Positions 1 through 34,965 of a DNA stretch of 34,965 nt are shown here, piece after piece. Source of the DNA: a virus; IMG/VR virus record IMGVR_UViG_3300044838_000030, positions 1-34,965 of that record. One strand, 5' to 3'. Each line of letters begins with the position of its first letter. Positions within the stretch are counted from its first letter, which is position 1. The notes beneath the pieces were generated by a model, which saw only the letters and a list, made by a program, of their open reading frames with translations, was not told the DNA's origin and ran no database searches. The position numbers were made by a program, and so were the translations under genes.

Positions 1-114
1 TTCGCAGCTGTCGCGGCATCGCTGCATCACCACGAAACGTGAGCGCGCCTGGTAGGAATTCCAGCGTGCTTTCACCCTTCCCTTGCTGTTCAACGCACGC
101 GGCAAGGAAGTCAT
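1..114 (-). CDS. Partial small basic protein, cut by the window edge
   Basis: The reading frame starts with ATG at 114, overlapping the stop of the upstream minus-strand gene (ATGA), and stays open to base 1, giving 38 visible residues. It is rich in Arg, with a segment reading RSRFVVMQRCRDSC. That segment loosely resembles the start of an HNH nuclease (arginine-rich helix, then a first Cys), but the diagnostic part lies outside the window. The coupling overlap is the main reason to call it a gene. The function is not known. Confidence 0.5.
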   Translation of the reverse strand, partial: MTSLPRALNSKGRVKARWNSYQARSRFVVMQRCRDSCE

Positions 115-371
115 GCGGGTGATCTCTTGCGCCAGGCTCGTTCGCGCATGTCGTTGAGATGTCGCGTGTACTCGGCGTGAGCAGCCGCCTTGGTGTGGGC
201 CGGAAATCCGTTCCAGCCACAGTCACAGTGCGCTTGATAGGAAGGCTCCGTGTACTCGTAGAGACGGCCCTGCGCATGTCCGCGAACCTGATTGCCAGCG
301 GCCATGATCTCGCCATCCCGGTTCTCTCGCTTTCGTCTGTCGGATATGGGAGACAGCGGGGAGCGGTTCAC
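111..371 (-). CDS. Small Cys/His protein (zinc-finger-like)
   Basis: An 86-residue protein. The start chosen is GTG at 371, whose last bases overlap the TGA of the upstream gene (GTGA). An internal ATG at residue 23 is an alternative start. Around residues 47-72 it shows HCDCGW followed by spaced histidines (H-x-K-A-A-A-H...H), a CxC..H..H arrangement seen in small phage proteins that may bind zinc. The rest is polar and basic. It sits in the leftward operon with the annealing protein, so a role in DNA metabolism or host takeover is possible but unproven. Confidence 0.6.
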   Translation of the reverse strand: MNRSPLSPISDRRKRENRDGEIMAAGNQVRGHAQGRLYEYTEPSYQAHCDCGWNGFPAHTKAAAHAEYTRHLNDMRERAWRKRSPA

Positions 372-568
372 GTCTCGCGGCCTTCACAGATCGGGCAGAA
401 GTACGCCGAGGGGGTGACATGCCAGCCTCGGCGGTGGTGCGCCCGCTCCGCGTCCCCTGCTGTTTCATGGTGCTGCCCGCAGTCATGGCACACCAGACGG
501 CCCCACTTATCGTGAAACGGATCGTTGCGCGGGGGATCGGTGATTCGCGCACCCACTCGGGGGGTCAC
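368..568 (-). CDS. Small zinc-ribbon protein
   Basis: A 66-residue protein starting at GTG 568. It has two Cys pairs, CHDCGQHH in the middle and CPIC near the C-terminus, as expected for a four-cysteine zinc ribbon. AGGG lies about 12 bases upstream of the start. Its stop overlaps the start of the next gene at 371. No catalytic residues are visible. Such ribbons usually bind DNA or proteins; the specific role here is unknown. Confidence 0.6.
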   Translation of the reverse strand: MTPRVGARITDPPRNDPFHDKWGRLVCHDCGQHHETAGDAERAHHRRGWHVTPSAYFCPICEGRET

Positions 569-592
569 CGGGGATGCCCTGTCACGACCGCT

Positions 593-1015
593 TCACCGCA
601 CGCCGAGCTTGTTCTTCGCCACACGGAAGGGCAGCAGGCGATCAGCCGCCTCTCCCCCAGCACGGACGACAGCATTGGCAGCGGTCGCGTCCACGGTGAG
701 CTTGACTGCGTAGTTCACGTCGGGCAGTTCCTCCAGCGCGATGGACAGCAGCCTCTCGATCTGCTCCTTCCCGCCGCTGAAGGTGGCCTCGGCGTTCTTG
801 ATGAGCGCCGGCATGATTTGCGCCACGCCATCCCCATCCCACGACTGCCCGTCCGGCTGGTAGCCCAGCAGGCGTCCGTCAGCAAGACGGATCGGCCCGT
901 GACTGCCGACATGGGCGAGCACGATGGCGCGGGACTTCCAGTAGCGAGCGTGGTTCTCAGCCCAGTACTCGGCACTCTCCTGGACAAGCTCGGGGACGGC
1001 GAGATCGACGCTCAC
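593..1015 (-). CDS. Hypothetical protein of the recombination operon
   Basis: A 140-residue protein starting at GTG 1015, overlapping the stop of the upstream gene (GTGA). The N-terminal half contains GPIRLADGRLLGYQPDG and SWDGDG; the C-terminal half is helical with alternating Ala/Val. No family was recognised. Its position two genes downstream of the RAD52-like protein suggests a partner in recombination or DNA handling. A RecB-type nuclease was considered, but no clear catalytic Asp/Glu-x-Lys pair is visible. Confidence 0.65.
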   Translation of the reverse strand: MSVDLAVPELVQESAEYWAENHARYWKSRAIVLAHVGSHGPIRLADGRLLGYQPDGQSWDGDGVAQIMPALIKNAEATFSGGKEQIERLLSIALEELPDVNYAVKLTVDATAANAVVRAGGEAADRLLPFRVAKNKLGVR

Positions 1016-1287
1016 TTCTTCCGCCTGATGGGCTCGCGGAGTCGCTTGTGAGCGCGTAGCAGGCGCTCGATCTCGGCCATCTCAGTCTTGTCAGCGCGCA
1101 GTGCAGCAGCAAACTCGATCGCCATCTGCTGCCGTCTCGCCAGCCCCTCCTTCAAATGCGTATGGCGAAGGATCAGTTGCGCTTCGGCCTCGCGAACAGC
1201 GGAAGGTGAAGAGTCCGCGCCGTCTTCGGTCTGGTGTGGCTGAATGGGCGCGGACTCCGTAGAGAGGGGGCGAGTTTCTGTAGTCAT
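1012..1287 (-). CDS. Small helical, probably coiled-coil protein
   Basis: A 91-residue protein starting at ATG 1287, overlapping the end of the annealing-protein gene by ATGA. The N-terminal 30 residues are polar and probably disordered. From about residue 31 it is a continuous charged helix (EAEAQLILRHTHLKEGL...MAEIERLLRAHKRL) ending in a basic tail (REPIRRKK). This looks like a coiled coil with a nucleic-acid-binding tail. Translation is likely coupled to the upstream gene. The function is unknown; an accessory factor to the annealing protein is an inference from position only. Confidence 0.6.
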   Translation of the reverse strand: MTTETRPLSTESAPIQPHQTEDGADSSPSAVREAEAQLILRHTHLKEGLARRQQMAIEFAAALRADKTEMAEIERLLRAHKRLREPIRRKK

Positions 1288-2096
1288 GCGAACGGCACCG
1301 GAGTGTCGTCAAAGATCGGCTCAGGAATGGGGCCGGCGGATTCGGCCAGCTCGCGGTGCTTGCAGCCGCCGTCCTTCTCTCGCCAGTTCGTGCAGCAGAC
1401 AGCCGCGTGGTTGTTGTCCCAGGTGACGAGCTCGAGATCCCCGCCATCCTCAGGACAGACGCGACCCGTCGCCTCTCGGCTGAGCACCTTCACCTTTTGG
1501 GGAGTGGGCGCTGAGACTGAGGGGGAAGCCCCAGCGCCCGAAGAGGTGGCGCGATGGTTAGAGCCGTTCTCGTCGGCAGGGGGCGCGTCCTTGCGCCAGA
1601 GATCGAGCGCCACGCCGAAGCGCATCGCTGCGTTGCGGAGAGCGTCCCCGATCAGCTGCTTCTCGGCGTCGAACGCGCCGGCTGACACACTGCCGAAGCC
1701 GATCCGGGTGATCCCGCAGACGGTGAGCTTGATCCACAGCCCGATGGGTGCGCCCGCGCCGTTGGTGATCATCGCCGGCAGACCATCGGGCGCAAGCCCG
1801 AGCGGTTCCCAATTCCAGTTCGGATCGACGTCCAGCAGGCGCTCGGTGACGTCCGCGTGGCCGACGAAGTCGAGATGCATCGTCTTGGACGTCGCGTGCC
1901 ACCCGCCGCAGACGTTGCAGTGGCCCTTGTCGAGCTTCTTCCACTCCTCGTTGCTGATCGTCGGCTTCGGGAGCTTGCCGATCTTCTCAGGCGGGAACGG
2001 CTCCCGGAGCTTCGCTAGGCCAGCTCCAGGAGCAGTGTCCTTGAGCAACTGCGCGAAGTCCTCGGCGTCCGTCTCTCGGGTGGCAACGGCTGTCAT
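1284..2096 (-). CDS. RAD52/Sak-type single-strand annealing protein
   Basis: A 270-residue protein starting at ATG 2096. The core (about residues 72-170) has the pattern of phage RAD52-like annealing proteins: a VGHADVTERLLDVDPNW segment, WEPLG, a GLWIKLTV strand, and a helix reading KQLIGDALRNAAMRFGVALDLW. Such proteins coat single-stranded DNA and anneal complementary strands in phage recombination. A CxxC pair (CNVCGGWH) precedes the core. A Ser/Ala/Pro-rich linker leads to a C-terminal Cys/His cluster (CPEDGG...CC...CKH) that may form a second zinc site. It is coupled to both neighbours by 4-base overlaps. This is the best functional anchor of the leftward operon. Confidence 0.85.
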   Translation of the reverse strand: MTAVATRETDAEDFAQLLKDTAPGAGLAKLREPFPPEKIGKLPKPTISNEEWKKLDKGHCNVCGGWHATSKTMHLDFVGHADVTERLLDVDPNWNWEPLGLAPDGLPAMITNGAGAPIGLWIKLTVCGITRIGFGSVSAGAFDAEKQLIGDALRNAAMRFGVALDLWRKDAPPADENGSNHRATSSGAGASPSVSAPTPQKVKVLSREATGRVCPEDGGDLELVTWDNNHAAVCCTNWREKDGGCKHRELAESAGPIPEPIFDDTPVPFA

Positions 2097-2293
2097 TCGA
2101 CCTCCAGCCAGCGGACGCTGATCGACTTATCCAGAGCGACGATCTGCGGCCACGCATCATCCTTAGCTGCCTGCAAGAGACGCAACTGCAACTCACGCAT
2201 GGCGTCGCCAAGTCCTGGGGTGTAGCCGTCGCATGTCAGAACGAGGATCTTTGCGCCTGCGGGAGCCAGGATCTCGTGGGTCTGCTCGCTCAT
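2093..2293 (-). CDS. Small hypothetical protein
   Basis: A 66-residue protein with an ATG start at 2293 and an ATGA overlap with the annealing-protein gene. It has a predicted beta strand (AKILVLTCDG) followed by an amphipathic helix (AMRELQLRLLQAAKDDAWPQIVALD) and a final strand (ISVRWLEVE). No family was recognised. Placement and coupling make it a real gene; a function cannot be assigned. Confidence 0.6.
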   Translation of the reverse strand: MSEQTHEILAPAGAKILVLTCDGYTPGLGDAMRELQLRLLQAAKDDAWPQIVALDKSISVRWLEVE

Positions 2294-2418
2294 GACGCGT
2301 TCCCAGCGATCACGCCGACGATCACCACGATGAGCATCCCCAGCACGATCACCCCGAAGGCGGCGAGGTTCGTCCAGAAGGTGTCGTCGCTGTAGGACTC
2401 GTCACCCCAGGAAGCCAC
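2290..2418 (-). CDS. Single-pass membrane peptide, 42 aa
   Basis: GTG at 2418 shares one base with the TAG stop of the upstream gene and is preceded by a very strong Shine-Dalgarno stretch (GGGGGAGAGGAG), so this short start is preferred over longer upstream ones. The product has a polar N-terminus (SWGDESYSDDTFW) and one strongly hydrophobic helix (about residues 18-38, LAAFGVIVLGMLIVVIVGVI). It is probably inserted in the host membrane. Small phage membrane peptides of this kind can affect lysis timing or superinfection, but nothing here decides that. Confidence 0.6.
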   Translation of the reverse strand: MASWGDESYSDDTFWTNLAAFGVIVLGMLIVVIVGVIAGNAS

Positions 2419-2660
2419 TACTCCTCTCCCCCAAACCCGCTCGTCCCCTTGGCGAGCTCGCGCAACGTCTGCTCGCGCAGAACGACCGGCCCCCAGTGGC
2501 GCTGATGCGGCAGGGGCCACACCTCCCCCCGTCCCTTGACGAAGGCAGCGGCGCGGAACCAGTTCTCTGCGCCCCAGGCGAAGCCGATCGGTTCACCTGA
2601 GACGCGCAACTGGATGCGGTCGGCAGTCAGATCGAGGAGGGCTGTGGGGGTTGTGGACAT
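2418..2660 (-). CDS. Hypothetical protein, first gene of the leftward operon
   Basis: An 80-residue protein starting at ATG 2660. There is no Shine-Dalgarno; instead an extended -10 element (TGC-TAGGCT) ends six bases before the ATG, which implies a leaderless mRNA. The sequence is a mix of short strands (IQLRVSGEPIGFAWG, WGPVVLREQTLREL) without a recognised family. It leads the operon that includes the annealing protein. Confidence 0.65.
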   Translation of the reverse strand: MSTTPTALLDLTADRIQLRVSGEPIGFAWGAENWFRAAAFVKGRGEVWPLPHQRHWGPVVLREQTLRELAKGTSGFGGEE

Positions 2661-2675
2661 GATGTGAGCCTAGCA
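2661..2675 (-). promoter_or_regulatory. Leaderless extended -10 promoter, leftward
   Basis: Read on the minus strand, TGC (2675-2673) and TAGGCT (2672-2667) form an extended -10 hexamer. It is followed by exactly six bases and then the ATG at 2660. Transcription would start at or next to the A of the ATG. No convincing -35 is visible, as is common for extended -10 promoters. Confidence 0.55.
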
Positions 2676-2680
2676 CAAAC

Positions 2681-2710
2681 GCTACGCAGAAGTGCGTATT
2701 GGTGCTACGC
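2681..2710. promoter_or_regulatory. Operator region with three TACGC half-sites
   Basis: TACGCA-GAAG-TGCGTA (2683-2698) is a perfect 6-base inverted repeat with a 4-base spacer. A third half-site, TACGC, follows at 2706-2710 and makes a second inverted pair with the GCGTA at 2694-2698. The outer TAGCAC (2671-2676) and GTGCTA (2702-2707) carry the two -10 elements. This is a typical place for a repressor to control both divergent promoters; the XRE-type protein encoded next to it is the likely ligand. Confidence 0.55.
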
Positions 2711-2717
2711 TCTCGTG
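2703..2717 (+). promoter_or_regulatory. Leaderless extended -10 promoter, rightward
   Basis: TGC (2703-2705) plus TACGCT (2706-2711) is followed by six bases and the GTG at 2718. The geometry is identical to the leftward promoter and the surrounding bases are nearly the same (GTGCTAnGCT). The hexamer overlaps the third TACGC half-site, so a bound repressor would block it. Confidence 0.55.
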
Positions 2718-2918
2718 GTGAGCAAACTGGCCGACCTTCGTGCTGCTCGGGGACTGACGCAGAAGGAACTAGCGCAGCGTGTCAGCGCATCTGAGCGGGC
2801 CGTCCAGGGCTGGGAATATGGCGACGTCCCGCGGACGATCTACCAGGAGAAGCTCGCCAAGGTGCTTCGGGTTCCTGTCGCCGAACTCGGGTTCAACGGA
2901 GACACGCCCCTGGTGTGA
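2718..2918 (+). CDS. XRE/Cro-type helix-turn-helix regulator
   Basis: A 66-residue protein. The start is placed at GTG 2718 because a -10 hexamer ends six bases before it and because the domain begins right there (SKLADLRAARGLTQKELAQRV). It has the classic helix-turn-helix pattern: LTQKELAQ, then SASERAVQGWE as the recognition helix, then KLAKVLRVPVAELG. At this size it is essentially one DNA-binding domain with no dimerisation or cleavage domain, as in Cro-like proteins. It sits between two promoter regions that share YTACGC half-sites and probably regulates both. An alternative start at 2715 would add one residue. Confidence 0.8.
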   Translation: MSKLADLRAARGLTQKELAQRVSASERAVQGWEYGDVPRTIYQEKLAKVLRVPVAELGFNGDTPLV

Positions 2919-2924
2919 TACCCC

Positions 2925-2953
2925 GTGACATCCTGACACGAGGAGCGTAGGAT
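2925..2953 (+). promoter_or_regulatory. Putative early rightward promoter
   Basis: GTGACA (2925-2930, five of six bases of the -35 consensus), a 17-base spacer, and TAGGAT (2948-2953, TAnnAT type). It lies just downstream of the regulator gene and would drive the small-protein operon beginning at 3043. Confidence 0.5.
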
Positions 2954-2964
2954 TCCACCTACGT
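2945..2964. promoter_or_regulatory. Operator-like inverted repeat over the early -10
   Basis: CGTAGG-ATTCCA-CCTACG (2946-2963) is a perfect 6-base inverted repeat and covers the TAGGAT -10. Its half-site CCTACGC/CCTACGT matches the TACGC half-sites of the divergent region at 2681-2710, suggesting the same regulator binds both places. Confidence 0.5.
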
Positions 2965-2983
2965 TGACCAGATTAAATGCCGA

Positions 2984-3008
2984 GGCCGCCAGCTCGACAC
3001 TGACGGCC
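2984..3008 (+). other. Stem-loop in the early leader
   Basis: GGCCGCCAG and CTGACGGCC can pair over nine positions with one mismatch around a 7-base loop. There is no run of T after it, so a simple intrinsic terminator is unlikely. A leader attenuator or mRNA-stability element is possible. Confidence 0.35.
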
Positions 3009-3042
3009 TAGAAGCAAAACCACTCCGCCCTAGGAGAGATTG

Positions 3043-3288
3043 ATGGACGCATCCTATATCACTGAACCGGAGGTGCGCAAGAGTGCGCCTTCGGCGGTAT
3101 CATCCGAGCCGACAGCGACACCCCTGCGAAGCCCTCGGCGGCAGGCGCAACCGGGTCGTAACGCGTCAAAGTGCTCAGAGTATGCATTATCAGGAGCACG
3201 AGTCACGGCTCGGTTGCAACAAACCGATCTCAAGGTCTCGAATAATCTTTATTATCGCGATCTTGTCGCGCCGCGGTCGCAGACGTGA
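3043..3288 (+). CDS. Uncertain small ORF at the head of the early operon
   Basis: An 81-residue frame starting at ATG 3043, with a very good Shine-Dalgarno (AGGAGA seven bases upstream) and an end overlapping the next start by GTGA. Against it, the protein is of low complexity (Ser/Arg/Pro/Ala-rich), has no recognisable fold, and its 3' part runs through an AT-rich, palindrome-bearing stretch (3242-3270) that looks like a promoter. It could be a true leader-type gene or an open frame over regulatory DNA. Confidence 0.4.
   Translation: MDASYITEPEVRKSAPSAVSSEPTATPLRSPRRQAQPGRNASKCSEYALSGARVTARLQQTDLKVSNNLYYRDLVAPRSQT
3242..3270 (+). promoter_or_regulatory. AT-rich promoter/operator candidate
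   Basis: In GC-rich surroundings, ATAAT-CTTT-ATTAT (3242-3255) and CGCGA-TCTTG-TCGCG (3256-3270) are two adjacent perfect inverted repeats. TATTAT (3250-3255) is a near-consensus -10, 30 bases before the GTG at 3285. No good -35 at 16-18 bases was found. A second promoter for the small-protein operon, with an operator, is the likeliest reading. Confidence 0.4.
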
Positions 3289-3560
3289 GTGCCGTCGACG
3301 CCCGTTCGCTCGCCAAGATCCTCCAGCTCCGCAAGGACGTCCCCTGGGTTGGCGACACGCTCAGTCCTGCGGATATGGAGCGGAGTTACCACGCCCTGAC
3401 GTCCCTGACTTTGGCCTTCGCCCTCTACGCAGACATCAACGGGGCTCAACTACCGGACCTGATGCTGGCGGCCCTGCAGGCTCAGGACGGACGCTCGACC
3501 ACTGAGGGGATCGACCAGGGCGTCGTGGCCGTGTTGCGCAAGCTCGGGTTTGAGCGATGA
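3285..3560 (+). CDS. Hypothetical helical protein
   Basis: A 91-residue protein starting at GTG 3285 and ending in a 4-base ATGA overlap with the next gene. Mostly helical: SAVDARSLAKILQLRKDV, then a hydrophobic helix (YHALTSLTLAFALYADI) and another (LPDLMLAALQAQ), ending GVVAVLRKLGFER. There are no cysteines, unlike most of its neighbours. The codon pattern looks genuine. Function not recognised. Confidence 0.65.
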   Translation: MSAVDARSLAKILQLRKDVPWVGDTLSPADMERSYHALTSLTLAFALYADINGAQLPDLMLAALQAQDGRSTTEGIDQGVVAVLRKLGFER

Positions 3561-3826
3561 ACCGGCGCGAGCCAATCACTGGCTGGGAAGGGGTGAAGCT
3601 GTACTGGCAGCCGACCAGCATCAGAGACAGCAAGGGACGGCTGCTGCTGGCCGAATGGAGTCGCGTCTGGTATGGCAACGACCCCAATCTAGCGACGGTC
3701 CCTCACGGCAGCTATAGCACCTACACGAACTATCGCTGCCGCTGTCCTGACTGCAAGGCCGTCGCCAAGATTGTCAATCGCAACGTGCGTCTACGGCGCG
3801 AAGCACGACTCAAGGCGCAGGCGTGA
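3557..3826 (+). CDS. Small CRC..C protein of actinophage type
   Basis: An 89-residue protein with an ATG overlapping the previous stop. The C-terminal half has HGSYSTYTNYRCRCPDCKAVAKIVNR followed by Arg-rich residues. This HGx...Y...CRC..C..A pattern recurs in small proteins of phages of Actinobacteria and probably binds a metal and nucleic acid. The N-terminal half (WEGVKLYWQPTSIRDSKGRLLLAEWSRVWYG) may be a separate beta-rich part. Function unknown. Confidence 0.65.
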   Translation: MNRREPITGWEGVKLYWQPTSIRDSKGRLLLAEWSRVWYGNDPNLATVPHGSYSTYTNYRCRCPDCKAVAKIVNRNVRLRREARLKAQA

Positions 3827-3996
3827 AGCCCCGCCACTTCAGGTACTGGTGGGTACGCCGGCACCAGCCGAAGGATGAGCGAGGACGCTTCGCCAAGGGG
3901 TGGCTCTTGTGGAAGCGTGAATGGCTCGATGGCGACTCTCGCTGGGTTTTCTACCCGCAGCACGAGCCAGACTGCTGGCCGGGGCCACGCTGGTGA
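3823..3996 (+). CDS. Small Trp/Arg-rich protein, 57 aa
   Basis: GTG 3823 overlaps the previous TGA, and the stop at 3994-3996 overlaps the next GTG (3993), so both junctions have the GTGA form used throughout this operon. The product is unusually rich in Trp and Arg (FRYWWVRRH..., GWLLWKREW, SRWVFYP) with a single Cys. No family recognised. The double coupling is the main support. Confidence 0.55.
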   Translation: MKPRHFRYWWVRRHQPKDERGRFAKGWLLWKREWLDGDSRWVFYPQHEPDCWPGPRW

Positions 3997-4343
3997 GCGA
4001 CCGTATCGTCAAGGAAGGCTGGTGCAAGCAATGCTCTCGCTCCGACATCGGCGTGTCGTGGCATCCAGCCTCACGCGCCTGGTACTGCACCGATTGCTGG
4101 CCTGCGCTTCGAGAGAACAAGCAGCAAGAGAAGCGGGAGTCGAAGATCCCCACCGAGCGCGAGTTGTCGCGACTGCGCGACACGCTCTATGGCATCCGCA
4201 TCGAGGACGATCCGCACGAGCCTGAGCACTCGGCGAGCTTCGTCGTTATCTGTCCGGAGCATGGCGTCATTGGCGACGATCTCTGGCTCACGCCGGCCCG
4301 TCAGCTCCGCGACAACCACGAGTTGGAGCATCCGGTTGCCTAG
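3993..4343 (+). CDS. Zinc-finger protein
   Basis: A 116-residue protein starting at GTG 3993. Two CxxC pairs near the N-terminus (CKQC at about 12-15 and CTDC at about 34-37) form a clear four-Cys zinc ribbon. A charged helix follows (REN..QEKRESKIPTERELSRLRD), then a C-terminal part with CPEHGVIGDDLWLTP and a final His-rich tail. It may recruit partners or bind DNA. Specific role unknown. Confidence 0.65.
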   Translation: MSDRIVKEGWCKQCSRSDIGVSWHPASRAWYCTDCWPALRENKQQEKRESKIPTERELSRLRDTLYGIRIEDDPHEPEHSASFVVICPEHGVIGDDLWLTPARQLRDNHELEHPVA

Positions 4344-4344
4344 C

Positions 4345-4527
4345 GTGCGCTCGTCGCAGAGCGCAGCTCGGCTCGTCTGCGCGGCATGCGGTGGCGCTCT
4401 CAACAGGCAGGGACGTTGCCTGAATCGTCTGTGTCGGCTCGCCATGCCACGTCCACGCTCATACAGAGAGATTGCCGACGAGGCAGCGTTGCGTTTAAGG
4501 GAGCGCCAATCGCACCAAACATCGTGA
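4345..4527 (+). CDS. Zinc-ribbon protein, 60 aa
   Basis: The start is taken at GTG 4345, one base after the previous stop. It carries CAACGG and CLNRLC, that is two Cys pairs 12 residues apart, followed by PRPRSYREIADEAALRLRERQ, a basic helix. The stop overlaps the next GTG at 4524. A very small nucleic-acid-binding protein is likely; function unknown. Confidence 0.55.
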   Translation: MRSSQSAARLVCAACGGALNRQGRCLNRLCRLAMPRPRSYREIADEAALRLRERQSHQTS

Positions 4528-4595
4528 CGCGTTGTGGGGTGGAGTACTTCGTACGAGCCAATCACGCAGGCAAGCGCTACACAACGTACGGCTGA
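4524..4595 (+). CDS. Micro-ORF, 23 aa
   Basis: GTG 4524 overlaps the TGA of the previous gene, and its stop shares one base with the next ATG (TGATG). The peptide reads as a small basic, aromatic sequence ending GKRYTTYG. It is short enough to be chance. The overlaps at both ends are the only support; it may act only to couple translation. Confidence 0.35.
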   Translation: MTRCGVEYFVRANHAGKRYTTYG

Positions 4596-4714
4596 TGATA
4601 AAAACTGACGACGGTAGGGCCAAGCGCTGGCGGCGACGGTGGCATTGGGGACTTGCACAGACGTTCGGTTGTCATCCCCCCAGCAAAGCGTCTAAGGTGC
4701 CCGGTTGTGACTAG
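4595..4714 (+). CDS. Small basic protein, 39 aa
   Basis: The ATG at 4595 shares a base with the previous stop. The N-terminal half is strongly basic and Trp-rich (KRWRRRWHWGL), suggesting nucleic-acid or membrane contact. The C-terminal half has two isolated Cys. No family recognised. Confidence 0.4.
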   Translation: MIKTDDGRAKRWRRRWHWGLAQTFGCHPPSKASKVPGCD

Positions 4715-4733
4715 GACATCAGCAGGTGATGGC

Positions 4734-4928
4734 ATGGGTGAGCGTGCGGCTACCGTTGAGGAGTTTGAAGAGCAATACGCTCAACGCTCCGGTGTGACGG
4801 TCGAGTGGTTGCATGAAAACGGGCGCTATGGCGCTCCCTGTGACTGCGGGGATGATGCCTGCGAGGGGTTCCAGATGGCCCGCTACGTAGACGAGAACGA
4901 CAACCGCATCCCATTCGTGCGGCCATGA
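4734..4928 (+). CDS. Small acidic CDCG protein
   Basis: The start is placed at ATG 4734 because AGGTGA lies seven bases upstream; an earlier GTG at 4707 is possible. The 64-residue product has a helical acidic N-terminus (AATVEEFEEQYAQRSGVTVEWLHENG) and a Cys cluster PCDCGDDACEGFQM that could hold a metal. It ends in ATGA overlap with the next gene. Function unknown. Confidence 0.6.
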   Translation: MGERAATVEEFEEQYAQRSGVTVEWLHENGRYGAPCDCGDDACEGFQMARYVDENDNRIPFVRP

Positions 4929-5470
4929 GCACCTACCTAGCGGCACCCGTCGTCACGACAGTCGACGCTCCGCACATCGTTGTCAGTCCCGGATGGCTGC
5001 GACTGGCTGACGCTGTGCTTCCGCATCAACCAGCAGAGGGTGGGTGTAAATGCGGCTGGCGGATTAGCGACTATGACTGGCCTGTATGGGGCGACAAGAC
5101 CGAGGCCGAACGCTGGGTCGAACACGTTCGACAGGAGGCGACGAGAGCATTACCGCCTACCGAGGCGGTTTACATCTATGACGGCGACGGTGTTCAGCAT
5201 GTCCTGTCCACAGATAGCGTCGTCGTCCATCATCTGTTCCATTGGCCCGGCATGCAGTCCTGTCGCGAGGACTTTGCTGCCTTTCGTGGCGCATACAACC
5301 TGCCTGACTGGCAACCCCCCGCCCTGCGACCGAATGAGGTGAGTACCACTCGGCTGACATGCCCTGAGGCGGGATGCCGCGATCCGCATTGCCTCGGCGG
5401 ACATTTCACCTTCTCAATGGAGGACGTGGTCCGCGCCGCCCACGCATCAGGAGAGGCAGATGCCATCTAA
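4925..5470 (+). CDS. Hypothetical Cys/His-rich protein
   Basis: A 181-residue protein, the largest of this early cluster apart from the ParB-like one. It has CKCGWRISDYDW (about residues 41-52), a helix with WVEHVRQEATRAL, then VVVHHLFHW, and a C-terminal cluster CPEAGCRDPHCLGGHF that could bind zinc (C-x4-C-x4-C-x3-H). The first part resembles the CxC.W zinc motif of the protein at 111-371. It overlaps the following HTH gene by 11 bases. No enzyme family recognised. Confidence 0.6.
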   Translation: MSTYLAAPVVTTVDAPHIVVSPGWLRLADAVLPHQPAEGGCKCGWRISDYDWPVWGDKTEAERWVEHVRQEATRALPPTEAVYIYDGDGVQHVLSTDSVVVHHLFHWPGMQSCREDFAAFRGAYNLPDWQPPALRPNEVSTTRLTCPEAGCRDPHCLGGHFTFSMEDVVRAAHASGEADAI

Positions 5471-5795
5471 GCGCCCGTCCTCCTCTCCCCTGCTGACAGT
5501 TCCCGAGCTGGCCAAGGCCTTGGGAGTGTCGGATCAGACGGTACGCAGGTGGCACCGCACCGGCAAGGTACGGGCCACGCTGAATGAGCAGGGCTGGCCG
5601 ATGCTGCGCCTGGCCGACGTCCCCGAGCACCTGCTGGAAGCGACGAAGAAACTCTCCGGGAAGCGGTACCCCAAAGCAGAGCACGTCGATGCCACGGTGG
5701 AGCACCTTGCAGAGATCGCCTACCTACGCACCCAGTTGGAGAAGGCGCTAGCAATCATCGCCACGCTGAGCGACGGGGAAGCCAACGGTGGCTGA
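5460..5795 (+). CDS. MerR/excisionase-like helix-turn-helix DNA-binding protein
   Basis: A 111-residue protein starting at ATG 5460 with AGGAGAGG just upstream. Residues 12-45 match the excisionase-type winged helix: LLTVPELAKALGVSDQTVRRWHRTGKV, where the first helix and the VRRWHR recognition helix are clear. The C-terminal half is a long helix (AEHVDATVEHLAEIAYLRTQLEKALAIIATL), probably a dimerising coiled coil. Such proteins act as transcription regulators or as DNA-bending excision factors. No integrase is visible here to favour the latter. Confidence 0.75.
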   Translation: MPSKRPSSSPLLTVPELAKALGVSDQTVRRWHRTGKVRATLNEQGWPMLRLADVPEHLLEATKKLSGKRYPKAEHVDATVEHLAEIAYLRTQLEKALAIIATLSDGEANGG

Positions 5796-5879
5796 ATGAG
5801 TAGCCAAGTTATCTTCGACGTCGTTCTGGCGGTTGTCGTGCTCTGTGCTTGGGGAGCCATTCTCGCGCATCGCCACTGA
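5796..5879 (+). CDS. Membrane micro-protein, 27 aa
   Basis: ATG 5796 directly follows the previous TGA. Nearly the whole peptide is one hydrophobic helix (VIFDVVLAVVVLCAWGAILA) with a short His/Arg tail, so it should sit in the membrane. It resembles the small membrane peptides at 2290-2418 and 7540-7650. The function is unknown. Confidence 0.45.
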   Translation: MSSQVIFDVVLAVVVLCAWGAILAHRH

Positions 5880-6047
5880 GCCGCCAGGCTGATACCCGCC
5901 ACAGGGTAGACACAGGCTAGCCAATCCCGCATACTGCGGTCTCAAGGTGATCAGGCCGCACGATCTTGGATTGAGCCACGACGCGGGCAATAGCGTCGGC
6001 TCCCACTGGCGGCCCTCGCCCCGCCAGAGCTCTACGGCCATCACCTC
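5880..6047 (+). other. Low-information stretch between operon genes
   Basis: No convincing gene fills the whole stretch. A frame on the plus strand is open from 5893 to the stop at 6049-6051 and is listed separately from its GTG at 5947. A minus-strand frame also crosses here but looks like a shadow. No strong hairpin or promoter was identified. Confidence 0.4.
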
Positions 6048-6051
6048 GTGA
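5947..6051 (+). CDS. Possible small ORF, 34 aa
   Basis: From GTG 5947 the frame reads to TGA 6049-6051, which overlaps the next GTG (6048) in the same GTGA way as most junctions of this operon. The peptide is His/Ser/Arg-rich with no recognisable motif and no good ribosome site. The overlap makes it worth listing; chance is a real alternative. Confidence 0.3.
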   Translation: MIRPHDLGLSHDAGNSVGSHWRPSPRQSSTAITS

Positions 6052-6230
6052 TCCGCTTCTGGCGTCGCCAACCGCGGCCTCGCTATGCGCTCACCTTCGG
6101 CAACTGGTATGGCCCGCAGATGCGCCTTGAACTGGCGGCGAAACTGTCCATCTGGGACGTCTTTCAGTACCTCGCGATCGGCACACTCCGCCACCCGCGC
6201 GTCATCTGGGTGGAGATCGAGACGCTGTGA
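6048..6230 (+). CDS. Small hypothetical protein
   Basis: A 60-residue protein starting at GTG 6048. The start is basic (IRFWRRQPRPRYAL), followed by WYGPQMRLELAAKLSIWDVFQYLAIGTLRHPRVIWVEIETL, a plausible helix-strand arrangement. It overlaps the next gene by GTGA. No family recognised. Confidence 0.55.
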   Translation: MIRFWRRQPRPRYALTFGNWYGPQMRLELAAKLSIWDVFQYLAIGTLRHPRVIWVEIETL

Positions 6231-6406
6231 TCCGGCTGACATCTCGCTGCCAGCACTGCGGCCATCTCAACCCCAGCGTGCAGATCCTCACCTTGGGGTG
6301 GCAGGTGACTGAGTGCGACGAGTGCCATAGCACCTTGCGGACGGATGTCAGCCCGGACGCGGTGTTGCCCAACGTGAAGTCCCGCCCTATTCGGAGTACG
6401 CCATGA
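6227..6406 (+). CDS. Zinc-ribbon protein, 59 aa
   Basis: GTG 6227 overlaps the previous TGA, and the stop overlaps the next ATG (6403). It shows CQHCGHLNP and, 19 residues later, CDECHSTLRTD: a textbook two-knuckle zinc ribbon with a short linker strand (QILTLGWQVTE). A DNA- or RNA-binding or adaptor role is likely; the target is unknown. Confidence 0.65.
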   Translation: MIRLTSRCQHCGHLNPSVQILTLGWQVTECDECHSTLRTDVSPDAVLPNVKSRPIRSTP

Positions 6407-6591
6407 CCTCGATCTGTCCGCGGTGCGGCCACAGCAGAGCTGCCAGCAACTGGGTGCATGACGATGCCGCGAGCTACTGCCATCAGAAGTCCGAATTTGA
6501 AGTTCCGAGTACGGAGGAAATCCGTCAGCTCATCCGCGCCGAACTCAGGACGCACGATAAAGAACTTCTCAACTTACTGAGGGCCACGTGA
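6403..6591 (+). CDS. Small zinc-knuckle protein
   Basis: A 62-residue protein starting at ATG 6403. N-terminal CPRCGHSRAASNWVHDDAASYCH gives three Cys and nearby His for a metal site; the C-terminal half is a helix (STEEIRQLIRAELRTHDKELLNLLRAT). It overlaps the next gene by GTGA. Function unknown. Confidence 0.6.
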   Translation: MTSICPRCGHSRAASNWVHDDAASYCHQKSEFEVPSTEEIRQLIRAELRTHDKELLNLLRAT

Positions 6592-6803
6592 CGCTCACGT
6601 CCGCAAATGCCCTCCCTGTCGAATCCGACGCTCATACGTTGGAACGTATCAAACGACTACGGGAGGACGCGGGGACGTTGATCAGCATGGCCTCGGATCT
6701 GGAGCAACTGCTGCCCTTCCCGCACGAGCACCCACCCTGCGTTGTCTGCGAGTCGTGCAGGCTGGCGATCGTCGCGGATGCGGCGCGGATGGGCTACAAG
6801 TGA
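6588..6803 (+). CDS. Small helical protein with CVVCESC motif
   Basis: A 71-residue protein starting at GTG 6588. The first two-thirds are helical (HTLERIKRLREDAGTLISMASDLEQLL). Near the C-terminus PPCVVCESCRLAIVADA gives three close cysteines, perhaps half of an intermolecular zinc site. It ends overlapping the ParB-like gene by GTGA, so the two are probably translated together. Confidence 0.6.
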   Translation: MTLTSANALPVESDAHTLERIKRLREDAGTLISMASDLEQLLPFPHEHPPCVVCESCRLAIVADAARMGYK

Positions 6804-7531
6804 CGGACAATCTGCTACCTCCGCTGGATCCCTTCGATCTGGCGAAGCTGCGGGAGAGCATCGGACTCCACGGCGTCCGCGAGGCCATCATCGTCGATGA
6901 GTTCGGCAAGGTGATCGACGGCCACCATCGCAAGCAGATCGCCGACGAGTTGGGCGTTGTTTGCCCGGAACGCACCGTCACCGGCCTGACCGAGCCTGAG
7001 AAGTACGAGTACGCGATCACCCACAACGCGGCTCGGCGGCAGTTGACCATCGAGCAGCGTCGGGAGGTGTGGGGCCGGCACCGCGCCATGATCTCCGCGG
7101 CCTTGACGGCTGATCCCCGCCGCAGCGACCGGAGCATTGCCGAGGAGACGGGCGCCAGCCGGCCGACCGTCGCCGCGATCCGCGAGGAGCTCGAAGAGAA
7201 TGGCAGGGTTGCCATTCTTGAGCGGCGAGGGCGTGGCGAGCCGGTAGAGCGTGAGCCCCAAGCCATCAATGTGGCCGATCACCGGAACGAGGTGTGGTTC
7301 GACTTGACGCTCGGTTACCCCTGCGAGAGCGACCAGATCCGCAAGCGGGCGGATGATCCATACCCGCAGGAGTCAGACCGGCTGACGTGGCCGTCCGGGC
7401 GCCAGTACCTCATTGCTGATGCCGCGCGCACCCTGGCAGAGCAGGACGCCATCGTGGATGAAGTCGCAGCTCGCGCCAAGCGCGAACTCCGTCTGCATCC
7501 GATGAAGACTGTGGCGATGGCGCTCCGCTAG
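6800..7531 (+). CDS. ParB-like protein (ParB/Sulfiredoxin fold plus HTH)
   Basis: The start is placed at GTG 6800, which overlaps the previous stop and begins just before the domain, giving 243 residues. Residues 5-90 look like the ParB N-terminal fold: LDPFDLAKLRESIGLHGVREAIIV, then IDGHHRKQIADELG, the characteristic G-H-R box. Residues about 115-135 (SDRSIAEETGASRPTVAAIREEL) form a helix-turn-helix. Phage ParB-like proteins serve as regulators, nucleases or parts of DNA-modification systems. No ParA is visible, so partitioning is not supported. It ends the early cluster with a CTAGGGCAACCC element at its stop. Confidence 0.8.
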   Translation: MTDNLLPPLDPFDLAKLRESIGLHGVREAIIVDEFGKVIDGHHRKQIADELGVVCPERTVTGLTEPEKYEYAITHNAARRQLTIEQRREVWGRHRAMISAALTADPRRSDRSIAEETGASRPTVAAIREELEENGRVAILERRGRGEPVEREPQAINVADHRNEVWFDLTLGYPCESDQIRKRADDPYPQESDRLTWPSGRQYLIADAARTLAEQDAIVDEVAARAKRELRLHPMKTVAMALR

Positions 7532-7539
7532 GGCAACCC

Positions 7540-7650
7540 ATGGCTGCCGTCCAATTCCGAGTGTGGTTCACCGACTCCTGGCCGGATGCCGCCGTGATCA
7601 TCGCAATCGTGGCCGCCGTGTGCTTCCTCGTTTGGGTGGTGCGCCGCTAG
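7540..7650 (+). CDS. Single-pass membrane peptide, 36 aa
   Basis: ATG 7540 lies right after the CTAGGGCAACCC element. The product has a short polar start (AAVQFRVWFTDSWPD), one hydrophobic helix (AAVIIAIVAAVCFLVWVV) and a basic end (RR), giving an outside-in orientation by the positive-inside rule. It ends in another CTAGGGCAAC element. The role is unknown; a membrane-acting phage peptide. Confidence 0.5.
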   Translation: MAAVQFRVWFTDSWPDAAVIIAIVAAVCFLVWVVRR

Positions 7651-7710
7651 GGCAACTTCTCGTACGTCTCAGGGTGTGGGGAAACGTCCAGCACCTGAGG
7701 ATTTGCGCGC
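7651..7710 (+). other. Leader between early and structural genes
   Basis: A 60-base gap after the membrane peptide, starting with the GGCAAC element. CTGAGGA lies about 10 bases before the ATG at 7711 and may serve as ribosome site. No terminator-like hairpin seen. Confidence 0.35.
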
Positions 7711-8484
7711 ATGGCATCAGTCGGCCAGTACCAGGGCATCGGCACCCTCGCGATGATCTTCGGGCCGGCGGTGGCCTGCGTGAGGACCACGATCAGTGCT
7801 CTGACGGCATCCACGGTGACCATCAACATCGGCTCGGTGGCGACCGGCGGCGTCTCAGGCAACGCCGATACCACCCCGCCGAACAACTCGATCATCCTGA
7901 TCGCCCATCCCTCGGGCTCGGGCGTCAGTCAGAACCTCTACACAACTGTCAGCGCCTTCGCGATCACCTCGAGCACGGCGACGGCGATCACCATTCCGAC
8001 CTGCACAAACCCCTATGCCATCACCGTCGGCGACTTCATCTTCCTGCTTGGGATCAACACCGCGACCACCGTCACCACTCCCCCGCAGATTCCCATCCTC
8101 CTCAGTCACCTATACATCGGCCTCTCCACGCAGGCGTGGAGCTCAACCGTTACCGATGCGCAGCTGCTCACCGGCGAACCGACCTCAGCGGGCAACTACT
8201 CCCGAATCGACTGCCTCAACTCGAGCACCAACTGGCCCGTCGGAGCCACCGCCGCAGAGATTGAGACGTCCCAGAACGCAGTTGCGCAGACCTTTGCCAC
8301 CTCAAACGCCGCCTACAGCACGACCACCACTGCGCTGGCATCGTGGTTCTGTACGGATCTTGTCACGCTCGCCGCCGGTCACGTCGTGTGGAGTGGTGCG
8401 CTGACACCGGCAACCGACATCTGCAATGGGACCGGTGTGACCTTTAGCTTCGCTATCAACGCGCTCAAGGCGACAATCCAGTGA
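7711..8484 (+). CDS. Putative virion structural protein
   Basis: A 257-residue protein. Composition is typical of phage beta-rich structural proteins: Thr/Ser/Ala/Ile-rich, few charges, with repeated strand-like segments (STVTINIGSVATGGVSG, SIILIAHPSGSG, TATAITIPTCTNPYAITVGDFIFLLGI). A C-terminal part has WFCTDLVTLAAGHVVWSGALTPATDICNGTGVTFSF. There is no signal peptide. It starts a group of such proteins placed before the terminase. A fibre or decoration role is an inference from composition and neighbours. Confidence 0.6.
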   Translation: MASVGQYQGIGTLAMIFGPAVACVRTTISALTASTVTINIGSVATGGVSGNADTTPPNNSIILIAHPSGSGVSQNLYTTVSAFAITSSTATAITIPTCTNPYAITVGDFIFLLGINTATTVTTPPQIPILLSHLYIGLSTQAWSSTVTDAQLLTGEPTSAGNYSRIDCLNSSTNWPVGATAAEIETSQNAVAQTFATSNAAYSTTTTALASWFCTDLVTLAAGHVVWSGALTPATDICNGTGVTFSFAINALKATIQ

Positions 8485-8849
8485 CCAAAGACGAAGCGAC
8501 GACAACTCTGCTGCGCCTGAAGGCAGCCTGCGAGACAGCTTGTGCTGATGCCAACGCAGCAGTCCGGGAGATTCCCGAAGAGGACTTGCGCAAGGCGCGG
8601 GTTGCGCATCAGGTCCAACTCAATGGTGCGGATTCGCTGACCGCAGCCATTGCAGCCGGGCCGCTGAAGTTCCTCGACCAGGAGCACATTGCCGAAGTAG
8701 CGCGAGTGACTGCGGAAGGGGGCGACCCGATCGCCGCAGCGGGAGCCAAGCCCAAGCATGTCGCCCTGCTGGAAGCAGCGCGTGCCGCCCATGCCGACCA
8801 CGCGGATGAGCTCGCCGCTGCCTATGCCGACTTCGCCGCTGCGGACTAA
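8481..8849 (+). CDS. Ala-rich helical hypothetical protein
   Basis: A 122-residue protein starting at GTG 8481 and coupled to the previous gene by GTGA. It is almost entirely helical and Ala/Glu/Asp-rich (ATTTLLRLKAACETACADANAAV, KPKHVALLEAARAAHADHADELAAAYADFAAAD). Such proteins between structural genes may be trimerisation stalks or chaperones. No family recognised. Confidence 0.6.
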   Translation: MTKDEATTTLLRLKAACETACADANAAVREIPEEDLRKARVAHQVQLNGADSLTAAIAAGPLKFLDQEHIAEVARVTAEGGDPIAAAGAKPKHVALLEAARAAHADHADELAAAYADFAAAD

Positions 8850-8852
8850 CAC

Positions 8853-9353
8853 GTGCCCATCTACCAAGCCTGGAACGCTGCCAGTCCGACGACCGGCGCG
8901 CTTGGCCACGTCACCACGGGCTCAGGAGCCGTCAAGACGATGCTCCAGCTCGAGGATGCCACAAACGACCTGACCATCCTCGCGTGGGGCTATTCGATGG
9001 ACGGCTCGGCTCTCGCAGCCGGGATCCAGTGGTCGCTGCTGGAACAGGACGTGGCTGCCACGGTGACCGCGCATGTGATCGCCGGCATCGTCAAATGGGA
9101 CGATCCCAACGCCGTCGCCTCAGCGGTGACGCTCGGAACGGCCAACACCGGATATACGTCTTCAGGCGAGAACAGCCCGACTGTTTCACGAGTGTTCGAT
9201 TCGCAGATCACCCAACCTGGGGCTGCATACGTCTACGAGTTCAGCCTGGGTGAACGACCGAAACTGCTGCATGGACGGTTCCTCAAGTCGCGCGTTGACG
9301 TGGCTGCGGCAGCTGTGAACGCGCTCACCTTCATCCGATGGTCAACAGACTGA
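8853..9353 (+). CDS. Putative virion structural protein
   Basis: A 166-residue protein starting at GTG 8853. Beta-rich: a run of strands with Thr/Ala/Val (LTILAWGYSMDGSALAAGIQWSLLEQDVAATVTAHVIAGIVKW), a VYEFSLGERPKLLHGRFLKSRVDVA stretch near the end, and a final ALTFIRW strand. The layout suggests a compact jelly-roll or Ig-like virion protein. It belongs with the group at 7711-14229. The exact location in the particle is unknown. Confidence 0.55.
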   Translation: MPIYQAWNAASPTTGALGHVTTGSGAVKTMLQLEDATNDLTILAWGYSMDGSALAAGIQWSLLEQDVAATVTAHVIAGIVKWDDPNAVASAVTLGTANTGYTSSGENSPTVSRVFDSQITQPGAAYVYEFSLGERPKLLHGRFLKSRVDVAAAAVNALTFIRWSTD

Positions 9354-9371
9354 TGGGCGATGTGCTACCTT
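9342..9371 (+). promoter_or_regulatory. Putative promoter with extended -10
   Basis: TCAACA (9342-9347), an 18-base spacer, and TGC-TACCTT (9363-9371). The GTGCTAnnnT core is the same as at the divergent promoters near 2670 and 2706. It would give a roughly 60-base leader to the secreted-protein gene at 9441. The -35 overlaps the end of the previous gene. Confidence 0.45.
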
Positions 9372-9440
9372 GCAGCAAGAAGGGCGACCAATCAACGTGG
9401 ATCTAACCCACGGACCAGCCGCCCCGGAGGTATCTTAGCC

Positions 9441-9824
9441 ATGCGCCGTCTGCTCGCACCGCTCGCCCTTGTTGTTCTTCTTGGAGCATTCGCTGTTCCG
9501 ACCGTCCATGCCAAAGGAGTCCACGCGGCTTCGCCTGGCACCACCGCCGTCTGCACGCCGGCCAATCTCGTTCTGCCGCAAGACGAGGTGATCACCGGTT
9601 CAGGCTACAAGGCGGGCGATTTCTACACTGTTCGCTTTGCGCAGGCTGGCGCTCCCTACGGAGCCGCCGAAACTCTCGCTGATGCAAATGGCGACATCTC
9701 TGTGTCGATGACTGCCACTGGGCTTGAAACCTTCATCCCGCCTGGGCAGACCGATGTAACAGTGAACGATCAGCCTGGATCAAAACTCCGGGTGCTCGCG
9801 ACCTGCTCTTTTACTGCCTCGTAG
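9441..9824 (+). CDS. Secreted protein with Sec signal peptide
   Basis: The start is ATG 9441, with GGAGG 12 bases upstream and the signal peptide beginning exactly there: RR, then a hydrophobic core (LLAPLALVVLLGAFAVPTVHA) and a likely cleavage after VHA (about residue 24). The mature part of roughly 100 residues is beta-rich with two distant Cys (CTPANL near the start, ATCSFTAS at the end) that could form a disulphide. It looks like an Ig-like domain (ITGSGYKAGDFYTVRF, GDISVSMTATG, VTVNDQPGSKLRVLA). A secreted protein among virion genes, behind its own promoter, suggests a moron acting on the host surface or medium. Confidence 0.7.
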   Translation: MRRLLAPLALVVLLGAFAVPTVHAKGVHAASPGTTAVCTPANLVLPQDEVITGSGYKAGDFYTVRFAQAGAPYGAAETLADANGDISVSMTATGLETFIPPGQTDVTVNDQPGSKLRVLATCSFTAS

Positions 9825-9839
9825 GCATTCGTAGCGGGC

Positions 9840-10139
9840 GTGTCCACTTCGGTGTCCGCCTCGGTGGGCATGTCCGCTACCTGTGACCCGGACGTTCTAA
9901 TCGAGGCCGAAGGCGATGATTGGGTTGTGTATCGGCGCGTGACAGACGGACGCAGATGGCGGGTTGAAGGTCGGTGCGATTACCGCGGCGATTGTATGGT
10001 GGGAGCAGCCGAACCCTGGCCGCCTAAGTATCGTGAGGAGCGGCTTGATATTCCCGTGACACCGGAGTTTGGCCAGTCGTGCTGCCCCTTCACCTATGTG
10101 GAGCTGCCGCCCTGTTTCACAGGCCATCGGCCAGGATAG
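9840..10139 (+). CDS. Cys-containing hypothetical protein
   Basis: A 99-residue frame from GTG 9840 (ATG 9870 is an alternative; no clear ribosome site for either). It contains DWVVYRRVTDGRRWRVEGRCDYRGDCMVG, a typical compact beta domain, and ends with SCCPFTYVELPPCF. The last 46 bases overlap the antisense endonuclease gene tail to tail. The insertion of that gene may have altered its natural C-terminus. Confidence 0.5.
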   Translation: MSTSVSASVGMSATCDPDVLIEAEGDDWVVYRRVTDGRRWRVEGRCDYRGDCMVGAAEPWPPKYREERLDIPVTPEFGQSCCPFTYVELPPCFTGHRPG

Positions 10140-10561
10140 TACGGATGGCCCTTTCTGCCGACCTTGGCGCGGTGGTCCGCAGAGAGCGGCTTACCCTTCT
10201 TGGCTGCGTTGAGCTTGGCGATATGCGCCTGAAAGGCAGAAGAGGCGTGTGCAGCGTTGGCGAGCGCGACGCGATGCTCCTCGGACTTCGGTCTTCCCTT
10301 CGCCGCGGCACTCATCTTGGCGCGGGTCTCCGGCGACTTACTAGCGCCCTTTTGGTGGTGGCTCGTGTGCATGGCGCGGGTCATCAGTTGAAGGTTCTCC
10401 AGCCGGTTGTCAGCCCGGTCATGGTTGACGTGATGGATGAGGTGCCCTGCCGGGATGGGGCCGTTCGCTTGCTCCCACAACCATCGATGCTCAAGCCATT
10501 GTTTGCCGTCGCGATGGATCTGACGGTAGCCATTCGGAAGTACACATCCATCGCCGCGCAT
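10094..10561 (-). CDS. HNH homing endonuclease with NUMOD-like tail
   Basis: A 155-residue protein. The HNH domain spans about residues 24-70: EHRWLWEQANGPIPAGHLIHHVNHDRADNRLENLQLMT, with HH..NH.D.N.LEN as the catalytic core, then HTSHH. The C-terminal half holds repeated SPETRAKMSAAAKGR, SEEHRVALANAA and SADHRAKVG segments, like the NUMOD3 DNA-binding repeats of free-standing homing endonucleases. It lies on the opposite strand between virion genes and has its own leaderless promoter, so it is a mobile element of the homing type. No intron boundary was recognised. Confidence 0.85.
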   Translation of the reverse strand: MRGDGCVLPNGYRQIHRDGKQWLEHRWLWEQANGPIPAGHLIHHVNHDRADNRLENLQLMTRAMHTSHHQKGASKSPETRAKMSAAAKGRPKSEEHRVALANAAHASSAFQAHIAKLNAAKKGKPLSADHRAKVGRKGHPYYPGRWPVKQGGSST

Positions 10562-10576
10562 GGCCTCATTCTAGCA
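10562..10576 (-). promoter_or_regulatory. Leaderless extended -10 promoter of the endonuclease
   Basis: On the minus strand TGC (10576-10574) and TAGAAT (10573-10568) are followed by six bases and the ATG at 10561. The geometry is the same as at 2660 and 2718. It allows the homing gene to be expressed independently of the late operon. Confidence 0.5.
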
Positions 10577-10588
10577 GAGAACTACTAA

Positions 10589-11887
10589 ATGACCACCCGT
10601 CTATACCTCCATGACGGAACCACCGCTGTTGGCGGGACGTTGCCGACATCCACCAAGCTCTCGTCTTCGACTATCGCAGTGACAGCCACAGGTGCGGGAA
10701 CGAACCGGAGCATGGACCCCGGCAAAGGGGCATCGCAGGTAGCGCCTACCCTGACAAGTTCGGCAACGGTCAGCGCGCAGATCAACTGGTTTCGACGCTT
10801 CATCTCGCCGCCTCTCGCCGCCCAGACGCTGGGTTCCGTAGGCACCAGTTGGCTTGCGCAGTGGGCCGCCGTTACGGCCAGTTCCTCGATTTCGCCATGG
10901 TCAGGGGTTGTGACCTATCTCGGCGTCTGGCGACCCGGTACCGGTGCTGCGGTTGGTACTTGGATCACCACGACGAGCACAGCCCTTCCGACTGCGGCGA
11001 CAACGGCGGAAGCTCTGATGGCCGCCGCTGGCGGGAGCAGTCTCGGAACCAACACCACCATCGCCTGTGCGGAAGGGGACGTGCTTGTGGTGGAGATTGG
11101 AGGTTCGGTCACCCAAGGAATGACCACGGCTGAAACTTGGACGCTGGACTATGACGGGACGACCGATGATTCCATCACAACTTGCGCCTCATATCTGGTC
11201 AGTCCGACCACGTTGCAGTGGCTGAATCCGTATCGGCTCCAGGTCCTGAGTGGTCAGGCTTCAGCCACTTCCTTCTCGCTCGCTCCGACCGTGACGGTGG
11301 GCAATCTGATGCTCGTCGAATCCTGCACCACCGCAGCCTCGGGCACGATCACCATCTCTGACACTTCGGGGCATACTTGGACGGAGCTGACCAGCGGTGC
11401 CCCGACATATATCAAAGCTTGGTATGCGCTGGTGGTAACGGGGGGAGCCACCACCATCACAGTTACTGACGCGAGCCAGATATATATGCTCTTCGCAGAG
11501 ATTGGAGCAGGTAAGGGCGCTCCGATGATTGACGTAAGTGCAACGGGAAATGGTGTCAGTTCGGCGCCCAGTTCCGGAGCGACGCCTACGCCCGCGCTGA
11601 CTGGCGATCTGGCCGTCGCGCTCGTGGCATTCGTAGGCGCTGTTAATGAAAGCGTTGCTATAGCCTTCTCTCCAGCGCTCACGATGGACGGAGAGAAGAG
11701 CTTCACCCGAGTGCTCATGAATAGCGCTGGCAATGCGACGGTCGCCGAAACGGCGGCCATGACCCTGACCGGTTCGGGGACTTGGGCTTGCTGGTGTCTC
11801 CTCATTGGAAATACCCCACCACCCTCCGCCTATCTCCCCAAGCCCTTGATCCACAACCAAGCAATCCAGCGGGCGAGCAATTATTGA
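10589..11887 (+). CDS. Putative tail fibre or surface structural protein
   Basis: A 432-residue protein beginning at ATG 10589. Strongly Thr/Ser/Ala/Gly-rich with beta strands throughout. The N-terminal part (TTRLYLHDGTTAVGG...NWFRRFISPPLAAQTL...VVTYLGVWRPGTGA) resembles the start of phage baseplate or fibre proteins. The second half (SFSLAPTVTVGNLMLV, ISDTSGHTWTEL, YALVVTGGATTITVTDASQIYMLFAEI) looks like one or more jelly-roll or carbohydrate-binding-like modules. It precedes the repeat protein and is probably part of the same fibre structure. A receptor-binding role is inference. Confidence 0.6.
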   Translation: MTTRLYLHDGTTAVGGTLPTSTKLSSSTIAVTATGAGTNRSMDPGKGASQVAPTLTSSATVSAQINWFRRFISPPLAAQTLGSVGTSWLAQWAAVTASSSISPWSGVVTYLGVWRPGTGAAVGTWITTTSTALPTAATTAEALMAAAGGSSLGTNTTIACAEGDVLVVEIGGSVTQGMTTAETWTLDYDGTTDDSITTCASYLVSPTTLQWLNPYRLQVLSGQASATSFSLAPTVTVGNLMLVESCTTAASGTITISDTSGHTWTELTSGAPTYIKAWYALVVTGGATTITVTDASQIYMLFAEIGAGKGAPMIDVSATGNGVSSAPSSGATPTPALTGDLAVALVAFVGAVNESVAIAFSPALTMDGEKSFTRVLMNSAGNATVAETAAMTLTGSGTWACWCLLIGNTPPPSAYLPKPLIHNQAIQRASNY

Positions 11888-11919
11888 GGGCAATCACCGC
11901 CTAGCCCGAATCTAGCCTT

Positions 11920-13872
11920 GTGGCCAGACTGGGTAGGGCGACACCCCAGCGCCACCCGCAGCAACTCCTCCCCCTCTTTGGCGCGGTCGGCGGCACCCAG
12001 GCGCTCACCAGCACGGCTGCGACGGCCACCGCCGCCAGCGCCTCCCTGCTGGCAGCTCAGGCCGTCTCCTCCGCCGGCGCAGGGATTACTGGGAGTAGCG
12101 CCAACCTCAGCGGCGTCCAGGCAGTAACTTCGATTGCGGCCGCAGTCACGTCTGCCGTCGCCACCCTCAAAGCAGCCCAAGCCCTCGCCTCCACGGCAGC
12201 GGCGACCACTACCGCATTGGCGAGCGTCACTGCTGCTGATGCGCTCTCTTCTAGCGCAGCCGCAACCACAGCCGCGAGCGCCACTCTAATCGCAGCCGAC
12301 AAGCTGTCCTCGACTGGAGCCGCGGCTACGGCATCTATTGCGACGCTCTCCGCACAAGAGGCGCTGATCAGCACGGCGGCGACCGTCACAGCCGCTTCCG
12401 CCGCACTCACCGAAATCGTCTTGAGTGCGCTGACCTCGACGGCAGCGAGCACCACCGCAGCTAGTGCCTCGCTCCTGAGTCAGGGCGCGCTCACTTCGAC
12501 CGGTGCCGGGATCTCGGCTGCGAGCGCGGCATTGGTCGAGAAAGGCGGGCTCTCCTCGGTTGGAGCGAGCGCGACTGCATCCAGCGCAGCCTTACTGGCG
12601 GCGCAGGTGTTGTCGTCAGTGGCTGCTGGGACGACGGCTGCTTCTGCAGCGCTTACATATGTCCTCGCACTCGTTTCCACGGCCAGCAGCGCTACAGCGG
12701 CGTCCGGCACCTTGATTCAGGCAGCAGCGCTGACATCAACTGCATCTGGCACGACGGCAGCGAATGCGAGCCTCACCGCCGCACAGGCGCTGAGTTCGCC
12801 GGCCGCGTCCATCAGCGCCGCATCGGCATCACTCAGCGCAGCGCAGGCGTTGATCTCTACGGGCGCGGGCATCTCGGGCGCATCAGCTTCCTTGCTGGTC
12901 GCTCAGGTGCTCATATCGACGGGAGTCGCTCTCTCTGCGGCATCAGCATCGCTGCGAGAAGCAGCAGCCCTTACTTCTACGGCAGCGGGTATGACATCAG
13001 CGTCGGCGACCATCAGCGGCGGCTCAGGGAGCGCTCTTTCTTCCACTGCGGCCTCCGTCTCCGCCGCCTCAGCATCTTTGCTGGAAGCCGCCGCGCTGAC
13101 GAGTACAGCAAGCACGGCTAGCTCGTCATCGGCACAGCTGCTCGAGCAGGCACGTCTTACATCGACCGCCGCCGGCCTCACGGCCGCCAGTGCATCCCTC
13201 AGCGCGGTGCAGGCACTCACGTCTACGGCTGCAGGTGCGACGGCCGCGTCCGCGTCTCTCCTGGCCGCCCAAGTCCTGCAAAGCACTGCAGCAGGCGCTA
13301 CGGCATCAAGCGCTGCTCTGCTGGCCAAGCAAGCGTTGCTCAGCACGGGTGCAGCCCTTACTGGAGCCAGCGCGACCATCTCAGCCGGGGTCAGTCAACT
13401 ATCCAGCACCGCAGCGGGTATCTCAGGGGCTTCGGCCAATCTCACGGCCAAAGATGTCCTGGCATCGACAGCCGCTGCTGCGAGCAGCTCGAGCGCTGTG
13501 TTTGTAGAGCTTGGCACGCTGAGTTCGACGGCCTCAGGATCGACCAGCAGCAGCGGCGTGCTCAAAGCCGGCCTGGCGATCACCAGCAGTGCCAGGGGTA
13601 TCACCGCAGCGGTTGCGATTCTCAGCGCCGCCCTGCCCGGCAGTTTGAGCAGCACAGCGCCGGCGATCACGGGCGGAACACTGACGTGGTGGCCGCTCCT
13701 GCTCGCCACTGGCACCGATCGAACCGCCGCATCCGCAGCCTTGGATGGATTCGTGGTTCTGGCGACGTCTGGTAACGCCAACGCAGCCACGACCAGCTCG
13801 GATGCGACCAATAGCAGCACGCCCAAGGACGCATTGGTGACGACGGCCAGCCCTGCTGATTCCCTCGCCTAG
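11920..13872 (+). CDS. Giant Ser/Thr/Ala-rich repeat protein, putative fibre
   Basis: A 650-residue protein starting at GTG 11920, with no clear ribosome site. From residue 28 to about 575 it consists of roughly 27 tandem repeats of 20 residues, consensus [AV]L[ST]STAAGxTAASASLxAAQ, with conserved Leu at positions 2 and 16 and small residues elsewhere. There are almost no charged and no aromatic residues. Four units carry 1-3 residue insertions. A short non-repeat C-terminus (LTWWPLLLATGTDRTAASAALDGFVVLA...) may be a cap or trimerisation end. The regular spacing suggests a beta-solenoid or a fibrous trimer. It is also an obvious candidate acceptor for O-glycosylation. The ends carry AGGGCAAYC elements. 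Confidence 0.75.
   Translation: MARLGRATPQRHPQQLLPLFGAVGGTQALTSTAATATAASASLLAAQAVSSAGAGITGSSANLSGVQAVTSIAAAVTSAVATLKAAQALASTAAATTTALASVTAADALSSSAAATTAASATLIAADKLSSTGAAATASIATLSAQEALISTAATVTAASAALTEIVLSALTSTAASTTAASASLLSQGALTSTGAGISAASAALVEKGGLSSVGASATASSAALLAAQVLSSVAAGTTAASAALTYVLALVSTASSATAASGTLIQAAALTSTASGTTAANASLTAAQALSSPAASISAASASLSAAQALISTGAGISGASASLLVAQVLISTGVALSAASASLREAAALTSTAAGMTSASATISGGSGSALSSTAASVSAASASLLEAAALTSTASTASSSSAQLLEQARLTSTAAGLTAASASLSAVQALTSTAAGATAASASLLAAQVLQSTAAGATASSAALLAKQALLSTGAALTGASATISAGVSQLSSTAAGISGASANLTAKDVLASTAAAASSSSAVFVELGTLSSTASGSTSSSGVLKAGLAITSSARGITAAVAILSAALPGSLSSTAPAITGGTLTWWPLLLATGTDRTAASAALDGFVVLATSGNANAATTSSDATNSSTPKDALVTTASPADSLA
12001..13644 (+). 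repeat. About 27 coding repeats of 60 bases
   Basis: Each unit encodes 20 residues with the pattern L-S/T-S-T-A-A/G...T-A-A-S-A-S-L. At DNA level the units are well diverged, with different codons for the same residues, so they are old or under selection at protein level rather than fresh duplications. Insertions occur in the units ending near 12426, 13032, 13395 and 13644. Confidence 0.8.
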
Positions 13873-13893
13873 GGCAACCCTCCAAAGTCGCCA

Positions 13894-14229
13894 ATGTCGA
13901 TCGAAATGGCGAACTGCTACGACGTGGGGAGTTTGGTGCGGACTTCAGAGACGTTCACCAGCCTCGCAACCGGGCTCCCAGCAGATCCCGCCACAGTCAA
14001 ATTGATGTGGCAGATCGTCCCTAACGGCCAGGGTTCACCGGGTGCCACCACCACCTGGACGTACCTGGGCGCAGGGTCGATCGTCAAGGACGGAACCGGC
14101 CTCTACCATGCCGACCTGGACACCACCGCGCTGCCCGGCCAGTGGCAGGGAGCATGGGTCTGCCCTCCCGGCTCAGGTCAGACCGCGGTGGACTGGATCT
14201 TCGTGGTTTTACCGAGCCCGGTGCATTGA
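13894..14229 (+). CDS. Phage structural protein, small beta domain
   Basis: A 111-residue protein starting at ATG 13894 (ATG 13906 is possible). It shows the pattern of a common small phage domain: YDVGSLVRTSETF...GLPADPATVKLMWQIVPNG, then TTTWTYLGAGSIVKDGTGLYHADLDTTALPGQWQGAWV, then WIFVVLPSP. DP-x-TV, DGTGLYHADLDTT and PG-x-W are the typical landmarks. It follows the repeat protein and is likely a virion or fibre-associated domain. The function of the family is not established to my knowledge. Confidence 0.6.
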   Translation: MSIEMANCYDVGSLVRTSETFTSLATGLPADPATVKLMWQIVPNGQGSPGATTTWTYLGAGSIVKDGTGLYHADLDTTALPGQWQGAWVCPPGSGQTAVDWIFVVLPSPVH

Positions 14230-14308
14230 TGGTGCCCTTGGTTTACGCCCCCTACCCCTTACCGGCGCTAGGTTCTAGGCCCACCCCTTATGCCACCACG
14301 GTCTACTG
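14230..14308 (+). other. Non-coding gap before the packaging module
   Basis: A 79-base gap between the structural group and the HNH/terminase pair. It is pyrimidine-rich (ACGCCCCCTACCCCTTACC) and holds a short direct repeat CTAGG-TT-CTAGG (14268-14279). It is one of two candidate places for a packaging signal, without direct evidence. Confidence 0.3.
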
Positions 14309-14749
14309 ATGAAGACCTGCCCCATCCACGCTACTATCCTCAGCCCCAAGCAGCACTGCCCACGTTGCCCACCCCGCAGCTTCAGTGGCGAAGGTCTACA
14401 GAGTAGGCACTCCACCGCATGGCGTCGGTACAGCCAGCGCACCCTCTCTGCCCGCCCCCTCTGTGAGCACCACCTTGCACAGGGGGTGGTAGTGCCTAGC
14501 ACCGAGGTCCACCACCTCGTGGACCGTGCTGACGGCGGTGAACTGTTCCCTGGTGACGATGGCGTTGTGGCCCTGTGCAAGCCTTGTCATGCGAAAGAAA
14601 CGCGAGCCAAGCAAATCGAGAATTCGAGTTCGGATTCGCGAAGGGGGGGAGGGTCTGTCGCGCAAAAAAAGAAAATTTCCTGCGCGCCCGTGGCCCTAGA
14701 CGCAAGTGAAACCGACATTCGGACGCCGCTTTGGCCATTCGTCGCGTAA
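14309..14749 (+). CDS. HNH endonuclease next to the terminase
   Basis: A 146-residue protein. N-terminal CP(x)H...CPRCP forms a zinc knuckle. The HNH core follows: STAWRRYSQRTLSARPLCEHHLAQG, then TEVHHLVDRADGGELFPGDDGVVALCKPCHAKETR, with VHH, the DN-equivalent DDG and the final CKPCH. HNH proteins beside the large terminase are usual in HK97-like phages and are needed with the terminase for cos cleavage and DNA packaging in several of them. The last 40 residues are low-complexity and cross a peculiar A-tract (14659-14686). The end overlaps the terminase start by 19 bases. Confidence 0.85.
   Translation: MKTCPIHATILSPKQHCPRCPPRSFSGEGLQSRHSTAWRRYSQRTLSARPLCEHHLAQGVVVPSTEVHHLVDRADGGELFPGDDGVVALCKPCHAKETRAKQIENSSSDSRRGGGSVAQKKKISCAPVALDASETDIRTPLWPFVA
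14659..14686. other. A-tract flanked by an inverted repeat
   Basis: CGCGCA (14659-14664) and TGCGCG (14681-14686) bracket a 16-base AT-rich core containing A6-G-A4-T3. In a GC-rich phage this is striking and lies just upstream of the terminase start. It could be a bent-DNA protein site, a packaging-initiation element or an mRNA structure controlling the terminase. It also falls in the non-conserved tail of the HNH gene. Confidence 0.4.
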
Positions 14750-16419
14750 TTCCCGCAGGTCCGACGAATGCTGCGAACTGCGCGCGCTGCGGAGGGCCGA
14801 TGCCTGCCTTCTCGGGGATGGGCCGGCCTCGGGTTCACTGCGAGAAGTGTCGCAAGCCGAGGGTGCAAGAACGGCCCGAAAAGCCGCAAATGCGCTCCAA
14901 GGTGCTCTCAAAGGCGGGTCTAGACCACAAAACACCAGATTTTCCGCTTGGAAACCCGGATTTCCGCGATTTCGACGTGATTTCAGGCTCGGGGCCGTTC
15001 ACGCTCGAGCATTTCCGGGACTGGACGAGCCGGCTCGAGCTCGACAACGGCGAGATGTGGAATCTCGAGGATTTCCAGGCGGCGTTCGTCGCGGATCTAT
15101 TTTCCGGCGTCCCTGAGTGCTGGCTGGTGATCCCGGAGGGCAACGGCAAGACCACGCTGGCGGCTGGGCTCGCGCTCTACCATGCCCAATTCCGCAAGAC
15201 CGCGTGGGTTCCGGTGGCCGCGGCGGCGACCGAGCAAGCACAGATCCTCTATCGACAGGCCGAGGGGTTGGTGATGCGCTCCGACTCGCTCGGCAAGCGG
15301 TTCCGGTGTCTCGAAGGTTATCGCCGGATCAACTGCGAGGAGTCCAACTCGCGGATCCAGATCTTCTCGGCTGACGACAAGACCGGAGACGGCGTGATCC
15401 CCACGCTCTGCATCGTCGACGAGGTCCATCGCCATCGGGACATGCGTTTGTATCGGACCTGGAGAGGCAAGCTGGCCAAGCGCAAGGGCCAGATGGTGGC
15501 GATTTCGACCGCCGGCGAGCCTGGGAGCGAGTTCGAGGAGACCCGAGCGCGGATCCGCCAGCAGAGTCCCGTGGTCGAACGTAAGGAGACCTTCCTGCGC
15601 GCAGTGTCCCCCCATCTGGTACTCCACGAGTACGCCGTCCCGGAGGACGGTGACGTCGAGGACATTGCCCTCGTGAAGCGTGCCAACCCCTTCTCGGGCG
15701 TGACCACCGAGATCCTCACCGAGAAACTGGGCAGCCCGACCATGGTGCTGGCTCACTGGCGGCGGTTCGTCTGCAACCTCCCGACCCGGAGCGACAACGC
15801 GGCGATCACCGAGCAGGAATGGGCCAATGCCAAGACGTCAGAGCAGGTTCCCGCCGGAGTCCCGGTGGCCTGCGGTCTGGACGTGGCCTGGAAGCTCGAC
15901 ACCACCGCGATCGTGCCGCTGTGGTGGAAGAGTGAGCAGGAGCGGATTTTCGGCGCCGCCAAGGTCTTGACCCCTCCGCGAGACGGGAACTCGCTCGACC
16001 ACAAGCTGATCGAGGCCGCGTTCATCGAGATCAACCAGCGCAACCCGATCTCGATGGTGGTGATGGATATCACCCGCGCCGAGCAGCTGGCGACGTGGTT
16101 GTCCGAGACGATCGGCTGCGTCGTCGTCGAGCGGGGTCAGACGGATGTCTTTGCCCGCACTGATTACGAGCGGTTCATGGAAGCCCTTCGACTGGGCTGG
16201 CTGAAGCATCAGGGCGACGCCGACCTGACCAAGCACGCCCTCAACGCCATCGCCAAGCTCCTGCCGACCGGCGGGGCGAGATTCACCCGTCCGGCGCAGT
16301 CCTGGACGGCATCTCTGCAGGACCAGCGGGTCGTCGACGCTCTGATCGCCGCGGCCATGGTGCATTGCGTCGCCGCCACCAACATCGAAGAGGCCGTCCC
16401 GCTGGTGGCGTTTGCCTGA
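14731..16419 (+). CDS. terL: Large terminase subunit with N-terminal zinc ribbon
   Basis: A 562-residue protein. The start is taken at TTG 14731, the only start codon in frame before the N-terminal Cys pairs (CARC at 17-20, CEKC at 37-40, GRPR between); ATG 14800 would split this ribbon. ATPase: Walker A-like PEGNGKTT at 135-142, Walker B LCIVDE at 226-231, coupling motif ISTAGE at 259-263. Nuclease: RNase H-like fold with Asp at GLDVAW (384), VVMDITRAEQL (446) and QRVVDALI (536). It packages DNA into the prohead with the portal. The zinc ribbon is unusual for a terminase and may be a fused small-subunit-like DNA-recognition part. No separate small subunit was recognised. Confidence 0.9.
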   Translation: MAIRRVIPAGPTNAANCARCGGPMPAFSGMGRPRVHCEKCRKPRVQERPEKPQMRSKVLSKAGLDHKTPDFPLGNPDFRDFDVISGSGPFTLEHFRDWTSRLELDNGEMWNLEDFQAAFVADLFSGVPECWLVIPEGNGKTTLAAGLALYHAQFRKTAWVPVAAAATEQAQILYRQAEGLVMRSDSLGKRFRCLEGYRRINCEESNSRIQIFSADDKTGDGVIPTLCIVDEVHRHRDMRLYRTWRGKLAKRKGQMVAISTAGEPGSEFEETRARIRQQSPVVERKETFLRAVSPHLVLHEYAVPEDGDVEDIALVKRANPFSGVTTEILTEKLGSPTMVLAHWRRFVCNLPTRSDNAAITEQEWANAKTSEQVPAGVPVACGLDVAWKLDTTAIVPLWWKSEQERIFGAAKVLTPPRDGNSLDHKLIEAAFIEINQRNPISMVVMDITRAEQLATWLSETIGCVVVERGQTDVFARTDYERFMEALRLGWLKHQGDADLTKHALNAIAKLLPTGGARFTRPAQSWTASLQDQRVVDALIAAAMVHCVAATNIEEAVPLVAFA

Positions 16420-16718
16420 TGGCCGCTGAAATCTGCATCCAGAGCTTCGCCAGCGGGAACAGCCGTTTCGTGGTGGGAGATGCAGCGGACTCGGGCGATT
16501 CGGTGGTGTCGTCGCACTCGGCCTTCTTCGAGCTGGTCACTCCCGCGTCAACGAGCGTCGCCACGGTCTCGTTCGCCTACGGCACGCAGGTGATTAATCG
16601 CGGTGATGCCCTCGCCAGCAACCATGCAGCGGTCGGCGCCGCGCCGGGCTACTTCACCTCCGCCGGCACTGCGCCGGCTCAGATAGCTCGGAAAGAGCGT
16701 CTCGGAGCGCATCGCTGA
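16419..16718 (+). CDS. Hypothetical protein between terminase and portal
   Basis: A 99-residue protein whose ATG shares a base with the terminase stop (TGATG), and whose stop shares a base with the portal ATG. Beta-rich (FASGNSRFVVGDAADSGDSVVSSHSAFFELVTPASTSVATVSFAYGTQVI) with a C-terminal Ala-rich tail. Small proteins in this position are common in HK97-like phages, but no family was recognised. Confidence 0.65.
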   Translation: MAAEICIQSFASGNSRFVVGDAADSGDSVVSSHSAFFELVTPASTSVATVSFAYGTQVINRGDALASNHAAVGAAPGYFTSAGTAPAQIARKERLGAHR

Positions 16719-18220
16719 TGGCCAATGCCTTCTATCGCGCCCTCGGGCGTCTGACCGGCTCTTCGCAGCGGAGCGATCCGTTCGCGCAGGTTCCTTTCGG
16801 GCAGTGGCTGAGTGAGTTCATCTACAACGGCTCGGCCTACCCCTTCGCGATCAATCAGTCGATCCAGGGCAACAAGGAGAACGTCCCCCACAACTTCGTC
16901 TCTTATACGTCGGCGATGTACAAGAGCAACGGGGCGGTATTCGCGGTGGAGCTGTCGCGCCTGCTGCTGTTCAGCGAGGCGCGCTTCCAATATCAGCACA
17001 TCCGTAATGGCCGACCGACCGATCTGTGGGGCGACCGCGACCATGAGGACTATCGGGACGAATGCAGATCACGCGACGAGAAGCCGAGCCGATCGCTTCA
17101 GATCCTAGAGACGCCCTGGTCCGGTGCCACCACTGGCGATCTCCTGGCTCGAGCCATGCAGGATGCTGATCTCTCGGGCAATTTCTACGGCGTACGTCGC
17201 AATGACCAGATCAAGCGTCTGCGCCCCGACTGGACGAGCATCCTGCTGGGAACCAACGGCGAGAGCATCAGCGAGGCGCAACTGGCGTTGCCTGGAGATG
17301 TCGACGCTGAGCCGATCGCCTACCTCTACCAACCAGGGGGACATGCTTCGGGTCGGCCGATCGAGACCTTCCTGCCCGAGGATGTCGTTCACTTCGCCCC
17401 GATCCCTGACCCCTTGGCGACGTTTCGGGGGATGTCCTGGCTGACGCCGATCATCCGCGAGATCATGGCGGACTCGGCGGCGACGTCGCACAAGCTCGCG
17501 TTCTTCGAGAACGGCGCCACTGCCAACATGATCGTCTCTCTCGACCCGTCGATCCAGAAGGCCGCCTTCGACGCGTGGGTCAAGACCTTCCGCATGGAGC
17601 ACGAGGGGCTGGCGAACGCCTACAAGACCATATACTTGGGCGGCGGGGCCAAGGTGGACGTAGTCGGTGCCGACATGAAGCAGATGGACTTCAAGACAGT
17701 CCAAGGCGCCGGGGAAACGAGGATCGCCGCCGCCGGTAGAGTCCCCCCGATCATCGCTGGACTCTCCGAAGGGCTGGAGGCCGCCACCTACGCCAACTAC
17801 GGACAGGCGCGGCGGGCCTTCGCCGATTTGTTCGCACGCCCTGCCTGGCGCAATTTCGCGGGTTCGCTCGAACGCATTCTTCCGCCTCCCGGTGGTTCGC
17901 GCCTTTGGTATGACGACCGCGACATCTCCTTCCTTCAAGAGAACCGCAAGGACGCTGCGGACATCCTTTTGGTGAAAGCTCAGGCGATCTCGGCGTTGTT
18001 TATGGCCGGATATGACCCCGACTCGATTATCACTGCTGTGGAAGGTGAGGATCTCACGCAACTCGAGCACACAGGCGTGCCATCCGTGCAGGTGCAGCCA
18101 ACCGTTGGCACGGCTCCCACTGCACGGCCTGCCTTGCCCGCACCGAAGCCCAGCAACGGCAAGGTCGCATCTGCGCGAATCTTGGCACCGTGGCTGCCTG
18201 GAGAACGCAATGACAGCTGA
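16718..18220 (+). CDS. Portal protein, HK97 type
   Basis: A 500-residue protein, within the usual range. Landmarks of phage portals: SYTSAMYKSNGAVFAVELSRLLLFSEARF, the wing part RSLQILETPWSGATTGDLLARAMQDADLSGNFYGVR, FLPEDVVHFAPIPDP...FRGMSWLTPI, the clip/stem stretch HKLAFFENGATANMIVSL, and ETRIAAAGRVPPIIAGLSEGLEAATYANYGQARRAFADLF. It forms the dodecameric DNA gate at one capsid vertex and docks the terminase. The C-terminus is Pro/Ala-rich and disordered. It overlaps the protease start by 11 bases. Confidence 0.92.
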   Translation: MANAFYRALGRLTGSSQRSDPFAQVPFGQWLSEFIYNGSAYPFAINQSIQGNKENVPHNFVSYTSAMYKSNGAVFAVELSRLLLFSEARFQYQHIRNGRPTDLWGDRDHEDYRDECRSRDEKPSRSLQILETPWSGATTGDLLARAMQDADLSGNFYGVRRNDQIKRLRPDWTSILLGTNGESISEAQLALPGDVDAEPIAYLYQPGGHASGRPIETFLPEDVVHFAPIPDPLATFRGMSWLTPIIREIMADSAATSHKLAFFENGATANMIVSLDPSIQKAAFDAWVKTFRMEHEGLANAYKTIYLGGGAKVDVVGADMKQMDFKTVQGAGETRIAAAGRVPPIIAGLSEGLEAATYANYGQARRAFADLFARPAWRNFAGSLERILPPPGGSRLWYDDRDISFLQENRKDAADILLVKAQAISALFMAGYDPDSIITAVEGEDLTQLEHTGVPSVQVQPTVGTAPTARPALPAPKPSNGKVASARILAPWLPGERNDS

Positions 18221-20687
18221 CGCAACCGCCGCAACCGCGAACCTGGGACGAGCCAAGTGGGACCCAGACGGCGACGGAGACGACGACTCCACCCCCGAAG
18301 GCGATACCGACAACTCTCACTGGGACAGCGGCGGCAAGCCCATCCTCGCTGCTTGGATGGCGGCCGGCAAGACGCCGCCAGTGATGCACCCCGAGAACGC
18401 GTCAGAACCTGACGGCGAGACCCGTGATCGTCTGCCGCGGGAAGACCTGGTCCGCGCGATTTCGGGCTGTGAGGTCCGAGACGCGCCCGCCGGCGACCCC
18501 AGCCCGGGGACGATGACCGGCCATCTCGCGGTCTTCAACCAGTGGTCAGAGATCAGCTCGATCCATGAAGGCCACTTCATGGAACGACTCGCTCCAGGCG
18601 CCTTCGACAAGACGCTCGAGGGCAAATCGCGGATGAAGGTCACCTTCAACCACGGCAAGGACCCGCATCTCGGTGACAAGGTGCTGGGAATCCCGACGGT
18701 GCTTGAGCCCGACGACCATGGCGTCAAGTACGAAGTCCCGCTTTTTGACACCGAGTACAACCGTGAACTCGCCCCCGGACTTAAAGCGGGCGCCTATGGG
18801 TCGAGTTTCCGTTTCAATGTCGTCCACGACGACTTCAACAAGCGCGCGAAGGTGTCCGACTACAACCCCAAGGGCTTGCCGGAGCGGACGCTCACTGAAG
18901 TCAATATGCAGGAGTTCGGCCCGGTCACGTTCCCGGCCTACCCCGGCGCCACGTCAGGGATGCGCTCACTGACTGACAAGTTCGTGCTCGGACGTTTCCT
19001 CGAGGACCCGGGCAAACTCGCACCTCTCGTAGATTCAATCGTTGACGGTTCTCAACACTCCGACACAAGCCGCGGTACTCAGTCCGCACTTGCTCCTGCG
19101 GAGCCGAAACAGGCCGTAGAGACCCAGCCGAAGCCACGGCGCCTCAAGCCTGTGGAACCACCTAAAACAGACATCAGCAGGAGCAAACCGATGACCAAGG
19201 ATGAGCGGCGCGACCGCATCACCGAACTCGAGACCTGGATTCGAGACACCAACGAGTCCTATCAAGACGACGCCATGCCAGACGAAGTCCGTCTGGACTG
19301 GGACAAGAACAACGACGAGCTCGATCAGCACCGCAAGGTAGTGGCCGAGCTCGAGGCGCGCGACAAGCGCGTCGCCGAACTGGCCGCGATCGCGGTGCGC
19401 AACGGCTCCGCAGAGGCGGGGACGTCGTTCGAGACGCGCGTCAACCGCGGGACCTTCCAGCAGATCAACCGGATGAGCGAAGGCGAGGTCTACGATCTTG
19501 AGTCTCTCACCCGCTCCAGCTTCATGAACCCGGAGCAGCTCAATCGCGAGATTACGGACCGGGCCAAGCGCGCCGTTGAGATGTCCCGGTTCCCGCATGA
19601 GCGGGCGAATCTGGAGTTCACGCAGGGGCACATTGAGGATCTGCTCAACTACTCCGACGGCCCCGGCTACCTCGGTCACCCCGAGATCGCCCGACGTATC
19701 CTAGTGACTGGCGGCCCGCGCTATCATCGGGCCTTCCACAAGTACCTCGCCAACCAGTCCCGGACTCCTGACGAAGAGCGCGCATTGTCGCTCGGCGCGG
19801 GCGCCTCGGGTGGGTTCCAGGTGGTCTACCAGCTGGACCCGACAATCATCCCGACCTCGAACCTCTCGGTGAACCCTTACCGTGAGATCGCCAACGTCGA
19901 GACCATCACGGGCACCAACGAATGGCGCGGTGTGACCTCGACGGGCGTCACCGCCTCGTACGGCTCAGAAGGACAGGAAGCAACCGACGGCACGCCGGCG
20001 CTGCTTCAGCCCGCCATCGTCGTGCAGACCGCGAACGTGTTCATTCCCTTCAGCATCCAGTATGGGCAGGACGTCGGCAACGTCGAGGGCCAGATGGCCG
20101 GCCTCATCCAGGACGCCAAGGACGACCTGGAAGCGGTCCAGTTCACCACCGGCCTCGGGACAGGCGTTGTCCCGCAGGGCGTCGTCGTGGGCGCGACCAC
20201 CACAGTCAGCACGGCCTCCGGCGGAACGTTCGCCATCGCTGATGTGTACGCAATGGAGAATGCGCTGGGCCCGCGTTTCCGGCCTCGCGCCTCGTGGGTG
20301 ATGAACCGCACCCTCTACAACCTGATCCGCGCATTCGACACCGCTGGCGGTGCTGGAATGTGGATCGGCTATCCGAATCCTCTGCAGGGTGGGATGCAAA
20401 ACAACGTCCCGCGCTCGGGGCGGCTGGGCATCAACCTGCTCGCGTACCCGACCTACGAGTGCTCGGCGGTCGACACTGCGATCACCACGACCCATCTCGA
20501 TGGGATCTTGGGCGACTTCTCGTATTACAAGATCATCGACCGGCTTGGCCTCGACATCGAGATCGCCCCGATGCTGTTCGGCGCCGCCAACAGGTTCCCG
20601 ACTGGCCAGCGTGGCTTGTACGCCTATTGGCGCAACAGCGCGAAGGTCTTGGCTGCCAGCGCGTTCCGCGTCCTCAAGATTCAGTAA
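18210..20687 (+). CDS. Prohead protease-major capsid protein fusion
   Basis: An 825-residue protein; start ATG 18210, preceded by GGAGAA. Residues 15-45 are very acidic (DPDGDGDDD, EF-hand-like). Residues about 100-255 are an HK97-type prohead protease: GHLAVFNQWSEI, His148 in TFNHG, Ser198/199 in YGSSFRF, and LTEVNMQEFGPVTFPAYPG. A Pro/Lys-rich linker (290-325) leads to a scaffold-like coiled coil (330-395), then an HK97-fold capsid protein (about 415-825: NPYREIANVETITG, YGSEGQEATDG, FIPFSIQYGQDV, FRPRASWVMNRTLYN, GLYAYWRNSAKV). An internal start at 19191 could give the capsid protein alone. The protease would cut itself and the scaffold away during maturation. Confidence 0.9.
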   Translation: MTADATAATANLGRAKWDPDGDGDDDSTPEGDTDNSHWDSGGKPILAAWMAAGKTPPVMHPENASEPDGETRDRLPREDLVRAISGCEVRDAPAGDPSPGTMTGHLAVFNQWSEISSIHEGHFMERLAPGAFDKTLEGKSRMKVTFNHGKDPHLGDKVLGIPTVLEPDDHGVKYEVPLFDTEYNRELAPGLKAGAYGSSFRFNVVHDDFNKRAKVSDYNPKGLPERTLTEVNMQEFGPVTFPAYPGATSGMRSLTDKFVLGRFLEDPGKLAPLVDSIVDGSQHSDTSRGTQSALAPAEPKQAVETQPKPRRLKPVEPPKTDISRSKPMTKDERRDRITELETWIRDTNESYQDDAMPDEVRLDWDKNNDELDQHRKVVAELEARDKRVAELAAIAVRNGSAEAGTSFETRVNRGTFQQINRMSEGEVYDLESLTRSSFMNPEQLNREITDRAKRAVEMSRFPHERANLEFTQGHIEDLLNYSDGPGYLGHPEIARRILVTGGPRYHRAFHKYLANQSRTPDEERALSLGAGASGGFQVVYQLDPTIIPTSNLSVNPYREIANVETITGTNEWRGVTSTGVTASYGSEGQEATDGTPALLQPAIVVQTANVFIPFSIQYGQDVGNVEGQMAGLIQDAKDDLEAVQFTTGLGTGVVPQGVVVGATTTVSTASGGTFAIADVYAMENALGPRFRPRASWVMNRTLYNLIRAFDTAGGAGMWIGYPNPLQGGMQNNVPRSGRLGINLLAYPTYECSAVDTAITTTHLDGILGDFSYYKIIDRLGLDIEIAPMLFGAANRFPTGQRGLYAYWRNSAKVLAASAFRVLKIQ
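19179..19193 (+). promoter_or_regulatory. Internal ribosome binding site before the capsid part
   Basis: AGGAG (19179-19183), seven bases, then ATG (19191) in frame with the fusion. This sits exactly in the linker between protease and scaffold/capsid domains. Use of it would yield a 498-residue capsid precursor in excess over the protease fusion. Confidence 0.6.
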
Positions 20688-20693
20688 CCGCAT

Positions 20694-20727
20694 AACAACC
20701 CCGAACTAGCGGAAAAGGAACGACATG
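20694..20727 (+). promoter_or_regulatory. Leader shared with the major tail protein gene
   Basis: The bases from AACAACCCCGAA through TAGCGG to AAAGGA and the ATG closely resemble those before the major tail protein (27330-27367: AACACGCCGCGAAG, TTAGCGG, AGGAGA, ATG). A common translation or mRNA-stability signal for highly made virion proteins is likely. Confidence 0.4.
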
Positions 20728-21303
20728 CCTACAACGACAGCACTCAGCACTCGCGACTGGTTGATGGCGGGGAAGCCCACCGGAACCTGGTACGAGAGCG
20801 TCCCCTATGAGAGCGTCAATATCGACCAGGCCATTGCGGCCTCGGGAGCGATGCTCACCGTCGCGGTGCCGATGTTCCAAGGGTCGGTGCTCACCAAGGT
20901 CACATTCGCAGTCGGGGCCACCGCGGCCTCGACGCCGACGCACAGCTTTGTCGCTCTCTACGGCCCCGGCGCGACCGTCCAGCCACTGCTGACGCAGAGC
21001 GCGGACGGCCTGACCACGGCTGCCGCTGCCAACACGCTGGTGACGGTGAGCTTCGCGACCGCTTACACAACCCCGACCACGGATGTGTATTACGTCGGGA
21101 TCAGCTACACCGGCACCGCGGCCCCATCGCTGCTCGGCAAGGCGGCTGGTCTCAACGCCACCCAGATCATCGCAGTGCTGGCCGGACAAACAACTCGTCC
21201 GCCGCTGGCCCAGACCTCTGGCAGCGCGCTCAACGGGACCGCTCCGACGACCGTGGCCACCCCGACCAACGTGCTCACGATCCCGTGGGTGGTCGTACAG
21301 TGA
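20725..21303 (+). CDS. Putative capsid decoration or head protein
   Basis: A 192-residue protein directly after the capsid gene with a good ribosome site (AAAGGA) and the shared leader. Beta-rich, few charges: VNIDQAIAASGAMLTVAVPMFQGSVLTKVTFAVGATAASTPTHSFVALYGPG, and a Thr/Ala-rich C-terminal half. The position after the major capsid gene and the strong leader suggest an abundant head-decoration protein. No family was recognised, so this is inference from place and composition. Confidence 0.55.
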   Translation: MPTTTALSTRDWLMAGKPTGTWYESVPYESVNIDQAIAASGAMLTVAVPMFQGSVLTKVTFAVGATAASTPTHSFVALYGPGATVQPLLTQSADGLTTAAAANTLVTVSFATAYTTPTTDVYYVGISYTGTAAPSLLGKAAGLNATQIIAVLAGQTTRPPLAQTSGSALNGTAPTTVATPTNVLTIPWVVVQ

Positions 21304-21362
21304 TCCTGCGGGAAGTTCCCGACCCGACCGAGCCGGAAGTGCCGGAACCAGTAGAGGCATAG
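21300..21362 (+). CDS. Micro-ORF, 20 aa, Pro/Glu-rich
   Basis: GTG 21300 overlaps the previous TGA and the stop lies one base before the next ATG (21364). The peptide is EVPDPTEPEVPEPVEA-like: charged, proline-rich, with a regular E-P pattern. It may serve mainly to pass ribosomes on to the next gene. It could also be a real short linker peptide. Confidence 0.35.
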   Translation: MILREVPDPTEPEVPEPVEA

Positions 21363-21363
21363 C

Positions 21364-21624
21364 ATGGCCAAAGGCGTCTTCATCGCCAACACATCCTTCG
21401 CGGCCGACATCGAGACGGGCAAGAAGGACGAAGAGGGCAACCCTATCCTCCGTCGCCACACAGCGTTTGTGGGGAAGAAGTTCGAGGGCGCCCATCCGCT
21501 GGTGAAGCTGGCCCCCGACTACTTCGACGCCGAGGACGGCACGTCACGCGTTATCGCCGCCGACGACAGCGGCAGTCCTGTCGAAGCCGCCACCGCCGCA
21601 CCGGGCGAGCTCCGCAACCGATAG
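21364..21624 (+). CDS. Small hypothetical head-region protein
   Basis: An 86-residue protein, ATG 21364. The N-terminal half has FIANTSFAADIETGKKDEEGNPILRRHTAFVGKKFEGAHPLVKLAPDYFD, and the C-terminus is acidic and Ala-rich. Small proteins of this look, with a charged core and the H-P-L-V-K-L-A-P-D-Y-F stretch, are common after the capsid gene in phages of high-GC hosts. A head-tail or ribbon role is uncertain. Its stop is followed by CAACCC. Confidence 0.6.
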   Translation: MAKGVFIANTSFAADIETGKKDEEGNPILRRHTAFVGKKFEGAHPLVKLAPDYFDAEDGTSRVIAADDSGSPVEAATAAPGELRNR

Positions 21625-21640
21625 CAACCCATTCCCTTCC

Positions 21641-21674
21641 TGAAGCCCGGGTCGCCCCCTTCGGCCCGGGTTCA
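21641..21674 (+). other. Strong hairpin between head genes
   Basis: TGAA-G-CCCGGG and CCCGGG-TTCA pair as a 10-base stem with one bulged G around a 13-base loop. No T-run follows, but a purine-rich ribosome site (GGGGGAGGG) does. It may be a weak terminator, an RNA processing site or a stability hairpin separating the capsid transcript from the next genes. Confidence 0.5.
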
Positions 21675-21686
21675 GGGGGAGGGATT

Positions 21687-22010
21687 ATGCAACAGCACCA
21701 CACCGGCGAGCAACTCCCGAACGGCGCGACGGTGACCTCGGTGGTCTTCGCGCAGCACCCGGACGGGACGACCGTCGAGGATGTGCGCGACTCCTTCGGG
21801 AATCGCTCGGTGCAAGCCATCGCAGCGGAAGGCAGCCCCGCATCGAACCAGGCCAAGCTCAAAGCTCGCGCCATCGCCGCGCTGACGAACAACGCGACGT
21901 ATCTCAGTGGCGGCGTTGCAGACCATGAGCAGGTGCAAGCCCTGACCCGTCAGGTGGACACGCTCATCCGGATCGTGCTGGCGCTCAGCGACACGACGGT
22001 GGGGACGTGA
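21687..22010 (+). CDS. Small hypothetical protein with helical tail
   Basis: A 107-residue protein with ATG 21687 and a strong ribosome site (GGGGGAGGG). The N-terminal half is beta-like (NGATVTSVVFAQHPDGTTVEDVRDSF); the C-terminal half is helical (AKLKARAIAALTNNATYL, EQVQALTRQVDTLIRIVLALS), perhaps oligomerising. It ends overlapping the methyltransferase start. Function not recognised. Confidence 0.6.
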   Translation: MQQHHTGEQLPNGATVTSVVFAQHPDGTTVEDVRDSFGNRSVQAIAAEGSPASNQAKLKARAIAALTNNATYLSGGVADHEQVQALTRQVDTLIRIVLALSDTTVGT

Positions 22011-22561
22011 TGCACGAAGCCGACTACTTCAATAACTACAGTGGCACTGGGAACTCCTACCTCGATGCGCCCCACTGGGTTCCTACCTTCGGCAACATTG
22101 CCGCCAAACTCAAGGAGCGGTTTCCAAAGGCGTGGTCGGTGCTCGACGCCGGCTGTGCCATCGGCTACCTTGTCGAAGCCTTCCGGGATTGCGGTGTCGC
22201 GGCGTGGGGCATCGACTCCAGCGAGTACGCCATCGCCAATGCTCGGCCCGGTGCCAAGGAATATGTCAAGCGCCAATCACTGACCGATCCAGTGGACGGC
22301 CACTATGACCTGTTGACCTGTATCGAAGTGCTCGAGCACATCCCAGCGCGAGACGCGGGCAATGCCATCGGCACGCTCTGTCAGGCGAGCGACAACATCA
22401 TCTTCACCAGCACGCCGCTGGATTTCGTCGATGTCACGCATGTCAACGTGCGAGCCGTGGAGTATTGGGTGAGCGCCTTCGCCGAGCAGGGGTTTGTGCG
22501 TGATCCGAGCTTCGACGGCAGCTATATCGTGGAATGGGCGATGCGGTTCGTCAAGGCATGA
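22010..22561 (+). CDS. Class I SAM-dependent methyltransferase
   Basis: A 183-residue protein; ATG 22010 overlaps the previous stop (GTG 22007 adds one residue). Motif I is VLDAGCAIGYL (44-54), the acidic residue after strand 2 is in WGIDSSEYA (66-74), and motif IV is YDLLTCIEVLEHI. The C-terminal DVTHVNVRAVEYWVSAFAEQGF is typical of the Methyltransf_23-like enzymes found with glycosyltransferases. It likely methylates a sugar or other small group rather than DNA, as no DPPY or target-recognition part is present. It is coupled by ATGA to the glycosyltransferase-like gene that follows. Confidence 0.8.
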   Translation: MHEADYFNNYSGTGNSYLDAPHWVPTFGNIAAKLKERFPKAWSVLDAGCAIGYLVEAFRDCGVAAWGIDSSEYAIANARPGAKEYVKRQSLTDPVDGHYDLLTCIEVLEHIPARDAGNAIGTLCQASDNIIFTSTPLDFVDVTHVNVRAVEYWVSAFAEQGFVRDPSFDGSYIVEWAMRFVKA

Positions 22562-23034
22562 CCGTGCTGGTGCCGTTCACCGCTCGCCACGTCGACACCC
22601 TAGCCGGCGCCCCGCCTGATGCCGAGTGGGTCTACGTTGGCGAAACGGCGCATTCCTACTGGGAGTGTCTGAGCGAATACTGGGAACGGGGCGAGGATCT
22701 CGTCATCATCGAGCACGACGTGGTCTGTCGGCCCGATGTGAGCCAAGCCTTCGCGAGTTGCCTGGAGCCGTGGTGCATCTTCCCTTACGATAACCACGAC
22801 GCGGCTGAGGCTGAGGCGTGGCGCAACATGCTCGGATGCACGCGCTTTCGGCGCGAGTTGGTGCGCGCTGTTCCCGACGCCGTGTCGAGCATCGAGCCGC
22901 AGCACCGCGACTACCACAACGTCTGCGACGGGATCGGCAACCACCTCCGTGCCCACGGAGCCACTCACCACTGGCACTCCCCTGCCGTCGTTCACCACCG
23001 GATGGCCATCGGGCATCTGGCCATCCGGGGTTAG
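22558..23034 (+). CDS. Glycosyltransferase-like protein, small GT-A type
   Basis: A 158-residue protein; ATG 22558 overlaps the methyltransferase stop. It begins with a strand (TVLVPFTARHVDTLAG), has WVYVGETAHSYWECLSEYWERGEDLVIIEHDVVCRPDVSQAF where EHDVV stands in for the metal-binding DxD, then WCIFPYD. The C-terminal half has conserved-looking His (DYHNVCDGIGNHLRAHGATHHWHSPAVVHHRMAIGH). This is shorter than a full glycosyltransferase but has the nucleotide-sugar half and an acceptor-like tail. Assignment rests on pattern only. A partner of the methyltransferase is likely. Confidence 0.6.
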   Translation: MTVLVPFTARHVDTLAGAPPDAEWVYVGETAHSYWECLSEYWERGEDLVIIEHDVVCRPDVSQAFASCLEPWCIFPYDNHDAAEAEAWRNMLGCTRFRRELVRAVPDAVSSIEPQHRDYHNVCDGIGNHLRAHGATHHWHSPAVVHHRMAIGHLAIRG

Positions 23035-23043
23035 ATAGCAGGG

Positions 23044-23706
23044 GTGATCTCGTACCAACTCGTGACGCCACCGGCCCAGGAGCCGCTCCTGCTGACCGAT
23101 GCCAAGCAGCATCTCCGGGTGGACGGCACCGCTGACGATTCGTTCATCCTCGAGCTGATCCGGGCCTGTCGCTTCCATCTCGAGCGCCAGTACGACATCG
23201 CCCTGATCACCCAGACGCTCCAACTCAATCTCGACTATTTTCCCTATTGGTGGCTCTGGCGGCGTTCCTCCTCGAACCTCATCTCCTGGTGGATGGACTC
23301 GACGTACTACACCCAGATCACGCTCCGCGGCCCGGTCTCGTCCATCGTCTCGGTGAAGTACGCCGACCCAACCGGCGCAGTGCAAACGCTCGATCCGTCC
23401 ATATATGCGCTCGATGCCTACTCGCGCCCGGCTCGTCTGGTGCCGGCTCTCAACAAGATGTGGCCGGTCACCGCACAGGGAATGGTCAACGCGGTAAACG
23501 TTCAGTTCATCACCGGCTTCGGGGCGGCGGACACCAACATCCCGAGCGATATCAAGGCAGCGCTCAAGATGCTGCTGGGTCACTTCTACGAGAACCGCGA
23601 AGAGGTGGTCACCGACGCCCGCGTGGCCGCGATCCAGATGCCCATCGGCGTCGACCGGATCATGCGCGCACATTCCGGCGTGGGTACTGGCTGGCTGGTC
23701 GCTTAG
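23044..23706 (+). CDS. Head-tail connector (gp6/adaptor-like)
   Basis: A 220-residue protein starting at GTG 23044. The N-terminal segment PLLLTDAKQHLRVDGTADDSFILELIRACRFHLERQYDIALITQTLQL is the hallmark of HK97 gp6-type adaptors. The middle has a strand-rich insert (ITLRGPVSSIVSVKYADPTGAVQTLDPSIYALD), and the end NIPSDIKAALKMLLGHFYENREEVV matches the final helices of the family. It forms the ring below the portal. It is followed directly by the head-closure gene. Confidence 0.85.
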   Translation: MISYQLVTPPAQEPLLLTDAKQHLRVDGTADDSFILELIRACRFHLERQYDIALITQTLQLNLDYFPYWWLWRRSSSNLISWWMDSTYYTQITLRGPVSSIVSVKYADPTGAVQTLDPSIYALDAYSRPARLVPALNKMWPVTAQGMVNAVNVQFITGFGAADTNIPSDIKAALKMLLGHFYENREEVVTDARVAAIQMPIGVDRIMRAHSGVGTGWLVA

Positions 23707-24081
23707 GTGGCAGCCAAGGTCGTCCCCAATGTCAAGGCTGGGACGCTCAACCGCAGGGTGACCTTGCAGGTCGCGAGCGCGGCCACGGACGCCGACACCG
23801 AGGCCGACACCGACGCGGGGATCACCTGGGCGGACTTCGCGACCGTCTGGGCTGCCGTCGAGCCGCTGGGCGGGACTGCGGTGGGCGCCCCGAACGCCAA
23901 TCTCCAGGGGGTGGTGACCTATCAGGTGAGAATGCGTTACCTGCCGGGCGTGACCAATGGGATGCGCGTCCACGAAGCGATCACCGGGCTCGACCTTGAC
24001 GTCCTGGCAGTAATCAATATCCAAGAGGCGCAACGGCAGCTGCATCTCGAATGCGTGCAGCGCCGCTACCCGCCGGTCTAG
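23707..24081 (+). CDS. Head closure/stopper protein
   Basis: A 124-residue protein, GTG 23707 directly after the previous stop. It shows the head-tail joining family pattern: GTLNRRVTLQVASAATD...GITWADFATVWAAVEPL, then YQVRMRYLPGVTNGMRVHEA, and LDVLAVINIQEAQRQLHLECVQR. These proteins (SPP1 gp16-like) close the connector channel before tail joining. Its end overlaps an antisense gene by four bases. Confidence 0.82.
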   Translation: MAAKVVPNVKAGTLNRRVTLQVASAATDADTEADTDAGITWADFATVWAAVEPLGGTAVGAPNANLQGVVTYQVRMRYLPGVTNGMRVHEAITGLDLDVLAVINIQEAQRQLHLECVQRRYPPV

Positions 24082-24290
24082 CGGTTTTGCCAGTCGCTCC
24101 AGGCGTTGTACGCGACGAGATGGGCCTCCATTCGGCTCCGAGCCGCATTGGTACGCTCGACGGCTTCCAGATAGCCCTCGCTCAGTCGGTGTTCGCTGAT
24201 CCAGAGTCCCATCTGGCGATCAGCGGCCAGCTCGTAGGCGTCCTCGGCTTCCCGAAGGTAGCGCCGCCACGCCTCCTCTGCGGTATCCAT
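24078..24290 (-). CDS. Small antisense helical protein
   Basis: A 70-residue protein on the minus strand filling the gap between two plus-strand genes. The whole sequence is a well-formed charged helix pair (TAEEAWRRYLREAEDAYELAADRQMGLWI, EGYLEAVERTNAARSRMEAHLVAYNAWSDW) with aromatic residues spaced as in a coiled coil. No good ribosome site or promoter was found upstream of ATG 24290. Because nothing on the plus strand is coding here, a real antisense moron gene is more likely than a shadow. Function unknown. Confidence 0.55.
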   Translation of the reverse strand: MDTAEEAWRRYLREAEDAYELAADRQMGLWISEHRLSEGYLEAVERTNAARSRMEAHLVAYNAWSDWQNR

Positions 24291-24298
24291 GGTTCACG

Positions 24299-24868
24299 GT
24301 GCGCGTTGTGGCGCGATTGCCAACGATTAGCTGCGTGATCCCCCACCTCCCGGAGCGTGACCCGGCACTCTACGCAGAAGCCATCGCCTCAGTGCGCGGC
24401 CAGACGCGGCTGCCCGATCAGTTGATCGTCGAGAGCGATCCCAACCACACCGGCTGCGCGGCCACGCTCAACCGTGCTCTCGAGCGGGTGGAGTGCGAAT
24501 GGATTGCGGTGCTCGGTGACGACGACTACCTTCTCCCCAATCATCTCGCTGTCCTCGAAGCCCACCTCGCGGCCGACGTGCTTTATCCGGACTTCCTCCA
24601 GCTCGGCGCCTTCCACGGCATCGGTGGCCCCTTCGACGAGACACGGCTGCGCGATGCCAACTACATCCCTGGTGGAGGGTCGCTGATCCGCACCGCTGCA
24701 GCTCGGATGGTGGGCGGCTGGTGCCGTCGCGATGATCCCGACTGGCATCAGTTCGAGGACTGGGTCATGTGGCTGCGTCTGCTCGACGCCGGCTGCTCGT
24801 TTGAGCACGTTCCGGTGACGACTTGGGCCTACCGGTTCGGAGATCACCAGACGGGCGGTCAGGTGTGA
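24299..24868 (+). CDS. Family 2 glycosyltransferase
   Basis: A 189-residue protein starting at GTG 24299. GT-A fold marks: TISCVIPHLPERDPALYAEAIASVRGQT (first strand and helix), QLIVESDPN, WIAVLGDDDYLLPNH with the metal-binding DDD (74-76), and the C-terminal acceptor-site pair ED in HQFEDWVMWLRL (153-154), followed by VTTWAYRFGDHQTG. It would transfer a sugar from a nucleotide-sugar donor. It is coupled to the zinc-ribbon gene and, through it, to the family 4-like glycosyltransferase. Confidence 0.85.
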   Translation: MRVVARLPTISCVIPHLPERDPALYAEAIASVRGQTRLPDQLIVESDPNHTGCAATLNRALERVECEWIAVLGDDDYLLPNHLAVLEAHLAADVLYPDFLQLGAFHGIGGPFDETRLRDANYIPGGGSLIRTAAARMVGGWCRRDDPDWHQFEDWVMWLRLLDAGCSFEHVPVTTWAYRFGDHQTGGQV

Positions 24869-25104
24869 TGGGCCAGTGGCTGCGTCCGCATCGCGGCCCA
24901 TCGACGCGTCTTTCCAAATATGCCTATGCGCTCAACGCGCTCGGTGAGGTGATCTGCCCTGGGTGTGGGCTGCACATGCCCATCCGTGTCGGCGGGACGC
25001 AACCGCTGATCTACTGCTCTGATCGTTGCAAGCAGAGGGTCTTCCTCCAAGGCGGTCGGCTGACACGCTCCGCTGTGCGCGAGATCATCGCGGCGATGGC
25101 GTGA
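24868..25104 (+). CDS. Zinc-ribbon protein between glycosyltransferases
   Basis: A 78-residue protein; ATG 24868 shares a base with the previous stop. A clear four-Cys ribbon: CPGCGLHMPIRVGGTQPLIYCSDRCKQRVF, the pattern often seen in small phage DNA-binding ribbons (CxxCG...YCSxxC). Basic residues precede it (RPHRGPSTRLSKYAYALNALG) and a helix follows (TRSAVREIIAAM). It overlaps the next start by GTGA. Why a ribbon sits between two sugar-transfer enzymes is unclear. Confidence 0.65.
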   Translation: MGQWLRPHRGPSTRLSKYAYALNALGEVICPGCGLHMPIRVGGTQPLIYCSDRCKQRVFLQGGRLTRSAVREIIAAMA

Positions 25105-26291
25105 AGGTCGCCATCTGGCCGAGCGATTCTGGTGGCTGCGGATGGGTGCGTCTGCGTTGGCCGGCGGCCGAGCTCGCACGTCAGGGTTATGACGTCGAGG
25201 TTCGCGAGAATATCGACGCTGTCTGGCAGAAGGGCGAGAACGGCGAACCCGATCGTGTGGTCGATCTGCTTGAGACGGACTTCGACGTCGCGGTCCTGCA
25301 GCGGATGTACCGCCCTGAGATGCTGGCCTTCATGCGGCTGCTACAGAAGCGCGGGGTCGCGGTGGCCATCGACATCGACGACGACCTGATGGCCATCGGC
25401 CCCGAGCATCCGAGTTACCCCTACCTGCAACCAGCCTGGGAGATCCTCCGTCAGGCGTATCGCGAAGCTGACATGGTCACCGTCAGTACTTCTGCGCTGG
25501 CCAAACGCTACGGAAGCCATGGCCGGGTCAGGGTGGTCCCCAACGGCGTGCCACGGGCATATCTCGGGATCACGAAGGAAGATGCACCCCCGGGTCAGAC
25601 GTTCATTCGAGAGGCCGCTCGCAGCCGGGAGAGCCTAGGGTCATCCAGCCACCGCTTGCGCGCCACGGGGGTTCCAGAATCATACATGCGACAGGTGCCT
25701 GTCGTCGGCTGGACAGGGGTGGCCCGTTACCACCCCGGCGACCTCGAGGAGGTTGGCACGTCGGTGGCTGACGTCGTGCGCTCAGGAGCGGCGAAGTTCC
25801 GGGCCATTGGCGGCGAGGAACCACTGGACCTGCTCGGCGTTTCGGGGCAGTGGCATCCCGGAGCACCCCTGCAGGACTATGCCTACGCCCGTCTCTATGC
25901 GGAGTTGGATGTGGCGATCGTGCCTCTGCAGCACTGCCGCTTCAACGCCGGCAAGTCCTGGCTCAAAGGGCTCGAGGCTGCAGCGCTCGGCGTTCCTTTT
26001 GTGGCCAGCCCGACGCCGGAGTACGTCCGCCTCCACGAGCTCGGAGCTGGTGTCCTCGCCGAGACACCCAAGGAGTGGCGACACGAACTGGGCCGGCTGG
26101 CCGGCTCTGCTGATCTACGGGCAGAGCTGGCCGCTAAGGGTCGCGAGGTGGCTGCGAGGCTGACCATCGAGCAGATGCAAGCTCCATTGCTGTGGGAGGC
26201 ATGGGCGGCTGCTGACGGTAGGCGACGGCCTGCAAGAGCTCACGGTGGCGAAGCTCAGCGCGCTTGTTCTTCCGCGAGCCTCGTCGGATGA
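25101..26291 (+). CDS. Glycosyltransferase, GT4-like (GT-B fold)
   Basis: A 396-residue frame starting at GTG 25101, which overlaps the previous stop. The N-terminal Rossmann half has KVAIWPSDSGGCGWVRLRWPAAELARQGYDV and VAIDIDDDLMAI; the linker has DMVTVSTSALAKRYG and VRVVPNGV. The donor-binding half has VPVVGWTGVARY and FNAGKSWLKGLEAAALGVPFVASPTPEYV (281-309), the usual E-rich nucleotide-sugar site of GT4 enzymes. Natural homology seems to end near LLWEAWAA (about 26210); the last 25 residues look random and overlap the antisense membrane gene. Confidence 0.8.
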   Translation: MKVAIWPSDSGGCGWVRLRWPAAELARQGYDVEVRENIDAVWQKGENGEPDRVVDLLETDFDVAVLQRMYRPEMLAFMRLLQKRGVAVAIDIDDDLMAIGPEHPSYPYLQPAWEILRQAYREADMVTVSTSALAKRYGSHGRVRVVPNGVPRAYLGITKEDAPPGQTFIREAARSRESLGSSSHRLRATGVPESYMRQVPVVGWTGVARYHPGDLEEVGTSVADVVRSGAAKFRAIGGEEPLDLLGVSGQWHPGAPLQDYAYARLYAELDVAIVPLQHCRFNAGKSWLKGLEAAALGVPFVASPTPEYVRLHELGAGVLAETPKEWRHELGRLAGSADLRAELAAKGREVAARLTIEQMQAPLLWEAWAAADGRRRPARAHGGEAQRACSSASLVG

Positions 26292-26505
26292 GCCGATAGA
26301 TCACCAAGCCCAACCCGAAGAAGACGACGTACCAGACCGTGACCACAATCCAGACGATCGGGATGAGGACCAACGCCACCATCGTCCAGAGATAGCGCCA
26401 TCTCGTGACGGTGACCCCTGACAAACGCCAGATCCGCTTCGCCGATCCGGTATAGCTCATCGGCGCTTGGATGACCACCCGTTCGCTCGCCAGCCTGTCT
26501 CGCAT
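26134..26505 (-). CDS. Membrane protein moron on the opposite strand
   Basis: A 123-residue protein; ATG 26505 follows a perfect ribosome site (AGGGAGG) and a promoter of its own. The N-terminus is amphipathic (RVVIQAPMSYTGSAKRIWRL), then come two hydrophobic segments (about residues 40-70: YLWTMVALVLIPIVWIVVTVWYVVFFGLGLVIY), then a strongly basic cytoplasmic stretch (RLIRRGSRKNKRAELRHRELL). The C-terminal 25 residues are Pro/Ser-rich and overlap the glycosyltransferase frame by 158 bases. The M-S-Y-T-G-S start and R-R-G-S-R-K motif suggest a conserved small-protein family of high-GC hosts. A host-membrane effector expressed from a prophage, such as superinfection exclusion, is plausible. Confidence 0.75.
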   Translation of the reverse strand: MRDRLASERVVIQAPMSYTGSAKRIWRLSGVTVTRWRYLWTMVALVLIPIVWIVVTVWYVVFFGLGLVIYRLIRRGSRKNKRAELRHRELLQAVAYRQQPPMPPTAMELASARWSASQPPRDP

Positions 26506-26525
26506 GGTTGCCTCCCTTTCCCGAG

Positions 26526-26555
26526 AGCATACCCGCCCCTAAACCATCCTGCCAA
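26526..26555 (-). promoter_or_regulatory. Promoter of the antisense membrane gene
   Basis: On the minus strand TTGGCA (26555-26550) matches five of six bases of the -35 consensus; an 18-base spacer follows and then TATGCT (26531-26526). It is about 20 bases upstream of the ATG at 26505, with the ribosome site in between. Independent expression marks the gene as a moron. Confidence 0.6.
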
Positions 26556-26586
26556 GGCAATCCAGAAGCACCAATAGCCTAGGTGC

Positions 26587-26898
26587 GTGCCTGGCTTCAT
26601 CCCCAACGAACTCGCTATCGACGCTCTCTTCAATGCCCCCGGCGGGCCGGTCTGGCAGGAGCTGGAGAAGGTCGGCAAGAACGGCGTGGCGATGGCTCGG
26701 AACCTCGCTCCAGTGAGCACATCGCCCGAGGACATTCCCGGCAAACTCCGCGACTCGATTCGCTTTGTCGTCGAGGAGAACGGCCCCGTAGTCTCCATCG
26801 GCTCCGACGTTTCCTACGCCCTGTACGTCGAATTCGGGACGTCCGATATGGCCGCTCAGCCGTTCCTTCGCCCCGTCCTGATGAGTCTCAAGCCATGA
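26587..26898 (+). CDS. Neck protein, HK97 gp10-like
   Basis: A 103-residue protein starting at GTG 26587. Typical pattern: an N-terminal helix (ELAIDALFNAPGGPVWQELEKVGKNGVAMARNLAPVST), GKLRDSIRFVV, VVSIGSDVSYALYVEFGTSDMAAQPFLRPVL. The YALYVEFGTS and PFLRPVL segments are diagnostic of the gp10-like tail-completion family. It acts between connector and tail. It is coupled by ATGA to the tail-terminator gene. Confidence 0.85.
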   Translation: MPGFIPNELAIDALFNAPGGPVWQELEKVGKNGVAMARNLAPVSTSPEDIPGKLRDSIRFVVEENGPVVSIGSDVSYALYVEFGTSDMAAQPFLRPVLMSLKP

Positions 26899-27323
26899 CC
26901 TCCCTGACGCTCGTTGACAGCGAAGCGACGGCTCGCGATTGGGCTCGGGCTGAGACGCACATCAACGCGCAGGTGGGCACCTCGGCCTTCTTCTCGCAGC
27001 CGATCGCGTTTCCGAAGACGCCCAAGAACGCGTGGATCGTGATGACCCTGGTGAGTGAGACTTTCCAGGTAGGGGACTTGGGCCTGCAGTTGGCTCTCGT
27101 CCAGTTCGACTGCTGGGGCAAGACCAAAGCCACAGCAGCCACCGTCGCGCTCGCGGTGCAGACCGCGGGGCGACAGCTCTCGTTCGGCCAGCCGGTGACA
27201 GTTGGCACGGCAGTGATCGCGTGGGCCGATGCCACTCAGAAGAGATGGTTTCCTGATCCCACTTTGAACACGCCTCGATATGTGGTTGACGTTCTCTTCG
27301 CCATGCATGGCGCTGAGGCTTAG
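26895..27323 (+). CDS. Tail terminator-like protein
   Basis: A 142-residue protein; ATG 26895 overlaps the gp10-like stop. It has an N-terminal helix (ATARDWARAETHINAQVG), a strand pair typical of tail terminators (NAWIVMTLVSET, GLQLALVQFDCWGKTKATAATVALAVQTAGRQL) and a final YVVDVLFAMHG strand. The QFDCWG..K..A pattern and the place between neck and major tail protein fit the terminator ring that stops tail polymerisation. Confidence 0.75.
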   Translation: MTSLTLVDSEATARDWARAETHINAQVGTSAFFSQPIAFPKTPKNAWIVMTLVSETFQVGDLGLQLALVQFDCWGKTKATAATVALAVQTAGRQLSFGQPVTVGTAVIAWADATQKRWFPDPTLNTPRYVVDVLFAMHGAEA

Positions 27324-27329
27324 TTAGCA

Positions 27330-27367
27330 GCAACACGCCGCGAAGTTAGCGGCAGGAGAAACCCATG
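27330..27367 (+). promoter_or_regulatory. Leader hairpin before the major tail protein
   Basis: GCCGC (27337-27341) and GCGGC (27349-27353) form a small stem with a 7-base loop directly before AGGAG (27354-27358) and the ATG at 27365. The surrounding bases resemble the leader at 20694-20727. It may protect the mRNA or time translation. Confidence 0.4.
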
Positions 27368-27919
27368 ACGGTCGGCAGAGACCCAGCAACGATTTCAGTC
27401 GGAGCGGGATCGCTCTACATCGCTCCGATCGGCACCGCCGAGCCGGTGTCGCTTTCCATCGCTTTTCCCTCAGCGACGTGGGTGAACATCGGCTACACCG
27501 AGAAGGGCACGACCTTCACCCGCGGCACGACCTCGGCAGATGTCGACGTGGCCGAGGAGTTCTACGCGGTCAACCGCGTGATCACGGCGTACACCACAAC
27601 GGTGGACTTTGCGCTCTCGCAGATCACCGCGCAGAACTTCGTCTATTGCTTCAACGGCGGCACGGTGACGACCAACACCGGAGACGTGTGGTTCGACCCA
27701 CCCGCAGCAGGCACCGAGGTCTTCGTGATGATCGGCTGGCAGAGCACCGCCAATGATGAGCGGTTCATCTGGCGCAAGTGCATCCAGGTCGGCGCCACCG
27801 CGCAGTCTCGCCAGAAGGTACTGCCTCAGGCTCTACTCCCGGTGAGCTTCGCACTTGTCAAGCCCACCGGCCTGCAGCCCTGGAAGTGGTGGGGCGCTAC
27901 TGCTAGGACAGGTCAGTAA
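27365..27919 (+). CDS. Major tail protein
   Basis: A 184-residue protein with a strong ribosome site (AGGAG). Composition and order fit siphovirus tube proteins: VGAGSLYIAPIGTAEPVSL, ATWVNIGYTEKGTTFTRGTTSADVDVAEEFYAV, TTTVDFALSQITAQNFVYCFNGG, and FIWRKCIQVGATAQSRQK. The pattern AxWVxIGYT..G......T..DV..EE is frequent in the family. It polymerises around the tape measure. Its stop shares a base with the next start. Confidence 0.85.
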   Translation: MTVGRDPATISVGAGSLYIAPIGTAEPVSLSIAFPSATWVNIGYTEKGTTFTRGTTSADVDVAEEFYAVNRVITAYTTTVDFALSQITAQNFVYCFNGGTVTTNTGDVWFDPPAAGTEVFVMIGWQSTANDERFIWRKCIQVGATAQSRQKVLPQALLPVSFALVKPTGLQPWKWWGATARTGQ

Positions 27920-28338
27920 TGGCTCGTTTCAAGGACTTTGACGCTGCCGCGTCCGAGCGGAAAGGTGAGCCGATCACCTTCCGCCTCGGCGGCCGGGACT
28001 GGACGGCGGCGCATGTGAACGCCGCCAACTTCCTCGCCTTCTCTCGCGTCATCGCAGACGCGGGAGGGCCGGGGCAGGCAACCGGCTTCTATGAGTACAT
28101 CGTGGCGACGTTGGCCGATGACGATCGCGACGATTTTCGCTCCATGCTCAGTGAGCAGGATGTGCAGCTGGCGACATTGATCGAGCTCATGCAATGGATC
28201 ATTGAGCAGGCAACCGGAAACCCTACGAGCGCTGCCTCGTCCTCGCCGGCTCAGCCGTCGAAGAGTGGGCAGCCGTTGAGGGTCTTCTCGCTCGATCCGG
28301 TGTCGACACCCGAGGTTCCAGCCTCCGTCACTGGCTAG
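27919..28338 (+). CDS. Tail assembly chaperone, short form (G)
   Basis: The 0-frame product is 139 residues. The first ~100 residues are the chaperone domain: ITFRLGGRDWTAAHVNAANFLAFSRVI, GFYEYIVATLADDDRDDFRSMLSEQDVQLATLIELMQWIIEQATG. After that the 0 frame turns into Ser/Pro-rich filler (NPTSAASSSPAQPSKSG) while the -1 frame becomes protein-like, showing that a frameshift occurs near 28215. The short form binds the tape measure during assembly. Confidence 0.85.
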   Translation: MARFKDFDAAASERKGEPITFRLGGRDWTAAHVNAANFLAFSRVIADAGGPGQATGFYEYIVATLADDDRDDFRSMLSEQDVQLATLIELMQWIIEQATGNPTSAASSSPAQPSKSGQPLRVFSLDPVSTPEVPASVTG

Positions 28339-28490
28339 TCGTGTACGAGTCGCTTCTGCGGGAGCGCATGGACGCCGAGCAGTCGGAAGAGTTCGATGCT
28401 CAGCTCGAACTGGCATCCGACGGCGCCCGTGAGTTCGATGAGAAGCAGGAACTCATGCTCGCCTGGGGCGGCGACGCGGTGCTCTGCTGA
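27919..28490 (+). CDS. Tail assembly chaperone, frameshifted long form (GT)
   Basis: A -1 shift at the C-GGA-AAC heptamer (28215-28221) joins residue 101 to a second frame that runs to TGA 28488-28490, giving about 190 residues. The new part reads PYERCLVLAGSAVEEWAAVEG, LLARSGVDTRGSSLRHWLVV, YESLLRERMDAEQSEEFDAQ, LELASDGAREFDEKQELMLAW. It is strongly protein-like, helical and charged. The -1 frame is closed by TGA at 28203, only 10 bases before the heptamer, which places the shift in a narrow window. The ratio of short to long form is critical in tail assembly of lambda-like phages. Confidence 0.85.
28215..28221 (+). promoter_or_regulatory. Slippery heptamer for -1 frameshifting
   Basis: The sequence is C-GGA-AAC in the 0 frame, re-read as CGG-AAA after the slip. 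It is one base from the common phage heptamer GGGAAAC. The A-site slip AAC to AAA is ideal; the P-site slip GGA to CGG keeps two of three pairs. It is the only slippery run between the -1 stop at 28203 and the start of coding-like -1 sequence. Confidence 0.75.
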
Positions 28491-30517
28491 TGGCCGGGAA
28501 CACCATTGGTGAAGCCTGGATTGCGATCAAGCCCGATACGACGGGGTTTGACGTTGCGCTGAGCAGCGCCGTCGGCTCGGCGCTCGCTAAGGTCGTCTCC
28601 GGCAACCCCTATGCAGCCGCCTTCGCCGCCGTAGTCGTAGCCATCGTGGCAGTGGGTAGCGCCGCAGCCGACATGAGCGCCAAGCTCCAAGCGTCGCTCA
28701 AAGCCATCCAGGCCGACGAGGGACTCACGGCTGCGCAAGCCAAGGCCATCGGTGATGCCTTCCTGAGCACGATGGGGAAGGTGACCTTCAGCGCGGACAC
28801 CATCACGGCAGCCTTTGCGCCCGTATCCAAAGAGCTCGACATGCTCAATGGGGGCGTGCTCACCGCAGCGCAGTCGCTGGCGTTTATGAACCAGGCGATG
28901 ATAGCTGCAGAGGCGACGGGCGCACCGCTTGCCGACACGACGTCGGCTTTGGCGAGCGTGATGATCGCCTACAACCTGCCGCTGAAGGACGCGGCGGATG
29001 CAACCAATCTGCTCGTCAATGCCTCCATCGACCTCAACCAGCCCATCTCCTCACTCACTGGCGTGATCGACAAGTTGCATGGCAAACTCGGCGAAGCCTC
29101 TCCTTCGCTCAAAGATGTCACCGGCCTCATGGTCGATCTCGCGAGCAATGGTGTCCCGGCTCGCTTGGTGGTCTCGGATCTCTCCAGTGCCATCACCTCG
29201 CTGATCCTGCCGAGCAAGAACGGCGCCAAGGAGATCGGCGCTTTGCATCTCGCGGTGCTCAACTCGCATGGGGCTTTCGTGGGTATGGACTCGATCATCG
29301 CGCAGCTCTACCCGAAGTTTCAGAAGCTGACGCCCGCTCAGCAGCTCTACACCGCCGCGTTGCTCTTCGGTAAGCCGGCAGCCGCGGCGATGGTGTCCAT
29401 CATCGACAAGGGGCCGGCGGCCTTCGATGCGCTCACCAAGTCTCTCGACAAGACGGGCTCAGCTCAGGCGATCGCTACCACCAAGACGGACACGCTCGCC
29501 GGTGCGTGGTCAAAGTTCACGTCGGCCATTTCAGATGTCCTTACCGTGGTCGGCTCTGCCGTACTGCCCGCGCTCACCGCGTTCGTCAAGGGCATCATTC
29601 CGGTCGTTTCGTCGATCGTGGGGTGGGTCACCAGCCTGCACGGGCTCTGGGCCGTAATGGGCACCGTCATGGGCGACATCAAGACCGTGGTCGCCGACGT
29701 GACCGCGTGGATCATCCTGCACTGGAACCAGATTTCGGGCACCACCCTGACCATCTTCGGCGTAATCGCGCGTGTCATCTCGATCGCCTGGACGCTGATC
29801 ACGACCACGATCAAGGTGGCGCTGGGCATCATCATTCCCATCGTCACGGTGGCGTGGAATGGGATCGCGGCTGCAACCAAACTCGCCTGGAGCGTGATCA
29901 CCGGAATCATCCACGTTGCCATCGTCACGATCACGGCCATCGTTGCAGCCGTCAACGCGATCATCGGGATCCTCGCTGCCATCTGGAACACAGTCACCAC
30001 CGCCGTCAAGAACTTCGTGACCGGCGTGGTGAACTTCTTCAAGGCGTTGCCAGGCAACATCGTCGGCGCGCTGGGAAACCTCGGGAAGCTGCTCTTCAAC
30101 GCCGGCAAGGCGGTGCTCCAGGGGTTCCTCGACGGGCTGATGTGGATCTGGAACCACATCACGGGCTTCATCGGCAACATCGCCAACTGGATCAGCCAGC
30201 ACAAGGGTCCGCTGAGCGCGGACGCCGCTCTCCTCTACCCTCACGGTCAGGCGATCATGTCGGGCCTCAACGCCGGACTGCAGTCGGGCATCCCACCCGT
30301 GCTGAAGACGCTGGCCGGCCTGTCGGGATCGATGGGTGTCAGCATCGGCGGACTCAGTCCGGGTAGGGGTTCGGCGGTGGCGCTCGGCGGTGGAAGCGGG
30401 CCGGTGAGCATCGTGCAGCACTTCCACATCCCTGGCGGCGACCCCATCGCTGTCCAGCAGGTCGTCGCTCAAGAGAACCGCAAGCTCGTCCTCGCTCTCC
30501 GAGCCGGTAGGCGATGA
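28490..30517 (+). CDS. Tape measure protein
   Basis: A 675-residue protein; its ATG shares a base with the frameshift product's stop. N-terminus IGEAWIAIKPDTTGFDVALSSAV is the usual beginning of tape measures. Long Ala-rich helices follow (AKLQASLKAIQADEGLTAAQAKAIG; NQAMIAAEATGAPLADTTSALA), then hydrophobic membrane-like stretches (about 345-520: VLPALTAFVKGIIPVV, LIPIVTVAW, AAVNAIIGILAAIW) thought to enter the host membrane. The C-terminal part has a hydrophobic GLDGLMWIW repeat and SIVQHFHIPGGDP. It sets tail length, roughly 100 nm by the usual 0.15 nm per residue rule. Confidence 0.9.
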   Translation: MAGNTIGEAWIAIKPDTTGFDVALSSAVGSALAKVVSGNPYAAAFAAVVVAIVAVGSAAADMSAKLQASLKAIQADEGLTAAQAKAIGDAFLSTMGKVTFSADTITAAFAPVSKELDMLNGGVLTAAQSLAFMNQAMIAAEATGAPLADTTSALASVMIAYNLPLKDAADATNLLVNASIDLNQPISSLTGVIDKLHGKLGEASPSLKDVTGLMVDLASNGVPARLVVSDLSSAITSLILPSKNGAKEIGALHLAVLNSHGAFVGMDSIIAQLYPKFQKLTPAQQLYTAALLFGKPAAAAMVSIIDKGPAAFDALTKSLDKTGSAQAIATTKTDTLAGAWSKFTSAISDVLTVVGSAVLPALTAFVKGIIPVVSSIVGWVTSLHGLWAVMGTVMGDIKTVVADVTAWIILHWNQISGTTLTIFGVIARVISIAWTLITTTIKVALGIIIPIVTVAWNGIAAATKLAWSVITGIIHVAIVTITAIVAAVNAIIGILAAIWNTVTTAVKNFVTGVVNFFKALPGNIVGALGNLGKLLFNAGKAVLQGFLDGLMWIWNHITGFIGNIANWISQHKGPLSADAALLYPHGQAIMSGLNAGLQSGIPPVLKTLAGLSGSMGVSIGGLSPGRGSAVALGGGSGPVSIVQHFHIPGGDPIAVQQVVAQENRKLVLALRAGRR

Positions 30518-32808
30518 CAACCTGGAACACAGCCACCGGCGCGACGGTCGGCGATCGGCTGCTGAACACGGGCGATGACGCACGCCACCTCAGCACCGCA
30601 CAAGGGGTGGTCTTCCTCGACTACGACCCCGGCCTGACGGCGCCGAACCAGGTCTCGCTCAAGCTCGCAGCCAACCACACCTCGACGCCGACCGTGATCG
30701 CCTCGATCTCTTCGACGAACTTCAGCGTCTCCGGTGTCCCGCAAGCCCTCGCGCTGGCACTCGACAGCTCGGACAACATCTACGTGGTCGGGCAGGACAA
30801 CGGCTCTGACACCGACACTTTCGGCTTTCAAGCATTCAAGAAGGGTGCCGGGTACACCTGGACCGCCGAGCCGTACATCAGCCCAGGCCCGGACGCGACC
30901 GAGGGGAACGACCTGAGTGGTTTCGCAGTCGTGTGGTGCAACACCGGGGGCGGGACTGGCAGCGCTGGGCATCTCTTCATCATCTGCGACGACACCACGG
31001 GCAATGATTACGTCTGCATCGTCGACGCCGGCAAAGTTCTGACCGGGACGCAGAGCGGGGCGATCACCAAATGCACTCAGAACCCGGCGTTCATGGGTGC
31101 AGGGTCGGCGAGCGCAGCGGCAGGATCCAACCTCGACCTCTCTGCAAACGGTTTCGGAGCCTCGTCCGGCCTGGCGATCAGCGGCACCACGACGACGACC
31201 GTGACTGTTGGGGCGTGGGGTGTCACCACGTCGGGTGCGTTGACTACGGGCGGGGGACTCGTTCACACCACCACCACTGGGACGCTCTCAACGACCACCA
31301 AGACCCGTCTGGTGCGCCAGTCGGCGAACCTCTGGGCCGCCGTCTACCGCTCCACGGGCACCCCGGCGCAGCTCTCGGTCCAGACCTTCTCGAGCTCGGC
31401 GTTGCTCGGGACTCTCGCAGCTCTCGGGACGCCGTCGAACTTCCCAGCTCAGGGTGCCTCGCTCAGCTGGGCGGTCTGTGCCGGCCCGACCTCGCCGACG
31501 TCGCTGATCTGGATCTTCGGCTGGTCCACGCTCGCCGCCAACCTCGACAGCCTGCTCCGTCTCTCAGTCAACGCCACCATCCCGAGCACCCCCACGGTGG
31601 GGACGGTGGTCACCGACAACGCATCCGTCTCGGGCGGCGGGGCGTCGGCAGACATGAGCACGCTGCGCATCGTCAAAGAACCAATTGACGCGCTGCACAT
31701 CGACTGGCAGGCGTATAAGTCGACCACGACATACGGCCTCTACGGCTACTACACCGCCCTCCCGGCCAGCCCGAGCCTGCCGTGGCTCACGTCTCCCGGC
31801 AGCGGGTCGATCAATGCGCTGAGCGGCGGCAATTTGACCTTGGCATGGCTGTTCCAGTCGGGTGTCGTCGGTGATGCTCAGACCGGCGCGTATGTCCGAC
31901 GTCAGCTCTCGGGGTCGGGATACCAGTGGTGGAACGGCGCGTCGTGGACCGCGCAGCAGGCTGGGGCGACTGGCGGTAGCGAGATCGTGGTCAGCGGCCT
32001 CACCACTGCGCAGAGCGTGAGCGCGAGCACCTGGACGGCAGCGGCGGTCTATTCCTACTCGGTGCAGACCATCGGCGCAACTGGACTGCTCTCGGGCTAC
32101 GCCTCAGCGGTGTCGTTCGTGATCGCCAACGTCGCCCCGGCGACCCCGACGCTGACCGCGAACTACAGCGCCACGACCAACATCACGACCCTGACGTTGC
32201 ACAGCGGGGACGCCACCGGGCCGACCGGGAGCATCGAGTTCAGCGATGACGGAGGGGTCACCTGGACGTTCGTGCGCTTCTGCACCGCCCTGGTCATCAA
32301 CCCCGGCACGTCCACAGCCTTTGACGAAGAGGCACCCTCAGGGGCGACCCGGCAGTATCGGGCCCGCTCGTGGACAGGCTATCCGACCTCGTACTCGGCC
32401 TACGCGACCGCAACCGCGACGCCGGCGATCACGCAATTCTGGCTCCGCGACGTCACCGCATCGCTGGGCAGCGTCAACCTCATGGTGCTCCCCGGATCGC
32501 TGTCGACCAAACGACCCGAGGCGTCAACCCAACATCAGGGGCTGGGCAATCCCGCCGCCATCGTGGTCGCGGACGTGATCGGGCTCGAGGACGGTCAGGG
32601 TGTGTTCTGGACGCTGAGCGCCAGCGACGAAGCGGCGCTGCAAGCCCTGCTCTTGGCTCAGTACACCTTGCTCCTGCAGGCTCCCGACAATCGCCAGTGG
32701 TGGATCCGCGTGGTCGGCGACCGGCCAACGGACGTGCCCTATCTCTACCGACCGGGAACGTACCGTCAGCACGCGATCGTTTGGCGTGGACAAGCCAGGC
32801 CGAGCTGA
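30514..32808 (+). CDS. Large minor tail/distal tail protein
   Basis: A 764-residue protein, ATG 30514 overlapping the tape-measure stop. Residues 1-420 are beta-rich with repeating short blades (GVPQALALALDSSDNIYVVGQDN, AGHLFIICDDTTGNDYVCIVDAG, LIWIFGWSTLAANLDSLL), suggesting a propeller-like domain. Residues about 480-640 contain one or two fibronectin-III-like modules (VIANVAPATPTLTANYSATTN, RQYRARSWTGYPTSYSAYA). The C-terminal 120 residues (SLGSVNLMVLPGSLSTKRPEAS, FWTLSASDEAALQALLLAQYTLLLQAPDNRQWWIRVVGDRPTDV) look like the distal tail protein core that caps the tube. The receptor or hub role is inferred from order. Confidence 0.75.
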   Translation: MTTWNTATGATVGDRLLNTGDDARHLSTAQGVVFLDYDPGLTAPNQVSLKLAANHTSTPTVIASISSTNFSVSGVPQALALALDSSDNIYVVGQDNGSDTDTFGFQAFKKGAGYTWTAEPYISPGPDATEGNDLSGFAVVWCNTGGGTGSAGHLFIICDDTTGNDYVCIVDAGKVLTGTQSGAITKCTQNPAFMGAGSASAAAGSNLDLSANGFGASSGLAISGTTTTTVTVGAWGVTTSGALTTGGGLVHTTTTGTLSTTTKTRLVRQSANLWAAVYRSTGTPAQLSVQTFSSSALLGTLAALGTPSNFPAQGASLSWAVCAGPTSPTSLIWIFGWSTLAANLDSLLRLSVNATIPSTPTVGTVVTDNASVSGGGASADMSTLRIVKEPIDALHIDWQAYKSTTTYGLYGYYTALPASPSLPWLTSPGSGSINALSGGNLTLAWLFQSGVVGDAQTGAYVRRQLSGSGYQWWNGASWTAQQAGATGGSEIVVSGLTTAQSVSASTWTAAAVYSYSVQTIGATGLLSGYASAVSFVIANVAPATPTLTANYSATTNITTLTLHSGDATGPTGSIEFSDDGGVTWTFVRFCTALVINPGTSTAFDEEAPSGATRQYRARSWTGYPTSYSAYATATATPAITQFWLRDVTASLGSVNLMVLPGSLSTKRPEASTQHQGLGNPAAIVVADVIGLEDGQGVFWTLSASDEAALQALLLAQYTLLLQAPDNRQWWIRVVGDRPTDVPYLYRPGTYRQHAIVWRGQARPS

Positions 32809-33968
32809 TGCCGGGCAGCGGAAACGTCTCGGCGAGCGCACGCTATCTCGCGGCACTCCCGCTCTCGCACCAGATCGCCACACTCGCCGAAGTCTGGGCG
32901 GGTGAAGTCCTGCAGGCAACGCTCGTGGTCGAGGACTCCAGCAGCGTGACGGTGGATCGCAACAATGTCATCAGGAGCACCTGCTCAGCGGTGCTCACCG
33001 ACCCCTACGCAGGGACGCCGCAGGCGATCGTGCCTTCCACTGCGCAGGGATTCCTGAATCCCTACGGCAACGAGCTAGTGCTCTATCGCGGGATCACCTT
33101 CAGCGACGCGACGCAGGAGTTGATCCAGTTGGGAGTCTTCGGCCTCGAAGGTGTGGACATCGACGACGGTGCCAACGACCTCGTGATCACCCTGACCGGA
33201 GGAGATCGAGGGGTGGCCTGTCAGCACGCGGGGTTCCCTGACGTCTACACGATCCCACCGGGCACCAATGTCGGGGCGGCGATCCAGACCCTGATCGCAT
33301 CGCTGCAGACCGGGTTGACGATCACCTATGCGTTCGCCGCGACGTCAGCCGTGACCCCGACTACGCCGATCGTCTACAACATCGGCACTGACCCCTGGTC
33401 GTCAGCCTGTGACCTGGCCGCGTCGATCGGCTACGAGCTGTTCTTCGATCCCGCTGGGGTCTGTACCTTCCTGCCGGTCCCGAACCCGCTCTCCCAGCCG
33501 ATCTCGATGACCTATGTCGAGGGTGTCGGGAATACCGCCGTCCACCTCAAGCGAACCATCTCGCGGACCAACGCGCCCAACTACATCATCAGGGACGGGC
33601 AGGGGTCGGGAATCGCCACCCCGGTGCGGGGGATCGCGCAGGACACCAACCCGACCTCCCCGACCTACGTGGGCGGTTCGTATGGGGTGCAGCGCGACTA
33701 CAACTCCTCGAGCCTCTACACCGACCAACCCACCGCCCAAGCTGCAGCGGATGCAGACCTCCTGCTGGCACTGGGGACCATCGAGTCGCTCGAGGTGCAG
33801 GCAGTGCCCAAGGACGACACCCATGTGGACGACGTCGTCTCCGTCACCCGTGCGCGATCCGGCCTGACCGCGCAGCTCTATGTGATCGACAGCTTTCAAC
33901 TCGGCTTCGGGACGGGCGGCATCCTCGACTTCACTGCGCGTCAGATCGGGAGTTTCCCCGCGCCGTGA
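32808..33968 (+). CDS. Minor tail protein, DUF5047-like hub component
   Basis: A 386-residue protein; ATG 32808 shares a base with the previous stop. N-terminal ATLVVEDSSSVTVDRNNVIRSTCSAVLTDPYAG, then LYRGITFSDATQELIQLGVFGLEGVDIDDGANDLVITLTGGDRG, match the architecture of actinophage minor tail proteins of the DUF5047 type, a gp27-like hub. The rest includes SACDLAASIGYELFFDPAGVCTFLPVPNP and VKRTISRTNAPNYIIRDGQ, also usual. It would form the ring between distal tail protein and fibre. The family name is from memory of the pattern. Confidence 0.7.
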   Translation: MPGSGNVSASARYLAALPLSHQIATLAEVWAGEVLQATLVVEDSSSVTVDRNNVIRSTCSAVLTDPYAGTPQAIVPSTAQGFLNPYGNELVLYRGITFSDATQELIQLGVFGLEGVDIDDGANDLVITLTGGDRGVACQHAGFPDVYTIPPGTNVGAAIQTLIASLQTGLTITYAFAATSAVTPTTPIVYNIGTDPWSSACDLAASIGYELFFDPAGVCTFLPVPNPLSQPISMTYVEGVGNTAVHLKRTISRTNAPNYIIRDGQGSGIATPVRGIAQDTNPTSPTYVGGSYGVQRDYNSSSLYTDQPTAQAAADADLLLALGTIESLEVQAVPKDDTHVDDVVSVTRARSGLTAQLYVIDSFQLGFGTGGILDFTARQIGSFPAP

Positions 33969-34840
33969 GCCTCATGCCTGTGTACGACCCCAACGCCACC
34001 GGGCCTCCGGCACCAGCCGGCGCAACCTCGAGCGACCTCGCAGCAGCCATCGCGGACACCCCCTCTCCACCCGCTGGCGCGTCCTCCGGGTTGGTGACCG
34101 TGGCGATGCAGTGGGGTGCAGTGGTGTCCATTCAGGCCGGCCCGCCCCAGACCTTGACGTTGACTCTGGCCGGAAGTCCGACCCCGATCCCGGGCGTGAA
34201 GTACATGGCGAACTACTCTCCCAACATCGGGGACACGGTGATCATCTGGAGCGTGGGAACGGATCTCGTGGTAGCCGGTGGACTCTCGGGGGTGGTGGCT
34301 TCAGAAGGTCCGATCGTCGGCGACATCCTGATGACTACGAAGAACAAGACCGATCTCGCGTGGCTGCTCTGCAACGGCGGGACTTTCAGCGCAGTCACCT
34401 ATCCGGCGCTCAACACCTACCTCGGAAGCACGACGTTGCCGAATCTGACGAACTTCATCCCGATGGGCGCCGGATCGACCGTTGCGCTGGGGGCGACTGC
34501 AGGGTCTACGACATCGGCAGGGCTTCTCGCCCACGTCCACGGGTCCGGCGGCGGCCACACTCACACCAGTGCGGCGCACGTCCACGGCTCCGGGGGACCG
34601 CATACCCACACTTACAACACCGGGAGCCTCACCGCCGGATTCGGGTCAGGGGGTCTCTCCGCTGACAACTCCAACCCCAGTACCAGCACAGGTTCCACCG
34701 ATCCCGGCAACACCGCGAGTACCACACCCGGAGCGAGCGGCAGCACCGATCCCGGCAACACCGCGAGTGCTGGAGCGGGGAGCTCGTTCAGCGTCCTGAA
34801 CCCGGTTATGGGGGTCTACTGGTGGATCAGGGCACTCTAG
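33965..34840 (+). CDS. Tail fibre with collar domain and HxH motifs
   Basis: A 291-residue protein from GTG 33965 (ATG 33974 possible). The N-terminal ~110 residues are an OB-like or adaptor part (VTVAMQWGAVVSIQAGPPQTLTLTLAG...NIGDTVIIWSVGTDLVVAGGL). Then comes the phage collar domain: GDILMTTKNKTDLAWLLCNGGTFSAVTYPALNTYLGSTTLPNLTNFIPMGAGS. After that lie four His-x-His motifs (HVHGSGGGHTHTSAAHVHGSGGPHTHT), as in T4 gp12-type fibres that bind a metal inside a trimer. The C-terminus is Ser/Thr/Gly-rich with two copies of GSTDPGNTAS and ends NPVMGVYWWIRAL, the family's usual end. Confidence 0.85.
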   Translation: MSLMPVYDPNATGPPAPAGATSSDLAAAIADTPSPPAGASSGLVTVAMQWGAVVSIQAGPPQTLTLTLAGSPTPIPGVKYMANYSPNIGDTVIIWSVGTDLVVAGGLSGVVASEGPIVGDILMTTKNKTDLAWLLCNGGTFSAVTYPALNTYLGSTTLPNLTNFIPMGAGSTVALGATAGSTTSAGLLAHVHGSGGGHTHTSAAHVHGSGGPHTHTYNTGSLTAGFGSGGLSADNSNPSTSTGSTDPGNTASTTPGASGSTDPGNTASAGAGSSFSVLNPVMGVYWWIRAL

Positions 34841-34876
34841 GCAACCCCCTCCCCGCTCCACCCTGACGCCCCAGCG

Positions 34877-34888
34877 TAAGATTCGACC
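34877..34888 (+). promoter_or_regulatory. Putative leaderless -10 before the last gene
   Basis: TAAGAT (34877-34882) is followed by six bases and the ATG at 34889, the same -10 to start spacing as at 2660, 2718 and 10561. The TGC extension is missing here and no -35 is evident, so support is weaker. Confidence 0.35.
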
Positions 34889-34965
34889 ATGCCCGCCACG
34901 ATCCTCGACGACCCGATCTATCCGCCCTTCAAGTGGCAACATGCCTTTGCGGCACTGCTGGCCGA
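34889..34965 (+). CDS. Partial CDS, cut by the window end
   Basis: ATG 34889, with 25 residues visible before the end. It starts TILDDPIYPPFKWQHAFAALLA, a plausible start of a tail-module protein. There is no Shine-Dalgarno. Too short to assign. Confidence 0.55.
   Translation, partial: MPATILDDPIYPPFKWQHAFAALLA

Follow-up and report, generated by a model that had tools for sequence, protein, structure and literature searches.

Two described protein architectures come closest to the tandem repeat analysed here. Right-handed parallel β-helices (β-solenoids), represented by pectate lyases, FHA, Ag43 and the tail fibre of phage 7-7-1, are built from stacked rungs. Triple β-spiral shafts, such as those of the adenovirus fibre and reovirus sigma1, consist of short strand-turn-strand β-repeats with hydrophobic alternation, in which three chains are intertwined; their units usually vary in length, and phage fibres are commonly trimeric. 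The window studied here is the whole of IMG/VR virus record IMGVR_UViG_3300044838_000030 (34,965 bases), and one of its genes encodes a protein made almost entirely of 20-residue repeats. Its likeness to the β-helices lies in the two-strand, 20-residue rungs that are stacked in an AF2 model (Z 8–12 over the matches named below), whereas there is no sequence relation between them and the model could be an artefact. With the triple β-spirals it has the short, alternating β-type repeats in common, but its unit is nearly constant at 20 residues. We consider the chance about even that this protein is a virion-surface stalk or spacer, forming a β-rod within a host-contact module.

The repeat protein and its gene neighbourhood

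The gene set of the window is that of a siphovirus-like tailed phage (Table 1), for which no close relative was found in the phage collection searched. The repeat ORF lies in a neighbourhood of virion genes, the location given by the original prediction, which had been made from the DNA letters and their open reading frames. Its start codon is GTG, and no clear or convincing ribosome-binding site was found in front of it, so the exact start is uncertain; long antisense ORFs overlap the gene.

Table 1. Features of the window referred to in the text
Feature	Position	Strand	Remarks
Possible second HNH-like ORF	10094-10561	-	
432-aa Ser/Thr/Ala-rich protein	10589-11887	+	directly upstream of array gene
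Repeat protein ORF	11920-13872	+	650 aa, ~59 kDa, pI 5.8, no Cys
N-terminal leader	11920-12003	+	28 aa, ahead of array
27 tandem 20-residue units	12004-13644	+	consensus LxSTAAGxTAASASLxAAQA
Degenerate 28th unit	13645-13704	+	ends TWWPLLL
C-terminal tail	13705-13869	+	55 aa, Ser/Thr/Asn/Asp-rich
111-aa partner protein	13894-14229	+	Ig-like AF2 model; directly downstream of array gene
HNH endonuclease gene	14309-14749		directly 5' of terminase
Terminase	14731		
Portal	16718		
Fused protease-capsid	18012-20687		891-aa ORF; Peptidase_S78 head-maturation protease and major capsid protein, spectrin-like stretch in between
Head closure	23707		
Two glycosyltransferase genes	24299-26291		GT2-like, GT1-like
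Tail terminator	26583		
Tail tube	27365		
Tape measure	28490		
DUF5047 tail protein	32370		
Tail-collar/fibre gene	33965-34840		

The array comprises 27 units and one degenerate copy, in line with the roughly 27 tandem repeats counted originally. The unit spacing is exactly 20 residues in 23 of the 27 and 21–22 in the remainder (counted with the border between units 6 and 7 shifted by one residue). Autocorrelation of the protein reached 0.46 at lag 20 and 0.41 at lag 40, and the best lag-20 value in 2000 composition-preserving shuffles was 0.26; the period of 20 is far above chance. Ser and Thr together account for 33% of residues (about 6.7 per 20) and Pro for only 0.7%. Two details of the original description need correction: the Leu residues stand at positions 1 and 15 of the consensus given there, not at 2 and 16, and the array is not free of aromatic residues, as Y247 and F528 fall within it. 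Profile searches of the protein against Pfam and PHROGs returned no family up to E = 1, which agrees with the earlier statement that no family was known to have exactly this pattern.

The DNA copies are diverged, as had been noted before. Mean identity between units was 46% for protein and 48% for DNA, did not decay with the distance between units, and Tandem Repeats Finder detected no array in the DNA. The median dN between units was 0.64 vs a median dS of 1.68 (near saturation), and the third codon position was the most variable among the units (entropy 1.81 vs 1.08 and 1.02). Because the units are diverged without distance decay and the median dN is well below dS, the array is old and has been kept at the protein level by purifying selection; it is not a recent DNA expansion.

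Each unit consists of a 15-residue core and a 5-residue loop, with the register L-x-[G/S]-x-A...A-x-[G/A]-x-L in the core, which the window array fits as L1, G/S/A3, A5, A/G13 and L15. Leu, Ala and Ser each keep to particular positions of the unit, and positions 5–7 are mostly small residues (chiefly A, G and S). Among the window units alone, the odd core positions (1, 3, 5 ... 15) were better conserved than the even ones (mean entropy 0.77 vs 1.72, permutation p = 0.0046), as is expected of strands with one buried face. Furthermore, 18 of the 19 D/E/K/R residues occupy loop positions 16–20 (p = 9e-11). Together, the odd-position conservation and the loop charges suggest an ordered β-structure, independently of any model. 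The corresponding between-contig entropy comparison is not counted as evidence, the units having been pre-filtered on positions 1, 3, 5, 6, 13 and 15.

Occurrence of the repeat in other phages

The original prediction had treated the pattern as unique and proposed a search of viral metagenomes. Such a search found the same 20-residue register in no fewer than seven further contigs of IMG/VR phages (L003, L004, L008, L009, L010, L011 and L016), all but the last recovered by degenerate DNA patterns, and a short case of two units in L006. The arrays of the relatives align to the window block without internal gaps of their own. A profile built from the relatives' alignment (A3) matched L016, which had been reached independently via a different gene, at E 4.7e-7, and shuffled and reversed versions of L016 scored far lower; when the window protein is reversed, it still obtains a score with this profile (46 bits), since the motif is close to a palindrome. 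The likeness, established by pattern and profile, thus consists of a shared register and motif. Position 3 is mostly Gly in the other phages, compared with Ser in the window, and their arrays are mostly fused to larger domains, whereas the window array makes up nearly the whole protein. Several further searches were empty: tblastn of the repeat protein against the phage collection (where repeats of this kind may be masked by the low-complexity filter of BLAST), the related-locus search with the raw repeat protein, and the window-type DNA pattern in the genome contigs (0 matches); the L009 protein had no confirmed relative in the genome contigs either. The arrays of the relatives match no Pfam or PHROGs family. 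The repeat is not unique to the window phage and goes unnamed in both databases.

The L003 gene lies beside baseplate genes, and its product has seven units ahead of a phrog_52 tail-protein domain. The 387-aa homologue from phiKX1 starts without these N-terminal units; the L003 array is thus an add-on N-terminus of a virion protein, a baseplate hub. This fusion is the only direct tie between the repeat and a virion protein. L008 has an ORF of 1535 aa (8677-13281) in which about 60 units follow some 245 N-terminal residues. Neither this large N-terminal region nor that of the L009 protein had a meaningful match in Pfam or PHROGs, and a LamG-like label for them would be no more than an impression.

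The neighbouring 111-aa and 432-aa proteins

Relatives of the 111-aa protein were found in six other contigs (L012–L017), and a further search added a seventh. The motif KDGTGLYH is invariant in seven aligned relatives, and the AF2 model of the protein is Ig-like (pLDDT 78, best Foldseek E 0.0017); the family is present in neither Pfam nor PHROGs. In three relatives the 111-aa gene is preceded at a short distance by a gene with tandem repeats of 18–21 residues, directly in L016 (period 20) and L013 (21) and with one gene between in L015 (18); a short-period repeat gene near the Ig-like gene is thus a recurring arrangement. No repeat gene was found upstream of the 111-aa relatives of L014 and L031 in the sequence covered, and L017 was borderline. 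The L015 gene (5817-7262) encodes a 482-aa protein with 18-residue SITPAGAL repeats (lag-18 identity up to 0.55). These resemble the window array in being tandem repeats, of the form LxGx...GxL, encoded ahead of a homologue of the 111-aa protein (in L015 by two genes), but differ in their period, a Lys-containing linker and the lack of a match to the A3 profile.

Residues 225-293 of the 432-aa protein showed weak similarity (hhalign prob 24%, E 8e-4) to a domain that stands ahead of the repeats in L006, L013 and L016, a weak indication that this domain may be shared. A relation of the 111-aa family to the short neighbouring proteins of L004 and L009 was tested for and dropped (hhalign prob < 5%).

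Predicted fold of the array

The original prediction had suggested a β-solenoid or a trimeric fibre and proposed AlphaFold as a check. Using units 9-16 together with the in-register alignment of the relatives (A3) as input, AF2 predicted for the monomer a solenoid with two strands per unit and a mean pLDDT of 76.7; this was the only one of five models above pLDDT 70, the other four ranging from 53 to 68. In VIA-align, right-handed β-helices were nearest to the model (Z 10–12), and a chain of the phage 7-7-1 tail fibre matched with Z 8.4. Foldseek gave no match in the PDB at E < 0.001; in BFVD, several uncharacterised proteins of uncultured phages matched, among them A0A6J5L2B1 (prob 1.00, TM 0.76, E 0.012). 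Searching the PDB sequences with the repeat revealed no relative of solved structure and no relevant shaft match, an absence that is compatible with a triple β-spiral.

The solenoid suggestion thus stood in part. AF2 built β-solenoids for 36 of 50 random 20-residue repeats (PMC11795689), and since most random repeats of this length give solenoids, too, the model is weak evidence. For families with diverged repeats the prediction methods agreed (PMC11795689); the diverged units of the array would therefore help the case for a solenoid and do not settle it. We infer a solenoid fold from the model at this strength. The length of several tens of nm that had been put forward does not hold for such a fold: 27 rungs at about 0.48 nm amount to about 13 nm, and the structure would be longer only as an extended trimeric shaft.

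Function and alternative explanations

For a stalk or spacer, the 15-residue core would form two β-strands with a turn of small residues between them (L-x-S-x-A / AG / x-T-x-A-x-A-x-L); the 5-residue loop carries nearly all charged residues. Units stacked head to tail would give a rigid β-rod, most simply a β-solenoid of the length given above, with an interior packed with Leu, Ala, Ser and Gly. The rod would be passive, without a catalytic role, and would set the distance from the particle for the host-contact domains of the same module, i.e., the 432-aa protein and the Ig-like 111-aa partner. Gene context suggests that the repeat protein is present in this virion, where it would act as a spacer or in adsorption, and a role in adhesion is plausible. 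Since a separate tail-collar/fibre gene is present in the window, the array need not be the receptor-binding device.

The main rival to a stalk solenoid is a trimeric fibre shaft of the triple β-spiral type, which would be longer. The alternation of Leu-x-small with Gly or small-residue turns, the fibre-like genes in the surroundings and the usual trimeric state of phage fibres speak for it, as may the units of L009, which we take to resemble adenovirus shaft repeats and regard as a lead. Given the near-invariant unit length and the lack of a sequence match to solved structures, we nevertheless consider this shaft rather unlikely. We judge it very improbable that the ORF is open through biased composition, either unexpressed or serving some role outside the virion; this would accord with the lack of a clear ribosome-binding site and with the antisense ORFs, but a median dN below dS, the codon-position entropies and the recurrence of the protein motif in unrelated phages, including the baseplate hub fusion, argue against it. 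Even less probable is an amyloid- or silk-like repeat that assembles by itself into fibrils or a sheath in the manner of curli or FapC, for which small-residue β-repeats would be suitable: fibrils of FapC and CsgA were indeed among the weak fold matches, but with Foldseek E-values of just 0.66 and 5.3.

The density of Ser and Thr, in a tandem repeat rich in both, would also fit a mucin-like, flexible, O-glycosylated linker decorated by the phage's own two glycosyltransferases, which are encoded within the virion gene cluster. Virion glycosylation is on record for mycobacteriophage Che8 (as cited in PMC11256854), the target reported there being the capsid. However, the protein is not Pro-rich, and the positional fixation of Leu, Ala and Ser is unlike mucin repeats. 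The glycosyltransferase genes are some 10 kb away from the array and are flanked by the head-closure and tail-terminator genes. Among 13 records carrying the repeat or the 111-aa gene, most of them fragments, a GT2 match occurred in one, namely the contig of L017, which is without the 20-residue repeat, and the second glycosyltransferase had no match in any of these mostly fragmentary records. This survey weakens the link between array and glycosylation, within the limited weight that fragments allow, and the glycosylated adhesion fibre proposed originally finds no support here; we regard the mucin-like linker as improbable. Since the glycosyltransferase genes sit amid head-closure and tail-terminator genes, some virion protein may be glycosylated, the capsid being the likeliest candidate.

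Significance

Beyond the stalk or spacer of this one phage, we tentatively suggest, while considering it somewhat doubtful, that the 20-residue motif may represent a new class of structural repeats in phages, namely a tight Ser/Ala/Leu β-rod used as a modular spacer on hubs and other surface proteins across unrelated phages, whose length would depend on the number of copies (4 to about 60 units). This would put a name to a structural module of phage virions that has gone unlabelled so far, occurs in several unrelated uncultured phages and is absent from Pfam and PHROGs. If the array is a β-rod, copy number would offer a simple handle on stalk length, and the small-residue core could serve as a design scaffold as well as a natural test case for the solenoid bias of AlphaFold.
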